From contig CAJXSK010000011.1 in NCBI GenBank assembly GCA_913061075.1, positions 1-63,207 on the forward strand: DNA of 63,207 bases, read 5' to 3'. The position numbers and the translations under genes are program-made. Positions 1 to 63,207 of this stretch are shown here, piece after piece (position 1 is the first letter of the stretch; every line of letters begins with the position of its first letter). The stretch is from an uncultured Piscirickettsiaceae bacterium (GTDB taxonomy: Bacteria > Pseudomonadota > Gammaproteobacteria > Methylococcales > Cycloclasticaceae). The notes under the pieces were generated by a model, which did not search any database, was not told the DNA's origin, and was given only the letters and a program-made list of their open reading frames with translations.

Positions 1-49
1 ACGAGATAGGAGTCCGTCTCGTGGGCTCGGAGATGTGTATAAGAGACAG
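1..49 (+). other. Illumina Nextera i7 adapter (non-genomic)
   Basis: The segment reads as the tail of the P7 primer (acgagat, 1-7), an 8-base index (aggagtcc, 8-15, which matches the N704 index as written in the adapter), the Nextera read-2 sequence (gtctcgtgggctcgg, 16-30) and the 19-base Tn5 mosaic end (agatgtgtataagagacag, 31-49). It is library-construction sequence left untrimmed at a contig end, not a transposon in the genome. Genomic sequence starts at about base 50. Confidence 0.97.
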
Positions 50-104
50 CCTAAACTGGGTGGCGGTTTTTTTATGCCTGGTATTTATAAATAGAATGTT
101 CGTT

Positions 105-842
105 TTATAAAAGGTGGGCGAGGTGTTGATGTTCTGTGCGTAGTTCATTTCTAAATGAATTAATGTGTTCAGAGGTTCTTTCTGAACGCGGAGTATTTAT
201 AGCAATATCATCGATAATAGTGCTAGGTGAATCTGATAAAAACAAGATTCGGTCGGCTAGCTGTATGGCTTCTTCTATGTCATGAGTCACAAAAATAAGT
301 GTTTTTGGTTGTGTTTGCCATAATGTTAGGAGCAGTTGTCGCGCTTTTCGAGCGGTTGGCTGATCAAGTGAAACGAAGGGCTCGTCCATCAGTAATAAAT
401 CACTATTAACGGAAAATGCGCGAGCCAATGCAACGCGTCTTTGCATGCCAAGAGACAAATGGTGAGGGTAGCTGTTCAAGCTATTTTTTAATCCCAGTTC
501 GAGTAATAATTGTTCTATGGTGTCTGGCGATATGTCTGTTTCGTTAGCAAGCTGAATGTTTTCCAATACGTTACACCACGGCAATAAACGGGGCGTTTGA
601 AAAACAAACGATGCATTAGGGGTGCCAATTTGCTCGTCTATTTGAATGTCACCTTCATAGTTATTATCAAGCCCACCAATAATATTGAGTAATGTGGTTT
701 TACCACAGCCAGATGGCCCAACTAAGCAAATGAACTGGTCGCTTTGTTGTTCAAAGTGTAAGTTTTTTATGACATCGAACGAGTTTTCATCGCCGTGGTG
801 TTGGTGCTGTTTAAGTTTGATATTGACGTTCAACTGGTTCAT
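105..842 (-). CDS. NitT/TauT-type ABC transporter, ATP-binding subunit
   Basis: This 245-residue protein is the ATPase that powers import through the adjacent permease. Walker A is GPSGCGKTT at residues 42-50, the Q-loop glutamine is near 82, the signature is LSLGM at 129-133 (usually LSGGM, so one glycine is replaced by Leu), Walker B is LLLMDEP at 149-155 and the H-loop His is 187. Length and motifs fit the SsuB/TauB/NrtD family. It is the last gene of a three-gene minus-strand unit: binding protein, permease, ATPase, with a 6-base gap to the permease gene. The family imports nitrate, sulfonates, taurine, pyrimidine precursors and others, so the substrate cannot be inferred from this subunit. 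Confidence 0.9.
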   Translation of the reverse strand: MNQLNVNIKLKQHQHHGDENSFDVIKNLHFEQQSDQFICLVGPSGCGKTTLLNIIGGLDNNYEGDIQIDEQIGTPNASFVFQTPRLLPWCNVLENIQLANETDISPDTIEQLLLELGLKNSLNSYPHHLSLGMQRRVALARAFSVNSDLLLMDEPFVSLDQPTARKARQLLLTLWQTQPKTLIFVTHDIEEAIQLADRILFLSDSPSTIIDDIAINTPRSERTSEHINSFRNELRTEHQHLAHLL

Positions 843-848
843 TTAAAA

Positions 849-1592
849 TTACTTCCAGCGTTGTGATTGTTTATCAAGCGGATTTAATATGGTGGTTTCG
901 ATGAGTTGAATGACAAAGATAAAAGACACGGTGTAAGCAAGAATGCTGGTGATGTCAAATAGCTGGAAGAACAGGTGAATTTGATAGCCCATGCCGTCGC
1001 TTCGGCCTAATAACTCCACAACTAATACAATTTTCCATATTAACGCTAGCCCCGTTCTAGCAGACGCCATTATGTAGGGATACAGTTGGGGCATGATGAC
1101 GTGGCGAATGGTCTTCCATTTACCAAACCGATAGGCGACTGACATTTCTATCAGCTCTTCATCTAAGTTTCTTGCACCTTCACGAATGGTGACGATGACA
1201 TTAGGCAATTTATTAACAACAACCGCAAAAATAGCGGCGGTTTCTATCAAGCCAAACCAGATATAACATAAAATAATGGTGACTAATGCAGGTATATTCA
1301 GCAGGATTATCAACCAGCTATCAAAAAATAAATTCGTTTGCTTATGTCGCCCAAGGGCCAAACCAATCGCAATGCCTAGGAGCATGGCTAAAAAGAAACT
1401 AATCGCTAATCTAAATAATGTGATGCCTAAATGATGTGGTAACTCTCCGCTATTAATGGCATCGATTAGTGTGGTAAAGACTAAAACGGGCGATGGCAAT
1501 ACGGGAGAGGCTGCAATTGATGCGGTGACTTGCCATATCAACAACAGTAACCCAAGAGAGAGAGTGGAATTGATAAAAGAAGACCGTGGCAT
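849..1592 (-). CDS. NitT/TauT-type ABC transporter, permease
   Basis: This 247-residue, very hydrophobic protein has about six predicted membrane segments (around residues 10-28, 58-82, 92-112, 115-130, 178-198 and 212-235). A cytoplasmic EAA-like loop near 145-180 (EELIEMSVAYRFGKW followed by IMPQLYP) is where the ATPase docks. It belongs to the SsuC/TauC inner-membrane permease family. It sits between the binding-protein and ATPase genes on the same strand with gaps of 30 and 6 bases, so the three are almost certainly cotranscribed. Confidence 0.9.
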   Translation of the reverse strand: MPRSSFINSTLSLGLLLLIWQVTASIAASPVLPSPVLVFTTLIDAINSGELPHHLGITLFRLAISFFLAMLLGIAIGLALGRHKQTNLFFDSWLIILLNIPALVTIILCYIWFGLIETAAIFAVVVNKLPNVIVTIREGARNLDEELIEMSVAYRFGKWKTIRHVIMPQLYPYIMASARTGLALIWKIVLVVELLGRSDGMGYQIHLFFQLFDITSILAYTVSFIFVIQLIETTILNPLDKQSQRWK

Positions 1593-1622
1593 GTTGTGGC
1601 GGTTAGCTATGATTGCTTGTTT

Positions 1623-2603
1623 TTAATTATTATCCCAAAAAATATCAGGGTCGAGATGTTGAACGGGGCCAATCAATTTTGTGCCACCTGTTTTCGCCAG
1701 TATAGCGTAAATGTCGGCGATTGCCTTCTTGTCTTGATCAGCGAAAGCTAGGACTCGTCCTTTGCAATAGTTTTCACGTAGTTGCTCTTGAGTGCTTTGG
1801 TCTTTAGTTCGAGTTAAAGGTAACACAGCAGCCCAATGGCTATCGGAACTGCATAATAGTTCCCCGGCCTGGCGTGTTGCGGTTAATAAACCATTAACGG
1901 CATTAGTGTTTTTGAGTGCCCAATTTTTTCTAAAAACATACCCTAAAATGGGCACCTTTTGCTTAATGCCTAGTTGATAAATGATCTGATGTGTATTGAT
2001 GATTTCTCTATAGCCTTTTGCCTTAAGGCGGGCACTGTAGTGCCAAAAATTAATAAGTGCTTCGAGCTCGTTTTGCTGGAGAATGTTATTAAGTAAAGGT
2101 GGGGCGCCAAATACTTTTTCCACGCTCGTGTTGAAATCAATGCCTTTAGTTAAACCGTAAGCACGCAGCAACAACCAGCTTTTGTCGAGTGCGCCACCAG
2201 CAATGCCAAGCCTTTTGCCAACAAGGTCATTTATAGTGCGAATAGGCGAACTTTCTGGGACCATAATAGAGCCAGTGCTTGAGGAATAAGGAGCAAATAA
2301 ATAATTAGAGGAATTGCCACGTTGACGGGCAACCCAAGTCCAGTCGGAAACAATAATATCGGATGCATTCGCTTGTAGAGATATTCTGCCTGCTTGAGTG
2401 CTAGCTAATGGCGTGACAATTAACTCAAAACCGTTTTTCTTATCAAGATTGTTTTTCTTAATCGTTTCTAATGTCCAATTGACAGTGCCGAATTTCAAAA
2501 CAGCGATATTGATTGGTGTAATGTTGTTATTAGCGTGCGCTAAGGATGCAACTAAACAAAGTGTGCTGAGAAGAAGTAATTGAATTTTATTGATGGGAGT
2601 CAT
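1623..2603 (-). CDS. NitT/TauT-type ABC transporter, periplasmic substrate-binding protein
   Basis: This 326-residue protein begins with a classical signal peptide (MTPINKIQLLLLSTLCLVAS, cleavage probably after AHA near residue 24). The mature part fits the NMT1/SsuA-like periplasmic binding fold: an early IAVLKFGTVNW strand, an ADIIVSDW segment, and GKRLGIAGG followed by LDKSWLLLRAYGL. It is the first gene of the importer unit and is divergent from the AOR cluster across a 296-base gap. That placement could mean shared regulation, or a transporter supplying something the AOR cluster needs, but no tungstate-binding family (TupA/WtpA) signature is visible. Substrate unknown. Confidence 0.85.
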   Translation of the reverse strand: MTPINKIQLLLLSTLCLVASLAHANNNITPINIAVLKFGTVNWTLETIKKNNLDKKNGFELIVTPLASTQAGRISLQANASDIIVSDWTWVARQRGNSSNYLFAPYSSSTGSIMVPESSPIRTINDLVGKRLGIAGGALDKSWLLLRAYGLTKGIDFNTSVEKVFGAPPLLNNILQQNELEALINFWHYSARLKAKGYREIINTHQIIYQLGIKQKVPILGYVFRKNWALKNTNAVNGLLTATRQAGELLCSSDSHWAAVLPLTRTKDQSTQEQLRENYCKGRVLAFADQDKKAIADIYAILAKTGGTKLIGPVQHLDPDIFWDNN

Positions 2604-2899
2604 AGTTTCAGTATTGAATAATATAGGTCAAAACCTAAAAGGGCTTATCTTAAATGAAATAAAGCAAATCAGTGGGGCAAAACTACCAACATAAAAGTTT
2701 ATAGAGGCAATATTAACAAATCATTAATAAAAAATTGACCAATAAATTTAGTTTGGGTTATGGTATTACAAAAGAATAATGCATAGCTGTAAGTTATTAA
2801 TACTAATGAGAATTATTGATTTTTGATAATGATTCTTAATAATCAAGTAACTTGCTGAAAAGCTGAGAATTTATATTAAAAAAGGTATCAATTGTAAAA
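2604..2899. promoter_or_regulatory. Divergent promoter region of importer and AOR clusters, with Fur-like boxes
   Basis: This AT-rich gap separates the importer genes (-) from the AOR cluster (+). Bases 2824-2838 (TGATAATGATTCTTA) match the 7-1-7 Fur consensus TGATAATnATTATCA at 12 of 14 defined positions. A second, poorer copy lies at 2807-2821 (TGAGAATTATTGATT). Iron control would make sense for a cluster rich in Fe-S proteins, but AT-rich DNA produces such matches by chance. I see no other gene or RNA in the gap. Confidence 0.4.
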
Positions 2900-3916
2900 A
2901 TGAGTGCGCTTCCATCCATAGTAAATACAAATAAGTTGATCGATAAGTTTGGTCGACAAGTGACATATGTGCGAATTTCTGTCACTGACAGATGCGATTT
3001 CCGCTGTGTTTATTGTATGAGTGAAGAAATGGAGTTTTTACCTCGTGAACAAGTGTTAACCTTAGAAGAAATTTCTACTTTATCGCGTGCATTTGTTGAA
3101 ATGGGTGTCACTAAAATTCGCATTACCGGTGGTGAGCCTCTAGTAAGAAAAGACGTTGTTGGCCTTATGGCAGAAATTGCTCAGTTGGATGGATTGGAAG
3201 AGCTTGTTATTACGACAAACGGTTCACAACTTGTAAAGTTGGCAGAGCCGCTTAAAAAAGCAGGTGTTAAGCGAATCAATATTAGTTTAGATAGTTTAGA
3301 TGCTGATAAATTTAAGAAGGTAACGCGAGTAGGTGATCTTGCTGTTGTCTTGCAAGGTATTCAAGCTGCTAAGAAGGCAGGCTTCGAAAAAATCAAATTA
3401 AACGCTGTGATTTTGAAGAACAGAAATCATGACGAAGTAAATGGTTTGGTTCAGTACGCAATGGAGCAAGGGCTTGATATTAGCTTTATTGAAGAAATGC
3501 CACTAGGCGCGATCGATAACCATTCGCGTGAAGAAGCCTATTACTCCAGTGATGAGATTAAGCGTGATATTGAAACGCAATTTGATTTATTGCCTAGTAC
3601 CAAAAACACAGGTGGCCCTGCACGTTATTACAGCGTCAATGGTTACGATAATTTGGTCGGATTTATTTCGCCGCACAGTCACAATTTTTGTGATACCTGC
3701 AACAGAGTTCGCGTAACAGCATCGGGCTTATTGTTGCTATGCTTAGGCCAAGAGCACTCTATGGATTTAAAGAGTATTTTACGAGCAAACCCTACAGATA
3801 TTAATAAAGTAAAACAGGCTCTAATAGAGTCTATGGAGATCAAGCCTAAAGGGCATGATTTTGATATTACTGAGCAACCTGTTATCTTTCGTCATATGAG
3901 CGTAACAGGTGGTTAA
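2900..3916 (+). CDS. moaA: GTP 3',8-cyclase (MoaA-type radical SAM)
   Basis: This 338-residue enzyme converts GTP to 3',8-cyclo-GTP, the first step of molybdopterin or tungstopterin synthesis. The radical-SAM cluster motif CxxxCxxC is C32, C36, C39, with the SAM-binding GGEP at 77-80. The C-terminal second cluster uses C264, C267 and C281. The protein ends in Gly-Gly, a tail conserved in MoaA and needed for catalysis in characterised members. As the first gene of the AOR cluster it is likely a dedicated copy serving the pterin cofactor of the downstream oxidoreductase. The ATG at 2900 is preceded by a weak AAAGGT; the nearest in-frame upstream TTG is followed at once by a stop, so this start is secure. 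Confidence 0.92.
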   Translation: MSALPSIVNTNKLIDKFGRQVTYVRISVTDRCDFRCVYCMSEEMEFLPREQVLTLEEISTLSRAFVEMGVTKIRITGGEPLVRKDVVGLMAEIAQLDGLEELVITTNGSQLVKLAEPLKKAGVKRINISLDSLDADKFKKVTRVGDLAVVLQGIQAAKKAGFEKIKLNAVILKNRNHDEVNGLVQYAMEQGLDISFIEEMPLGAIDNHSREEAYYSSDEIKRDIETQFDLLPSTKNTGGPARYYSVNGYDNLVGFISPHSHNFCDTCNRVRVTASGLLLLCLGQEHSMDLKSILRANPTDINKVKQALIESMEIKPKGHDFDITEQPVIFRHMSVTGG

Positions 3917-3963
3917 AGTTTTTTTGAACGTTTAATAATAAATAGAACCCAGAGGAGGGTGTT

Positions 3964-4431
3964 ATGCAGATGTCATTAGTAATAGATGCGAACAAATGTA
4001 CAGCTTGTTTGCAGTGTGAAATGGCTTGTTCTTATGAAGGTGAAGGTGTATTCAACCCGACTAAGTCAAGAATTAAAATTTTTCCATTCCATGAAGAAGG
4101 TATTTTCGTACCTTATACATGTACTCAATGTGATGAAGCGTGGTGTATGCATGCTTGTCCTGTCGAGGCTATTGTTTTAAACAAAACAACAGGCGCAAAA
4201 GAAATTGTTAACGATTTATGCGTAGGTTGTAAAGTTTGTACGATTGCTTGCCCATTCGGCACAGTTAACTACAACGCAGACAGCGGTAAAGTGATCAAAT
4301 GCGACCTCTGTGGCGGCGATCCTGAATGTGCTAAAGCATGCCCAACAGATGCAATTACCTACCAAGATGCAAATTGGACAGGCTACGACAAAATGAAAGA
4401 TTACGCTGCGAAAGCAATGCCAGCGAAATAG
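3964..4431 (+). CDS. Four-cluster ferredoxin subunit of aldehyde oxidoreductase (AorA-like)
   Basis: This 155-residue protein has 16 cysteines in four clusters of four (the first is C12, C15, C18 and C22; the others include CTQC near 53-56, CVGCKVC near 87-94 and CDLC near 113-116), enough for four [4Fe-4S] clusters. It resembles the HycB/AorA electron-transfer subunits. Being directly upstream of the AOR catalytic gene, it probably passes electrons between the tungstopterin site and the FAD subunit, as AorA does in Aromatoleum AOR. AGGAGG at 3953-3958 gives a 5-base spacing to the ATG at 3964; a second in-frame ATG lies at 3970. Confidence 0.9.
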   Translation: MQMSLVIDANKCTACLQCEMACSYEGEGVFNPTKSRIKIFPFHEEGIFVPYTCTQCDEAWCMHACPVEAIVLNKTTGAKEIVNDLCVGCKVCTIACPFGTVNYNADSGKVIKCDLCGGDPECAKACPTDAITYQDANWTGYDKMKDYAAKAMPAK

Positions 4432-4470
4432 CATCTTGTCCGTATAAAAAATAAAATTTGGAGATAGACT

Positions 4471-6330
4471 ATGTCTTGGACAAAAAAAGTATTAAGAATT
4501 AATTTAACAGCAGGAACCTGTTCCCCAGAACCATTAAATATGGAATGGGTTGAGCAGTTTCTTGGTCAACGTGGTTTGGCCACAAAATATCTAACGGAGG
4601 AAGTTCCACCTACAACGGACGCTCTTTCACCTGAAAACACAATGTATATGATCACGGGTCCTTTAACAGGCACCATGGCATCAACAGCGGGTCGTTATTC
4701 AGTTGTTACTAAAAGCCCATTAACTGGAGCAGTCGCTTGTTCTAATTCAGGTGGTTTCTTTGGTAACGAAATGAAATGTGCAGGTTGGGATATGGTTATC
4801 CTAGAAGGGAAGTCACCTTCACCTGTTTACATCAGTATTAATGATGATAAAGCTGAAATTTTACCTGCCGACGAAATTTGGGGTAAATCAGTATGGGAAG
4901 CCGACGAATGGTTACATACGAAACATCAAGACCCACAGCTACGTGTAGCTGCGATTGGTGTTTCTGGTGAGAAAGGCGTGCTGTATTCTGCCATTATGAA
5001 TGATTTGCATCGCGCGGCTGGCCGCTCTGGTGTTGGAACAGTCATGGGTTCTAAAAATGTAAAAGCCGTTGTTATTCGTGGTAGCAAAGGTGTTGATGTT
5101 CAAGACCCTAAAGCATTCTTTGACGCAACAAATGCAGGCAAGAAAATTTTGGCTGAGAACCCTGTAACAGGCGAAGGTTTACCTGCATTGGGTACACAAG
5201 TGTTAATGAACGTTATTAACGAAATGGGCGCAATGCCAACAAATAACTGGAAAGATTCAGTATTTGAAGGCGCATCAAAAATTTCTGGTGAAGCGATGCT
5301 TGAACCTCGTGATAGCGATGGCAAAGCGAACTTAACTCGAAATGGAGCTTGTTTTGCGTGCACAATTGCATGCCAACGTGTCTCAACTATCGACCCAGAA
5401 CATTTCAGTGTGCAAAATAGAGATGACTTACATCCAAGTTATCACGCCAATTCAGGTGGCTTAGAATATGAAGCAGCTTGGGCATTAGGCAGTGACACTG
5501 GGGTTGATGACATTGATGCATTAACATATGCTCAGTTTGTTTGTAACGAGCAAGGTCTAGATCCGATTTCATTGGGTTCAACAATTGCTGCAGCGATGGA
5601 AATGTACGAAGAAGGGTTTATCACCAAAGAAGATACGGATGGTATTGAGCTTAACTTCGGTAATGCTGAAGCGATGATCAAGTGTACTGAACTGGTTGCT
5701 CTAGGTGAAGGTTTTGGTGCTGAACTAGGTCAAGGATCTTCACGTTTTTGTGCCAAGCATGGGCACCCAGAACTTTCAATGACTGTTCGTGGTCAAGAAT
5801 TTCCAGCTTACGATCCACGTGGCATTCAAGGTATGGGTCTTGGTTTCGCTACATCAAACCGTGGTGCATGTCACCTACGTGGTTATACAGTGGCTTCGGA
5901 AGTATTGGGCATTCCAATTAAAACTGATCCATTAGAAACAGAAGGCAAAGCAGGATTACAAATTGCCTTCCAAAATGCTACCGCTGCATTTGATTCTGCT
6001 GGTATTTGTATCTTTACATCATTTGCATGGTCACTTGAAGATGTAGCACCTCAGTTAAATGCTGCTTGTGAAGGCGAATGGACACCAGAACGTTTAGGCG
6101 AAATTGGTGAGCGTATTTGGAACCTTGAGCGTTTATATAATGACGCGGCTGGCCAAGGTGCTTCGGCGGATAAATTGCCACCAAGGTTAACCGAAGAAGC
6201 TGTTAAAACAGGCCCTGCGGCAGGTAAGGTTAATGGGTTGGCAACTATGCTTCCTGAATACTATGCTGAACGTGGTTGGTCACCTGAAGGTGATGTTACA
6301 GCTGATACTAAAGCGCGTTTAGGGCTTTAG
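4471..6330 (+). CDS. aor: Aldehyde:ferredoxin oxidoreductase, catalytic tungstopterin subunit
   Basis: This 619-residue enzyme is of the AOR family, which interconverts aldehydes and carboxylic acids at a bis-pterin tungsten (or molybdenum) site. The [4Fe-4S] ligands are visible as C294, C297, C301 and the distal C513, which follows D508 as in the Pyrococcus enzyme. A pterin-binding segment GFATSNRGACHLRGY lies at about 458-472, and conserved acids at E332/E334. Length is normal. It follows the ferredoxin gene by 39 bases with GGAG before the ATG. The subunit set (ferredoxin, catalytic, FAD) matches the bacterial Aor(AB)nC type. Metal identity and substrate cannot be told from sequence. Confidence 0.93.
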   Translation: MSWTKKVLRINLTAGTCSPEPLNMEWVEQFLGQRGLATKYLTEEVPPTTDALSPENTMYMITGPLTGTMASTAGRYSVVTKSPLTGAVACSNSGGFFGNEMKCAGWDMVILEGKSPSPVYISINDDKAEILPADEIWGKSVWEADEWLHTKHQDPQLRVAAIGVSGEKGVLYSAIMNDLHRAAGRSGVGTVMGSKNVKAVVIRGSKGVDVQDPKAFFDATNAGKKILAENPVTGEGLPALGTQVLMNVINEMGAMPTNNWKDSVFEGASKISGEAMLEPRDSDGKANLTRNGACFACTIACQRVSTIDPEHFSVQNRDDLHPSYHANSGGLEYEAAWALGSDTGVDDIDALTYAQFVCNEQGLDPISLGSTIAAAMEMYEEGFITKEDTDGIELNFGNAEAMIKCTELVALGEGFGAELGQGSSRFCAKHGHPELSMTVRGQEFPAYDPRGIQGMGLGFATSNRGACHLRGYTVASEVLGIPIKTDPLETEGKAGLQIAFQNATAAFDSAGICIFTSFAWSLEDVAPQLNAACEGEWTPERLGEIGERIWNLERLYNDAAGQGASADKLPPRLTEEAVKTGPAAGKVNGLATMLPEYYAERGWSPEGDVTADTKARLGL

Positions 6331-6359
6331 TATAGACAGATTGTAATATTGACCTGAAT

Positions 6360-6391
6360 AAGGGCGAGTCGTTTTCGATTCGCCCTTTTTT
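6360..6391 (+). terminator. Rho-independent terminator after the AOR catalytic gene
   Basis: A 12-base stem (6360-6371 AAGGGCGAGTCG with 6376-6387 CGATTCGCCCTT, one G-T pair), a TTTT loop and a run of six T (6386-6391) form a strong intrinsic terminator. It lies inside the cluster, between the catalytic and FAD subunit genes, so it probably lowers expression of the downstream genes relative to the first three. Confidence 0.88.
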
Positions 6392-6441
6392 AGTGGTTTA
6401 ATAATGTTGTTATTTACTATTAGTCATTCAGGGGAAGGTTT

Positions 6442-7710
6442 ATGAAGCATGTCATTATTGGTGCTGGCCCATCGGGTATTGTCGCCGCAGAACATATACG
6501 AAAATTTGATCAATCAGCAACAATCGTAATTATTGGTGATGAACCGGAAGCACCTTATTCAAGAATGGCTATACCCTATCACTTAATTGGGAATATTGAA
6601 GAAGAGGGAACATACCTTCGGCATAAACCCAATCATTTTAATGATTTAGATATCCAATTAATTAATGCTCGAGTGGATAAAATAGATTCGGTAGATAAAA
6701 TGCTTCAACTGAGCACAGGTGTGACTGAGTCATACGACAAATTATTGATTGCATCAGGTTCTAGGCCAGTTTCCCCACCGATTCCAGGCATAGGCGAACC
6801 AGGTGTTCATTCATGCTGGACGCTTGAAGATGCAGGAGCTATTGCAGCTCTTGCGAAACCGGGCGCAAAAGTTATTCAAATTGGCGCAGGCTTTATTGCC
6901 TGTATTATTTTAGAAGCACTTGCGCGACGAGATGTGGACTTAACAGTCGTTGAAATGGAAGATCGTATGGTGCCGCGTATGATGGATAGTATTGCGGGTA
7001 ATATGATTAAAGATTGGTGTCTACATAAGAACATTGATGTATTCACCAATGGTCAAGTAACTGAGATACAGAAAGCGGAAGGTAATCATACATTTAAGGT
7101 CAGTGTTAAAACGCCAGATGGGGTAACTCAGCTGGATGCTGATTTAGTTATTACTGCCACCGGTGTTCGACCTTGTGCAGATTTCTTAGAAGGCTCTGGC
7201 ATTACAGTAGATGACGGTATTATTGTTGATAAAAACATGCAAACTAACGTGCCTGATATTTATGCGTCTGGCGATGTTGCACAAGGTAAGGATTTTTGCA
7301 CAGGTGAATATGCGGTTCAGGCTATTCAGCCAACTGCAACTGAACATGGCCTTATAGCAGCGCAAAATATGGTTGGTTTAGAAGGCGCGGAGTGTGGTGG
7401 TACAATTAATATGAACGTATTGGATACGATGGGGCTAATATCGTGTTCTTTTGGCTTGTGGCAAGGCGTTGAAGGTGGTGAAAGTTGCCAGCTAGTCGAA
7501 AAAGACAAATGGCGTTATTTGAATTTACAGTTTGATGATGATGTGTTGATTGGTGCGACAGGTATTGGATATACACAACACGTTGGAATAATGAGAGGTT
7601 TAATTCAGTCAGAGATACCTTTGGGAAAGTGGAAGAATAAATTGTTAGAAAACCCACTTCAGCTAATGGAAGCTTACTTAGCTTGCACACAATCAGCAGC
7701 GATACAATAA
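6442..7710 (+). CDS. FAD/NAD-dependent oxidoreductase subunit (AorC-like)
   Basis: This 422-residue protein is of the pyridine nucleotide-disulfide oxidoreductase fold. An FAD-binding GAGPSG is at residues 8-13, a second nucleotide-binding IGAGFIA near 148-154, the ATGVRP segment near 240, and the FAD-closing IYASGDVA near 275. There is no redox-active CxxxxC motif, so it is of the NADH:ferredoxin or nitrite reductase type. In this position it should link the AOR core to NAD(H), as AorC does. It is separated from the catalytic gene by a terminator and has its own GGGGAAGG ribosome binding site. Confidence 0.87.
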   Translation: MKHVIIGAGPSGIVAAEHIRKFDQSATIVIIGDEPEAPYSRMAIPYHLIGNIEEEGTYLRHKPNHFNDLDIQLINARVDKIDSVDKMLQLSTGVTESYDKLLIASGSRPVSPPIPGIGEPGVHSCWTLEDAGAIAALAKPGAKVIQIGAGFIACIILEALARRDVDLTVVEMEDRMVPRMMDSIAGNMIKDWCLHKNIDVFTNGQVTEIQKAEGNHTFKVSVKTPDGVTQLDADLVITATGVRPCADFLEGSGITVDDGIIVDKNMQTNVPDIYASGDVAQGKDFCTGEYAVQAIQPTATEHGLIAAQNMVGLEGAECGGTINMNVLDTMGLISCSFGLWQGVEGGESCQLVEKDKWRYLNLQFDDDVLIGATGIGYTQHVGIMRGLIQSEIPLGKWKNKLLENPLQLMEAYLACTQSAAIQ

Positions 7711-7967
7711 TGAGTAAAATGACAGTGAAACTGTTTGCAGGGTTGATGGATTACCTGCCAGTAAAGAGTACAAAAGCACATGGTTTTGATTACCCAATTA
7801 CAGATGCAACAACAGTAGGTTACTTAATTGATGACCTTAAATTGCCACGTAATGTGATTCATATTGTGCTGTTAAATGGTGTGTACCTAGATGCCGAAAC
7901 GCGTGATGAGGTTATTTTAAAAGAAAATGATATTCTTGGTTTTTGGCCAGCAGTAGCAGGCGGTTAA
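7710..7967 (+). CDS. MoaD/ThiS-like sulfur carrier protein
   Basis: This 85-residue ubiquitin-fold protein ends in the diglycine tail (FWPAVAGG) that carries the thiocarboxylate used to build molybdopterin. The ATG at 7710 overlaps the stop of the FAD gene (TAATG); a longer version from 7683 would only add residues overlapping that gene and is less likely. Placement in the cluster suggests a dedicated partner for tungstopterin synthesis beside the MoaA gene at its head. Confidence 0.87.
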   Translation: MSKMTVKLFAGLMDYLPVKSTKAHGFDYPITDATTVGYLIDDLKLPRNVIHIVLLNGVYLDAETRDEVILKENDILGFWPAVAGG

Positions 7968-8263
7968 TGAAGTTATTTAAAGATAAATCCTTTGCTTTAG
8001 AAATGGGTTTTTCTCGGAAAGAGTTTATTGCATTGTTGGATAGCCAGAATAAATTAGTTTTTCAACGCGATGGTAATGTTATTACGTTTATCTTTTCTGA
8101 ACAGCAGGCAATAGTAACGCTTGGTGAGGAAGATGTTAGACGTATTGGCTCTGCGATATTGCCAAAACTAGACGTGAATTTTAATTGTTCTAAAATGAGT
8201 AATGATAAACAAGAGCAGTTTATGAGAATATTCATGCTAAAGTTTCACCGCGGAGGTGGTTAA
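7967..8263 (+). CDS. Unrecognised small AOR-cluster protein, GGG-tailed, copy 1
   Basis: I do not recognise this 98-residue family. It is soluble, with a core EMGFSRKEF near residue 12 and LGEEDVRRI near 52, and ends in HRGGG. It is a clear paralogue of the next gene, sharing EMGFSRxEF, LGExDxRRI, PK and FM at matching places. Translation is coupled to the MoaD-like gene by TAATG at 7965-7969, so that ATG is preferred over one at 7943. The last codons (cgc gga ggt ggt) also form the GGAGG ribosome binding site of the next gene, so selection on the tail is ambiguous here. A maturation or structural role in the AOR system is inference from context only. Confidence 0.8.
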   Translation: MKLFKDKSFALEMGFSRKEFIALLDSQNKLVFQRDGNVITFIFSEQQAIVTLGEEDVRRIGSAILPKLDVNFNCSKMSNDKQEQFMRIFMLKFHRGGG

Positions 8264-8266
8264 ACG

Positions 8267-8560
8267 ATGATTGATTTACCAGATAAAACCTCGATCGAAA
8301 TGGGTTTTTCACGGTTAGAATTTAATACGTTGTTGCATGCGCAAACTGCCATGAGTTTTACTGGGAATGGTGATGAAGTTGTTTTTTTTTATGCTGGTGG
8401 AGAAATAAAGGTTTGTCTAGGCGAGGATGATTTTCGGCGTATAGCTTCTTGGAAAATACCAAAAATGAAGGTAGATTTAGATTTTACGAACTTAGCTGAA
8501 GCAAGTCGACGCCCGTTTATGAAGGTTCTTCTTAAAACGTTCTTAAAAGGCGGCGGTTAA
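8267..8560 (+). CDS. Unrecognised small AOR-cluster protein, GGG-tailed, copy 2
   Basis: This 97-residue paralogue of the preceding protein has the same order of motifs (EMGFSRLEF near 11, [10 protein letters not shown] near 52, [10 protein letters not shown] near 64) and also ends in GGG. Here no gene follows on the same strand, so the triple glycine is not explained by an overlapping ribosome binding site. The stop overlaps the convergent pyrE stop by four bases. The tandem pair could form a heterodimer. Function is unknown; a role with the MoaD-like protein or AOR assembly is only inferred. Confidence 0.8.
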
Positions 8561-9198
8561 TCAGTACCGTATTGCTCTCTATATTTCAAAATAGCGGTTA
8601 AGTATTTTTCATTTCCAGATTGCTCAAGGTAGCCAATAATGTCTTTAAGGCAGATAATTGATGCGACTTTAAAACCATAATTTTTTTGGATGTCATCGAT
8701 AGCCGATGTTTCCCCAAGGCCTTTTTCTTGACGGTTTAATGATATAAGTACACCGGCAGTCGTTGCGCCTGATTGATTAATAATATCAACAGATTCTCGA
8801 ACAGATGTACCTGCGCTGATAACATCATCAACAATGATTGCTTTACCTTTTAAATTAGAACCAACTAATAAGCCACCTTCACCGTGATCTTTAACTTCTT
8901 TACGATTAAATACATAGGGTATATCCCGGTTAGATACTTCGGATAAACCAATCGATACAGCGCAAACAAGAGGAATGCCTTTGTAAGCAGGGCCATAAAG
9001 AATATCGCATTTAATACCAGAATCGGCTAAGGCATAGGCATAAAATTGGCCTAGTTTACGAAGCTTCTCACCCGTGTTAAATAAACCAGTATTAAAAAAA
9101 TAGGGGCTAATACGCCCAGATTTAAGCGTGAATTCGCCAAATTTTAAAACGTCACATTCTAGGGCGAATTCAATAAAATCTTGTTTGTAGTTATTCAT
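8557..9198 (-). CDS. pyrE: Orotate phosphoribosyltransferase
   Basis: This enzyme joins orotate to PRPP to give OMP in pyrimidine synthesis. The PRPP-binding motif [13 protein letters not shown] is clear, as are the N-terminal [12 protein letters not shown] and the [10 protein letters not shown] loop. With the ATG at 9198 the protein is 213 residues, the same as the E. coli enzyme. A TTG start 13 codons upstream would add a tail not seen in the family. It ends tail-to-tail with the AOR cluster. Confidence 0.95.
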
Positions 9199-9238
9199 AA
9201 TAAAAATTGAAAAATAAGTTGAGTGTATTTTACACAAA

Positions 9239-9254
9239 TGAGCCGAAAGGCTCA
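9239..9254 (-). terminator. Short hairpin upstream of pyrE
   Basis: The perfect 6-base inverted repeat TGAGCC/GGCTCA with a four-base loop lies just after the CPXCG gene on the minus strand and is followed by TTTGTG. The T-run is poor, so it is a weak terminator or a 3' end stabiliser. Confidence 0.4.
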
Positions 9255-9257
9255 GCT

Positions 9258-9455
9258 TTACTCGGTGTCGGTTTTTGCAGTTAGGTAGTATTCTTGATTG
9301 CTCTGGTCAACTTCAATAGATAACTCGATTGGCCTGCAACAAACACTGCAATCTTCAATTGTCGTTTGGCTTCCTTGGGACGTATCAATAAAACTGTCTA
9401 TTTGTTCGCCACAATAAGGGCAAGCATATGTTTTTTCAATGATGAGCTCATTCAT
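9258..9455 (-). CDS. CPXCG-motif cysteine-rich protein
   Basis: This 65-residue protein is of the Cys_rich_CPXG family. CPYCG at about 12-16 and CSVCC near 36-40 could bind one zinc ion. It is a small conserved protein of unknown function in gammaproteobacteria. Its start overlaps the end of hemW by four bases (ATGA), so it is translated with the operon rph-rdgB-hemW. Confidence 0.85.
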
Positions 9456-10603
9456 GCTGTGGGTAAAAAGTGTTCTAAGGTATTATTCAAAAAGTTCCAA
9501 CCTTGATCTGTGCAGGAGTAAATGGAGTCGCTGATTTCTAATAACTGCTTATCTATCAGCGTGGTGAGGGTGGGTTCAATCGTAGACGGGTGCAGCCGTG
9601 TACGCTGTGTGAACTGTTGCAGAGTAAAGCCTGATTTTAATCGAAGTGCATTCATCATAAATTCGAACGGTAATTCGGATTCAATCACGATATTTTCTCC
9701 GCCTATAGACTTTAAAGTACCCGCTGTGTTCATATATTCACGCGGTTGTTTTTTTTTCCAGTAGCGTGAGATTTGGCCGTTGTTATTGGTGAGTTTCCCG
9801 TGGGCACCCGCGCCGATGCCAATATAGTCACCGAATTGCCAATAGTTAACGTTATGCTGTGACTGTTGTTGCTTTGCTGCGTAAGCAGATACTTCATATT
9901 GGCTAAGTTGATTGGCGATTTGTTTTTGGCATTCAGTCTGCATGTCCCAAATTTGTTCATCAATGGGCAGTATGGGAGGGTGTGCGTAAAACAAGGTGTT
10001 TTTTTCTAGAGTTAATTGGTATTGGGATAGGTGACCTGTTTGGTAGCTTAACGCGTGTTCTACATCTTGAACTGCTTGTTCAACGGTTTGTTCGGGGAGG
10101 CCAAACATCAAATCTAAATTAATTCGTTCAAAACCAGCATCTTGTGCCATTTTGATGGCTCGGTGTGCTTGATCTGAGTCATGAATACGGCCTAGTGTTT
10201 TTAAATGCGGGTCATTAAAACTTTGTATGCCGATGGAGAGTCTGTTGATGCCTGTTTGGCGGAAGGCTGAAAATTTTTCTGCTTCGAAAGTACCGGGGTT
10301 TGCTTCTAAAGTGATTTCGATATCACGAGTTTTGTTTAATTGCTGATCAACTTGTGAAAGGATTTTACCGAGACTTTTTGCTGAAAATAAACTGGGAGTG
10401 CCACCACCAATAAAAATACTTTTGAGGGTTCTACCTTTAACGTTAGGTGCTTCAGTTTTTAAATCACGAATCAGTGCGTCAACATAGGCTTCTTCATTGT
10501 AATCATCACGTTTTTCGTGAGAGTTGAAATCGCAATACGGGCACTTTTTAACGCACCAAGGGATGTGAATATAGAGGCTGTAGTGGGTATCGGTTTGGGT
10601 CAT
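9452..10603 (-). CDS. hemW: Radical SAM family heme chaperone HemW
   Basis: This 383-residue protein carries CVKKCPYC (CxxxCxxC) near residue 17, followed by DFNSH, typical of HemW rather than of true coproporphyrinogen oxidase HemN. GGGTPSL and the QLTLEKNT segment further support this. HemW binds heme and is thought to deliver it to membrane enzymes. It overlaps rdgB upstream and the CPXCG gene downstream by four bases each, so the unit is translationally coupled. Confidence 0.92.
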   Translation of the reverse strand: MTQTDTHYSLYIHIPWCVKKCPYCDFNSHEKRDDYNEEAYVDALIRDLKTEAPNVKGRTLKSIFIGGGTPSLFSAKSLGKILSQVDQQLNKTRDIEITLEANPGTFEAEKFSAFRQTGINRLSIGIQSFNDPHLKTLGRIHDSDQAHRAIKMAQDAGFERINLDLMFGLPEQTVEQAVQDVEHALSYQTGHLSQYQLTLEKNTLFYAHPPILPIDEQIWDMQTECQKQIANQLSQYEVSAYAAKQQQSQHNVNYWQFGDYIGIGAGAHGKLTNNNGQISRYWKKKQPREYMNTAGTLKSIGGENIVIESELPFEFMMNALRLKSGFTLQQFTQRTRLHPSTIEPTLTTLIDKQLLEISDSIYSCTDQGWNFLNNTLEHFLPTA

Positions 10604-11211
10604 GCGTTATTAGCAAAATAATCACTGATTTGAGGCATCAGTAATTGTAATGCCTGAGCGCGGTGACTAATTGAATTTTTGGTTGTTGCAGGCAACTCTG
10701 CGGATGTGCAATGGTGTTCTGGTACGTAAAAAACAGGGTCGTACCCAAAGCCATTGTTGCCTGATTTTTGAAACGCAATATTGCCTTCCCATGTGCCATG
10801 TCCAATCAGTGGGGATGGGTCGTTTTCATGTGCCATAAAAACCATTACGCAGTGGAATCGAGCGGTGCGTAATTCTTCATGTGTGTTTATTAAGGCTTGT
10901 AGTAATTTGTTGGTGTTATTTTGGTCGTTAGATGGCAGCCCTGCATAACGAGCAGAATAGACACCAGGTTTGCCATTAAGGGCATCAACTTCTAGGCCGG
11001 AATCGTCGGCAATAGTGGATAGCTGCGAAATAGCAGAGGCATGCCTTGCTTTGATAATGGCGTTTTCAACAAAGGTGGTACCGGTTTCAGCAATGTCCGG
11101 CACATTAAATTGTGATTGCGATATAACCTCTATAGCCTGCTGTTTGAGCATATCTTGTATTTCAGCTATTTTCCCCTTGTTACCACTGGCGAGAACAATT
11201 CGTTGACTCAT
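10600..11211 (-). CDS. rdgB: dITP/XTP pyrophosphatase
   Basis: This 203-residue HAM1/RdgB family enzyme hydrolyses non-canonical purine triphosphates (dITP, XTP) to protect DNA. Seen motifs are the N-terminal [32 protein letters not shown] and [10 protein letters not shown]. The length is usual. It lies between rph and hemW with four-base overlaps on both sides, a gene order common in gammaproteobacteria. Confidence 0.94.
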
Positions 11212-11924
11212 ATAGCTAAGGCATCTCGCTGATGTTGCATTAATTCACTGATGCCGGATGCAGCGAGATTTAGCATTTCATCGAGTTCTTCACGGCGAAA
11301 CGCATGGCCTTCTGCTGTGCCTTGTACTTCAATAAATGCACCAGCTTCGTTCATAACAACATTCATGTCGGTTTCAGCTTCTGAGTCTTCTGGGTAATCT
11401 AAATCCAATACGGGTGCGCCGTTATAAATGCCGACAGAAACTGCAGCAATTTGGCCATGAATCGGGTTCTTTTTAATTTTTTTGGCAGCCTGTAGTTTTT
11501 CAACAGCGAGTGATAATGCAATAAAACTACCCGTTATAGAAGCTGTACGGGTTCCACCATCGGCCTGCAAAACATCGCAATCGACTGTAATTGTGTAACC
11601 GTCCAATGCGTTTAAATCGACGGCAGCGCGGAGTGAGCGGCCTATTAGGCGTTGAATTTCTTGTGTACGACCACTTTGTTTGCCGCGAGCTGCTTCACGC
11701 CCCATGCGGGTATGTGTAGATCGTGGCAGCATGCCATATTCAGCCGTTACCCAGCCCTGTTTTTTATCTTTTAGAAAACGTGGAACACGGCTTTCAACAG
11801 ACGCAGTACAAAGTACTTGAGTATCACCACAAGCGATTAAAACGGAGCCTTCAGCATGAATAGTGAAGTTGGTTGTAATATTGATGTCACGTAGTTGATC
11901 TGTTCTGCGTCCGCTGGGTCTCAT
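11208..11924 (-). CDS. rph: Ribonuclease PH
   Basis: This phosphorolytic 3'-5' exoribonuclease trims tRNA 3' ends. From the ATG at 11924 the protein is 238 residues and begins MRPSGRR, the conserved start of the family. [17 protein letters not shown] and [16 protein letters not shown] carry the usual catalytic segments. A longer reading from 11987 would add 21 hydrophobic residues not found in RNase PH and is rejected. AGGACACC precedes the chosen ATG. First gene of the rph-rdgB-hemW-CPXCG unit. Confidence 0.94.
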
Positions 11925-12079
11925 GAGGTGTCCTAGATTAAATAAGGTTACGAAGAAAGGGAACGCTATTCCAAGAAGGTTTAGCATGGCCTAGGTTGTT
12001 AGTAACCTCCATTATAAGGTAATAGAGACAGTGTGGTGACAGTGAAGTGCGCTAAGTTGTTAGCAGGCGTCTAGTTTCT

Positions 12080-12925
12080 TTATAGGTAATGAAGCGCACG
12101 CATTAAATCTTCCATTGATTGGGGCCGCTTACCTGGGTCGATCTGCATGGCCCAATCAATGGCGTGGAGTATTCGATGCTCAATATTCTTTTTATGGATT
12201 TTAAATGCGGGCTTGAGTGACACAATGGCATCTCCGTCTGTGGACATGGGGGGTATCGATTTGTCTAAACAGGCGCGCATGGTAGCGCCAATTGCATAAA
12301 TGTCACTCCAAGGGCCTATAGTGGTTTGTTTATGGTGTTGTTCTGGCGCTGCAAAACCTTTCGTCATGCTATGCGCTACTGAAGGAAGTTCTTTTTTAAA
12401 GGGCAGAGCAGATCCAAAATCTAAAATTAGCGGGTTATTTTGCGGTCTTAATAATATATTATCGGGCTTTATATCTAGGTGTAAAAGGTTCCTGTTATGC
12501 ATGTTTTTAATGCATCGCATAATGGGTGGGAAAACATCCAGTAAAAACTCGGATGTAACATTTAAATTAGGTTCTTTGATGGTTTTTGCTAAGGTTATGC
12601 CGTAGTCGTAGCTCATCACAAGGTATGCAGTGTCATTGGCGAGGAAAAAGTTCAACACATGAACAATGTTTGGGTGCTTAATGGTCGTTAATAGTTTCGC
12701 TTCATCTAAAAAGTATTGACGACCTTTTTTAAACAACTTGGCTGAATCGCCATTGATAGCAGATACTTTATCGCCTACTCGGTGTGTAAATTTAGCGGGC
12801 ATGTATTCTTTAATGGCTACTTGGTGTTGGTCATTAATTTGCCGGGCTAAATAGACATTGCTAAACCCACCTTTCGCGATGGTTCTTTCAATATAATATT
12901 GATCTACAATGGTGCCAGATGGCAA
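12080..12925 (-). CDS. Serine/threonine protein kinase
   Basis: This is a soluble eukaryotic-type kinase domain of about 281 residues. The glycine loop is AKGGFSNVYLA near 18-28, the ATP lysine is in VAIKEYM, the catalytic loop LHLDIKPDN has HLD in place of HRD, the metal-binding motif is LDFGSA and the substrate-loop motif is AAPEQ. No transmembrane or sensor domain follows. The start is uncertain: 12925 is a TTG without a good ribosome binding site, while the frame stays open upstream and a CTG at 12985 stands 9 bases after ACGAGG, which would add 20 polar residues. It lies between rph and yicC; its substrate is unknown. Confidence 0.85.
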   Translation of the reverse strand: MPSGTIVDQYYIERTIAKGGFSNVYLARQINDQHQVAIKEYMPAKFTHRVGDKVSAINGDSAKLFKKGRQYFLDEAKLLTTIKHPNIVHVLNFFLANDTAYLVMSYDYGITLAKTIKEPNLNVTSEFLLDVFPPIMRCIKNMHNRNLLHLDIKPDNILLRPQNNPLILDFGSALPFKKELPSVAHSMTKGFAAPEQHHKQTTIGPWSDIYAIGATMRACLDKSIPPMSTDGDAIVSLKPAFKIHKKNIEHRILHAIDWAMQIDPGKRPQSMEDLMRALHYL

Positions 12926-13046
12926 CGGTTCGCAGTCATCAGCGTTATTAAGCTGGGCAATGGTATTGTTGTTTTTATTAAACAGGGTATGAATCCTCGT
13001 GAAAACAGCCTAAGATTTGTCGATTAAAGGAAGTATAGGTAATTAA

Positions 13047-13913
13047 ATGATTAGAAGTATGACGGCCTTCGCAAGTTGTGAAGAGAATATTGGAGATTAC
13101 ACGCTTATTTGGGAAATCCGTACGGTAAACCATCGGTATTTAGATGTGTCACCACGGTTGCCAGATGTTTTTCGCTCTATTGAGCCAGATGTAAGAGAGG
13201 CTGTTGGTCGAAAGCTGAAACGTGGCAAAGTTGATTGTAATTTTTTCTACCGTAAAGAAAAACAAGCTGAGCAGCCTATTCAAATAAACGAAGCGCGCAT
13301 GAGTGAGCTGCTTAAAACGACGTTACGCATCGAACAGGGTATGGACAAGTTTCAGGCATTATCTGCTTTAGATGTTTTACGTTGGCCTGGGGTGCAAGCA
13401 GATGTAAAAGAAGATATGGAACCGATACATGCTCAAGCATTGGTTTTATTAGAAAGCGCCTTGGAACAGTTGGTGAAATCGCGTGAGCGAGAAGGTAGCC
13501 AAATCACTTCAATGATTGAAACGCGCTGTGAACAAATTATTCAGCAAGTTGCTCTTGCTAAACAACGGCTTCCTGAACTAAAAATATTATTACGAGATAG
13601 GCTTGAGAAAAAACTAACTGATTTGTTAGACAATGTTGATCAAACGCGTCTTGAACAAGAGCTTGTTTTTTACATCCAAAAAATGGACGTTGAAGAAGAG
13701 GTTGATCGGCTAGAGGCGCACATTATAGAGGTAAGGCGGATATTAACGCAGCAAGAACCAGTGGGTAGGCGGTTAGACTTTTTAATGCAAGAGCTTAATC
13801 GCGAAGCGAATACGTTGGGTTCTAAATCGGTTGATATTCAAACGACAAATATTTCTGTCGAGCTGAAAGTATTAATTGAGCAAATGCGCGAGCAAATTCA
13901 AAACATAGAATAA
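13047..13913 (+). CDS. yicC: YicC family endoribonuclease-like protein
   Basis: This 288-residue protein has the YicC signature: IRSMTAFAS at the start, EIRTVNHRYLD near 28-38, a coiled central region, and the C-terminal RRLDFLMQELNREANTLGSKS. YicC has been described as an endoribonuclease affecting small RNA stability in E. coli. It lies 12 bases before gmk, a common arrangement in this group, and is divergent from the kinase gene. Confidence 0.92.
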   Translation: MIRSMTAFASCEENIGDYTLIWEIRTVNHRYLDVSPRLPDVFRSIEPDVREAVGRKLKRGKVDCNFFYRKEKQAEQPIQINEARMSELLKTTLRIEQGMDKFQALSALDVLRWPGVQADVKEDMEPIHAQALVLLESALEQLVKSREREGSQITSMIETRCEQIIQQVALAKQRLPELKILLRDRLEKKLTDLLDNVDQTRLEQELVFYIQKMDVEEEVDRLEAHIIEVRRILTQQEPVGRRLDFLMQELNREANTLGSKSVDIQTTNISVELKVLIEQMREQIQNIE

Positions 13914-14546
<633 letters not shown>

Positions 14547-14715
14547 AAAACGTTAAAAAATCTGTAAAAGCGCAATAAAACTATGCACTTGGCTATTAAT
14601 TCGGTTAAAATATGTACCGCTACATTCTATACTGGTTTTTGTAAGATCTGCTCTTGTTAATTTCCTTGTAAGATTTGTAACATTTTTTAAATTAAATATT
14701 ATTGAGGTAATTATC

Positions 14716-14916
14716 ATGGCAACAGGAACCGTTAAGTGGTTTAACGAATCAAAAGGCTTCGGCTTTATCACTCCAGAAGATGGCAGCAAAGATGTATTCG
14801 TACATTTCTCAGCTATCGCTAGCGAAGGTTTTCGTACTTTAAACGAAGGTCAGCAAGTGAACTTCGACGTAGAAAATGGCCCTAAAGGACCACAAGCTGT
14901 TAACGTTACAGCTTAA
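14716..14916 (+). CDS. Cold-shock family protein (CspA-like)
   Basis: This 66-residue single cold-shock domain protein binds single-stranded RNA and DNA. The RNP motifs KGFGFIT and VFVHFSA are intact. It has its own terminator and a leader of up to 169 bases (14547-14715), consistent with the long structured leaders of cold-shock genes. A possible extended -10 (TTCTATACTGG) lies at about 14625-14635. Confidence 0.95.
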
Positions 14917-14933
14917 GTTTCTATACGTACTTA

Positions 14934-14965
14934 AAAAAACCTCGCTAATAGCGAGGTTTTTTTTT
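14934..14965 (+). terminator. Rho-independent terminator of the cold-shock gene
   Basis: A 13-base perfect stem (AAAAAACCTCGCT with AGCGAGGTTTTTT) around an AAT loop, with nine T at 14957-14965. The A-tract on the left arm could let it also act on the minus strand. Confidence 0.93.
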
Positions 14966-15050
14966 GCATGTAAATAATAGTGAAAAAAGTGCCCCCGTTC
15001 TTTTCGTTAAGATTGTTAAACTACGGCAAATGAAATATTGGAATAGTTAA

Positions 15051-16010
15051 ATGGATAGTGAGATTATTCAACAGGTCAATGATGCGTTATTGCCCAGTGC
15101 TTTTATTATATTAATGGGCGTTATGCTGCGCCGGTGGCAACCTGCTGGCTTAACGTTGTCTGATACTCGTCGTGTTATCAGTACCTTAGTGCTGAATTTG
15201 TTTTATCCGGCGCTCATTTTTGCAGTCATCCCCCATGTAACGTTAAGTGGTGATATTTTTAGCGCGCCACTCATCTCAAATATAGGCGTGGCGTCAGGTA
15301 TGTTGGTGTGTTGGCTAATGTATCCGTGGCTTAAGAGAAAGGGCTGGGGAAAGCCCGAATTAGGCGCACTAATGCTCGTGTGTGGCTTAGGCAATATTAT
15401 TTCATTGGGTGTTCCCTTATTGCAGGCTATTCAGGGTGAAGAGTCGGTTAAATTTGCTATTTACATTGATATTATGTCCATTACACCGATGTTATGGTTG
15501 GTAGGGTTATGGCTGGCGATAGAGTGGGGGGATAACGATGAACCACGACAAACGCCGATGCGCTTTGTTCGGTCGTTGTTTAGCCTGCCACCAATTTGGG
15601 CATTTATTGGCGCCATTTTATTGAATATCTATGATGTTAACTTACCAGAATTCGTTCAAAAGGCAGCTCTGATGTTAGGCAATGTTACGATGTCTGGTAT
15701 GTTGCTAGTTGTGGGTATGTCTTTGTCGTTAAAAAGCTTAAACAACCACAAAGCCATAGCATTAGTAGCATCAGGTATTAAGCTGGTTTTTGTGCCGGCC
15801 ATTGTGTATATGGCCGCGAGTTATGGTTTAAGAGATGCCGAGACAATTCAGGCAACAGTGCTTATAGCAGCAACACCATCGATGATGGCGACAATGATTT
15901 TAAGTGAACGTTATGGGCTTAATACTGAATTGTTATCAACGGTGTTGGTAACGAGCACTGCATTATTCTTCCTAACCCTGCCTATTTGGTTGGCTTTAAT
16001 GCCTTATTGA
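15051..16010 (+). CDS. AEC family transporter (auxin efflux carrier-like)
   Basis: This 319-residue integral membrane protein has about ten hydrophobic segments in two halves, typical of the AEC/bile-acid-sodium-symporter-like fold. Proline-containing stretches (NLFYPALIFAVIP near 49 and LVCGLGNIISLGVPL) match the family. Characterised bacterial members export malonate or other organic acids, but the substrate here is unknown. The gene stands alone and overlaps the end of the convergent PilZ gene by seven bases. Confidence 0.85.
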   Translation: MDSEIIQQVNDALLPSAFIILMGVMLRRWQPAGLTLSDTRRVISTLVLNLFYPALIFAVIPHVTLSGDIFSAPLISNIGVASGMLVCWLMYPWLKRKGWGKPELGALMLVCGLGNIISLGVPLLQAIQGEESVKFAIYIDIMSITPMLWLVGLWLAIEWGDNDEPRQTPMRFVRSLFSLPPIWAFIGAILLNIYDVNLPEFVQKAALMLGNVTMSGMLLVVGMSLSLKSLNNHKAIALVASGIKLVFVPAIVYMAASYGLRDAETIQATVLIAATPSMMATMILSERYGLNTELLSTVLVTSTALFFLTLPIWLALMPY

Positions 16011-16636
16011 TTATGCCTTAATTTGTTAACTAACGCCTCTTTAATAATAAAATCTTTATAGTCAGTCGTTGTGTCAATAAACTTAAAGCCGGTGGTGTAC
16101 TCTTTTTTTGATGATTTTAGACTAGACGTTGCGTTCTCGGAATAAATAACTTTTGCCGAAAAATTGAAGGGATGTTCTGATGTGGCAAAGTGCAAATTTA
16201 AATCGATAATAGCACCTTTCTTATAAGCGCTAGCACTAATAATGCTCGTACCTTTGACGCTGCAGTCTGCTAAAGCCACTTTATGTTCTTTTTTTAAACC
16301 CAGCATATTCCTCTTAAAAACAACAGCATGGGCTTTCTTTGGCTGGTATCGTGTTGATGCACGTGCTTTGGTTTGCGTCGAGTGGTCTTTGTTTAGTAAA
16401 CGATTTTTTCTTGAGTTGTATGCTTGCTGTTCATCTTCAACTAATTCTAAAAAATCACTTTTAAGGTGTATTTCTTCAGTGACCTTTGTGTTGCGTTTAG
16501 CATTTACAACTTGATTCACATTCATGTGAAGTGGTTTAGTCGCTGGGTTGGCTTTAATATGGTCAACACTATCGACAATATAGGGTTTAAGTCCACTAGA
16601 CTGGGTGCGTGTTTGTTTTTTGTTTATTGGTTTCAT
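16004..16636 (-). CDS. PilZ-domain protein
   Basis: This 210-residue soluble protein has a basic, poorly conserved N-terminal half and a C-terminal PilZ-like domain from about residue 105. The DxSxxG motif is seen as DCSVKG near 123-128, but the upstream RxxxR arginine motif is unclear, so c-di-GMP binding is uncertain. It may respond to c-di-GMP in motility or polysaccharide control, which would fit a window with an EPS locus and a GGDEF/EAL gene. Confidence 0.65.
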   Translation of the reverse strand: MKPINKKQTRTQSSGLKPYIVDSVDHIKANPATKPLHMNVNQVVNAKRNTKVTEEIHLKSDFLELVEDEQQAYNSRKNRLLNKDHSTQTKARASTRYQPKKAHAVVFKRNMLGLKKEHKVALADCSVKGTSIISASAYKKGAIIDLNLHFATSEHPFNFSAKVIYSENATSSLKSSKKEYTTGFKFIDTTTDYKDFIIKEALVNKLRHNQ

Positions 16637-16737
16637 ATATAAACTGTTCGCAATAAGGGTTCTTGAATATATGTGTATTATAGTTGTTTTTTTAACTATT
16701 TTAGCTTTCTAAGCTGAATGGTAGATGACTAAGCGCA

Positions 16738-18201
16738 TTACAACTCACCGAAACACAAATATTTCATCTCCATAAAGTCATCAATACCGTATTTCGAGCC
16801 TTCTCGACCAATGCCGGATTCTTTTACACCTCCAAACGGTGCAACTTCAGTTGATACGATACCACTGTTAATACCAACGATTCCTACTTCCAATGCTTCG
16901 GCGGTTTGCCAAATACGTTTTATATTTTGTGAATAGAAATATGCAGCTAGGCCAAACGGTGTATTGTTAGCTTGTTCTACTGCTTCTTTGTCGTTATTAA
17001 ATCGGTACAGAGGAGCAACGGGGCCAAACGTTTCTTCATGGGTAATGTTCATACTCATGGTGACGTTGCTTAACACGGTGGGTTGAAAGAACAGCCCGCC
17101 AAGCTTGTGTGGTCTACCACCGGTAACAATGCTTGCACCTTTGTTGACCGCATCATCAATATGTTCTTCTACTTTTTTAACGGCGTTCTGGTTAATTAAA
17201 GGGCCTTGTTGTGCATCAGGATTTAGACCATCTGAAATAGTTAAAGCGGATACTTTAGTCGCTAGTTTTGATGAAAATTCATCATAAACGGTATCTTGAA
17301 CAAAGATTCGATTGGCACATACACATGTTTGTCCGGTATTCCTAAACTTGCTGGCCATTGCACCCTCAACAGCTGCATCGATATCGGCATCATCAAAGAC
17401 TATAAAGGGCGCGTTGCCGCCTAATTCTAAGCTGACTTTTTTGACGGTATCAGCACATTGGCGCATGAGTATTTTTCCAACGGCGGTTGAACCCGTAAAT
17501 GTTAGTTTGCGGACAATAGGGTTGGACGTAAGCTCGTTACCAATAATGCGCGCATCGCCTGTCACAACGTTCAGCACACCGTCTGGGATTCCCGCTTGTC
17601 GACCTAATTCAGCTAAGGCAAGTGCTGAAAAGGGTGTTTCTGATGCAGGTTTAACAATAACAGGGCAACCTGCAGCCAGTGCAGGAGCACATTTTCGAGT
17701 AATCATTGCGTTTGGAAAGTTCCAAGGCGTAATGGCAGCGACAACTCCAATGGGTTGTTTGATGACAACGATTCGTTTGTCTTGGCTAGGCGCAGGGATG
17801 GTGTCGCCATAAACACGTTTGGCTTCTTCGGCAAACCATTCAACAAAACTGGCTCCGTATAGAACTTCACCACGCGCTTCACCGATGGGTTTACCTTGCT
17901 CTAAGGTCATGATGGTAGCGAGGTCGTCTTGGTTCTCAATAATTAATTCGTACCATTTTCTAATAATGGCAGAACGGTCTTTGGCGGCCATATTTCGCCA
18001 ATCCTCCCATGCATTATTTGCCGATGTAATGGCTAGTTTTATTTGCTCAGCTGTTAATTTGGGAACAGAGCCAAGCACGGATTGATTAGCTGGGTTTGTT
18101 ACTGATAACTGTTCTTTGTTTGAACTTTTGACCCATTGACCATTTATAAAGGCTCGTTGTTTAAAGAGTTTTGTATTATGTAATTCCATGATTAAAGGCA
18201 T
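16738..18201 (-). CDS. NAD(P)-dependent aldehyde dehydrogenase, succinate-semialdehyde type
   Basis: This 487-residue enzyme of the GabD-like branch oxidises an aldehyde to an acid. It has the cofactor segment TPWNFPNAM, the general base in LELGGNAP, the catalytic cysteine in GQTCVCANR, and a C-terminal GIGREGSKYG. A second in-frame ATG at 18189 (MELHN) is possible; neither start has a strong ribosome binding site. It is divergent from the DapA-family gene across a 108-base gap with a palindrome, so it probably acts on the aldehyde released by that aldolase rather than in GABA use. Confidence 0.9.
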   Translation of the reverse strand: MPLIMELHNTKLFKQRAFINGQWVKSSNKEQLSVTNPANQSVLGSVPKLTAEQIKLAITSANNAWEDWRNMAAKDRSAIIRKWYELIIENQDDLATIMTLEQGKPIGEARGEVLYGASFVEWFAEEAKRVYGDTIPAPSQDKRIVVIKQPIGVVAAITPWNFPNAMITRKCAPALAAGCPVIVKPASETPFSALALAELGRQAGIPDGVLNVVTGDARIIGNELTSNPIVRKLTFTGSTAVGKILMRQCADTVKKVSLELGGNAPFIVFDDADIDAAVEGAMASKFRNTGQTCVCANRIFVQDTVYDEFSSKLATKVSALTISDGLNPDAQQGPLINQNAVKKVEEHIDDAVNKGASIVTGGRPHKLGGLFFQPTVLSNVTMSMNITHEETFGPVAPLYRFNNDKEAVEQANNTPFGLAAYFYSQNIKRIWQTAEALEVGIVGINSGIVSTEVAPFGGVKESGIGREGSKYGIDDFMEMKYLCFGEL

Positions 18202-18231
18202 TGATTAATTAAATATAAAAAGCTAATAATA

Positions 18232-18247
18232 GACGTGAAAACACGTC
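18232..18247. promoter_or_regulatory. Palindrome in divergent promoter (possible operator)
   Basis: GACGTG-AAAA-CACGTC is a perfect 6-base inverted repeat in the gap between the aldehyde dehydrogenase and the DapA-family gene. The place and symmetry suit a dimeric repressor or activator controlling both, but no regulator gene lies nearby and the protein is unknown. Confidence 0.45.
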
Positions 18248-18309
18248 GGCGCAAAAATTCCAAGAACTAGCTGAATGAACATTTCAACATTAGCACAAGG
18301 AGAACCTTG

Positions 18310-19272
18310 ATGGATTACACCAGAGAAACAGCAAAGCAATGGGCAGGTGAAAATATTAGAGGCTTATTTATGTGCCCTATTTCTCCCATGAATGATGACT
18401 TTACGTTTGATGAAGTAGGTATTCGTGAAAATATCGAAGCGTTTATCGACATGGGTGTAGATGGACTGGTTGTGGGTGGTTTTATTGCTGAGTGTTGGAA
18501 TGCTACGTTGACAGAATGGTACCGTTATCACGAGGTAGTTGCGGACGCAGTAAAAGGTCGTGTGCCTTTGTTTTCAATATTACTAGACCCTAGCGCATAT
18601 CAAACCATTGAAAAAATGAAACGCCTGGAAGAGTTGGGTTATGACGGTGCAGAAGTGATCAACCCCGTTGTGCAATTAAAAAGCGATAACGAAGTGTATG
18701 ACTGGTTTAAGTTTATTACGGATAATTCTGACTTGGCTGTGGTGTTGTATAGAACGCCGGTATCAGGCAAAGTGTTGGGTTGGGATTTAATGCGGCGTTT
18801 GGCTGACCTTGAAACAGTAGTCGGTACGAAACAAGGCGTTATGAACCGCGTGGAAACGTTGAAATTAAGACGTATTATCCGCAACGATTTTATTGTTGCA
18901 GACCCGTTTGAAGCGGTATTTTGTGATGATTTGCGAAAAGGAGGCCAAACAGTATTTGGTGAATTGTCTTACATTTTGTACGGTAAAAAACGGCATATAG
19001 TTAAAGATTATATGGCCTTGTCAGCCGCAGGTAAGTGGGAAGAAGCATACCAAGTTAGTGAACAGTTGAATGACATTCGAGAGTTCTATAACGAAGTGTT
19101 TATTTGGGATGTGGTACAAACATTTACCTATGCCAGTGCACTTGCTAGCATGAAAGCGTGGTTCGAAGAAATTGGCTTAAAAGCAGGCCCTATTCGCCCG
19201 CCAGTGCGACAATGTACGCCAGAATTAAGGCAAACCATTCACACCAGACTAAAAGAGTTAGGCGTTAGTTAA
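18310..19272 (+). CDS. DapA-superfamily aldolase/synthase (possible hydratase-aldolase)
   Basis: This 320-residue TIM-barrel class I aldolase is of the DHDPS/NAL family. K174 (VVGTKQGV) sits where the Schiff-base lysine belongs and Y147 (VVLYRTP) where the catalytic tyrosine is expected. The C-terminal LKAGPIRPP recalls NahE-type hydratase-aldolases of aromatic degradation, which cleave off pyruvate and an aldehyde. The catabolic setting beside an aldehyde dehydrogenase supports that over lysine synthesis, though this is inference. The ATG at 18310 has AAGGAG seven bases upstream and is preferred over the TTG at 18307. Confidence 0.82.
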   Translation: MDYTRETAKQWAGENIRGLFMCPISPMNDDFTFDEVGIRENIEAFIDMGVDGLVVGGFIAECWNATLTEWYRYHEVVADAVKGRVPLFSILLDPSAYQTIEKMKRLEELGYDGAEVINPVVQLKSDNEVYDWFKFITDNSDLAVVLYRTPVSGKVLGWDLMRRLADLETVVGTKQGVMNRVETLKLRRIIRNDFIVADPFEAVFCDDLRKGGQTVFGELSYILYGKKRHIVKDYMALSAAGKWEEAYQVSEQLNDIREFYNEVFIWDVVQTFTYASALASMKAWFEEIGLKAGPIRPPVRQCTPELRQTIHTRLKELGVS

Positions 19273-19273
19273 C

Positions 19274-20302
19274 ATGATGGAAGAACAATTACATATCTGT
19301 ATACATGGCGCCGGTGGTTTGGGTTCTGTCATCGGTGGTTATCTTGCAAAATCGGGCCATAAGGTCACACTGATTAGTAGGCAAGCGCATGCTGATGCCG
19401 TTAATAATGATGGTCTGAATATTTTTGGTCGGCTAGGTGACATGGTGATTAAAGATAACTTAACGGCCGTCACTCAACCGGTGCTGGTAGCTGGCGATAT
19501 TGATTATTATATTTTATTAACTAAAGCTAAAGATGCAGCAGGTGCTATTGCTGATGCTGCGGTTATATCTGACCGAATAAAATGCGCACTGACGATGCAA
19601 AATGGTGTTGGTAAAGAATCGTTATTGATTGATGCGTTTGGCAAAGAGCGTGTAATTGGTGGGTCGATTATAGAAGGCGCTACGTTGATTGAACCAGGAC
19701 GAGTCAATAATCATGTTACGGCGCCAACAACTGCTTATTTTGGTGAGTTAGGCGGCGGTAGCACGCAACGAACAGAGGTATTGGCAGAGGTGTTTACTAA
19801 CGCTAATTTAAATGCTAAATCAGTTGATGATATAGACAATGTTTTATGGGAAAAGGTGGTGCAAGTATCGGGGGCCTCTTCATGGTCTGCGAGTACATTA
19901 GGATCCATTCCTATGTTAGATTATTGGGATGGCATTTCAGTAAAAGAAGGCGCTGAGCATTATGTTACCATTGCGCAAGAGCTGATTGATGTGTACAAGG
20001 CAATGGGTTACACGCCACAAGATTATTACGCGCCGTTTTCATTTTTAAAAATGATTGATGAATCATCCTTTGAAAAAGCCGTGCGAGCCTGCGTTGATAT
20101 GGGTGTAACGATGGGGCCGAAAACGCCGGGCGTAAGAACATCTATGCACGAAGACTTGGTGAATGGTAAAGAAACAGAAGCGGACACGTTGTTCATGCCT
20201 TTAGTTGAACAAGCTAAAAAGTACAATATTGCGATACCGACGTTTTTGGGCGCGTATCGGGTGATAAAAACGATTGATAGTAATTTAAATAAAAGGAATT
20301 AA
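19274..20302 (+). CDS. Ketopantoate reductase-like (PanE/ApbA family) oxidoreductase
   Basis: This 342-residue protein has an N-terminal NAD(P)-binding GAGGLGSVIGGYL near 9-21, a family LLTKAKD near 81 and an ApbA C-terminal helical domain with ALTMQNGVGKE in between. Family members reduce 2-dehydropantoate or other 2-keto acids. It begins two bases after the DapA-family stop and precedes the epoxide hydrolase-like gene by two bases, so it works in the same pathway; a catabolic 2-oxo acid or hydroxy acid substrate is more likely than pantoate synthesis. Confidence 0.82.
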   Translation: MMEEQLHICIHGAGGLGSVIGGYLAKSGHKVTLISRQAHADAVNNDGLNIFGRLGDMVIKDNLTAVTQPVLVAGDIDYYILLTKAKDAAGAIADAAVISDRIKCALTMQNGVGKESLLIDAFGKERVIGGSIIEGATLIEPGRVNNHVTAPTTAYFGELGGGSTQRTEVLAEVFTNANLNAKSVDDIDNVLWEKVVQVSGASSWSASTLGSIPMLDYWDGISVKEGAEHYVTIAQELIDVYKAMGYTPQDYYAPFSFLKMIDESSFEKAVRACVDMGVTMGPKTPGVRTSMHEDLVNGKETEADTLFMPLVEQAKKYNIAIPTFLGAYRVIKTIDSNLNKRN

Positions 20303-20304
20303 AA

Positions 20305-20697
20305 ATGACAATGCAATCACAAAAAGACACGGTTAGAGAATTTTGCTCTGCTTGGGATAATTTAGACGTAGATAAAATCATGTCGTTAATGAGTGACGAC
20401 GCGGTGTATCACAATATGCCAATAGCGCCATTAAAAGGGCAGCAAGACATAGCCGGCTTTATTGGTGGTTTTTTAGAATTAGCAGATTCGTGTCAATTTA
20501 AAATATTAAACCTAGTGGCTGACGAGCACCGAGTGGTAACGGAACGTGTTGATACCTTCGGATTGAAAGATGGCTCTACTATTGATGCGTTACCCGTATT
20601 GGGGATATTTGAATTTGATAATAACGGTAAGATTTGTTGTTGGCGTGAATATTGGGATTTACAAGATTGGGTGGCTAGAGGCGGGCCGGCTCTTTAA
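20305..20697 (+). CDS. Limonene-1,2-epoxide hydrolase-like protein (SnoaL fold)
   Basis: This 130-residue protein has a cone-shaped alpha+beta fold of the SnoaL/NTF2 superfamily. The residues used by limonene-1,2-epoxide hydrolase to open an epoxide all have counterparts: Y35 and N37 in YHNMP, R81 and D83 in ERVDTF, and D118 in REYWD. That makes an epoxide hydrolase more likely than a plain SnoaL isomerase. It ends the three-gene unit after the aldolase and reductase and has AAAGGAA before the ATG. Confidence 0.78.
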   Translation: MTMQSQKDTVREFCSAWDNLDVDKIMSLMSDDAVYHNMPIAPLKGQQDIAGFIGGFLELADSCQFKILNLVADEHRVVTERVDTFGLKDGSTIDALPVLGIFEFDNNGKICCWREYWDLQDWVARGGPAL

Positions 20698-20700
20698 ACT

Positions 20701-21399
20701 TTAAATAACGGAGTCCTCTATTGTTTGCATAAGGCTCTTGATGATGAGGGCTGAATCGTTGAATAATTCACTTGAATTGCTTGGTGATTGAGGGGCGTTA
20801 TAGTAGGGGCTTTTTTGCCAACTATCACGGCTTGCGTCATCAAATAACGTAGCAAGTGGCAACGTTATTTCTGGGTGGAATTGGAGGGCGATAACGCGAT
20901 TGTTGTAGATGAACCCTTGGTTCTCACACGCTTCGCTTGAAGCAATTCTTATAGCGTTGTTTGGTATGTCAAATGTTTCGCTGTGTGAGTGAAAGAGCAA
21001 CAGGTCTTGCTTAAAGACATTGGCCAGTAACGTATTTTTAATTTCGTTAGATGGCGAAATAGTGTGCCAGCCAAATTCGCTCACAGGGTTTTGTTTAACG
21101 TCGGCACCTAAGGCATTGGCAATTAGCTGCGCACCAAGGCAAATGCCCAACACCGTTTTTCCGGCGTCAATGACCTGTCTAATAAATACTTTTTCAGCTA
21201 TTAAATAAGGGTGCTCGGCTTCATCGTTGGCGCTCATTGGGCCGCCCATAATAATTAGCCAATCGATGTTTTCAACGTCTGGAAAGGTATGGTCTTCAAA
21301 AACGTAAATATGATTTATATCATGAAGGCTATCATCAAGGTAGGTACTAATACCGTGTTTGATTGATAAATGAACGTGGTGTAAGATGTGTATTTTCAC
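20701..21399 (-). CDS. Class I glutamine amidotransferase-like hydrolase
   Basis: This 232-residue protein is a stand-alone GATase1 domain with catalytic C87 (GICLGAQL), H175 and E177 (QFHPEI). No synthetase domain is attached. It is divergent from a Rieske dioxygenase and close to a glutamine-synthetase-like gene, the set found in aniline dioxygenase clusters, where the amidotransferase-like protein (TdnT/AtdA2) hydrolyses gamma-glutamylanilide. A comparable gamma-glutamyl amide hydrolase role is the best guess. Confidence 0.82.
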   Translation of the reverse strand: MKIHILHHVHLSIKHGISTYLDDSLHDINHIYVFEDHTFPDVENIDWLIIMGGPMSANDEAEHPYLIAEKVFIRQVIDAGKTVLGICLGAQLIANALGADVKQNPVSEFGWHTISPSNEIKNTLLANVFKQDLLLFHSHSETFDIPNNAIRIASSEACENQGFIYNNRVIALQFHPEITLPLATLFDDASRDSWQKSPYYNAPQSPSNSSELFNDSALIIKSLMQTIEDSVI

Positions 21400-21448
21400 T
21401 TTGATGTGATGGTGGCTAAAAACATGAAACTAAAAGCTAATTTAACAG

Positions 21449-21477
21449 TTGATATATTAAATTCATACTAGCATAAT
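21449..21477 (+). promoter_or_regulatory. Probable sigma-70 promoter of the dioxygenase genes
   Basis: TTGATA (21449-21454) and CATAAT (21472-21477) are separated by 17 bases, upstream of the Rieske alpha gene. Transcription would begin near 21484, shortly before the proposed ATT start at 21497. Confidence 0.5.
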
Positions 21478-21496
21478 AAGAGTCTAATATTAGGCC

Positions 21497-22819
21497 ATTA
21501 AACACAAAAAAAATAATATAAAAGAATTAGATAACTTAGTTCAGGCAGGACGTGTTCACCGTACGGTTTATACGGATGAAAATATTTTTTCTGTTGAGCA
21601 ACAAAAAGTGTTCTCTGAAACATGGGTGTATTTAGCACACGCGAGTGAAATCAAAGAACCGAATAGTTTTGTTGCACGGAAGATGGGGCAACGGTCAGTT
21701 ATTGTCACGCGTGATAAAGAGAATAAAATTCACGCGTTACTCAATCGCTGTACACATAGAGGCGCTACTGTTTGTCGGGAAAAGAAAGGTGATAAAACAC
21801 CTTTTTTTACGTGCCCATATCACGGATGGACTTTTCGGAATACGGGCGAATGCGCAGCCATTCCGCATCAAGATGCCTATGGGGAAGGTCTTGATAAGCA
21901 ACAGTTTAATTTAAAGAAAGTCCCTTTTGTATCGGAATACCGTGGTTTTATTTTTGCCACATTGAATCCTGAGAAAGGTAGAAAGGGGATTAAAGAACAT
22001 CTTAAGTCTGCGGCTGGCCGACTTGACGAATGGATTGACCACAATGGTGGCGATCATCGGGCTATTCGTATTAGTGGCGCACAACAATATACGGTTCATG
22101 CTAATTGGAAGTGCTTATACGATAACGCAGGTGATGGCTATCATCCTGAGTTTTCACACCAATCGTTACTTAAAATGACGCAAGAGCGTTATGGTTCTGG
22201 TATGGATTTGGACTACTTTTCCGGTGGAATTGATTCAACACCCATGTATTCGCAAAGCTTAGGTAATGGCCATTCTTTTTTAGATCAACGCCCCTGTATG
22301 TATGAAAATTCTGCCTTCGAGCGGCAGCGCCCCCAGCCAGGTAGAGAGGCCATTGTTGAACAATTAACTAAAGAGGTGGGTGAGCAAAAAGCCAAAGCGT
22401 ATTTTGAAATGGCCACGGGTGCAGGAATGAATTTAAATATATTCCCAAACTTGTTGTTTATTGGGAATCAAATGCAAGTCATTACGCCTTTATCCGTTGG
22501 TTTGTCGGATATGACGTGGTATTCAACGACAGTAGATAATGTGCCCACAGTAGTGAATACACTTCGAATACGCACTCAAGAAGACTTTACCGCGTTTGGT
22601 GAGCCGGATGACACCGCTAATTTTGAGGCTTGTTTTAAAGGGATGCAGGAACGTGAGATTGATTGGATTGATATCAGTAGACACCTTGGTAGGGCAGAAG
22701 ACAGCACGGATGACAGTGGTGTTGTAACGTCCGTTATTTCCTCTGATATTCATATGCGAACTTACTATGAAGAGTGGAAAAAATTGATGCAATCCAATGA
22801 TGCATCACGGTTAGGTTGA
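21497..22819 (+). CDS. Rieske aromatic ring-hydroxylating dioxygenase, alpha subunit
   Basis: This catalytic subunit has a Rieske [2Fe-2S] site (C85, H87, C106, H109 in the long form) and a mononuclear iron site in DGYHPEFSH (D213, H216, H221). The family N-terminal segment (LVQAGRVHRTVYTDENIF) is encoded upstream of the first usual start codon, the GTG at 21608, which would remove it. The frame is open back to 21494 with no ATG, GTG or TTG. The best start is ATT at 21497, giving 440 residues; an ATG-to-ATT change is possible. The gene is followed by beta-subunit and GS-like genes. No reductase or ferredoxin for it is in the window. Confidence 0.88.
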   Translation: MKHKKNNIKELDNLVQAGRVHRTVYTDENIFSVEQQKVFSETWVYLAHASEIKEPNSFVARKMGQRSVIVTRDKENKIHALLNRCTHRGATVCREKKGDKTPFFTCPYHGWTFRNTGECAAIPHQDAYGEGLDKQQFNLKKVPFVSEYRGFIFATLNPEKGRKGIKEHLKSAAGRLDEWIDHNGGDHRAIRISGAQQYTVHANWKCLYDNAGDGYHPEFSHQSLLKMTQERYGSGMDLDYFSGGIDSTPMYSQSLGNGHSFLDQRPCMYENSAFERQRPQPGREAIVEQLTKEVGEQKAKAYFEMATGAGMNLNIFPNLLFIGNQMQVITPLSVGLSDMTWYSTTVDNVPTVVNTLRIRTQEDFTAFGEPDDTANFEACFKGMQEREIDWIDISRHLGRAEDSTDDSGVVTSVISSDIHMRTYYEEWKKLMQSNDASRLG

Positions 22820-22824
22820 ACGAT

Positions 22825-23427
22825 ATGGTAGATACAAAAAATTCAGCAGGGCATCAAGATTCAACGTATTTAAATGAGGCGTATTACGATCAATTAATGC
22901 ACTTAAATGAAGATTGGCAGTTAGATGGCCCAGTGCCGGCAATCAATCAGCCGTCATTAGCAGATAAGCTAGCCTGTGAAGCACTTGTGTTTGCTGAGGC
23001 ACGTTTAGCTGATGACTTACGTTTGGAACAGTGGTTGGACTGTTATAGCGACAAAAGCATTTATTGGATACCGGCGAACTACCCTGCGGGTGATCCGCGG
23101 CAGGAAATTACCTTAGAGTTTCATGATAAACGACGATTAGAAGATCGCGTGGCGCGTATACGGACGGGGGTTGCCTATTCCATGTTGCCGGTTATTCGCA
23201 CACGGCACGTGTTAGGCAACATTGAATATTGGCAAGGTGAAACCAACGAAGTACGTGCTAGAACCAGCTTTATAATAGATGCTCTATTTAATGAAAAACA
23301 CAGAACTCTGTCGGGTTGGATAGGGTATTCATTCGTGAAAAATGATGGCGACTGGAAAATTTCTGTAAAACAAGTCAACTTAATAGATGCGGATTGTTTG
23401 CAGGAAAACAATACGTTTTTCTTATAG
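22825..23427 (+). CDS. Ring-hydroxylating dioxygenase, beta subunit
   Basis: This 200-residue protein has the SnoaL-like fold of dioxygenase small subunits, with the family segments LACEALVFAEARLAD, WLDCYSDKSIYWIP and RTRHVLGNI. It structures the alpha3beta3 complex and has no catalytic metal. The ATG at 22825 is 5 bases after the alpha stop, with TTAGGT upstream; a TTG at 22816 overlapping the alpha stop is the alternative. Translation is likely coupled to alpha. Confidence 0.88.
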   Translation: MVDTKNSAGHQDSTYLNEAYYDQLMHLNEDWQLDGPVPAINQPSLADKLACEALVFAEARLADDLRLEQWLDCYSDKSIYWIPANYPAGDPRQEITLEFHDKRRLEDRVARIRTGVAYSMLPVIRTRHVLGNIEYWQGETNEVRARTSFIIDALFNEKHRTLSGWIGYSFVKNDGDWKISVKQVNLIDADCLQENNTFFL

Positions 23428-23477
23428 AGAGATTCTGAACATAAGGCGCTTATAAAAAAACCAAAATGGGGTAGAGC

Positions 23478-24950
23478 ATGAGTAAGCAAAACATAGTTTC
23501 ATCTATTGGTTTAGATGGTTTTATTGCAAAGAATAAGTTATGGAATAAAGAACAAAAACAAGCGGCAAAAGCGCTTATTGAACGTTTAAAAAACGAGGAC
23601 ATTACTTACGTTCGAGTGACGTATTGCGACCAACACGGATTAACGCGCGGAAAAATGCTGCCTGTTAAACAGTTCGTGTCAGTGTTAAAAAATGGATTAG
23701 CCAGTACACACGCTATTTTTGCAATGGACTCGGCTAATAATATTTTCTTGCCGGTGTTTAGTGAAGATGGCGGTTTTGGTAATGATGAAATGGGCGGCGC
23801 AGGCGATATGATTATGGTGCCAGACCCGGCAACATTCCGGCTGCTTCCGTGGGCAGAAAAAACAGGCTGGGTATTATCCGATTTGTACCTAAAATCAGGC
23901 GCGGTCATGCCCTTTTCTCCAAGGGCCATATTGGCTACCCAGTTGAAAAAACTACATGCAAAAGGGTTTGAACTGTTGATTGGCCTTGAAGTGGAGTTTC
24001 ATGTTTTTAAAATTGATGATCCACAATTAACTATGGAAGCGTCAACTCAACCGGCTGAGCCACCCAGCGTATCGCCATTGGCACACGCGTATCAATATCA
24101 ATGTGAACAAAACTTGGACGAAGTGACACCATTGATGGAGTTGTTTCATCAGAATTTACAAGCTTTGGGCTTACCCATTCGAACACTTGAAGATGAGTGG
24201 GGCCCAGGCCAGTGTGAAATAACCATGGAGCCGCTACCAGCAATGCAAGCAGCAGACGCGATGGTGTTGATGCGTTCCACCTTAAAACAACTCGCACGCC
24301 GGCATGGCTACTTGGTTAGTTTTATGTGCAAGCCAGGGTTACCGAATGTGTATTCATCAGGTTGGCATTTACATCAATCGTTGGTTGATTTAAAAACGGG
24401 TGATAATGCGTTTGCGACAACAGATCAGAAACAATATTTATCCGAAGTAGGGCAACACTATGTCGCTGGGTTAATCGAACATGCTAGAGCGTGTACGGCA
24501 TTTTCTAACCCCACCATTAACGGCTATAAACGAATGAATGCGAATGCGCTGGCACCTAATAGAGCAGTTTGGTCAATTGATAATAAAGCGGCGTGTTTAA
24601 GGCTAGCAAATGCGGGAGACCGATCTGTGCATATTGAGAATCGCTCTGGTGAGCCAGCGGCAAATCCTTATCTATTTTTCACTTCACAGTTAGCAGCCGG
24701 TATGGAAGGCATTGAAAGCAAACGTGATCCAGGCCCCCCACTAAGTGACCCTTATGCTCAAACGGATAAAACAGCGTTACCAGCGAGTTTAATGGAAGGC
24801 ATTACAGCATTGGACAAGTCTGAACTGTTAAGAAAAGAGATGGGTGAACCCTTTGTGAATTATTATTTAATGCTTAAACGGCATGAAATTCATCGTTTCT
24901 TATCCACAGTGACGGATTGGGAACATAAAGAATATTTTGAACGCTATTAA
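23478..24950 (+). CDS. Glutamine synthetase-like ligase (gamma-glutamyl amide synthetase type)
   Basis: This 490-residue protein has the full GS fold: N-terminal beta-grasp (YVRVTYCDQHGLTRGK), metal-binding EVEFHVF and EDEWGPGQCEIT, and SGWHLHQSL. It is closer to the GlnA-like enzymes that ligate glutamate to amines (gamma-glutamylanilide synthase TdnQ/AtdA1, IpuC, polyamine PuuA) than to ammonia-assimilating GlnA. Immediately after the dioxygenase subunits and near a GATase gene, it probably activates an amine substrate as its gamma-glutamyl amide. The amine cannot be named from sequence. Confidence 0.88.
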   Translation: MSKQNIVSSIGLDGFIAKNKLWNKEQKQAAKALIERLKNEDITYVRVTYCDQHGLTRGKMLPVKQFVSVLKNGLASTHAIFAMDSANNIFLPVFSEDGGFGNDEMGGAGDMIMVPDPATFRLLPWAEKTGWVLSDLYLKSGAVMPFSPRAILATQLKKLHAKGFELLIGLEVEFHVFKIDDPQLTMEASTQPAEPPSVSPLAHAYQYQCEQNLDEVTPLMELFHQNLQALGLPIRTLEDEWGPGQCEITMEPLPAMQAADAMVLMRSTLKQLARRHGYLVSFMCKPGLPNVYSSGWHLHQSLVDLKTGDNAFATTDQKQYLSEVGQHYVAGLIEHARACTAFSNPTINGYKRMNANALAPNRAVWSIDNKAACLRLANAGDRSVHIENRSGEPAANPYLFFTSQLAAGMEGIESKRDPGPPLSDPYAQTDKTALPASLMEGITALDKSELLRKEMGEPFVNYYLMLKRHEIHRFLSTVTDWEHKEYFERY

Positions 24951-24967
24951 TCAAAAAACGAAATAAC

Positions 24968-25582
24968 ATGAAAATTGATCCAAAAACCCAAGATAAGTTC
25001 TTTAACATTCTAAAGGCAGTGGTCATTCCAAGGCCTATAGCGTTCGTGTCATCACAGTCAAAAGACGGCGTGCTCAATTTAGCACCATTCTCATTCTTCA
25101 ATGGTGTTTGTTACGACCCGCCGACCATTAGTGTGTCTATTGCTCGTTTTGCGGGTAATAAACCAAAAGATAGCTTGGTTAATATTGAAGAAACGGGTGA
25201 GTTTGTCGTGAATTTGGTCAATCAAGATATTGCGCAGGCAATGAATAAAACAGCCGCAGAATACCCTGCTGATGTTAACGAATTTGAAGTCGCAGGTCTA
25301 ACACCCACGGCATCTGAAATAGTGGCTGCGCCATGCGTGTTAGAATCACCAGTGAGTTTAGAGTGTAAATTAATACAAGTGGTACCAGTTAATGAGGGTT
25401 CGTCTAAAGAGTGTGGACTTATTATTGCTGAAGTCGTTTATTGCCATATAAACGATGATCTGTTTGATGGCCGTTATGTCGATATGAAAGGACTTGATGT
25501 GGTGGGGCGTTTAGGCGGCCACGAGTATTGCAAAGTGAACGACTTATTTGAGATGCGTTTGCCAATCTATAAAGAAGAGTAA
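24968..25582 (+). CDS. Flavin reductase-like, FMN-binding split-barrel protein
   Basis: This 204-residue protein of the DIM6/NTAB family shows VVIPRPIAFVSS, NLAPFSFFNGVCYDPPTIS and a C-terminal DVVGRLGGHEYCKVND. Members reduce free FMN or carry it in redox reactions. It follows the GS-like gene by 17 bases and so belongs to the dioxygenase unit. It is not the usual FAD/[2Fe-2S] reductase of Rieske dioxygenases, so whether it feeds electrons to that enzyme is open. Confidence 0.85.
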   Translation: MKIDPKTQDKFFNILKAVVIPRPIAFVSSQSKDGVLNLAPFSFFNGVCYDPPTISVSIARFAGNKPKDSLVNIEETGEFVVNLVNQDIAQAMNKTAAEYPADVNEFEVAGLTPTASEIVAAPCVLESPVSLECKLIQVVPVNEGSSKECGLIIAEVVYCHINDDLFDGRYVDMKGLDVVGRLGGHEYCKVNDLFEMRLPIYKEE

Positions 25583-25588
25583 AGCAAA

Positions 25589-26137
25589 TTAGCTTTTGTC
25601 ACCGGTATAGAATGTCGGATAAAGCCGCTTAACCTGTTCACCATTTGTATCCCACGCATGGCAACCATTAAGAAAGAACGGCCTTGGTTGAACATCTGAT
25701 TGTTTATTTTTGCTCATGCTCGACATGGTTTGAAATATGGTTGTGGTAGCAGGGCCCAGTAAATCAGCTAAATGTGTACACCCTTGCAGCCCGCCGACTA
25801 GTTTTTTAACGCGCATGGTCCAGCCAGCAGCAATTTTCTCACCAATCAATTTTTTAAATATCGGTGTAATATCAGGGCAACAAGCGAAAGGGGATTTATC
25901 GGTCACTGCGATGCAGTCGTGCACAACCAATTGGTCATCAACGGTAATGCGTATCCACATGTCATGTACGGGGTCGCCAGCTTCTACAGTACCTCGGTGG
26001 GCGCTTTCAAATGAATAAGTTTTAACGTCGGTAATATGCGCATCAACATCCCATAAACCATCGTTGCGTTTAAAACCGGTACAGGTGATTTGGCGTGTAT
26101 GGAGTTCTTTTCTTGCAGCGCTATCAGGTAATGGCAT
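25589..26137 (-). CDS. DUF2889 protein
   Basis: This 182-residue protein matches the DUF2889 family by its RKELHTRQITCTGFKR start, RDGxWDVDAHITDVK-like strand, a MWIRITVDD segment and the C-terminal GCTHLADLLGP. Function is unknown; members often lie in aromatic or other catabolic gene sets. It is convergent with the flavin reductase gene (6-base gap) and divergent from the copper ATPase across a large palindrome. Confidence 0.8.
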   Translation of the reverse strand: MPLPDSAARKELHTRQITCTGFKRNDGLWDVDAHITDVKTYSFESAHRGTVEAGDPVHDMWIRITVDDQLVVHDCIAVTDKSPFACCPDITPIFKKLIGEKIAAGWTMRVKKLVGGLQGCTHLADLLGPATTTIFQTMSSMSKNKQSDVQPRPFFLNGCHAWDTNGEQVKRLYPTFYTGDKS

Positions 26138-26203
26138 TTAATAACCGTCTTATGTAATTGAATAAGGTTTATGTGAAACTTTTATTGGCGTCACATGGAC
26201 TAA

Positions 26204-26258
26204 GTATAAACTTCATTTAACCTGAAGTACTTGCCTTCAGGTTAAATGAAGTTTATAC
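26204..26258. promoter_or_regulatory. 24-bp perfect inverted repeat in a divergent promoter
   Basis: Arms 26204-26227 and 26235-26258 are exact reverse complements around the 7-base centre TACTTGC. The core ACCTGAAG-N7-CTTCAGGT resembles the spacing of MerR/CueR-family operators. On the plus strand, TTGCCT (26231-26236) and TATACA (26254-26259) with a 17-base spacer make a sigma-70 promoter for the ATPase gene. The mirrored left arm provides TTTATACT for the DUF2889 gene. It is a likely metal-responsive operator; no regulator gene is adjacent. Confidence 0.7.
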
Positions 26259-26301
26259 ACTGTAGGTATATTAATACGTTAACGTAAAATAAGGAATCAG
26301 T

Positions 26302-28731
26302 GTGAGTTGTTGTCATTCAAATGAATCGAAAGGTATCAAGGAATTAGTCGACCCAGTTTGCGGCATGACCGTGACTAAAGAGGCAAAGCACCATACGGAA
26401 TATAACCACCAGTGGTTTGGCTTCTGTTGTGAAGGCTGCTTAACAAAATTTACTAAAGATCCTGAGTTTTATTTATCTGACGACCCGCGCCCCGAGCTTG
26501 CTGCAATACCAGGTGCAAAATATATTTGCCCAATGTGCCCAGGTATTGAAAGTGATGGCCCCGATATTTGTTCAAAATGCGGTATGGCGCTGGAGCCTGA
26601 AACATTCGTGCCGCCAGAAACGCATACGGATTATATTTGCCCCATGCACCCTGATGTTGTGGAACAAGAACCGGGCTTGTGTCCGATTTGTGGGATGAGT
26701 TTAGAAGCGCGAACGGTGGTGTTAGAAGAAGATAACCCTGAATTGGACGATATGTCTCGGCGCTTTAAAATAAGCCTGATTTTCACTGTGCCGCTTTTTA
26801 TTATTGCCATGTCGGAAATGGTTGTAGGTGATGCAATATTACAACTGATGTCTGCTCAAGCATTGCAATGGGTTCAGTTGTTTCTAGCCGCGCCTGTTGT
26901 TTTGTGGGCCGGTTGGCCATTTTTTGAGCGTGCCGTGCAATCGGTTAAAAGCTGGAACCTGAACATGTTCACTTTGATTGGTTTGGGTGTGACCGTGGCA
27001 TGGTTGTACAGTTTGGTCGCTGTGCTTGCGCCAACAATGTTTCCAGAAACAATGCATAATTCACACGGTGTCGTCGCTGTTTATTTTGAAGCGGCAGGTG
27101 TGATCATTACCTTGGTTCTTCTGGGGCAAGTGTTGGAGTTAAAAGCGCGTGGGCAAACCAATAAATCGATTCATTTGTTATTAGGGTTGACTCCCAGCAC
27201 AGCAAGGCGGGTCGACGAAAATGGTAATGAAGAAGATGTTCCCCTGGAAAACGTTGTGGTGGGTGATTTATTGCGCGTAAGGCCGGGCGAAAAAGTCCCC
27301 GTTGATGGCATACTGGTAGAAGGTAATAGTTCTATCGATGAATCGATGGTCACCGGTGAGCCAATACCCACTGAAAAAATGGCAGGAGATTCTGTAGTAG
27401 GTGGTACGGTTAATGGGACAGGCTCGTTTGTTTTTAAAGCACAACGCGTGGGTGGTGAAACGCTGTTGTCACAAATCATTCAGATGGTTAGCGAAGCCCA
27501 GCGCAGTCGTGCCCCCATTCAACGTGTGGCGGATGTCGTTGCATCTTGGTTTGTACCCATTGTCGTTAGTATCTCGGTTATAACCTTTTTTGCTTGGTAT
27601 TTACTGGCGGAAGACTATGCCTTGAGCTTAGCTATTGTAAATGCTGTTGCTGTGCTTATTATTGCTTGCCCGTGTGCCTTGGGTTTGGCGACCCCCATGT
27701 CGATTATGGTGGGTATGGGGCGCGGCGCGAGTATGGGTGTGTTAATTAAAGATGCAGCAGTGCTAGAGGTGATGGAAAAGGTAGATACCTTAGTGGTGGA
27801 TAAAACGGGTACGTTAACGGAAGGTAAGCCAAGCGTGGCAAACGTTAAAGTGTTGGCTAACCTAAGCAAAAAAGATGCGTTGCTATTAGCGGCTAGCTTG
27901 GAAAAGGTAAGCGAGCATCCTTTAGCAGAAGCAGTTGTACGTGCAGCGAAAGGAGAAAAGTTATTCGATGTGTCTGACTTTGAAGCGACGCCGGGTAAAG
28001 GTGTGTCTGGCACAGTGAATAAACAAACTGTACTGCTCGGAAATATGCGCTTCTTAGAAGAAAAAGGCGTTGATGTGAACGCGCTACACGCCTTGCAAGC
28101 AGCGCGCGATTCAAATGGCGAAACACCACTTTATATGGCGGTGGACCAACATCCGGCCGGTATTTTCTTCCTAAAAGATGAAATTAAAGCGTCTACACAC
28201 GAGGCAATTAAGCAGTTGCACGACAGTGGTATTAAAGTCCTTATGTTAACGGGCGATCAAGAAGGTGCTGCAGAGCAAGTAGCAAAACAACTCAATATTG
28301 ATGATTACAAAGCGGGCGTACTGCCCGCTGAAAAAGCGGATGTAGTGAAAGCATTACAAGCAAAAGGCCATATTGTTGCGATGGCGGGGGATGGTGTGAA
28401 CGATGCACCTGCTTTGGCGCAAGCCGACGTCGGTATTGCAATGGGTAACGGGTCTGATATTGCGATTGAAAGCACTGGTGTTGTTTTGGTGAAAGGAGAT
28501 CTCAATGGCATTGTGCGTGCACAAAAACTCAGCAAGGCGACGATGAAAAACATCAGGCAAAATTTAGTGTTCGCCTTTCTTTATAACAGTTTGGGCGTGC
28601 CAGTAGCGGCGGGCGTGTTATATCCGTTTTTAGGTGTGTTGTTATCGCCTATGCTTGCGGCAGCAGCGATGAGTTTAAGCTCGGTATCGGTCATTGGAAA
28701 CGCGTTGAGGCTAAAAAGCGTTAGGCTTTAA
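26302..28731 (+). CDS. copA: Copper-translocating P1B-type ATPase
   Basis: This 809-residue P-type ATPase exports copper (or silver) ions. In order: a YHS-like cysteine domain (DPVCGMTV near 17-24), two heavy-metal-binding repeats (YICPMCP near 74 and YICPMHP near 113, each followed by a C-x-x-C-G-M), eight predicted membrane segments with CPC in [13 protein letters not shown], the phosphorylation site DKTGT and the hinge GDGVNDAP. No HMA domain with GMTCxxC is present. The start is a GTG with AAGGA six bases upstream. It is controlled by the 24-bp palindrome region, and its stop overlaps the convergent GGDEF/EAL gene. Confidence 0.93.
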
Positions 28732-30629
28732 TTGACCTCGCCCAATAATGTTTCAATTGGAGTGGGTTTAGCAATGTGGTAACCCTGAGCATAATCAACA
28801 CCGATTTGTTTTAGAAGCCTTAATGTCTCTTTGTTCTCTACAAATTCAGCGATGGTACTTATACCCATGACATGACCAATTTCATTGATTGATCGTGCCA
28901 TAGCAAGGTCGATTGGGTCTGTACATATGTCTCGTATAAACGAGCCATCAATTTTTAAATGGTCTACAGGTAGTTGTTTAAGGTATGAGAATGATGACAT
29001 GCCTGTTCCAAAATCATCCAGTGAAAAGGAGCAGCCTAGGTTGTGCATATGGGTCATAAAGCTCATCGCTAAGCCTAGGTTATGAATAGCTGATGACTCG
29101 GTGATTTCGAAACAAATTTTCGAACAATCAATGTCATATTTTATTAGGTACAGTTTGACGTAGTCTGAAAGGTCTTTATCGGACAGCGATAACCCTGATA
29201 AATTAATGCTGCATAATTTAGTTTTCTCAAGAACTTGAGGGTGTTCAAATAGCCATTTAAGTGTGTTTTTTATAACCCAACGATCAATTTTATGTATCAG
29301 TCCAAACCGCTCAGCAGGTGGTAAAAAAGCGCCTGGGTTAACTATTTCACCCTCATCGTCGAGCATTCTAAGTAAAATTTCGTAATGAAGTAAGTCGTTA
29401 CTCCCCGGATTAGTCGGAATTATTTTTTGTTGGTAAAGTATGAGCTTATTTTGTTCGAGCGATTGGTTTATGCGTTTAATCCAGGGTACTTCGGCATGAG
29501 AATGATCAATTTCAGCTTGGTCATCGGAGATATCAATTTCATGAATTTGATTTCTACCGTTTTCTTTCGCCTTGTAACATGCAGTGTCTGCGGTGCTTAA
29601 CGGATCATTATCTTGATGGTTGCTTGAAGAAAATATGGCTATACCAATACTCGCACCTACGTCAAATACCTTGTCTTCCCAAGAAAAACGATAATCTTGA
29701 ATAATATTGAGAAGTTCTTCCGCTACTTTCCTAATAACATTCGGCGGACAGTTTTCTAGTAATACAGCAAATTCGTCGCCTCCCAGCCTTGCTAATGTAT
29801 CCCGACCACGAATTTTAGATGTAATGAGGGATGCTAGTTGCCTTAATAGTTGATCACCAGCTTGGTGGCCGCACGTATCGTTGACAATTTTGAACTGATC
29901 TAAATCAATATAGATCAATCCATGCTTGATATGTCGGTTATGAAGAGACGATAGGCAGTTTATTAAGCGGCGGTCAAACTCAATGCGGTTTATTAATCCG
30001 GTCAAGGCATCGTGGGTTGCTTGATGGGTTAGCTGGTTTTTTAAATGATGAGCATCAGTAACATCTTTAACCGTAAAAACAATACCTTGAGGTTGGTTTT
30101 TTTTATTGAGTATTAGGTTGCTGGACCATTCGATAATAATTTGTTCGCCAAGCGGTGGCTTGAAAAAGCCTATTTGATGTTCTAGTTTATTATTTTCAAT
30201 GTGCGAGTTAATTAAATCAACGGGTATAGATTCATCGGTTGTTATTAATAATACGTCTTGTAGCTGCTTATTGCGTAGGGAACCTTCTTGGGTGCCTAAA
30301 AGTTGATGGCCAGCAGGGTTGCAAAAACGAATAATGCCGCCTAAGTCAGTGACAATAACAGCCTCTCTGAGTGAGCTCATGGTTGTGCGCATAAAATCAC
30401 GCTCAATTTCCAGTTCTTTCCTACTTAGTGCTGCAGATTGACGTGCAGTAAAGAGTTGAATGTCGTTGTTTTGTGGATGTTTTTCTATAGGTTGGGTTGC
30501 TTCTTTGGAAGCGAGCACTTCGTCGTGTGCTTGAGAAAGCTTTTTAATATCAGCGTTAAGCGAGGCAATGGTGTCATCTTTAATTGCAATGACTTTTTTT
30601 AACTCGGCTGTGGAGTCGTTCTCGCTCAT
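28728..30629 (-). CDS. PAS-GGDEF-EAL c-di-GMP signalling protein
   Basis: This 633-residue protein has an N-terminal coiled coil (about 5-40), a PAS domain (about 78-195), a GGDEF domain with GGDEF at 283-287 and an inhibitory-site RxxD (RGRD) five residues before it, and an EAL domain with EILLR fitting ExLxR and DDFGTG. Both catalytic sites look intact, so it could make and degrade c-di-GMP. No transmembrane segment is seen. It may influence the EPS locus or the PilZ protein, but nothing links them directly. Confidence 0.88.
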
Positions 30630-30887
30630 AGTGTTGTTATTTGTTTATTGTTGAAATTGATATCGTCTAAAACGTTGAAGGTAAGCTTGTCTGAGAATTG
30701 TTTAACGTAGGGATGAAAGCTAAGTATTTTGGCAAGTGACGAACGATATAAAATCATAATTAGCCCCTTTGTTTGTCAAATTATCGATAGAAAAATTATA
30801 GCAGAATTAATACTACGTTTTTGTGTGCTAATACTAAGTTTGCAAAATGGCTTGTTAGGGTTGAAGTCTTACGTTTATTATAAAAAC

Positions 30888-33719
30888 ATGCAGTTATCAA
30901 AGTCTAAAGAACTATCCCAAGAAGTTAGCGCTGTTTTTCAGGCATTGTCAGAATCGGTTGATGTAGAGAATGGTTTTTTTGATGCCAATGAACAAGTGGA
31001 TGTTAGTCGAATATTGTCCTGTAGTTTGTTTATTCAAAAGCAAGTCATTCGTTTTCCTAGGATTGCACTTGCGTTGATTCAAAAAGAACCTGATGTGGGT
31101 GATGTTGAGTTGTTGGCAGAATTGACAGAGAAAGTGGCCTTGATCGTTGAAGAGCGCGATTTGATGCGCGTTCTTCGGCAGTTTCGTCAGCAGCATATGT
31201 TGCGCATAGCTTGGGCGGACCTATCGGGTGCTGAAGTTGAAGTTGTTCTGCAGAAATTATCTTATTTAGCAGATATCTTAATTCGCCATGTGGTTGATTG
31301 GACGTATCGATTTGCGTGCAAGCGATACGGTATTCCACGTGACGTATTAGGTGTTGAGCAAAAACTTATTGTTATAGGCATGGGCAAGTTAGGTGCGTAT
31401 GAGTTAAATTTTTCATCTGATATTGATTTGATTTTTTGTTATCCCTCCGCTGGTGAAACGGATGGACGTAGGGCAATTAGTAATGAAGAATTTTTTACTC
31501 GGATGTGCCGCCAAGTGGTTAAGTTACTGGACCAGCAAACGGTGGATGGTTTCGTGTTCCGTGTAGATACTAGGTTGCGCCCTTTTGGTGACAGTGGTGC
31601 GTTGTCGTTAAATTTTGATGCTATGGAGAATTATTATCAAAGTCACGCGCGCGAATGGGAGCGTTACGCAATGGTAAAAGCGCGGCCTATTACGGGTGAT
31701 GATGAAGAATGTCGTTATTTAATGTCACTGTTGCACTCGTTCGTTTATCGGCGGTATTTGGATTACGGGGTGTTTGACTCGATTCGTGTGATGAAGCGGC
31801 AAATAGAAGAGCAGTTGGGCAAAGAGGGTATTGAGCATAATGTGAAGCTTGGTCCGGGCGGTATTAGAGAAATTGAATTTATTGGTCAGGCTTACCAACT
31901 AATTCGAGGTGGCCGCGATAAATCGTTACAAGTTCTCAGTATCGTCAAGGCTCTTAAGTTGCTGGTTGAAAAAGGGCATATTGAGTCAGAAGCAGGTGAA
32001 TCGTTAATAAATGATTATTATTTCTTACGTCGACTTGAAAATCATATTCAAGAAGTAGACGACAAGCAAACGCATGATTTGCCTCAGGATGATTTAACGC
32101 AACAACGCTTAGCGTTATCTATGCAGTGTGAAGACTGGCCAACATTGTTAGGGCAAACAAAAGAAACGATGGGCCGGGTACATCATTACTTTAATACACT
32201 GGTCGATTTTGCACCGGTTTCTGACAAGAGTAATGAAGTGAGCTGGTTAGATGGTGATGAAGCGGCATTGAAAGAATATTTTGATAAGAAAAGTATTGGC
32301 ACTGAAACCACTGCGGTTATCGACTTACTGGCTTTTTGCCATAGTTACCCGGTACGTCAGTTGCAAGAAAAAGGTCGGCAGTATTTAGCGCGGCTATTGC
32401 CGATGCTAATTGACGCATTGTTGATAGAACGTTCTTCAGTCCGTACGTTTTCAGCTTTTTTGAATATGCTTGAAAAAATCTGCAACCGCGTCGCTTATCT
32501 TGTGTTGCTGGTTGAGAATAAGGCCGTATTTAATCACTTGGTGCAATTGGCTGTTTTAAGCCCTTGGATTGTCACGCAGGTAACAAAATCTCCAGTATTG
32601 TTGGATGAGTTGATAGACCCCAATAGTTTATTCCATGTGCCAACCAAAGCGGAACTGAAAAAAGAATTAGAGCTGGCTTTAAGTAATGTACAGAAAGGCG
32701 ATACAGAAGAGCAAATGGAAGCGTTGCGCCACTTCAAGCAAGCTAATGTGCTGCGTGTAGCCGCGTCTGATTTAACGGGCGTTATTCCAGTGATGATTGT
32801 TAGTGATAAGTTAACTGATATTGCCGAGGTGTTGGTTGAAAAAGCGTTGGCTTTAAGCTGGGAATCTGTCTGTTCAACATTTGGTGTGCCAGCTGGTGCA
32901 GCTGATGATGTTGTTAGCGGATTTGCAATCATTGGTTTTGGAAAAATGGGTGGTATTGAGTTGGGCTTTAGTTCTGATCTAGACGTGGTGTTTATTCATA
33001 AAGAAACTGATATGAGTGAGCATACGGTGGGTAGTCGCCAAGTGACATTGGTGGAGTTTTATATGCGCCTAGCCCGTAAATTTATCACGATGGTTAACAC
33101 GAAAACATTTTCTGGGCAGCTGTATGAGTTGGATTTACGGTTGCGACCTAATGGACAGTCAGGCTTATTGGTGACAAGCGGGTCGGCATTTCAGCAATAT
33201 CAAACAAAAAAAGCATGGACTTGGGAATTGCAAGCGTTAGTTCGTGCACGTTTTGTAGCGGGCTGTGCAAAAACAGGGCAAGTGTTCGCGGGTATTCGAC
33301 AAGCCGTTTTATCTGTGCAGCGTGATCGTGATGCCTTAAAAAAAGATGTACTGGATATGCGAGAAAAAATGCGAGAGGCCTTATTAAAAACAAAAGAAGA
33401 CTGTTTCGACTTAAAACATGGTGTTGGCGGTATTGTCGATATTGAGTTTATTGTACAATTCGGTGTATTAGCTAATGCAAGCCAGCATGATTCATTATTA
33501 GTGTATACCGATAATATTCGTTTGTTAGAGGCACTGAAGGAAATAGGTTTTCTAACAGACCAGCAACAAGTGATATTAAGCGATGCATATAAATGTTATC
33601 GCGAAGCGTCGCATCACGCCGCATTAGCAGAAAAATCAACAGAATTAGAGAAGGGGCTTTTTAAACAGTCGATCCAGAAAGTTGAGTCGATATGGAATGA
33701 GCTCATATTAAACAATTAA
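30888..33719 (+). CDS. glnE: Bifunctional glutamine synthetase adenylyltransferase/deadenylylase
   Basis: This large enzyme adds and removes AMP on glutamine synthetase in nitrogen control. Two nucleotidyltransferase domains are visible, each with G(M/F)GK(L/M)G followed by SSD(I/L)D (near residues 162-180 and 685-700 from this start). Starting at the ATG at 30888 gives 943 residues, almost the same as E. coli GlnE (946). A TTG at 30729 would prepend 53 hydrophobic residues not found in the family. Divergent from the c-di-GMP gene. Confidence 0.94.
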   Translation: MQLSKSKELSQEVSAVFQALSESVDVENGFFDANEQVDVSRILSCSLFIQKQVIRFPRIALALIQKEPDVGDVELLAELTEKVALIVEERDLMRVLRQFRQQHMLRIAWADLSGAEVEVVLQKLSYLADILIRHVVDWTYRFACKRYGIPRDVLGVEQKLIVIGMGKLGAYELNFSSDIDLIFCYPSAGETDGRRAISNEEFFTRMCRQVVKLLDQQTVDGFVFRVDTRLRPFGDSGALSLNFDAMENYYQSHAREWERYAMVKARPITGDDEECRYLMSLLHSFVYRRYLDYGVFDSIRVMKRQIEEQLGKEGIEHNVKLGPGGIREIEFIGQAYQLIRGGRDKSLQVLSIVKALKLLVEKGHIESEAGESLINDYYFLRRLENHIQEVDDKQTHDLPQDDLTQQRLALSMQCEDWPTLLGQTKETMGRVHHYFNTLVDFAPVSDKSNEVSWLDGDEAALKEYFDKKSIGTETTAVIDLLAFCHSYPVRQLQEKGRQYLARLLPMLIDALLIERSSVRTFSAFLNMLEKICNRVAYLVLLVENKAVFNHLVQLAVLSPWIVTQVTKSPVLLDELIDPNSLFHVPTKAELKKELELALSNVQKGDTEEQMEALRHFKQANVLRVAASDLTGVIPVMIVSDKLTDIAEVLVEKALALSWESVCSTFGVPAGAADDVVSGFAIIGFGKMGGIELGFSSDLDVVFIHKETDMSEHTVGSRQVTLVEFYMRLARKFITMVNTKTFSGQLYELDLRLRPNGQSGLLVTSGSAFQQYQTKKAWTWELQALVRARFVAGCAKTGQVFAGIRQAVLSVQRDRDALKKDVLDMREKMREALLKTKEDCFDLKHGVGGIVDIEFIVQFGVLANASQHDSLLVYTDNIRLLEALKEIGFLTDQQQVILSDAYKCYREASHHAALAEKSTELEKGLFKQSIQKVESIWNELILNN

Positions 33720-33740
33720 CGTGATATTTAGGAGTAGATT

Positions 33741-34661
33741 ATGGGAATGGATGACAAAGATGGCGTCATCTGGTTGGACGGTGAGTGGGTGGATTGGCGT
33801 GAAGCCAAAGTCCATGTCTTAACGCATACCTTACATTATGGCATGGGCGTGTTTGAAGGCACGCGTGCGTATGAGAATAGTGAAGGGACGGCTATTTTTA
33901 GGCTAAAAGACCATACCGACCGCTTGTTTAGATCGGCTCACATCTTGAACATGAAGGTGCCGTACGATAAAGAAACGCTGAATCAAGTTCAACGTGAGGC
34001 TGTGTCGAGAAATAACCTAAAATCAGCGTATCTACGACCCATGTGTTTTTATGGGTCAGAAGGCATGGGAATTCGTGCTGATAGTTTAAAGACTCACGTC
34101 ATGGTGGCAGCTTGGGAATGGGGCAAGTACCTTGGTGAAGACGGTATTGAAAAAGGCATTCGTATTCGTACGTCGTCTTATGTTCGTAACCACGTAAACA
34201 GTGTGATGTGTAAAGCTAAAGCGAATGGGAACTACATGAACTCAATTTTGGCGCTGCAAGAGGCTATTTCATGCGGTTACGACGAAGCCATGTTATTGGA
34301 TCATGAAGGCTACGTGGCCGAAGGCAGTGGGGAGAATATCTTTCTTGTCCGTAACGGTAAATTGATTACGCCAGACTTAACGTCAGCACTAGAAGGCATA
34401 ACACGCGAAACAATCTTCCAATTAGCTGAAGAATGCAATTTAGAAGTGGTTGAAAAGCGAATCACGCGTGATGAAGTCTATGTGGCAGACGAGGCGTTTT
34501 TCACTGGTACAGCGGCAGAGGTCACGCCTATTCGTGAGGTGGATGACCGTACCATTGGTAATGGAGGCCGAGGCCCGATTACAGAACGCTTGCAAACGCT
34601 TTACTTTGACGCAGTTCATGGGCGTTCGCCAGAACACAGTGATTGGCTAACGCAAGTTTAG
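33741..34661 (+). CDS. ilvE: Branched-chain amino acid aminotransferase
   Basis: This 306-residue fold-type IV PLP enzyme converts 2-oxo acids of leucine, isoleucine and valine. It has the conserved HYGMGVFEGTRAY, the KANGNYMNS segment around the PLP lysine and EGSGENIF-like GSGENIFLV. AGGAG stands 7 bases before the ATG. It lies between glnE and waaF, an order known in several gammaproteobacteria. Confidence 0.94.
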   Translation: MGMDDKDGVIWLDGEWVDWREAKVHVLTHTLHYGMGVFEGTRAYENSEGTAIFRLKDHTDRLFRSAHILNMKVPYDKETLNQVQREAVSRNNLKSAYLRPMCFYGSEGMGIRADSLKTHVMVAAWEWGKYLGEDGIEKGIRIRTSSYVRNHVNSVMCKAKANGNYMNSILALQEAISCGYDEAMLLDHEGYVAEGSGENIFLVRNGKLITPDLTSALEGITRETIFQLAEECNLEVVEKRITRDEVYVADEAFFTGTAAEVTPIREVDDRTIGNGGRGPITERLQTLYFDAVHGRSPEHSDWLTQV

Positions 34662-34662
34662 C

Positions 34663-35676
34663 TTGAGCCAGCCATATCGCATACTAGTCGTTGGCCCGTC
34701 TTGGGTCGGCGATATGGTAATGGCTCAAAGCCTGTTTATGGCACTTCAAGAACAACATGCGGAATGTTTGATTGATGTGTTGGCACCTGAGTGGTCTTTG
34801 TCCATATTAGAACGTATGCCCGAAGTGCGTAAAGGCATTGCTATGCCATTTGTGCATGGGCAGTTTGATTTTAAAGGCCGAAAAGAACTGGGTATATCAT
34901 TAAGAAGCGAGCAGTATGACCAAGCGATTTTGTTGCCTAATTCATGGAAATCAGCCATTACACCCTATTTCGCTAATATTCCTAAACGGACAGGTTATGT
35001 TGGAGAAATGCGTTGGGGGTTGCTTAACGATTCAAGGAAGTTAGATAAAAAGCGCCTCACAAAGACAGTTCAACGTTTTGTAGCATTAGCGAAGTCGCCT
35101 AGTTATGAGCTGCCTGATATACCACTGCCCCGGTTGTTGATAGACCCGGTTAGTGTGGGTGATACCAAGCAAGAGTTTGATTTGGATGCAATGAAAGGCA
35201 AGATATTAGGCTTGTGTCCGGGGGCTGAATACGGCCCCGCAAAACGCTGGCCAGAAGAGCGCTATGCTGAGGTGGCAAAACAAGCCATACAACAAGGTTG
35301 GCAAGTGTTGTTGTTTGGCTCGGTAAAAGATGAGCCGGTGACGAAGACTATAAATGACCTGGCTGGTGGAAAATGCCGTGACGTTGCTGGCAAAACGAGT
35401 CTAACCCAAGCGCTTGATTTAATGTCCTTATGTGATGTTGTGGTGAGTAATGATTCTGGACTAATGCATGTGGCTGCCGCTTTAAATATTAAAACGGTCG
35501 CGGTGTATGGCTCGTCCGACCCCACGTTTACGCCACCTCTTCATGAAGAGGCTGAGGTTGTCAGCTTAGGATTATCTTGCTCTCCTTGTTTTAAACGAGA
35601 ATGTCCATTGGTGCATTTGGATTGCTTGGTTAAAATACCGGCTAGCAGTATCAGTAAGATAGTTTTCGATTCATAA
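34663..35676 (+). CDS. waaF: ADP-heptose:LPS heptosyltransferase II
   Basis: This 337-residue GT9 enzyme adds the second heptose to the lipopolysaccharide inner core. VVGPSWVGDMVMAQSLF at the start, LCPGAEYGPAKRWP and VVSNDSGLMHVAAAL near 260 are hallmark segments. The start is a TTG one base after the ilvE stop, giving MSQPYRILVVG. It lies between ilvE and the EPS locus and is likely the end of the glnE-ilvE-waaF unit. Confidence 0.93.
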   Translation: MSQPYRILVVGPSWVGDMVMAQSLFMALQEQHAECLIDVLAPEWSLSILERMPEVRKGIAMPFVHGQFDFKGRKELGISLRSEQYDQAILLPNSWKSAITPYFANIPKRTGYVGEMRWGLLNDSRKLDKKRLTKTVQRFVALAKSPSYELPDIPLPRLLIDPVSVGDTKQEFDLDAMKGKILGLCPGAEYGPAKRWPEERYAEVAKQAIQQGWQVLLFGSVKDEPVTKTINDLAGGKCRDVAGKTSLTQALDLMSLCDVVVSNDSGLMHVAAALNIKTVAVYGSSDPTFTPPLHEEAEVVSLGLSCSPCFKRECPLVHLDCLVKIPASSISKIVFDS

Positions 35677-35716
35677 GAAAAAAACTTTTTATCTGCTAAA
35701 CTTACAAAAATAAAGG

Positions 35717-35733
35717 GCTGTACGACCTACAGC
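35717..35733 (+). promoter_or_regulatory. Small inverted repeat upstream of the EPS locus
   Basis: GCTGTA-CGACC-TACAGC is a 6-base stem with a 5-base loop in the 147-base leader before the export gene. It could be an operator or the tip of a leader RNA. I do not recognise it as a known riboswitch. Confidence 0.3.
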
Positions 35734-35823
35734 TAACGAGTGTAAAAATTTAATTCTTTGTATCTTATATGGTACGAAGTAGCTAAAATAAGTTATGTAT
35801 TTGATTAATAGGGAGAATAGATC

Positions 35824-36447
35824 GTGAAAAACAATAAATATATCGTGAAGTGTCTAGTTGCTAGTGCAGCAGTTATTGGCTTACTGGCCGGTTGCGCTAC
35901 AGCACCTACGCCTCAGCAACCTGCTCAAGAGCTTGCGAGTGATTACAACTATATCATTGGCCCTGGAGATAATTTAAATATCTTCGTATGGGGAAATGAT
36001 GAATTGACAATCAGTGTGCCTGTTCGTCCAGATGGAAAAATCACCACACGTCTTGTGGAAGATATTCCTGCTAGTGGGCAAACGCCAACACAATTGGCAA
36101 GGTCGATTGAAAAAGCTTATTCTGAGTATGTGAATAGTGCGGTTGTTAGCGTTATTGTAGAGGGTTTTTCAGGCGTGCCGTCACAAACAGTGCGTGTTGT
36201 TGGTGAGGCTTCCGAGCCTGTTTCTTTGCCCTTCAGAAAACACATGACATTGTTAGACCTTATGATAGATGTAGGTGGTTTGACAGAGTTTGCTGACGGT
36301 AACAACTCAAAACTTATTAGGAATATCGACGGGAAGCATCAAACGATACCGGTTAGGTTAGATGACTTATTGAAAGACGGTGATATTTCAGCTAATACTG
36401 CCATTATGCCGGGTGATATTTTAATTATCACTGAAGCTTGGTTCTAA
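35824..36447 (+). CDS. XrtA/PEP-CTERM-system polysaccharide export lipoprotein (Wza-like)
   Basis: This 207-residue outer-membrane lipoprotein has a signal peptide and lipobox LLAGC (lipidated Cys near 24). The polysaccharide export (PES) domain shows YIIGPGDNLNIFVWG and VRPDGKITTRLVEDI, followed by a SLBB-type repeat. It belongs to the subfamily tied to exosortase A loci (TIGR03027 type). The start is a GTG after AGGGAGAA. It opens the long plus-strand EPS run and would form the outer-membrane channel. Confidence 0.92.
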   Translation: MKNNKYIVKCLVASAAVIGLLAGCATAPTPQQPAQELASDYNYIIGPGDNLNIFVWGNDELTISVPVRPDGKITTRLVEDIPASGQTPTQLARSIEKAYSEYVNSAVVSVIVEGFSGVPSQTVRVVGEASEPVSLPFRKHMTLLDLMIDVGGLTEFADGNNSKLIRNIDGKHQTIPVRLDDLLKDGDISANTAIMPGDILIITEAWF

Positions 36448-36496
36448 AGGAATAAGAACCGATAACACTAAAAGTATGTGGTAAGAGAAATTAGGG

Positions 36497-38011
36497 ATGA
36501 ATGAACTTTTTGCGATAGCAACCCACTATTTACACGGGATTGCGAGATTTAAATGGACGGTGCTAATTGTCGCGTGGCTCTTGGCTTTGATCGGCTGGTT
36601 GTTGGTCTACCAGTTGCCAGATAAGTATGAAGCAACAGCACGAGTTCATATTGACAGTAATAGAGTGCTTCGTCCGTTAATGCGAGGTATCACAATACAG
36701 ACCAATGTAGATAACCGTGTCAGTTTATTGAGCCGCACGTTGATGAGTCGCCCAAATTTAGAGAAGTTAGCAAGAATGGCGGACTTGGATTTAACCGTTG
36801 AGACAGATGATGAAAAAGAGGTGATGTTATCAGGGTTAGCTAAGGATATTAAGTTGTTAGGGGACCGACGAAACGGCTCTTTATATACAATTCAATATAC
36901 GCACCCTGAAAAAGAGACGTCAAAGAAGACAGTGCAGGCGTTAATTTCTATTTTTATTGAGCAAATATTGGGTGATAAACGACAAGAAAGCGCTGAAGCG
37001 GGCGACTTTTTAGACCAACAAATTAGTGAATATGAAAAAAGGCTGATTGACACTGAAAGTAAACTGGCTTCTTTTAAACAGAAAAATGTAGGTATTTTGC
37101 CAGGTGAAAACACCAGTTATTTCGGCCGTCTAGAATCAGCAAACAGTGTGTTAAAGGTTGCTGAATTAGAATTACGAGAAGTCACCAATCGTAGGGATAA
37201 TCTTAAAAATCAATTGTCTGGAGATGATCCGGTGTTTTTACCTAGTGGTGAAAGCTCTGCACCAGACAGTGCAAGAGTAGCTAATTTAAGGCAGCGTCTG
37301 GATGGTTTGCTGGTAAGGTATACAGATAAACATCCTGAGGTGGTACAGATTCGTGCGACCATTCAGCGCTTAGAAGAAGAAGGGCTGGCGACTCAGGCTG
37401 GTAGCGGGTTTGATGTGAGCGGTGCTGTTGGGAGCTTGTCGTATCAGAATATGCGTACAATGCTCGCGGAGGCAGATGGCCGAGTTGCAGAATTGTCCAT
37501 CAGAGTAAGAGAATACCGTAACCGCGTTAAAACATTAAAAAGTAAGGTGAGTAGCCTTCCCGTTATGGAAGCGCAGTTAAAAGAATACACTCGAGATTAT
37601 GATATTGTTAAAGAACAATATAATGCATTGTTAAAAAGACGAGAGTCTGCGCATTTATCAGGCGAGATGGAAAATAATGCGGATGACGTAAAGTTCAAAG
37701 TTATTGATCCCCCTTTCGTTCCTTCGAAGCCGACAGCACCAAATAAATTATTATTGAATACGGGTGTTCTTATAGGTGCTATTGCGTTAGCTATTGGTGT
37801 GGGTTTATTAATAGCCCTTGTTCAGCCAGTTATTACTAGTCGACATCGTTTGGCGCGTGTTACAGGCCTTCCTATTCTAGGAGCAGTTTCTCTAATTGAA
37901 GACGTTTCAGGTAAAAGAAAATTGTTGAACGCGATTATCATTACATTGCCCGTTGCTCTATTACTTGCCGCCTTTGCGGGTGTTAATTTTATTGAAGGCT
38001 TGTTGCCTTAA
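36497..38011 (+). CDS. XrtA-system polysaccharide chain-length determinant (Wzz-like)
   Basis: This 504-residue inner-membrane protein has membrane segments near residues 18-38 and 425-447 and a further one at the C-terminus (about 478-498), a Wzz domain between them, and long coiled coils (about 165-215 and 320-375). It fits the TIGR03007 subfamily of exosortase A loci. It controls polymer length together with the tyrosine autokinase encoded next. Confidence 0.92.
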   Translation: MNELFAIATHYLHGIARFKWTVLIVAWLLALIGWLLVYQLPDKYEATARVHIDSNRVLRPLMRGITIQTNVDNRVSLLSRTLMSRPNLEKLARMADLDLTVETDDEKEVMLSGLAKDIKLLGDRRNGSLYTIQYTHPEKETSKKTVQALISIFIEQILGDKRQESAEAGDFLDQQISEYEKRLIDTESKLASFKQKNVGILPGENTSYFGRLESANSVLKVAELELREVTNRRDNLKNQLSGDDPVFLPSGESSAPDSARVANLRQRLDGLLVRYTDKHPEVVQIRATIQRLEEEGLATQAGSGFDVSGAVGSLSYQNMRTMLAEADGRVAELSIRVREYRNRVKTLKSKVSSLPVMEAQLKEYTRDYDIVKEQYNALLKRRESAHLSGEMENNADDVKFKVIDPPFVPSKPTAPNKLLLNTGVLIGAIALAIGVGLLIALVQPVITSRHRLARVTGLPILGAVSLIEDVSGKRKLLNAIIITLPVALLLAAFAGVNFIEGLLP

Positions 38012-38026
38012 GTAGTCATTTTAAAT

Positions 38027-38931
38027 ATGGATATTATTCAAAAAGCAGCTAAAAAAATATCAGGGGCTAAACCAATTCAAAAGCCTTTGGTTTCAAGGGT
38101 TCAGGCGGATCGGTTGGGTGAGGTTAATAATATAAAGAAACATAGTGTTCCACGTCATACGGAATCGATAGTTTCAAAAAAAATAACTTTACCGTTGAAA
38201 GAGCTTCAAAAAAAAGGGTTTCTAACGCCTACGTCTTTATCAAGTCGTTTATCAGATGAATACCGAACGATTAAAAGGCCATTACTAGAAAATATTAGCG
38301 GTAAATCAGCTAAACAAGTTCCTAATATAAATTTAATCATGGTGACTAGTTCTGTCTCTGGTGAAGGGAAAACATATACAGCAATAAACTTAGCGATGAG
38401 CATTGCAATGGAGCAAGGTAAATCTGTCATGTTGGTGGACGCGGACACAGCAAAAGCATCGGCCACTAAGGAAATGGGTGTTGATTCTACTACTCTGGGA
38501 CTATCCACATTATTAGAAGCACCGGAAACAGCCTTTAGTGACGTGATGTTGCGTACGGATATTGAAAATTTAACGTTCTTGCCGGCTGGTAAACCTCATG
38601 AGCGTTCAAATGAGTTGTTTGCCAGTTCAGTTATGACTGATTTATCAATGAATTGTCACAACGTTACTCTGATCGTGTCATTATTTTTGATTCGCCACCT
38701 TTGCTGCAGACAACAGAAGCGTCTGTACTTGCAAGCAGGGTAGGGCAAGTGGTTTTCGTAGTGGCTGCGGAGTCAACGTTAGAAGGGGCTGTTTCTGAGG
38801 CAATTAAGCAGTTAGGTAATGATAAAATTATTGGTTGTGTGCTCAATAAGTATGAGAAAAAGTTAGGGGATGCATCGTCGTATGGTTATGGCTACGGTTA
38901 TGGCTATGGTGCAACGGAAACTACAAATTAG
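38027..38931 (+). pseudogene. XrtA-system tyrosine autokinase, frameshifted
   Basis: Two overlapping frames encode one BY-kinase of TIGR03018 type. The first (38027-38743) holds Walker A (SVSGEGKTY) and Walker A' (VMLVDADT). The second, in another frame up to 38931, holds Walker B (VIIFDSPPL) and the tyrosine-rich tail YGYGYGYGYG. The reading breaks near 38642-38646: adding one base after the TTA codon restores DLINELSQRY, the expected family sequence. No long homopolymer sits there. Either a real one-base deletion has inactivated the kinase or it is an assembly error. If real, chain-length control of the EPS would be impaired. Confidence 0.85.
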
Positions 38932-38940
38932 AAGAAGAAA

Positions 38941-40380
38941 ATGAAAAAAATAATCTTGCTGTTAACGTGTTCGGCTTGGGTTACAACGGGTTGGGCAATT
39001 GACAACCGGTTTGAAAAAAGTGTTAGTGCAAATCTAACGTATACAGACAATGAAGGGTTGCGTTCGAGTAATGAAAAAAGTGCTTTTATTGCTTCAATCA
39101 CGCCGAGCTTTTCTCTGCATAGAGAAGCCGCTCGTTCTAATATAGATTTAACCGCAGCATTAGAACTTAATAACCAAGATGGTGGTGGTGAGAACTTTAA
39201 TCCACGACTGCAATTTGATTCTAATTGGGAGCTGTTCGAAGATCATTTCTTTATAGATGTGGATGCAACTGCTGGACAGAATTCTTCGGACCCATTTACG
39301 TCAACATCGATAAATTCAATCAACAGCGGCAGTGATGTGGCGACCACTTATGATTTACAAGTGAGCCCATATTTTATAAATCGCTTTAGACGTTACGCGG
39401 ACTTGGAAGCAAGGTATACGCGCGATAAACAAATTAATAAAGGTTCTGTAACCGATGGAAGCAGTTCGGACATTATTAATATATCGTTGAATAGTGGCGA
39501 AGCGTTCTCAAGAGTATTTTGGGGCTTAAATTATTCAAAAGATGAAATATCATCTGAGCAAACCACAGACAGTAATTTTGAAAGTTACACTGCTAATGTT
39601 GGCTTTGCTGTTAATCGTTCTTGGCGTGTAAATGGAAGGGTTGGCGCTGAAAATAATGATTTCACATCTACACGTTCGTCAAATGATGGAGATACGTGGG
39701 GTGTCGATGTCATATGGACGCCATCACCTAGAACATCATTAACCGTTGGCTACGACGATCGGTTTTTTGGAGGCACACCAACGCTTGATTTTACACACCG
39801 CTTTCGCCGGTCTGCGATTAATTTAAGCTACTCCAAAGAAGTGACTAATTCGACTAGACTACTTAGAGATCAGCAAATTTTTCAGGTGGTTGACGCGTTT
39901 GGAAATACAATAATAAACCCTGCGACAGGCAATCCATTTTTGGTAACATCAAATTTGGCCACATTAAACGACATCACGTTTATTGATGAACGTTTAGATG
40001 GTTCTTATTCCTATCAGGGCCGCCGTTCAAACATTACCTGGAATATCAGCCATTCACGCCAATCTGATGAAACGGGTGTGTCAGGCGGTTTTTCTTCCAC
40101 GTTGTTTGATACAGGCCTGACTTACACGAGAGAATTATCAAGAAATAATTCACTTAATACTTCTATTCAGTTTAATAAAACTGAACAAGGTACGGGAGTA
40201 GATTCTGATCGCCACCAGTTTAATATTGGTTTGTCACGTCAGCTTGTACAAGATACATCAATTAACGTTAACTACAGCTACAGTAAACAAGACTCTGATA
40301 GTACAGCGCTTTTGTCAACAACAAGAAGTGAATACACGGAAAACCGAATTTCTGTTGGCTTTTCTCACCAATTCAAATAA
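38941..40380 (+). CDS. XrtA-associated outer-membrane beta-barrel protein
   Basis: This 479-residue protein has a signal peptide ending near WAIDN (residue 20-21), then repeating amphipathic beta strands and a C-terminal phenylalanine-containing strand (VGFSHQFK), as in outer-membrane barrels. It matches the TIGR03016 family, found only near exosortase A and EPS genes; function unknown, probably in polymer export across the outer membrane. The associated secretion ATPase that often follows (TIGR03015) is absent here: wecB starts 8 bases later. Confidence 0.87.
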   Translation: MKKIILLLTCSAWVTTGWAIDNRFEKSVSANLTYTDNEGLRSSNEKSAFIASITPSFSLHREAARSNIDLTAALELNNQDGGGENFNPRLQFDSNWELFEDHFFIDVDATAGQNSSDPFTSTSINSINSGSDVATTYDLQVSPYFINRFRRYADLEARYTRDKQINKGSVTDGSSSDIINISLNSGEAFSRVFWGLNYSKDEISSEQTTDSNFESYTANVGFAVNRSWRVNGRVGAENNDFTSTRSSNDGDTWGVDVIWTPSPRTSLTVGYDDRFFGGTPTLDFTHRFRRSAINLSYSKEVTNSTRLLRDQQIFQVVDAFGNTIINPATGNPFLVTSNLATLNDITFIDERLDGSYSYQGRRSNITWNISHSRQSDETGVSGGFSSTLFDTGLTYTRELSRNNSLNTSIQFNKTEQGTGVDSDRHQFNIGLSRQLVQDTSINVNYSYSKQDSDSTALLSTTRSEYTENRISVGFSHQFK

Positions 40381-40388
40381 ATAAATAT

Positions 40389-41513
40389 ATGGCTATCGAT
40401 ATATTGTGCATAGTAGGAGCACGCCCAAATTTTATGAAAATTGCGCCAATAATGGAGGCAATGAGTAATCCAGCAATTAACTTAGATGTTCAGTTGCTAC
40501 ATACGGGGCAGCACTATGATCAAAAAATGAAAGATTCATTTTTTGATCAGCTAGGCATCCCTGAACCGGATGTGGATTTAGGCGTAGGGGCAGGTAGCCA
40601 TACAGAGCAAACAGCAAACATTATGCTCAAGTTCGAAAAAACATTGGACGAACTAGTGCCTAAAGCAATTCTTGTTGTGGGCGATGTTAATTCAACCATT
40701 GCGTGTGCCATGGTAGCGGTAAAGAAAAACGTCCCCATCATTCACGTTGAAGCCGGTTTGCGTAGTGGTGACCGCAAAATGCCTGAAGAAATAAATCGTG
40801 TATTAACTGATCAAATTTCAGACATATTGTTCACGACAGAGGCCGATGCAGTTAATAACTTAACGCAAGAAGGCATAGCGAAAAGCAGGGTTCATTTTAC
40901 GGGTAATGTAATGATTGATACATTGATGAATCATGCAGATAGAGCAGTTCCAGTGGATGACACGGTCAAAAAATCGTTAAACCAAGCGGCATGGGAAAGC
41001 GGACAAAAGTTTGGTTTAGTAACGTTGCATCGCCCCTCCAATGTAGACGACAAGGATTGTTTAACTCGACTTATTGATGTGCTTGTTGAGGTAAATAGTC
41101 ATTTACCATTAGTATTTCCTGTGCACCCGCGAACATCAAGTAAATTAGAAGAGTTTGGCTTGGTTAAAAAGCTAGATGAAGCGGGCATTATTCGTTTACC
41201 GCCTGCAGCCTATTTGGAAATTTTAGGCTTAATGAAAGGTGCAACCATGGTGTTGACTGATTCAGGTGGTATTCAAGAAGAAACAACCGCTTTTGGTACG
41301 CCTTGTATTACATTACGTGAAAGTACAGAACGGCCTGTAACAGTAACTGAAGGCACTAATACAGTGGTTGGTACAGACCCTGCAAAGATATTAGCGGCTG
41401 CACTACAAACGCTTGAAACGGGCGGTAAAACAGGGCGGCGCCCTGAACTTTGGGATGGTAAAGCAGCGGTACGAATCGCAGAAGTACTTAAAAAATGGCT
41501 AGCGACCCTTTAA
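40389..41513 (+). CDS. wecB: UDP-N-acetylglucosamine 2-epimerase
   Basis: This 374-residue non-hydrolysing epimerase interconverts UDP-GlcNAc and UDP-ManNAc for polymer synthesis. GARPNFMKIAP, LHTGQHYD, VHVEAGLRSGD-like (HVEAGLRSGDR), LHRPSNVD and DSGGIQEE are all present. Cotranscribed in the EPS run. It supplies an activated N-acetylmannosamine precursor, so the polysaccharide likely contains ManNAc or its uronic acid. Confidence 0.93.
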   Translation: MAIDILCIVGARPNFMKIAPIMEAMSNPAINLDVQLLHTGQHYDQKMKDSFFDQLGIPEPDVDLGVGAGSHTEQTANIMLKFEKTLDELVPKAILVVGDVNSTIACAMVAVKKNVPIIHVEAGLRSGDRKMPEEINRVLTDQISDILFTTEADAVNNLTQEGIAKSRVHFTGNVMIDTLMNHADRAVPVDDTVKKSLNQAAWESGQKFGLVTLHRPSNVDDKDCLTRLIDVLVEVNSHLPLVFPVHPRTSSKLEEFGLVKKLDEAGIIRLPPAAYLEILGLMKGATMVLTDSGGIQEETTAFGTPCITLRESTERPVTVTEGTNTVVGTDPAKILAAALQTLETGGKTGRRPELWDGKAAVRIAEVLKKWLATL

Positions 41514-41540
41514 AAATCAAAAAATTCATCAAGGATTGAT

Positions 41541-42401
41541 GTGACCATCAAAAATGCAATGACCATTGATGTTGAAGACTACTTCCAAGTCTCAGCATTC
41601 GAAAATCATATCGATAAATCAACTTGGGATACGATTCCATGTAGATTAGAAAATAACATGGATAGAATCCTACAGTTACTTTCTGACCATGACACGCGGG
41701 CAACTTTTTTTACTCTAGGCTGGGTCGCTGATAATTATCCATCCGTGATAAAAAAAATAGTCTCAGAAGGACATGAATTAGCTAGTCATGGCTATCAACA
41801 TATTAGGGTAAGTGATCAAACGTCAGAGCAATTTTTAGCTGATATTTCACGTACAAAAGACTTATTGCAACAAATTGGCGGTAACGAAGTTAAAGGGTAT
41901 CGAGCGGCCAGTTTCTCGATGGGCGAAAAAACGCCGTGGGCACATGACATGTTAGCGCAAGCTGGTTATGCCTATAGTTCTAGTATTTATCCAATTCAAC
42001 ATGATCATTACGGAATGCCTTCCGCTTCTCAATATTTGTACTATCCTTTAGGAGAAGATGATCAAGAGTTTTGTGAAATACCAATTAGTACGTTGGATGT
42101 ACCAGGAAAACGGTTGCCAGTTGGTGGAGGAGGGTATTTTAGGTTCTTTCCATACGCGTTATCGAAATGGATGATTGCTGAAGTAAATAAACAGCATAAA
42201 CAGCCTACAATATTTTATTTTCACCCATGGGAAATTGATCCAGAACAACCTAAACAAAACAATATTGGTATGAAAACCCGGTTTAGGCATTATGTGAATT
42301 TGTCACGTATGTACGATCGTTTGGATCGCTTACTTAAAGATTTTGAGTGGGCGACAATGGATGAAGTTTTTATAAATAAGCAGAATAAAACCCTTTCTTA
42401 A
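41541..42401 (+). CDS. XrtA-system polysaccharide deacetylase
   Basis: This 286-residue NodB-type (CE4) enzyme of the TIGR03006 subfamily removes acetyl groups from the polysaccharide. The metal and catalytic motifs are IDVEDYF (Asp pair near 9-12), HGYQH for the two metal-binding histidines and RAASFS. It begins with GTG. It is typically paired with the FemAB-like gene that follows. Confidence 0.92.
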   Translation: MTIKNAMTIDVEDYFQVSAFENHIDKSTWDTIPCRLENNMDRILQLLSDHDTRATFFTLGWVADNYPSVIKKIVSEGHELASHGYQHIRVSDQTSEQFLADISRTKDLLQQIGGNEVKGYRAASFSMGEKTPWAHDMLAQAGYAYSSSIYPIQHDHYGMPSASQYLYYPLGEDDQEFCEIPISTLDVPGKRLPVGGGGYFRFFPYALSKWMIAEVNKQHKQPTIFYFHPWEIDPEQPKQNNIGMKTRFRHYVNLSRMYDRLDRLLKDFEWATMDEVFINKQNKTLS

Positions 42402-42435
42402 TAAGGATTTTAGATGAAGCATAAAGGGAAAATAC

Positions 42436-43503
42436 GTGTCGCTACCACAAGGAAAAACCGCAGATGTTTCTGCGCTAACAATCAGTATAACGGAGCTTAC
42501 TCAAGCTGAGTTACATCACTGGGATGCCTATGTTCAAGAGCACCCTGAGGCTACATTTTTTCATAAAGCGGGTTGGAAATCAGTATTAGAAAAATCATTT
42601 GGCCACCCCTGTCATTATCTTATAGCTAAACAAGAAGATAAAATTTGTGGTGTACTGCCTTTGGGGCGCGTTAAGAGCGCATTGTTTGGTGATGCGTTAA
42701 TATCCACGCCATTCTGTGTATATGGTGGTGTAATAGCTGACAATGATGCTATCGCCAGTGAATTGGAGAATAGCGCGTGCCGACTAGCGGACACATTGCA
42801 AGTTGATTATCTTGAATTGCGCAATAAAAAACAACGGCATGCAGATTGGCCAAGTAAAGACATGTACGTGTATTTCCGCAAAGAAATTAATGAAGATGCA
42901 GAAGAAAATTTAAAAGCGATTCCAAGAAAACAACGTGCTGTAGTGCGTAAAGGGATTAAGGCAGAATTAGATGTTTCTAACGAAAAAAATCTTGATAATT
43001 TATATTTTGCATACGCCAGCAGTGTCAGGAATTTAGGTACCCCTGTATTTTCGAAAAAGTACTTTGCTAACTTATTAGATGAGTTTGGTGAGGACTGTAA
43101 CGTGACGACGATTTCTAAAGAAAATGAAACGATAAGTAGTGTGCTTAGCTTTTACTTTAAAGATGAAATATTGCCTTATTACGGTGGTGGAACAAGCGCA
43201 GCACGTGGTTTGAAAGCAAATGATTTCATGTATTGGGCGTTATTGAAACAGTCAGGAGAAGCAGGTATTAAATACTTCGATTATGGTCGAAGTAAAGAAG
43301 GGGCTGGGTCATACAGTTTTAAAAAGAACTGGGGTTTTGTCGCAGAGCCTTTGTTTTATGAATATTACCTTGTAAAAAGTAAATCAATACCTGAAGTGAA
43401 CCCCAATAATCCTAAGTATAAAGTTTTTATTGATATCTGGCGCCGTCTGCCATTAAGTATTGCAAACTTCATTGGTCCTTATATTTCGCGATCATTAGGC
43501 TAA
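42436..43503 (+). CDS. FemAB-related XrtA-system protein
   Basis: This 355-residue protein consists of two GNAT-like domains of the FemAB type (TIGR03019). Members transfer an amino acid or acyl group; in EPS loci they probably modify the sugar amine exposed by the deacetylase. PRKQRAVVRKG and YGGGTSAARGLKANDFMYW are family-like segments. A GTG starts the gene after AAAGGGAAA. Confidence 0.88.
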   Translation: MSLPQGKTADVSALTISITELTQAELHHWDAYVQEHPEATFFHKAGWKSVLEKSFGHPCHYLIAKQEDKICGVLPLGRVKSALFGDALISTPFCVYGGVIADNDAIASELENSACRLADTLQVDYLELRNKKQRHADWPSKDMYVYFRKEINEDAEENLKAIPRKQRAVVRKGIKAELDVSNEKNLDNLYFAYASSVRNLGTPVFSKKYFANLLDEFGEDCNVTTISKENETISSVLSFYFKDEILPYYGGGTSAARGLKANDFMYWALLKQSGEAGIKYFDYGRSKEGAGSYSFKKNWGFVAEPLFYEYYLVKSKSIPEVNPNNPKYKVFIDIWRRLPLSIANFIGPYISRSLG

Positions 43504-43508
43504 TAAAC

Positions 43509-45008
43509 ATGTCAAATATAACGCTCAACGAACGCTGGAAAAAAGCACTTTTATCTTGTGGTTTGGTGCTGACTGTAATAACGGCGGTATTTTACCAAAC
43601 CCTATGGTCGATGATTGATACCTGGTGGAATTACGGCACATACACGCATGGTTTCGTGATATTTCCAATTAGTATTTATCTTCTATGGCAGCGTAAGGAT
43701 GAGCTAAGTCAAATTACGCCTACATTTAGTTGGTTAGGCGTTGTAGCCATACTGCTGTCTTCCACCTTATGGCTGGTAGCAAGCCTTGTTGGTGTAATCC
43801 TGTTTATGCAAGTAGCTTTTATAAGCATGGTTATAGCGACAGTGTGGGCGCTATTTGGCACACGTTTTTTTATGGCATCATTATTTCCGCTGATGTACTT
43901 ATATTTTGCGGTACCTTTTGGCGAACAGCTCATACCCGTGATGATAGATTTAACGGCAGAATTTACGGTATGGGCGATTAATTTAACGGGTATTCCCGTC
44001 TACCAAGAAGGGCGTTTTTTAACCTTACCCACAGGTAATTGGGAAGTGGCGGAGGCTTGTAGTGGCGTGCGTTATATCATTGCCTCGTTCGCGTTAGGAA
44101 GTATTTTTGCGTACTTAAATTACCAAAGTCTCTCTAAGCGAACGCTGTTTATCATTCTATCGTTACTTGTACCAATTTTAGCGAATGGGTTAAGGGCGTT
44201 CGGTATTGTGATGATTGGCCATTACAGTGATATGGCGTTAGCGACCGGTGTGGACCACCTTGTTTATGGCTGGTTGTTTTTTGGTGTGGTTATGTTCTTG
44301 TTATTTTGGATTGGCATGTTTTGGGCAGATGATGAGGTTGAGTTAGTCATTACTCATGCAGAAGAAACAAAGCAACAGCAAAGCAACACAGTTGTACCAA
44401 TCGTTATAACTATCGTTGTTGCGGTTAGTGGTATGTTAATGGAAACCTATTTGCGCGGTCAGCAGACGCAACATAAATATGCCATTTCTTTGCCAAGCAA
44501 TGTTTCAACATGGCAAGGCCCAGTGGATATTACGACAAGCTGGAAGCCAACGTTTCCTGGAGCTCAAGAGCTGAAGTCCGCTAAATATAAAGCAGGTGAT
44601 TCGCAGGTCCATGTATATGTTGCTCATTATGAGAAAGAAACAGATGCAGGTGAACTGATCAGTTCTACCAATAGGATGTTTAATCTTGAAAAATGGGAAG
44701 ATGAATCAACACGCTCGTTTAAAGTTACTGAAAACCTTGCGGTTAAAGAAATTATTTATCGTGGTTTGGGCAAAAAAATGCTTGTGTGGGAGTGGTTGGA
44801 AATTGGGTCTGATAAAACAACCAATATTTTGGTAGGAAAGGCCTATCAAGCGAAAAATATATTGATGTTAAGAACACATGGGAATAGGGCCATTGCATTA
44901 ACGACACCCTATCGCGGAGATTTAAATCACTCACGTCAAACGCTCATTAATTTTGTAAAAAAAGTGCCGAATATATCTAAACCTTTGGGCTTGGTTAAGC
45001 ATAAATAA
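43509..45008 (+). CDS. xrtA: Exosortase A fused to an EpsI domain
   Basis: This 499-residue inner-membrane transpeptidase-like enzyme is thought to cleave PEP-CTERM proteins and pass them on to surface attachment. The catalytic triad is seen as C184 (EACSGVRY), R229 (NGLRAFG) and H250 (VDHLVYG), within about eight membrane segments. Residues after about 290 form an EpsI/DUF3485 domain. Both parts are usual for XrtA of EPS loci. No PEP-CTERM substrate gene is in the window. Confidence 0.95.
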   Translation: MSNITLNERWKKALLSCGLVLTVITAVFYQTLWSMIDTWWNYGTYTHGFVIFPISIYLLWQRKDELSQITPTFSWLGVVAILLSSTLWLVASLVGVILFMQVAFISMVIATVWALFGTRFFMASLFPLMYLYFAVPFGEQLIPVMIDLTAEFTVWAINLTGIPVYQEGRFLTLPTGNWEVAEACSGVRYIIASFALGSIFAYLNYQSLSKRTLFIILSLLVPILANGLRAFGIVMIGHYSDMALATGVDHLVYGWLFFGVVMFLLFWIGMFWADDEVELVITHAEETKQQQSNTVVPIVITIVVAVSGMLMETYLRGQQTQHKYAISLPSNVSTWQGPVDITTSWKPTFPGAQELKSAKYKAGDSQVHVYVAHYEKETDAGELISSTNRMFNLEKWEDESTRSFKVTENLAVKEIIYRGLGKKMLVWEWLEIGSDKTTNILVGKAYQAKNILMLRTHGNRAIALTTPYRGDLNHSRQTLINFVKKVPNISKPLGLVKHK

Positions 45009-45011
45009 ACC

Positions 45012-46160
45012 ATGATGAAACAACCAGTACATATTTGCCATATTATTTACGCACTGAAAACAGGGGGGTTAGAAAACGGTTTGGTTAATTTAATCAATCA
45101 TTTACCGGCTGAAAAATTTCAGCACAGTATTGTTTGTTTAACAGACTTTGATGACTTCGCTGATCGCATTAAGCGTGACGATGTTGAGATAATCTCACTA
45201 CATAAAAATGCAGGGCAAGATATTGGTTTGTATTTAAAACTGTATCGAGTAATTAAACGGATGAAGCCCGATGTTGTTCATACAAGGAATATGGCGGCCA
45301 TTGAGATGCAAATACCCGCTTTTTTTGCCAAGGTAAAAGTACGTGTTCATGGTGAACATGGTTGGGACATTAGTGATCCTCAAGGTAAAAACAAAAAATA
45401 TCAGTGGATTAGAAAAGTGTGTAGCGTCGTGATACACCGTTTTGTACCACTTTCAAAAGAGCTTGAGGCATATTTAACAGATGTGGTGCGTGTACCCCCC
45501 CAAAAAATAACACGGATTTGCAATGGTGTTGATTCTGTACGTTTTTCACCAAATGCTGTTATGGATAAAATGCCGTTTGCTAGTTCAGTATCTGTTAATA
45601 CCGTTGTGATAGGTTATGTCGGCAGAATGGAAGTTATTAAAAACCCTGAGGTGTTGGCAAGAGCATTTATTGCCTTAAATAAACAACTCTCGAAGGATGT
45701 GTTTTTGGTGATGATAGGTGGTGGTAGTCAACTAAAGACAGTTAAAAGTATTTTGGAGAATGAGCAGTTATTGGATAAATGTTGGTTCCCTGGGGATTGT
45801 CCTAATGTAAGTAGTTTAATGTTAGGTTTTGATGTTTTCTGCTTACCCTCTAAAGCCGAAGGTATTTCAAACACGTTGTTAGAAGCAATGGCAAGTGGTT
45901 TACCTGTCGTCGCAACAAAGGTGGGCGGTAATGCTGATATTGCTTTAGATGGGGAAACTGCAACATTGATAGAAAGTGGCCATGTCGATGAGTTAGTTGA
46001 AGCATTAGCAACCTATGTAAATGATGCAGGCTTAAGAAAGCAACATGGAAAAGCCGGCAGGCAGCGTATTGAAAAGAGTTTGAGTTTAAAGCAAATGGTT
46101 TCGAATTATGAAGCGATGTATTTAAAAGAAATAAATAACCTGCACCAAGAGGTGGCGTAA
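45012..46160 (+). CDS. XrtA-associated glycosyltransferase (TIGR03088 type)
   Basis: This 382-residue GT4-type (GT-B) enzyme shows the N-terminal HIIYALKTGGLENGL, and in the C-terminal nucleotide-sugar domain VGYVGRMEVIKNP and a PSKAEGISNTLLEAMASGLPVVAT motif containing the ExxxxxxxE pair. It belongs to the exosortase A-linked subfamily TIGR03088. It adds one sugar of the EPS repeat; the donor cannot be told. Confidence 0.9.
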   Translation: MMKQPVHICHIIYALKTGGLENGLVNLINHLPAEKFQHSIVCLTDFDDFADRIKRDDVEIISLHKNAGQDIGLYLKLYRVIKRMKPDVVHTRNMAAIEMQIPAFFAKVKVRVHGEHGWDISDPQGKNKKYQWIRKVCSVVIHRFVPLSKELEAYLTDVVRVPPQKITRICNGVDSVRFSPNAVMDKMPFASSVSVNTVVIGYVGRMEVIKNPEVLARAFIALNKQLSKDVFLVMIGGGSQLKTVKSILENEQLLDKCWFPGDCPNVSSLMLGFDVFCLPSKAEGISNTLLEAMASGLPVVATKVGGNADIALDGETATLIESGHVDELVEALATYVNDAGLRKQHGKAGRQRIEKSLSLKQMVSNYEAMYLKEINNLHQEVA

Positions 46161-46162
46161 AC

Positions 46163-48046
46163 ATGTGTGGCATAGTTGGTATTTTTGATTTACATAATAA
46201 TAGCGAAATAGACCGTGAGCTGTTATCTCAAATGAATGAAACACAATTTCATCGTGGACCAGATGAAGGCGGTATCCATATGGAGGACGGCCTGGGCTTC
46301 GCTCACAGGCGCTTATCTATTATTGACTTGTCACACGGGCAACAACCTTTGTTTAATGAAGATAAAACTGTTGTCGTTACCTATAACGGTGAAATATACA
46401 ATTTCCCAGAGTTATCGGAAGAATTAAAAGCAAAAGGCCATGTGTTCGAAAGTCATTGTGACACCGAAGTAATCGTCCATGCCTGGGAAGAATGGGGTGA
46501 AGCCTGTGTAGATAGGTTCAGAGGCATGTTTGCCTTTGGTATTTGGGATAGAAATCAACAAACACTCTTTCTTGCACGTGACCGGTTGGGGATTAAGCCA
46601 CTTTACTATTCATTACTCGAGAACGGTCAATTGATATTCTCATCTGAGTTAAAAGCACTTAAAGCGCATCCCTTATTATCTAAAGAAATAAACCCGCAAG
46701 CGATAGAAGATTATTTCACCTTTGGCTACATACCAGATCCAAAGACAATATATAACGGCGTCAACAAACTTCCACCAGGCTATAGATTAACCGTTAAAAA
46801 GGGTACAAAAACGCTTCGGCCAGAACAATATTGGGACTTATCCTTTAAACCGCACGAAGGGCTAAGTGAAGAAGATTATAAAAAAGAATTAATTAAACAG
46901 TTTGAAACGACCGTTGGAATACGAATGGTTGCGGATGTGCCGCTGGGTGCTTTTCTTTCAGGTGGTGTGGATTCGAGTGGTGTAGTCGCCATGATGGCAG
47001 GATTGTCAGATGACCCAGTAAATACCTGTTCTATATCATTTGGCGATCCAAAATTTAATGAATCCGAATATGCCAAGCAGGTTGCCGAACGTTATAAAAC
47101 CGATCACAGGGTAGAACAGGTTGAGGTTGAAGACTTTGAGCTAATAGATGAATTGGCCGGTTTGTATGACGAACCCTATGCAGATAGCTCCGCATTACCT
47201 ACGTACAGAGTTTGTGAGCTGGCTAAAAAACAAGTGACAGTCGTGCTATCGGGCGATGGTGGTGACGAAAGTTTGGCTGGGTATCGGCGCTATCGATGGC
47301 ATATGATAGAAGAAAAAATGCGTTCGTTGATCCCTCTTGCTATTCGCCGCCCTGTGTTTGGTTTGTTGGGTAAATTGTATCCGAAAGCGGATTGGGCGCC
47401 AAAATTCTTACGGGCTAAAACGACATTTGAATCAATCGCTAGGGATTCAGCGGAAGGTTATTTACATAGCGTGTCACTGATGAGCGATAAGATGAGAAGC
47501 TCGTTGTTTAGCGAACAACTTAAAAACCAATTAGATGGCTATCAATCCATAGAGGTATTTCGAGAACATGAGCGAAAATCTCCAACAACAGATGGGCTGT
47601 CACTTGTGCAGTATTTGGATTTTAAAACCTATTTGCCAGGCGATATTTTAACTAAAGTGGATAGAGCCAGTATGGCACATGCGTTGGAAGTGCGTGTTCC
47701 CCTACTTGACCATAAATTAGTCGATTGGATGTCGGGCATACCACCGGAACTAAAACTTAAAGGTTCGGAGGGGAAATATATCTTTAAGAAAGCACTTGAG
47801 CCCCATTTAAGTGACGATATTTTGTATCGAGATAAGATGGGTTTTTCAATCCCTGTCGCCAGTTGGTTTCGCGGGCCGTTAAAAGAAAAGCTACGGACCA
47901 AAATATTACATGGCAAGCTGGCGAAAACAGGTTATTTCAACCAATCGTATTTAGAAACATTAATTAAAGATCACCAGTCAGGCGTTAGGGATTACAGCGC
48001 GGGTTTATGGTCATTGCTGATGTTTGAGAGTTTCTTGGAACAGTAA
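46163..48046 (+). CDS. XrtA-system asparagine synthase-like amidotransferase
   Basis: This 627-residue protein has an N-terminal class II glutaminase domain (nucleophile Cys2 in MCGIVGIFD) and an asparagine synthetase ATP-pyrophosphatase domain (FLSGGVDSSG near 267, SGDGGDE). It belongs to TIGR03108, amidotransferase 1 of exosortase A loci. It probably amidates a uronic acid or other carboxyl in the polysaccharide rather than making asparagine. Two bases separate it from the preceding gene. Confidence 0.92.
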   Translation: MCGIVGIFDLHNNSEIDRELLSQMNETQFHRGPDEGGIHMEDGLGFAHRRLSIIDLSHGQQPLFNEDKTVVVTYNGEIYNFPELSEELKAKGHVFESHCDTEVIVHAWEEWGEACVDRFRGMFAFGIWDRNQQTLFLARDRLGIKPLYYSLLENGQLIFSSELKALKAHPLLSKEINPQAIEDYFTFGYIPDPKTIYNGVNKLPPGYRLTVKKGTKTLRPEQYWDLSFKPHEGLSEEDYKKELIKQFETTVGIRMVADVPLGAFLSGGVDSSGVVAMMAGLSDDPVNTCSISFGDPKFNESEYAKQVAERYKTDHRVEQVEVEDFELIDELAGLYDEPYADSSALPTYRVCELAKKQVTVVLSGDGGDESLAGYRRYRWHMIEEKMRSLIPLAIRRPVFGLLGKLYPKADWAPKFLRAKTTFESIARDSAEGYLHSVSLMSDKMRSSLFSEQLKNQLDGYQSIEVFREHERKSPTTDGLSLVQYLDFKTYLPGDILTKVDRASMAHALEVRVPLLDHKLVDWMSGIPPELKLKGSEGKYIFKKALEPHLSDDILYRDKMGFSIPVASWFRGPLKEKLRTKILHGKLAKTGYFNQSYLETLIKDHQSGVRDYSAGLWSLLMFESFLEQ

Positions 48047-49249
48047 ATGAAAATATTACACGTGCTTGATCACTCTATTCCACTGCATAGTGGTTACACG
48101 TTCAGGACGCGCGCCATTTTAAATCATCAACGTGATTTAGGATGGGAAACGTTTCATGTAACGTCAGCAAAACAAGTTGGTGCAACTGAGTTGAAAGAAA
48201 CAATTGATGAGTTGGAGTTCTACCGCACATATGTCAACAATACCTTATTAGAAAAAGCACCCGTGCTGAACTATTGGGGCATTATTGCAAGTTTAGAAAA
48301 AAGAATTATTCAAATTTGTGATGAGATAAAACCAGATATTCTTCATGCCCATTCGCCAGCGTTAAATGGTGTGGCGGCGATACGTGCCGGTAAAAAGCTA
48401 GGCATCCCAGTAGTCTATGAATGCCGAGCATTTTGGGAAGATGCAGCGGTTGATCATGGAACAAGTTCAGAAGGTAGCTTGCGCTACAAGGCAACACGGG
48501 CAATGGAAACATGGGTGTTTAAACGCGCAAACGCGGTAACAACTATTTGTGAAGGCTTGAAGAAAGACATCATAGAGCGCGGTGTGGCCGAACAAAAAAT
48601 CACGACAATTCCAAACGCCGTTGATATTAGTGCATTTAAGTTTGCACAACCCGCTAAAGAACCATTAAAAAAAGAACTAGGGTTACAGGGTAAAAAAGTG
48701 ATAGGTTTTATCGGCTCATTTTATGCCTATGAAGGCTTGCCGTTATTGATTGAAGCGTGTGCACAACTGTTTAAAAAAGATGACGATATCCGCCTTTTGC
48801 TCGTAGGCGGTGGGCCAGATGAGCCAATTATCAAACAAAAAATAGATGAGCTGGGCTTACAAGATAAAATCGTACTGACCGGCCGCGTACCTCATAGCGA
48901 TGTGCAAGATTACTATAACTTGGTGGATATATTCGTATATCCACGTTACGCCATGCGTTTGACCGAATTAGTCACGCCACTAAAACCGTTGGAAGCCATG
49001 GCGCAAGGCCAACTGGTTGTTGCATCAGATGTGGGTGGGCATAAAGAGTTGATTAAACACGGCAACAATGGATTCTTGTTTAAAGCGGATAATGTAGATT
49101 CATTAGTAGAAACAGTGTTAAACGTTTTTGATTCAAAAGATGAGTGGGAAACAATTCGCCAGCAAGGCAGAGAATATGTAGAGCAAGAACGAAACTGGCC
49201 GGCCAGTGTTGCTAACTATCAGAAGGTTTACCCGTCTATCCTTAGGTGA
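48047..49249 (+). CDS. XrtA-associated glycosyltransferase (TIGR04063 type)
   Basis: This 400-residue GT4 enzyme begins MKILHVLDHSIPLHSGYTFRTRAI, with ADAVTTICEGL-like NAVTTICEGLK, IGFIGSFYAYEGL and a PRYAMRLTELVTPLKPLEAMA stretch typical of the exosortase A-linked subfamily. It follows the amidotransferase stop with no gap (TAA then ATG). Confidence 0.9.
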   Translation: MKILHVLDHSIPLHSGYTFRTRAILNHQRDLGWETFHVTSAKQVGATELKETIDELEFYRTYVNNTLLEKAPVLNYWGIIASLEKRIIQICDEIKPDILHAHSPALNGVAAIRAGKKLGIPVVYECRAFWEDAAVDHGTSSEGSLRYKATRAMETWVFKRANAVTTICEGLKKDIIERGVAEQKITTIPNAVDISAFKFAQPAKEPLKKELGLQGKKVIGFIGSFYAYEGLPLLIEACAQLFKKDDDIRLLLVGGGPDEPIIKQKIDELGLQDKIVLTGRVPHSDVQDYYNLVDIFVYPRYAMRLTELVTPLKPLEAMAQGQLVVASDVGGHKELIKHGNNGFLFKADNVDSLVETVLNVFDSKDEWETIRQQGREYVEQERNWPASVANYQKVYPSILR

Positions 49250-49258
49250 TGGGAACTT

Positions 49259-50428
49259 ATGACCATCAATGTACTCAGCTTCACAACGCTCTATCCCAAT
49301 GAAAAACAGCCGCGTCACGGAATTTTTATTGAACAGCGACTAAAACAACTTATTCAGGCAGCCGACATCCAACTAAAAGTTGTAGCGCCAGTCCCTTGGT
49401 TTCCATTAAAGAATAAATGCTTTGGCCAATACGGTCTTTATTCAGAGGTGGCGGCACATGAAAACCGGTTTGGAATAGATGTTTATCACCCAAACTATCT
49501 GGTTATACCTAAAATTGGGATGACAATAACGCCGATTCTGTTAGCCCTGTCCGGACTCAAGAGAGTAAAACAATTAATTAAAGAGGGCTTTAAGCCGAAC
49601 ATCATAGATGCGCACTATGTCTACCCAGATGGTGTGGCGGCTGCATTAATAGGTAAGTGGTTAAACATACCGGTAATCATTACCGCGCGTGGCAGCGATA
49701 TCAACGTGTTACCAAACTATACTTTGCCAAAAAAAATGATTCTATGGGCTACAAAAAGAGCCGTTATGAACATAACGGTGTCCCATGCCTTAAAAGAAGA
49801 AATGCAAAAATTGGGTGTGCCTGGAGATAAGATTAAAGTGCTACGTAACGGTGTGGATTTAGATACATTCAAGATATTGCCAGACGTTAGAAAAGAGAAA
49901 CGTTATGATGTTAAGCAGTTGATTTCGGTAGGTAACTTAATTGAACTAAAAGGCCACCATTTAATTATAGAGGCACTAAAAAACTTACCAGACACCGAAT
50001 TAACCATCGTTGGTGAAGGCCCTATGGAAGGTCAACTTAAACAATTAGCCATAGATTATGATGTTGCCGATAGAGTGAACTTTGTCGGCTACAAAACGCA
50101 TCAAGAACTTGTAAAGCTATACAATCAAGCGGATGCTCTGGTGCTCGCCTCAAGCCGAGAAGGGATGCCCAATGTACTGTTAGAGGCCATGGCCTGTGGA
50201 ACGCCCGTTATATCCAGTTCAGTGGGTGGGGCAGTTGAAGTAGTAACAGAAGCATCGGCAGGTATTTTGCTTGAAGAAAGATCAGCCAATAGCATTGAGC
50301 GGGCTGTAAAAAGGTTTATGCAATGTTTACCAAAGGCTAGCGATACGAGGGAATATGCTGAGCAGTTTTCGTGGGAAGCAACAATGTCAAATTTGAGAGA
50401 TAGACTCGAGCGTTCAACTCAAAAATAA
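49259..50428 (+). CDS. Glycosyltransferase, GT4 family
   Basis: This 389-residue GT-B enzyme shows FTTLYPNEKQPRHGIFIEQR, ITARGSDINVLP, VLRNGVDLDTFK and SSREGMPNVLLEAMACGTPVI with the conserved glutamate pair. It is the third glycosyltransferase of the run and is common in EPS loci just before the ligase gene. Confidence 0.9.
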   Translation: MTINVLSFTTLYPNEKQPRHGIFIEQRLKQLIQAADIQLKVVAPVPWFPLKNKCFGQYGLYSEVAAHENRFGIDVYHPNYLVIPKIGMTITPILLALSGLKRVKQLIKEGFKPNIIDAHYVYPDGVAAALIGKWLNIPVIITARGSDINVLPNYTLPKKMILWATKRAVMNITVSHALKEEMQKLGVPGDKIKVLRNGVDLDTFKILPDVRKEKRYDVKQLISVGNLIELKGHHLIIEALKNLPDTELTIVGEGPMEGQLKQLAIDYDVADRVNFVGYKTHQELVKLYNQADALVLASSREGMPNVLLEAMACGTPVISSSVGGAVEVVTEASAGILLEERSANSIERAVKRFMQCLPKASDTREYAEQFSWEATMSNLRDRLERSTQK

Positions 50429-50485
50429 ATGCAAAAAGAACAAACACAACTAAACTTACTATTCACCGTATAGGAACATAGGCCA

Positions 50486-51835
50486 TTGCGCGACATACTC
50501 ATAACATTAATAGTTTTTGGCTCATTGCCATTAATATTTAGGCGGCCATATGTCGGCATCATTATGTGGTGTTGGATTAGCTATATGAACCCGCACAGAG
50601 GCGCTTGGGGCTTTGCCTATAATATGCCTTTTGCTGCAGTAATAGCGGGGGCAACTATGCTAGCAATGTTAACGCAAGCTAAGCAGGTACAAAAACTAGA
50701 TAAAAATGGTATTGTGATTTTGTGGATTATTTTCCTTATATGGACAGGGCTTACAACAATATTCGCTTTTTACCCTGACTATGCAATGATTGTTTATAAA
50801 AGCTATTTCAAAATCATGTTAATGACAGTTGTTGCCTTAATGTTAATCAATGATCAAAAAAAGCTGAATCATTTTATATGGGTTATTGTGTTGTCCTTAG
50901 GGTATTTTGGTGTAAAAGGCGGCTTGTTTACCATTGCAACAGGTGGGTCTTTCAGAGTGTGGGGGCCGCCGGATTCCTTTATTGAGGGTAATAATGAACT
51001 AGCTCTAGCATTGCTAATGCTTATACCGTTAACCAATTATTTACGTGTTGTGTCAGTAAAGAAATGGGTTAAATTAGGGTTTTTAGGGGCTATTTTCTTA
51101 ATGTTGGCCGCTGCGCTAGGCTCACAATCAAGAGGCGCTCTTTTAGCCGCAGGCGCAATGGGGTTTTACCTTTGGTTAAAAAGTGATAAAAAGTTTTTGT
51201 CAGGAATAGCTGTGGCTGTAGCTGGAGTAGGCTTTTTGATGTTTATGCCACAAACATGGTGGGACAGAATGTCGACCATTGAAACATACGATGAAGATGA
51301 ATCAGCAATGGGGCGAATAAATGCCTGGTGGACGGAGTTTAATATAGCAAATGATAATATTTTTGGCGCAGGGTTTAATCACGCCTCCATCGAAATTTTT
51401 AGTAAATATGCACCTAATCCCGATAATGTTCTAGTGGCGCATAGTATCTACTTTCAAGTCTTGGGTGATCATGGCTGGGTAGGGTTATTTCTATTTTTGA
51501 CATTTTGTGTATTGAGCTTGTTGTTATCAAAAAAAATAACACAAAAAACTGCAAACAATGAACAGTTAGCATGGGCAAATTTACTAGCAAGAATGTTATA
51601 CGTTAGTTTAATTGCGTACGCTGTTGGCGGTGCATTTTTAAGTTTGGCCTATTTTGATTTGCCCTATCACATCATGGCTATTTTGGTAATAACCAACACC
51701 CTTGTTGACAGAGAGCTAGCAAAACCAGTTCCAACGCCACAAGAAACAGATGCTGCTATTAGTACTAAACCCATACAGATAGAGTCTGCCAACGTGGGCA
51801 AAGGGCTTAATGCTAACCATCTTCACATCAGCTGA
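50486..51835 (+). CDS. XrtA-associated O-antigen ligase/polymerase-like protein
   Basis: This 449-residue membrane protein has about ten segments and a large periplasmic loop, as in Wzy/WaaL enzymes. The N-terminal WISYMNPHRGAWGFAYNMPF is typical of TIGR03097, the probable O-glycosylation ligase of exosortase A systems. It may polymerise the EPS or attach glycan to sorted proteins. The start is a TTG (MRDILITL) preceded by TAGG. Confidence 0.9.
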   Translation: MRDILITLIVFGSLPLIFRRPYVGIIMWCWISYMNPHRGAWGFAYNMPFAAVIAGATMLAMLTQAKQVQKLDKNGIVILWIIFLIWTGLTTIFAFYPDYAMIVYKSYFKIMLMTVVALMLINDQKKLNHFIWVIVLSLGYFGVKGGLFTIATGGSFRVWGPPDSFIEGNNELALALLMLIPLTNYLRVVSVKKWVKLGFLGAIFLMLAAALGSQSRGALLAAGAMGFYLWLKSDKKFLSGIAVAVAGVGFLMFMPQTWWDRMSTIETYDEDESAMGRINAWWTEFNIANDNIFGAGFNHASIEIFSKYAPNPDNVLVAHSIYFQVLGDHGWVGLFLFLTFCVLSLLLSKKITQKTANNEQLAWANLLARMLYVSLIAYAVGGAFLSLAYFDLPYHIMAILVITNTLVDRELAKPVPTPQETDAAISTKPIQIESANVGKGLNANHLHIS

Positions 51836-51838
51836 AAT

Positions 51839-52798
51839 ATGCAACACATAATCAACAAAACCATTGCTTCAGTGTTGCCGCTAGTTACACTTGGTGAACA
51901 GCGGCTTAGTATTCTTATATTTCACCGTGTATTAGCATCATACGACTTCATGCGCCCTGGGGAAATAACAGCAAAAGAGTTCGATCAAAAAATGCAACTC
52001 ATTGCGAAATACTTTACCCCCTTGCCTTTATTAGAAGCAGTAGAGCGATTAAAAAATGGCACATTGCCTCAACGAGCAATTTGTGTAACATTTGATGACG
52101 GTTATCGAGATAATGCGGAAGTAGCATACCCTATTTTAAAAAAACATAATATCCCCGCTACTTTTTTTGTAGCGAGTGGTTTTCTTGATGGAGGCCGCAT
52201 GTGGAACGATACCGTCATTGAAACGGTAAGAAACTGCCAAGATAAAGAATTAAGTTTAATTGATTTAGGGCTAGGGACTTTTCTAACAGGAACAGAGCAA
52301 GCAAAAGAAAAATCAGCACAAACCATTATTCAACAAATTAAGCATTTACCACAAAATGAGCGTGATCAAAAAGTAGCAGGCATTTCTTCGTATGCTAAAG
52401 GCCTACCGAACGACTTAATGATGGACTCGGTACAGGTCAAAAATATGGCTGAGCAGGGTGTGTCGATTGGTGGGCATACAGTAACGCACCCCATTTTAGC
52501 AACACTAACGGCCAAAAAAGCAGAACAGGAAATTAGGCAAGGTAAGCAAGAGCTAGAAAGTATTACCCAACAAGCTATTACTGAGTTTGCTTATCCAAAT
52601 GGAAAGCCAGGGCAAGACTATTTGCCAGAACACGTAGATATCATCAAAAAGTTGGGTTTTAAACTAGCGGTTTCAACGCAGTGGGGTGTGTCTAATAGTA
52701 ACAGTGATATTTATCAACTCAATCGGTTTACACCTTGGGATAAAGGGGAATCCAAGTTTCTTGCAAGATTGGTTAATAATTTAAGACATGTGTCTTAA
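51839..52798 (+). CDS. Polysaccharide deacetylase family protein
   Basis: This 319-residue NodB-type enzyme has CVTFDDGYRDN for the catalytic and metal-binding aspartates near 82-90, GGHTVTHP for the metal histidines and an FAYPNGK segment. It is the second deacetylase in the locus and less like the TIGR03006 type at 41541. It lacks an obvious signal peptide. Confidence 0.88.
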   Translation: MQHIINKTIASVLPLVTLGEQRLSILIFHRVLASYDFMRPGEITAKEFDQKMQLIAKYFTPLPLLEAVERLKNGTLPQRAICVTFDDGYRDNAEVAYPILKKHNIPATFFVASGFLDGGRMWNDTVIETVRNCQDKELSLIDLGLGTFLTGTEQAKEKSAQTIIQQIKHLPQNERDQKVAGISSYAKGLPNDLMMDSVQVKNMAEQGVSIGGHTVTHPILATLTAKKAEQEIRQGKQELESITQQAITEFAYPNGKPGQDYLPEHVDIIKKLGFKLAVSTQWGVSNSNSDIYQLNRFTPWDKGESKFLARLVNNLRHVS

Positions 52799-52815
52799 GA
52801 AAGCTAGAGGTTGAA

Positions 52816-55272
52816 ATGAATAAACAATTCTTGCTCCCTATGGTTGTTTTCATAATTCTTATTAATAGCCAGCTGTCTTTAGCAACTAATCATGTCAAAT
52901 CATACACAGAGTGTTTATCAGTTCTTGGGCTACAAGGTGGTTTCTGCGAATTAAGCACGAAAATATCCAGCGTATACCCGCCTATTACGGACGTCAACAG
53001 GCGATTTGGCGACCCTAAAAATGTGTTGGTTGCATGGGGTGGTGCAGCATACGATAAGGTGAATAAAGTTTTTTACTTCATGGGCGGTGGTCATGCAGAC
53101 TACGCCGGAAATGAGGTATATTCGTTTGATTTAAAGACAGCACAATGGAAGCGGTTGACTGACCCATCACCTTTAGATTTTATTGGTTATGCATCTGGCA
53201 GTTCAGATGCTTATATAAAGATACCTGATATTAGGAAAGTACCTGGCGCTTCTCATAGCTATGATGGGTTACAGTACCGCCAAGAAACAGGAACAATTCT
53301 TTATAATACAAGCACGCCCTCTGGCAAAATAGCCGCCCCTGCTACGTCATCCCCAGCTGACTCAAACTTTATTGATGGTGAAGAAAGAAAAGCTATTTAT
53401 GAATTTAACCCATCCGCTACCGAAACAAGAAATCAACTAGCCCCGTTAACGTGGCGCAAGGTATCACGTGAAAGGTTATATTATCCGCGCTCTGTTATTT
53501 TGAATGATGGCTCATACTTGGTGGGTGATAAGTTTAAGTTGTATAAAGCAACATTTAACGCAGACAACCAACTAATAACGGGCTTAACACCTTTCTCTAA
53601 TCAACCTGATTGGGGTGATGGTTTTGCTCGATATGATGAAGAAAGAAACTTAATTTGGTCAAAGCATGATGCGTCATTACTTTCGTTCAATGCACTCACT
53701 GGCAAGCTTGTAAAGAAAGTAACACACCACACCAGCAAAGGTAAATCATTAGCTATTGCAAATGATGGAGAGCTGGTTATGTGGGATGGCTGCTCCACGA
53801 TAGACACTTATGACCCTGAAACAGACGTTTGGAGCTCTAAATATTGGGGCGATGCTGGGGCTCAGCCTTGTAACCAATATAATGGCTACAACCGCATTTA
53901 TGGTAAGTGGCAGCACATAGAAGGACGAGTTTTTGCCGGCGTTGTTAATGCAGACCATGGGGTTATGATTTATGTGAAGCCATTATCAATAAATAGCAGA
54001 GCCAGTCATTCGGCGTTAACTAATTCAGTATCAAAGCCCTCGACGCAACTTACACTAGCTCAACGTGTTATTTTATTGAAGAGCAAGAAAACAACAAAAA
54101 TAAAAAACAAACTGCCCTCCCCCAAAAAAAAGAAGGTTCAATTTCAAAGCTTGTTATCAAAGGATATTCCTTACAATGACATACCTGCCTTACAAGTTAT
54201 GGGCTTGCTACCCAAATATGGCATCGCTAAACACACTGTTGGCCCAGATAATAATATAGACTGGACTGGTAACGGTGGTGAACGGTCAGAAATAGGTTTA
54301 GTGCCTGAACAACACGCAGCGTTTATCGCCGGGCAAGCTGATTTAAAAGATAGTATTCTTGAAGCTGCTTTAGCCCCGGCGCCAGCAGGTTTTAACCATA
54401 CACACCATCCTAACGAATTTTGGCTACCGTACCTATTAACAGGTAATAAAATCTATGTTGACAATATGGAAGCAGGGTACAAGTCGTATAAGGATTGGCG
54501 TAAACAACCTTATGACAGCGCCATGAAGACCATGCTGGGGCGTGAAGCTGCATGGAATTTACGTGACCTAGTTCAGCTGGCTTATCTGCAAGGAAAAGGC
54601 TTAACAACGCAAACTTATTACCAAGCCGCTTTAGATGCATCACGTGATAGATGGTTGAATGTTGTTAATAATCCAAGACCTGACCAAGCGATGTTTAACA
54701 TATTAAAGTTTAATTCGGCAGGTGCAAATACACACGGCTTTACGGGTTGGATGCAAGCGATGTTCGGGCAAGCATTGAACTATACAGCGTTTATAACTAA
54801 AGATGATGGCTGGAAACAAGTAGCTGCATGGCAATTCCAGCACTTGCTTAAATCATCGGGGGATAAATGGCCTCTAAAAGCAACGGGGTATGACCATGTA
54901 TTTATGATTTACTTTATGCCACAAGGCAATAAGGCTACATGGCGTGAGGCATACGATTTTGCACAAACAGCAACATGGGAAACTATTAGCCCCTATCCGC
55001 CATCTGTTGTTAATAACCCCACGTATATTGCCCAACCAGACAACCACCTATTAAGCTTAGAGTACAGAGCAGGTACATACCCACTAACGTATGCCAACAG
55101 AGCGCAATACGCTTATGGATGGGCGGCGTTAGCGTGTAAAAACAGCATAGCAAGGGCGTGTGATAAGTCTCAACAGTTGTTTGATGAGATTATCTTACGT
55201 GGTGATCGTTGGGATTATAAGAACGGCTATTCAACAAATAGAATAAAAGAAATACAGATAAGTGCTGAGTAA
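52816..55272 (+). CDS. Large secreted protein, beta-propeller plus helical domain, unknown function
   Basis: I do not recognise this 818-residue protein as a named family. It has a signal peptide (MNKQFLLPMVVFIILINSQL, cleavage near residue 23). Residues about 50-400 carry kelch-like repeats (FMGGGHADYAGNEVYSFDL, WDGCSTIDTYDPETDVW), then a lysine-rich linker (about 418-445), then a mostly helical, Trp/Tyr/His-rich domain (about 450-818; HTHHPNEFWLPYLLTG, MLGREAAWNLRDLVQLAY) like the toroids of polysaccharide lyases and glycosidases. A periplasmic EPS-modifying enzyme is inferred. Confidence 0.8.
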   Translation: MNKQFLLPMVVFIILINSQLSLATNHVKSYTECLSVLGLQGGFCELSTKISSVYPPITDVNRRFGDPKNVLVAWGGAAYDKVNKVFYFMGGGHADYAGNEVYSFDLKTAQWKRLTDPSPLDFIGYASGSSDAYIKIPDIRKVPGASHSYDGLQYRQETGTILYNTSTPSGKIAAPATSSPADSNFIDGEERKAIYEFNPSATETRNQLAPLTWRKVSRERLYYPRSVILNDGSYLVGDKFKLYKATFNADNQLITGLTPFSNQPDWGDGFARYDEERNLIWSKHDASLLSFNALTGKLVKKVTHHTSKGKSLAIANDGELVMWDGCSTIDTYDPETDVWSSKYWGDAGAQPCNQYNGYNRIYGKWQHIEGRVFAGVVNADHGVMIYVKPLSINSRASHSALTNSVSKPSTQLTLAQRVILLKSKKTTKIKNKLPSPKKKKVQFQSLLSKDIPYNDIPALQVMGLLPKYGIAKHTVGPDNNIDWTGNGGERSEIGLVPEQHAAFIAGQADLKDSILEAALAPAPAGFNHTHHPNEFWLPYLLTGNKIYVDNMEAGYKSYKDWRKQPYDSAMKTMLGREAAWNLRDLVQLAYLQGKGLTTQTYYQAALDASRDRWLNVVNNPRPDQAMFNILKFNSAGANTHGFTGWMQAMFGQALNYTAFITKDDGWKQVAAWQFQHLLKSSGDKWPLKATGYDHVFMIYFMPQGNKATWREAYDFAQTATWETISPYPPSVVNNPTYIAQPDNHLLSLEYRAGTYPLTYANRAQYAYGWAALACKNSIARACDKSQQLFDEIILRGDRWDYKNGYSTNRIKEIQISAE

Positions 55273-55274
55273 AG

Positions 55275-56732
55275 ATGGGTGAAACCAAAAGAGCGTTAAT
55301 ATTTTCTTTTATTAATAAATATTCGAATATTATCATCCAATTTGGAGTGGTAATGGTAATAGCCAGATTGCTTACGCCAAAAGAAATTGGAATTTACTCA
55401 ATAACCGCAGCTTTTTTTGGTTTTGGGCAAATGATAAGAGACTTTGGAATATCAACATACATTATTCAAGAGAAGGAGCTTACAAAAGATAAATTAGCAT
55501 CAGCTATCACTGTGTCCTTAGTAAGTTGTTATAGTTTGGCAGCATTCTTTTATTTCGCAGCTCTTCCTCTATCCAAATTTTATGGCCAGCCAGATATATA
55601 TGGATTATTAAAGATATTAAGTTTGAATTTGTTATTTATTCCGTTTGGGACAATCACATTATCAATATTAAAACGAAATATGAAATTCGAAAGGATTTTA
55701 ATAATAGATTTTATTAGCACGATTGCTTATGCCTGTACTGCCATTATTTTAGCAATGAATGAATTTGGAGTGTTTAGCCTAGCCTATGCAGCATTTATGG
55801 GTACATTAGGTACTGTATTAACGAGTTTGTTATTTAGGCCAAAATGGGTGCCTTGGTTACCTGGCGTTAAACAAATTAAATTGGTTATGGGGTTTGGCTG
55901 GAGAATGAGTTTAGCAAATATTGTTTCTCACATACACGAGGTTTCTGGTGATTTGATTTTAGGTAAAACGTTGGGAGCCAATTCGGTGGCTTTGTTTAAT
56001 AGAGGAGTTTCAACTGTCCGACTGTTTACTCAGCTGATAAATCAAAGTGTAAACCCCGTTTTGTCGTCAGTGATGGCGAAAAAAAATAGAGCAGATGAAA
56101 GTGTTAAGAATATTTATATAATGGCATTAACATATACGATTGTTTTAGCATGGCCCTTTTTTTTGTTTATTTCAATGAATGCAAAGCTGGTGCTTGTTAC
56201 ATTGTATGGGGAACAGTGGTTGGATGTTAAGGTATTGTTACCGATATTAGCACTAATGTTTTCAGCAAATATACTGTTTTCTTTTTATGGGCAATTTCTT
56301 GTTTCAACAGGCTTGGTTAAAGAGAATCTTAGATTGGTTATCTATACAACGTTATTTAGATTGGCAGTGCTGTTATGCTTTTCTGTTACTGATCTGGAAA
56401 CTATTGTTATCGCACTATTAACTACACCGCTATTTAAGTTCCTTTTAATTAAGCGGGGTCTTAAAGACAGGCTGGAGTTAACCTTTCGTGATTTTGTAAA
56501 GCCACTTTATTTTGGATTGGTTGTTAGTACTGTAACAGGAGCGACTATTGTTATTGCCAAAACTGTTGTAGGGAGTTTCGAATACCAGTGGCAAGAGTTG
56601 GTGTTTTTGGCAAGTAGTGCAGCAATTACATGGTTATTATCTATTATTCTATTGAACCACCCTATAAATAATGTATTACTTAAACCATTATGGTTTAAGT
56701 TGCGTCAGTTATTCTTTGGGTACCAGCAATAA
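55275..56732 (+). CDS. Oligosaccharide flippase (Wzx-like, MOP superfamily)
   Basis: This 485-residue protein with 12-14 membrane segments is of the polysaccharide synthase/RfbX family. IIQFGVVMVIARLLTPKEIGIYS at the start and GANSVALFNRG in the middle are typical. It should flip undecaprenyl-linked repeat units to the periplasm. It lies two bases after the preceding gene and its stop overlaps the next start by one base. Confidence 0.9.
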   Translation: MGETKRALIFSFINKYSNIIIQFGVVMVIARLLTPKEIGIYSITAAFFGFGQMIRDFGISTYIIQEKELTKDKLASAITVSLVSCYSLAAFFYFAALPLSKFYGQPDIYGLLKILSLNLLFIPFGTITLSILKRNMKFERILIIDFISTIAYACTAIILAMNEFGVFSLAYAAFMGTLGTVLTSLLFRPKWVPWLPGVKQIKLVMGFGWRMSLANIVSHIHEVSGDLILGKTLGANSVALFNRGVSTVRLFTQLINQSVNPVLSSVMAKKNRADESVKNIYIMALTYTIVLAWPFFLFISMNAKLVLVTLYGEQWLDVKVLLPILALMFSANILFSFYGQFLVSTGLVKENLRLVIYTTLFRLAVLLCFSVTDLETIVIALLTTPLFKFLLIKRGLKDRLELTFRDFVKPLYFGLVVSTVTGATIVIAKTVVGSFEYQWQELVFLASSAAITWLLSIILLNHPINNVLLKPLWFKLRQLFFGYQQ

Positions 56733-57871
56733 TGAGGACATTAATATTTTTTTCAAACGTAACACTTGGCTATGGTTCGCCAAAGTATATTTACTTTATG
56801 GAAAAAGCTTATTCGTTAAAAATTTTTAAGGAAATTATCAGTTATGAGCCTTATGAAAAACAAAGACCTTTCTTTGAACTAAGCAAAAATTTTAAAAGGT
56901 CGATAATAGGACAAGGTTTAGCTAATTTAGCTGGCAAGTTAGGTTTATCAAAAAGTTATAGATTTGAACAGCACATAAAAAAAAACATACAGTCTTTTTT
57001 ACATAGTTTTGTCATTATAAAATCTGCCTTACTATCATACTGCGGCCCTCTTTTTATTGTGACGACATTTGAAAGCCCATTATTTGGTCTGTTTTCTAAA
57101 AACACTATTTTCTTACAAAATTTTTCTGAAATTTGGGAAGAAATTGATAATATATCAACAAAACCCAGCCGTTGTAGTTCGTTTTTGCTAAACAGGTATT
57201 ATGTAAATGCTAGTTACTTAGTCGCCCCACAGGAAGATCGTTTAGCTATAGCAGCTACCCGGTATGTGAACTCTAAAGGTTATTTGATTCATAACGTTCC
57301 CAGATACACTGATTTTGAAAAACCAGTACTAACCACGGATAAAAAAAGAATTTTGTACCAAGGGCGAGTTAGCGATGATAGTTTAGGTTCTAAAATTTTA
57401 GAGCTTGCAGAGAATTTACCAGAAGACGTGGAGTTTCATTTGGCCGGATTGGTCAATAAAAACTATGTTGAAAAAGTGGAGGATTTAAGAGAAAAGGGGA
57501 AGCTTACATACCATGGCTATTTGGATTGGCGAAGCTTAGATGCATTAAGAAAGACATGTAATATTGGACTGGTTTCTTGGAGCGATAATACGTTAAATAC
57601 AAAGTATTGTGCGCCTAATAAATTATACGAATATATATCGTCAGGGATGTATGTCATATGTTTTGATAATTATTCTTTAAAGAAACTGAATCAACAATTT
57701 GATTTTGGATTTATTTGTGGGATTCCAAAAGAACTTGCTGAGCACGTAAAAGAAATTTGTTTTGAAAAGATGTTATGTAAAGGTGAGGAGAATTACCAAT
57801 TGTTTAAAAATGAACTGAATTATGAGAACCAAACGAAACAGCTCTTTTTAGATATTTATCAGGATAATTAA
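56732..57871 (+). CDS. Glycosyltransferase, GT-B fold
   Basis: This 379-residue protein has an unfamiliar N-terminal half and a recognisable GT1/GT4-like C-terminal half: ILYQGRVSDDSLGSKIL near 210, YHGYLDWRSLDALRKTCNIGLV and NKLYEYISSGMYVICFD. It has lower GC and more lysine than its neighbours, as is common for O-unit genes. It likely adds a sugar to the repeat unit. Confidence 0.8.
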   Translation: MRTLIFFSNVTLGYGSPKYIYFMEKAYSLKIFKEIISYEPYEKQRPFFELSKNFKRSIIGQGLANLAGKLGLSKSYRFEQHIKKNIQSFLHSFVIIKSALLSYCGPLFIVTTFESPLFGLFSKNTIFLQNFSEIWEEIDNISTKPSRCSSFLLNRYYVNASYLVAPQEDRLAIAATRYVNSKGYLIHNVPRYTDFEKPVLTTDKKRILYQGRVSDDSLGSKILELAENLPEDVEFHLAGLVNKNYVEKVEDLREKGKLTYHGYLDWRSLDALRKTCNIGLVSWSDNTLNTKYCAPNKLYEYISSGMYVICFDNYSLKKLNQQFDFGFICGIPKELAEHVKEICFEKMLCKGEENYQLFKNELNYENQTKQLFLDIYQDN

Positions 57872-57877
57872 GTTTTA

Positions 57878-58894
57878 ATGATGAATGGTAAAAAGTATAG
57901 AGAAGGGCTAAGAGTTCTTTTTGCTGAACCTAATTTAACTCATACGTCACCAGTGACAACGTTATCACATGCGATAAAAAAAGCAGGGGGAAACACACAT
58001 TTTGTAGATTTTACTGCAATATCTACTTTAGAGCTCATTAGGCTATATTTAAAGGTAGATGTGTTAGTTATTCAGTTTTATGGGGTGATTGACAGTTATG
58101 CACGTAAACAAATAGCGCTAGCAACGCTACTAGGTGTTGCTGTTATAAGAAATTGGGCTGGAACGGATGTGTTGAAGTCTTTGACAGAAAAAAAAGTTAG
58201 GTTTTCTACTATTGATGTTAATAATTTAATTAGTTTGAATATTACGGATAATCATCAAGGGCTTGTTGAGGAGCTAAGTAGTATAGGAATAGATTGCATA
58301 TTAACACCTAAAGTTATTGATTATAAAGGTTTTAATATGCCTAATAGGCTAATGACGAAAGCTGAATCTGCCTTGGTATATCTGCCTGCTTCGAATCGGG
58401 AGTTTTATGGTTCAAAATGTATAGAAAATTTGATTATAAAGTTCCCTCAACTTAAGTTCATTATTATCGCTGATGAAGAGCATGTTTTTGGAAAATACCC
58501 TAATGTGGAAAGTATGGGCTGGGTTAAAGATATGGAAGCAGTATGGAATAAAAGCGGGGTTCTTATTAGGATTACAAAGCATGATGGCTACCCTAGAATG
58601 TGCCTTGAAGCGTTTTCTCGAGGTAAGTACGTTATACATAATAATAAATTTGAAGGTGTGTGGTTTGCTAAAACAGATAATGAAATAGAAAATGCTGTTC
58701 AGCACTTTATCGATAAATCTGAGCCAAACCATGATGGTGTTAAAGTTGCGAAAAAGGCTCTGAACTCTGGTCGTGAAAAGAAGCTTTACATGCTTTATTC
58801 AGAAGCTAGTGTGGGTATTGCTCAGTGGGTATCAGCTTTAAAAGAAATATATCAATATTATGTAGGGAAAGAGACTAGGTATGAATCTGAATGA
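57878..58894 (+). CDS. Putative glycosyltransferase
   Basis: This 338-residue protein has a Rossmann-like N-terminal half (LRVLFAEPNLTHTSP) and a C-terminal segment YPRMCLEAFSRGKYVIHN that fits the donor-binding part of GT4 enzymes. Identity to a known family is weak. It begins seven bases after the preceding gene and closes the tight EPS run. Confidence 0.65.
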   Translation: MMNGKKYREGLRVLFAEPNLTHTSPVTTLSHAIKKAGGNTHFVDFTAISTLELIRLYLKVDVLVIQFYGVIDSYARKQIALATLLGVAVIRNWAGTDVLKSLTEKKVRFSTIDVNNLISLNITDNHQGLVEELSSIGIDCILTPKVIDYKGFNMPNRLMTKAESALVYLPASNREFYGSKCIENLIIKFPQLKFIIIADEEHVFGKYPNVESMGWVKDMEAVWNKSGVLIRITKHDGYPRMCLEAFSRGKYVIHNNKFEGVWFAKTDNEIENAVQHFIDKSEPNHDGVKVAKKALNSGREKKLYMLYSEASVGIAQWVSALKEIYQYYVGKETRYESE

Positions 58895-59129
58895 AGAAGC
58901 TTTAAAATTCTAATAAAAAAGAAGGGATGCTGTTAGATTTGTAGCAGTGATGACGATTTTTTTAGACGACTACACTATCGTTTCGAGCAAGTTACACTAG
59001 AACGCTATTCATAATATTTTTTCTGGGAAGATGCGTAAGAAGCACTTGATTTTTTTTGAGTGTAAACTAAAAAATACTGGAAAATGGGGCGTTAAATAAC
59101 GGTCTTCATACACAGGATAAGGATGATTT

Positions 59130-59966
59130 GTGGATTTATTTAATTTGAGAAAACCCCGTAGAATTTTAAAACATCTCCAAAATTTTGGATTATATAATCA
59201 ATCTAATCTTTTTTGGAGTTGGTATGAGCCAAGAAATTTTGGTGATTGGGTCGGCCCATACCTATATAAGGCAATAACTGGGAAAACCCCGTTGTATTGT
59301 GAGCCTACAATGAAGCCTGGCTGTGAGTTCTATATTTCGGCAGGAAGTGTTCTGCGAAAAATAACACAAGATAATAATGCGGTTGTCTGGGGAAGCGGCA
59401 TAATTAGCCGAGAAGATATTTTTGCCAAACCATTGGACATAAGGGCTGTTAGGGGGCCGCATTCTATGCAGAGGTGTTTGGATCTTGGCTACAATTGTCC
59501 GGAAGTGTTTGGTGATCCAGCGTTATTGCTGCCAGAATTCTATGCTCCAAAAGCTGATAAAGCATACAAGCTAGGCTTGATTCCACATTTCGTTGACTAT
59601 GAGGAGGTGAATGAATTGTATAGCTTGCTCCCAGAAACGCTTATCATTGATGTTGCCCAGCCCGTAGAAAAAGTTATAGATGATATCCGTTCTTGCACTG
59701 TTACCGTTTCAAGTTCGTTGCACGGCCTTATTATTTCTCATGTTTATGGGCTTAACTCCGCATGGGTTCAATTTTCAGATCGGGTTGAGGGAGATGATGT
59801 CAAGTTTTTGGATTATCTTTCAGCAGGAGGCATTATAGAAAAAACATCTGCAGAGTTACCCACTTCGAAGACAAGTGCTTTGGATTTTTTCCAGATGGCT
59901 CAAAATGCTCCCATGCCTAATAATAAAATACTTATCCATAAGTTGAAGCTTGCATGCCCTTTCTAA
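59130..59966 (+). CDS. Polysaccharide pyruvyl transferase family protein
   Basis: This 278-residue protein has the CsaB/PS_pyruv_trans layout: NFGDWVGPYL near 31, AVRGPHSM near 110, GDPALLLPEF near 131 and SSSLHGLIISHVYGL near 195. Members add ketal-linked pyruvate to sugars of surface polymers, which gives the polymer negative charge. A GTG start follows AGGATAAGGATG. The preceding 235 bases (58895-59129) hold nothing I can name. Confidence 0.82.
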   Translation: MDLFNLRKPRRILKHLQNFGLYNQSNLFWSWYEPRNFGDWVGPYLYKAITGKTPLYCEPTMKPGCEFYISAGSVLRKITQDNNAVVWGSGIISREDIFAKPLDIRAVRGPHSMQRCLDLGYNCPEVFGDPALLLPEFYAPKADKAYKLGLIPHFVDYEEVNELYSLLPETLIIDVAQPVEKVIDDIRSCTVTVSSSLHGLIISHVYGLNSAWVQFSDRVEGDDVKFLDYLSAGGIIEKTSAELPTSKTSALDFFQMAQNAPMPNNKILIHKLKLACPF

Positions 59967-60111
59967 TGTGTGCATGGGTAAAGCAAATTAAATACTCTAT
60001 AATTGGTCAGCTGGAATTAGGTACGAGTTGATGGATATAAAACTTGGAATAGCTTCATGTCTTCTAATGGCATTATTAACTTTTTAATTTGAATTACTTT
60101 TTTGAATATTT

Positions 60112-61092
60112 ATGGATGAAAATCAAACAGTAAAAGAAGCTAAAGACACACTTCTAATGGCAGCGGAAGCGCTAAATAGACTCTCCATTAATTTTCCTAT
60201 TGATTTTGAACCATCTGTTAAATTGCTTACGCAGTGTAAAAGGTTAGTGGTAACAACGGGTGTAGGTAAGTCAGGCTTTATTGCTCAAAAAATGGCCGCC
60301 ACTCTTACCAGTACCGGTACTCCCGCAATTTTTCTTGATCCAATGAATAGTTTGCATGGCGACCTTGGCGTTGTTTCTAAAGATGATGTATTGATATGCT
60401 ATAGCTACAGTGGTGAAGCGAACGAAATTCTTGCTTTGATTCCGACCGTAAAAAATAGGGGAACGCCTATTATCTCCATTGTTGGTAGGGCGGTTTCTAG
60501 TTTGGGAGAGGTGTCGGATTTAACAATAGTTGCGCCTATAGAAAAGGAAGCGTGCCCACTGAATCTGGCGCCGACCACAAGCACTATTGTTGCTATGGGT
60601 ATAAGTGATGCACTAGCCGTTGCGTTAATGTACGAGAAGCAGTACAGAGCTGAGGATTTTGCTTTGAATCACCCTGCTGGGAGCCTTGGAAGAAGGTTAA
60701 CGCTAAAAGTTAGTGAACTGGTGTTAGAAGAGACCAAATTGAATTTCTTGAAAATAAATGCTTCTTTTAAAGAGGTTATTTTTAGTATGTCTTCAACTGG
60801 GGTTGGTGCAATATGTATTGTAGATGATGCCATGAATGTAAATGGCTTAATCACAGATGGTGATATTAGACGGGCTGTTGAATCATGTGATGGATCAAAG
60901 CTGGTGGATTTAACAGCGGCAGATATGATGACACCTAACCCTATTAGTGTCGCATTAGACTCGATGGCGGTGGATGCTTTAAATTTAATGGAACAACGGT
61001 CGTCTCAAATATCGGTATTACCGGTTGTAAATGAAGACGGTCGTTACAGTGGCATTATCCGCCTACATGACTTGATTAAAGCAGGGTTGTAG
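60112..61092 (+). CDS. kdsD: Arabinose-5-phosphate isomerase (KpsF/GutQ/KdsD type)
   Basis: This 326-residue enzyme converts ribulose 5-phosphate to arabinose 5-phosphate, the first step to Kdo. It has an N-terminal SIS domain (TGVGKSGFIAQKMAATLTST, CYSYSGEANE, NHPAGSLGRRL) and two CBS domains (about 205-325). No strong ribosome binding site precedes the ATG. It lies before a convergent Kdo-transferase-like gene, pointing to Kdo use in this part of the locus. It might be a second copy used for surface glycan synthesis. Confidence 0.93.
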   Translation: MDENQTVKEAKDTLLMAAEALNRLSINFPIDFEPSVKLLTQCKRLVVTTGVGKSGFIAQKMAATLTSTGTPAIFLDPMNSLHGDLGVVSKDDVLICYSYSGEANEILALIPTVKNRGTPIISIVGRAVSSLGEVSDLTIVAPIEKEACPLNLAPTTSTIVAMGISDALAVALMYEKQYRAEDFALNHPAGSLGRRLTLKVSELVLEETKLNFLKINASFKEVIFSMSSTGVGAICIVDDAMNVNGLITDGDIRRAVESCDGSKLVDLTAADMMTPNPISVALDSMAVDALNLMEQRSSQISVLPVVNEDGRYSGIIRLHDLIKAGL

Positions 61093-61096
61093 AAGC

Positions 61097-62383
61097 TCAG
61101 AGTAATTCTTGAAGCCGTTGAAGGCTTTTTTTAGTTGCACCTTGAAAATTGGCTAGCAAGGCGAGTTTGTCTTTAATACCATTATCCTCTTGATCAGATA
61201 GATGCTTTTTTATTAAAGCCGTTAACTCTATAGAATCATTAATTTCCACAATAAGCTCCACTTTTTTCATGTGTTGAAAAACATCAAAGCTAGGGTAATT
61301 TTTTTCCCAACCTGATGATGTAAAGACCGGTTTTGCATAAATTAAAGGTTCTAAAAGATTATGATTAACACCCACATAACAGGCCTTTGATATCGAATAT
61401 AAGTACTTTAATTCGCCAATGGTGTCTAAGATAAGGACATTATAATTTTTCTCAATAGGTTTGTTAGTAGAACTCCTAAAAATATACGGAATGTTATTTT
61501 CAATTAATGAATGCGTAATGACATCAGTATTCTCTTTCTTATCTGGATACCTAGGAGCGATGATGAATAGAGTGTCGGGCTCATCTGCTATTATGTTAAG
61601 CAATGCCTCCACGATGAGGTTTATGTCTTTTTCTTGGGTAATGCAACCAGCCGTAAATATTTTTCTTTCTGCCGAGGCTAGGGCCGGAAGTAAAGTACGT
61701 AGTGAGTCTGGCGGGGTGATTTTTTGGTTATCTAAATTAAGGTAGTCATACTTCATATTCCCTGTTGCATGAACGCTTTCAGCAGGTGCTCCCATTTCAA
61801 GTAATCTATCTTTTATTGTGTCGTTTTGAACTAAAAAACAATCAATTTTTTGAATGTAATATTTATTGAGTAAGGCATATTCAAGTTGATCCATACGACT
61901 GGGAGGACTTTCATTGTAGAGCCAGCCATTAATAACAAGAGTGGTTGCATCATGTGATTTGGCATAATGTAATACCTTATAAGATAGCCTACAGGGCGCG
62001 TCACTTAAAAAACAAGGTATTTCAGCCAGTATAAATATAGATGGCGGGTAAGCATTCATCGTGTCTTTAATATAGCCACTTACCCCATGATCAACGATTA
62101 TTGCTTGAGGGAACAGTTTATTAAACGATTCAGAGTAATGTGGGTGGTCTGTAAGAATTATTACGTTATTAATGCCACAAGATTTGATGGCTTCTTTTAT
62201 AAATAACTCAGTGGCATGAAGTTCACCAATGGAGGTCGCATATACCCAAAGGTTTTTATCTTGTTTTATGGCGCTGTTTAACAATGGTCTTTTATTGTAG
62301 TTAGTTTTCTTCTGTTTTAATTCAAGGATATTCTCAATAAATGAAAATAATAAATAATTAAGTATGTTTTTTAAGTTTGTCAT
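61097..62383 (-). CDS. Kdo transferase-like (WaaA/KdtA family) protein
   Basis: This 428-residue GT30-like protein resembles WaaA by WVYATSIGELHA near 46, TGNMKYDYL near 218 and a C-terminal VLILDTIGELKYLYSISKACYVG with NLLEP. It is divergent: the usual N-terminal RxGER segment that carries the catalytic glutamate of WaaA is not visible, and no clear membrane anchor is seen. It might transfer Kdo or a related sugar to a surface polymer, or be inactive. The opposing kdsD supports a Kdo link. Confidence 0.72.
   Translation of the reverse strand: MTNLKNILNYLLFSFIENILELKQKKTNYNKRPLLNSAIKQDKNLWVYATSIGELHATELFIKEAIKSCGINNVIILTDHPHYSESFNKLFPQAIIVDHGVSGYIKDTMNAYPPSIFILAEIPCFLSDAPCRLSYKVLHYAKSHDATTLVINGWLYNESPPSRMDQLEYALLNKYYIQKIDCFLVQNDTIKDRLLEMGAPAESVHATGNMKYDYLNLDNQKITPPDSLRTLLPALASAERKIFTAGCITQEKDINLIVEALLNIIADEPDTLFIIAPRYPDKKENTDVITHSLIENNIPYIFRSSTNKPIEKNYNVLILDTIGELKYLYSISKACYVGVNHNLLEPLIYAKPVFTSSGWEKNYPSFDVFQHMKKVELIVEINDSIELTALIKKHLSDQEDNGIKDKLALLANFQGATKKSLQRLQELL
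61112..61132 (+). terminator. Possible terminator of kdsD inside the convergent gene
   Basis: AAGCC and GGCTT form a 5-base stem around GTTGAA, followed by a run of seven T (61126-61132). It lies within the 3' end of the opposite-strand coding region, shortly after the kdsD stop. Confidence 0.45.
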
Positions 62384-62468
62384 TTTGATTTGTTTGGCTT
62401 TTTTAGAATAGACTGTGACGTGTTTTTTTGTTCAATATTAGGTCTATTTGTAAGAAAATTTAATCTAT

Positions 62469-63056
62469 TCAGTTTTGTTTTTTTAGAAAGCTTTTTTTAA
62501 TATCACTAGATAGTGTTTTGCTAAAAATATCTGACCCTGATTTATTCAAATGATCTCCATCATAAAAATTTATATCATTTAACACAAAATCAGAATAATC
62601 AATATATTGTATCTGGCCGTTATCAATCGCATTTTCTATAATGCTGTCATACTTTTGTTTGATTTTTTTTGGTACATGTTGTCTAAATATTTTATGTTTA
62701 GGGGTGTTTATAACTATCACCTGCACACTAGAACTTAAACTAAATATTCTTCGAATTGACTCTAAAGCAATAGGGGAGACATTAACTTCTCTATTTTCAT
62801 CATAAAAATAAAATCTTGCCTTAGTCTCTATAGATTTTCGGCTGATATTGTTGCTAAGCTGAGGGCTCCACCCTCCTATATAATCAAAATCTTTGTAAGA
62901 GATTGTTCCTAACATATTTTTTAAAATAAACTTTAAGTCATCTAAATAATTAAAAGGAATACCCGCTTTGAATTTAAGATATGAAAGAACTCTATCGGAA
63001 TTAAATAATGGTATAAGAGGATCTGTTTCATCATCAATAAATTTATAATACTTCAT
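62469..63056 (-). pseudogene. C-terminal part of an SGNH-like protein, cut by an insertion sequence
   Basis: The 195-residue reading holds the C-terminal half of an SGNH-hydrolase-like protein: an internal VQVIVINTPKHKIFRQ strand and the catalytic-type block NFYDGDHLNKSGSDIF with D-x-x-H. The N-terminal block with the nucleophile serine is missing. The ATG at 63056 lies two bases from the end of an IS3-family element, whose tip supplies an in-frame stop, so the 5' part has probably been separated by insertion. SGNH proteins in such loci often O-acetylate polysaccharides. Confidence 0.7.
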
Positions 63057-63058
63057 GG

Positions 63059-63207
63059 TGTAATCCCCCCATTCCTAACCGAAGTTAAAAGTAGAGATTA
63101 AGCTGCATTCAGTAACTGTCTAGGCGGTATGCCTCCAATCGCCGTATGCGGGCGTTCATTATTGTAAGACCAAAGCCACTTTGTTGCCAATAATTGAGCT
63201 TGCTCAA
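63059..63207 (-). mobile_element. IS3-family insertion sequence, right end (partial)
   Basis: The element's terminus begins TGTAATCCCCCC at 63059 and continues past the window end. It holds the 3' end of an IS3-type transposase on the minus strand, 39 bases from the tip. The other end, the target duplication and the first transposase frame are outside the window. Confidence 0.85.
63098..63207 (-). CDS. IS3-family transposase, C-terminal fragment
   Basis: The last 35 residues of the integrase-type transposase are visible and the frame runs off the window. WLWSYNNERPHTAIGGIPP followed by RQLLNAA and a stop is the typical end of the IS3-family OrfB, after the last catalytic glutamate. The missing N-terminal part lies beyond the window, so activity cannot be judged. 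Confidence 0.93.
   Translation of the reverse strand, partial: EQAQLLATKWLWSYNNERPHTAIGGIPPRQLLNAA

Follow-up and report, generated by a model that had tools for sequence, protein, structure and literature searches.

What does a gene block that places a class I glutamine amidotransferase-like (GATase) gene beside genes for a two-subunit Rieske oxygenase and a glutamine synthetase-like (GS-like) protein do in its host, and where would its oxygenase obtain electrons? To address this, we analyzed a window of 63,207 nucleotides, i.e., the whole stretch of DNA presented, which makes up all of contig C11, one of the 20 contigs of a 2.26 Mb genome (G000). Three MAGs, two labeled Cycloclasticus and one labeled Piscirickettsiaceae, hold relatives of the window alpha protein at 86-88% identity, and because such relatives sit in Cycloclasticus MAGs, the window is assigned on protein similarity to Cycloclasticus, a marine degrader of hydrocarbons and oil. 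Our analysis indicates that the locus is probably a cassette of four genes for the catabolism of an aromatic amine, similar to the AtdA and TdnQTA1A2B systems and supplied with electrons by a host reductase of the FNR_N type. The features of the locus are:

18307..20697, + strand: genes (DHDPS-like, ApbA-like, SnoaL-like) that border the insertion site on its left, outside the cassette
20698..24967, no single strand: four-gene cassette, approximate extent, between the SnoaL and flavin reductase genes (empty site in L068 and L071)
20701..21399, - strand: class I GATase-like protein (Pfam GATase E 5.9e-20); divergent cassette member
21497..22819, + strand: Rieske oxygenase alpha subunit of the aniline-dioxygenase lineage (Pfam E 2.5e-22; trees, motifs)
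22816..23427, + strand: oxygenase beta subunit (Pfam Ring_hydroxyl_B E 3.5e-22; tree)
23478..24950, + strand: GS-like protein, predicted gamma-glutamyl aromatic amide synthetase (Pfam E 7.6e-87; 8wwu; trees; residues)
24968..25582, + strand: split-barrel flavin reductase (Pfam E 5.8e-28); right flank of the insertion site, outside the cassette

The Pfam E-values of all five proteins are far beyond chance. The GATase gene is transcribed divergently and lies outside the alpha-beta-GS operon, and the GC content of the cassette is 0.422, compared with 0.405 for the window. Scans for promoters (17 versus 12.1 in shuffled sequences, sd 3.0) and terminators (6 versus 5.0, sd 2.4) gave counts not clearly above the shuffles.

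First, we placed the oxygenase subunits. A search of 72,556 plasmid records showed that the alpha protein shares 45-51% identity with aniline-type alphas, including those of Delftia pNB8c and of Pseudomonas sp. JS3066, a 1-naphthylamine degrader (PMC11335346), and that identity drops to 34% for the next kin. In a tree of 26 rows, which included nine of the ten other alphas of the same genome (all except that on C12), the window alpha falls inside the aniline clade (support 100/99), beside the DcaA1/NpaA3 group (98/96) and apart from those nine. The beta tree agrees, grouping the beta subunit with proteobacterial aniline betas (98/96). The aniline-dioxygenase-like character that an earlier note on this DNA had proposed is thus borne out for both subunits, which stand beside the DcaA1/NpaA3 group in their respective trees; the alpha did not cluster with non-amine dioxygenases. 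In the alpha, both the Rieske and the two-histidine motifs are intact. Elsewhere in this genome, the first 15 kb of a separate stretch (C6, 1-20511; L076, L077) hold five Rieske alpha genes, with a single reductase gene and a single Rieske ferredoxin gene behind them.

The start of the alpha gene deserves attention. Its frame is open back to 21494, and the first ordinary start codon is the GTG at 21608 (ORF listing 21608-22819). Since four of the five relatives compared (L018, L020, L021 and L023; the fifth, L019, is unreadable in the frame shown) have an ATG at or adjacent to the aligned place where the window reads AAT ATA, the true start must, by this alignment, lie upstream of GTG 21608. 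The only possible starts there are ATT 21497 and ATA 21518, codons that are usable as starts under translation table 11; the gene begins at one of these, or else its start was lost or misassembled. This missing ATG is also what would be expected if the cassette were decaying in this genome, with the start codon lost and little oxygenase made. We consider such decay unlikely, as the alpha frame is open throughout with its iron motifs intact, ATT or ATA may serve as a start, an assembly error is possible, and pN is low relative to pS. Between the window and four other carriers, alpha and GS-like pN is 0.07-0.09 and pS, which is near-saturated, is 0.66-0.82; such values show a function long kept in the lineage, and not function in this particular genome.

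Second, we analyzed the GS-like protein, which is 41-49% identical to the proteins of aniline-type and alpha-only loci used for comparison, and 32% identical to IpuC. Its best match of solved structure is 8wwu (E 1.7e-120, 406 bits; runner-up 215 bits), a homology that settles its predicted fold. This entry corresponds to NpaA1, the characterized 1-naphthylamine gamma-glutamyl synthetase of Pseudomonas (PMC11335346). In a tree of 28 rows, the protein groups with aromatic-amine enzymes and is separated from PuuA, IpuC and GlnA (96/91), as a deep-branching lineage with no firm position inside that clade. Clustering with the polyamine enzyme PuuA, the result that the earlier note had named as contradicting its proposal, was therefore not what the tree returned. 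The metal, ATP and glutamate residues are kept, and D50 and E327 of GlnA are replaced by E and L, as in NpaA1. The protein thus shows the pattern by which GoaS enzymes are recognized, in which GS metal and substrate residues are kept and ammonia-site residues are replaced (PMC11335346). It also retains E357, the flap residue printed as Glu357 in the same paper, and aligns to NpaA1 without large gaps over the region in which the N-terminal "15th motif" loop of GoaS would fall.

Of the amine-pocket residues of NpaA1, the protein retains E232, E234, W235 and F86; in place of V201 it has a tyrosine, the residue found in AtdA1 at this position (PMC11335346), and A69, I70, G71, P72, F75 and M81 are replaced by T, H, A, I, M and I. 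The pocket is therefore compatible with an aromatic amine, without naming which one. A new amine, as the earlier note suggested, may be the substrate: some pocket positions match NpaA1 or AtdA1 and others do not. It could be argued from the pocket loop, which differs from NpaA1 at 68-72, 75 and 81, and from the depth of a GS-like lineage whose place within the clade is not fixed by the trees, that the cassette acts on an amine of another kind, for example an aliphatic or amino-acid-like one, with the oxygenase attacking its glutamylated product. We regard this as improbable, given that alpha and beta both lie inside the aniline lineage, that E232, E234, W235 and F86 are conserved, and that the tree excludes the GS-like protein as kin of IpuC and PuuA.

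Loci in which an alpha-only Rieske oxygenase gene lies beside a GS-like gene were also encountered (L009, L010, L011, L013 and L097), and two of these have nitroreductase and DUF4863 genes close by; as a guess, these may be glutamylation routes for aminobenzoate-like compounds. A further locus, on a plasmid of Nostoc sp. UHCC 0926 (L024, 7799-11479), carries aniline-type beta, alpha and GS-like genes adjoined by one recombinase-like and one transposase-like gene (inspected by eye), and the 21 kb fetched around it gave no hit with the reductase queries.

The third component, the GATase, seems to have a different affinity. It shares 28-35% identity, over partial lengths, with GATases of aniline-type loci, versus 39-48% with generic GATases from nine further gammaproteobacteria (with its own genome, 10 of 143 genomes), and no other cassette gene was found in the short flanks examined around these nine. 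In the tree it groups with the generic GATases (98/96), but long branches meet there, and a joint clade with the aniline-locus GATases is not rejected (AU p 0.24). The protein is also the fastest evolving of the four, with 58-60% identity between the window and four carriers, compared with 86-88% for alpha, 85-87% for the GS-like protein and 74-80% for beta. This GATase looks unlike AtdA2/DcaT and is likely no ortholog of it, although kinship is compatible with the tree test.

Next, the extent of the unit was defined by its distribution. The alpha gene is present in 6 of 61 genomes, corresponding to 6 of 18 in the genus and 0 of 43 in the rest of the order; a sample of the phylum yielded it in 2 of 398 genomes, one of them the window. 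A GS-like search of 21 genomes recovered six, identical to the six alpha carriers. Every carrier has its GATase, alpha, beta and GS-like genes side by side in the same orientation, although in G006 a contig break within the GS-like gene divides the cassette (L038, L041). The six carriers hold the cassette at four insertion sites:

SnoaL/flavin reductase: the window and G010 (L021)
FGGY kinase (glpK-like)/MFS: G007 (L020) and G011 (L023)
glutaredoxin/kinase: G006 (L038, L041), inferred across the contig break
short-chain dehydrogenase/enoyl-CoA hydratase: G002 (L037)

Three of these sites were also seen empty: the SnoaL-flavin reductase site in G007 (L068) and G011 (L071), with the two genes 32 bp apart, the glutaredoxin-kinase site in G000 (L124) and G012 (L123), and the hydratase-dehydrogenase site in G011 (L071); no empty version of the kinase/MFS site was seen. 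Because occupied and empty sites differ by the block, the unit consists of four genes, the divergent GATase, alpha, beta and GS-like genes, and does not include the flavin reductase or the SnoaL, ApbA and DHDPS genes, which form the insertion site. No transposase-like genes were seen by eye among the cassette neighbors, and only short repeats were found in 20400-25300.

The earlier note had joined the flavin reductase to the set. It is instead a host gene that 12 of the 18 genus genomes carry (one as a fragment), and it follows SnoaL directly at the empty site. A five-gene unit in which it is the functional partner of the dioxygenase is very improbable: close same-strand placement 17 bp (window) or 37 bp (L021) behind the GS-like gene speaks for it, whereas the reductase adjoins the cassette in only two genomes, directly follows SnoaL in G007 and G011, where the cassette is elsewhere, and has no [2Fe-2S] domain by Pfam; the empty sites speak strongly against this partnership. 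The DHDPS-like gene is present in 9 of 18 genomes of the genus, and a role as hydratase-aldolase of a PAH pathway was considered and set aside, its best solved matches being N-acetylneuraminate lyase and DapA at no more than 63 bits. Behind the flavin reductase lies a DUF2889 protein gene (25589-26137); a second copy (L081, 5197-5751) sits on C12, in the neighborhood of a Rieske alpha gene that is either broken or split.

We also considered a composite origin of the cassette, with the GS-like gene derived from a lineage other than that of alpha and beta. AU tests rejected a grouping of the GS-like protein with six proteobacterial aniline GS proteins (p 3.2e-6 and 5.4e-6), and the alpha data rejected a clade of eight aniline rows from which Cycloclasticus is excluded (p 0.0017). 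Once the two actinobacterial rows were removed, the GS-like grouping was no longer rejected (p 0.127). A placement of the Cycloclasticus alpha outside all aniline rows is not rejected either (p 0.37; 0.128 without the actinobacterial rows), and the composite origin was withdrawn. Without those rows the alpha still rejects the six plus Shinella grouping without Cycloclasticus (p 0.014). Some disagreement between the alpha and GS-like trees may thus persist, and we do not claim a separate recruitment of the GS-like gene.

To identify a source of electrons, we searched for the usual reductase of these systems, a DcaB-type FNR_C reductase with a C-terminal Fer2 domain. The window, the cassettes of the other carriers and the six carrier genomes yielded none, and the missing reductase reported in the earlier note accordingly holds for the window and for its genome as a whole. 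In this genome, five places match the NAD-binding family, four encoding proteins with an N-terminal Fer2 domain and one without Fer2, and DcaB finds at best 31% identity over the FAD-NAD part and 39% over the Fer2 part; in the other carriers the best FAD-NAD matches reach 30-32%, with Fer2 N-terminal where checked. By comparison, 8 of 10 fetched stretches with aniline-type loci from elsewhere contain a reductase match (L012, L025-L029, L100 and L105), the other two being L022, which ends just behind beta, and the Nostoc stretch. Six of the seven Cycloclasticus stretches gave no match to the reductase queries; the window gave one GR-type-like match (6451-7281), in an aldehyde-ferredoxin-oxidoreductase gene group. 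This region (2900-7710) is a row of radical SAM molybdenum-cofactor-synthesis-like, 4Fe-4S ferredoxin, aldehyde ferredoxin oxidoreductase and pyridine-nucleotide-disulphide reductase genes, and aor has been discussed for alkane use by Cycloclasticus in a passage of PMC12510462.

Since no FNR_C reductase was found in the carriers, the electrons would have to come from a host reductase. Aniline systems are described as FNR_C types, whereas PhnA1 of Cycloclasticus uses a ferredoxin and an FNR_N reductase (PMC2358900), and ferredoxin and reductase components are described as often shared (PMC11099662). Two candidates were found. A Fer2-FAD-NAD reductase on C3 (G000:C3:127628-128707) is of a type present in five of the six carriers and was not seen in G006 (58% complete); it adjoins a fatty-acid-desaturase-family gene and may serve that enzyme. 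A PhnA4-like reductase (G000:C6:19133-20155), followed by a Rieske ferredoxin, is present in G000, G006 and G007 (88-100%) and was not found by direct search in G002, G010 and G011 (genomes 73-83% complete), a distribution that weakened its candidacy as the general donor. Based on their presence in five versus three of the six carriers, we infer that the C3-type reductase ranks first and the PhnA4-like second.

Taken together, we favor the four-gene aromatic-amine cassette fed by a host reductase. By analogy with the glutamylation-then-dioxygenation schemes described for AtdA and NpaA (PMC11335346; PMC4539516), the GS-like enzyme would join L-glutamate to an aromatic amine in an ATP-dependent reaction, the alpha-beta Rieske oxygenase would dihydroxylate the gamma-glutamyl-arylamide to yield a catechol, and the divergent GATase-like protein would hydrolyze excess conjugate and keep its level low. 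Electrons would be delivered by an FNR_N reductase of the host, encoded elsewhere and carrying its [2Fe-2S] domain at the N-terminus. The host could make use of the catechol, because beside a phenol-hydroxylase-family gene on contig C2 lie genes for a catechol-2,3-dioxygenase-like protein and for an aldehyde dehydrogenase, the latter truncated where the stretch ends. Against this reading stand the absence of an ordinary alpha start codon, a GATase not clearly of the AtdA2 kind and the changes relative to the NpaA1 pocket; moreover, a PhnA4-like reductase present in only three of six carriers cannot be the general donor if all cassettes work.

The AtdA1-A5, TdnQTA1A2B and DcaQ-type systems for aniline and chloroaniline likewise combine GS-like, GATase-like and Rieske alpha-beta genes, with alpha and beta of the same lineage. 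The Cycloclasticus cassette differs from them in that it has no FNR_C reductase, its GATase is divergent with its nearest kin elsewhere, its GS-like protein is deep-branching, no regulator gene lies between its genes, and it moves between chromosomal sites. NpaA1-A5 of Pseudomonas sp. JS3066 (PMC11335346), 41% (GS-like), 47% (alpha) and 38% (beta) identical to the cassette proteins, shares its predicted logic of glutamylation followed by dioxygenation; unlike the cassette, it has its own reductase and is followed by naphthalene lower-pathway genes, and the synthetase pockets differ at residues 70, 72, 75, 81 and 201. The alpha-only loci of Methylobacterium, Caballeronia, Polaromonas and Novosphingobium SA1 encode GS-like proteins up to 49% identical, with an alpha of another class and no beta, and most have a separate 2Fe-2S protein and an FAD reductase nearby. 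PhnA and the other PAH oxygenases of Cycloclasticus belong to a lineage other than that of the cassette alpha, and we know of no GS-like partner for them. Like the cassette oxygenase they are alpha-beta enzymes; their ferredoxin and reductase genes lie elsewhere, and these components are described as often shared (PMC11099662, PMC2358900).

We found no description of an aniline-type gene set in Cycloclasticus in the open literature searched, subscription papers being mostly outside its scope, and the word "aniline" is absent from the main text of two Cycloclasticus genome papers (PMC12510462, PMC11099662). A more far-reaching scenario, which we put forward tentatively and consider less probable than not, is that an FNR_C reductase was lost and the oxygenase rewired to an FNR_N host reductase, within a transposase-free four-gene cassette that recruited a non-AtdA2 GATase and gives marine Cycloclasticus access to aromatic amines of petroleum beyond those that the known AtdA and NpaA enzymes cover. 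If the cassette works, a main group of marine PAH degraders could also attack aromatic amines, and the locus would offer testable cases both of an oxygenase that switched its electron donor and of catabolic genes that change their chromosomal site as a block although no mobile element is visible.
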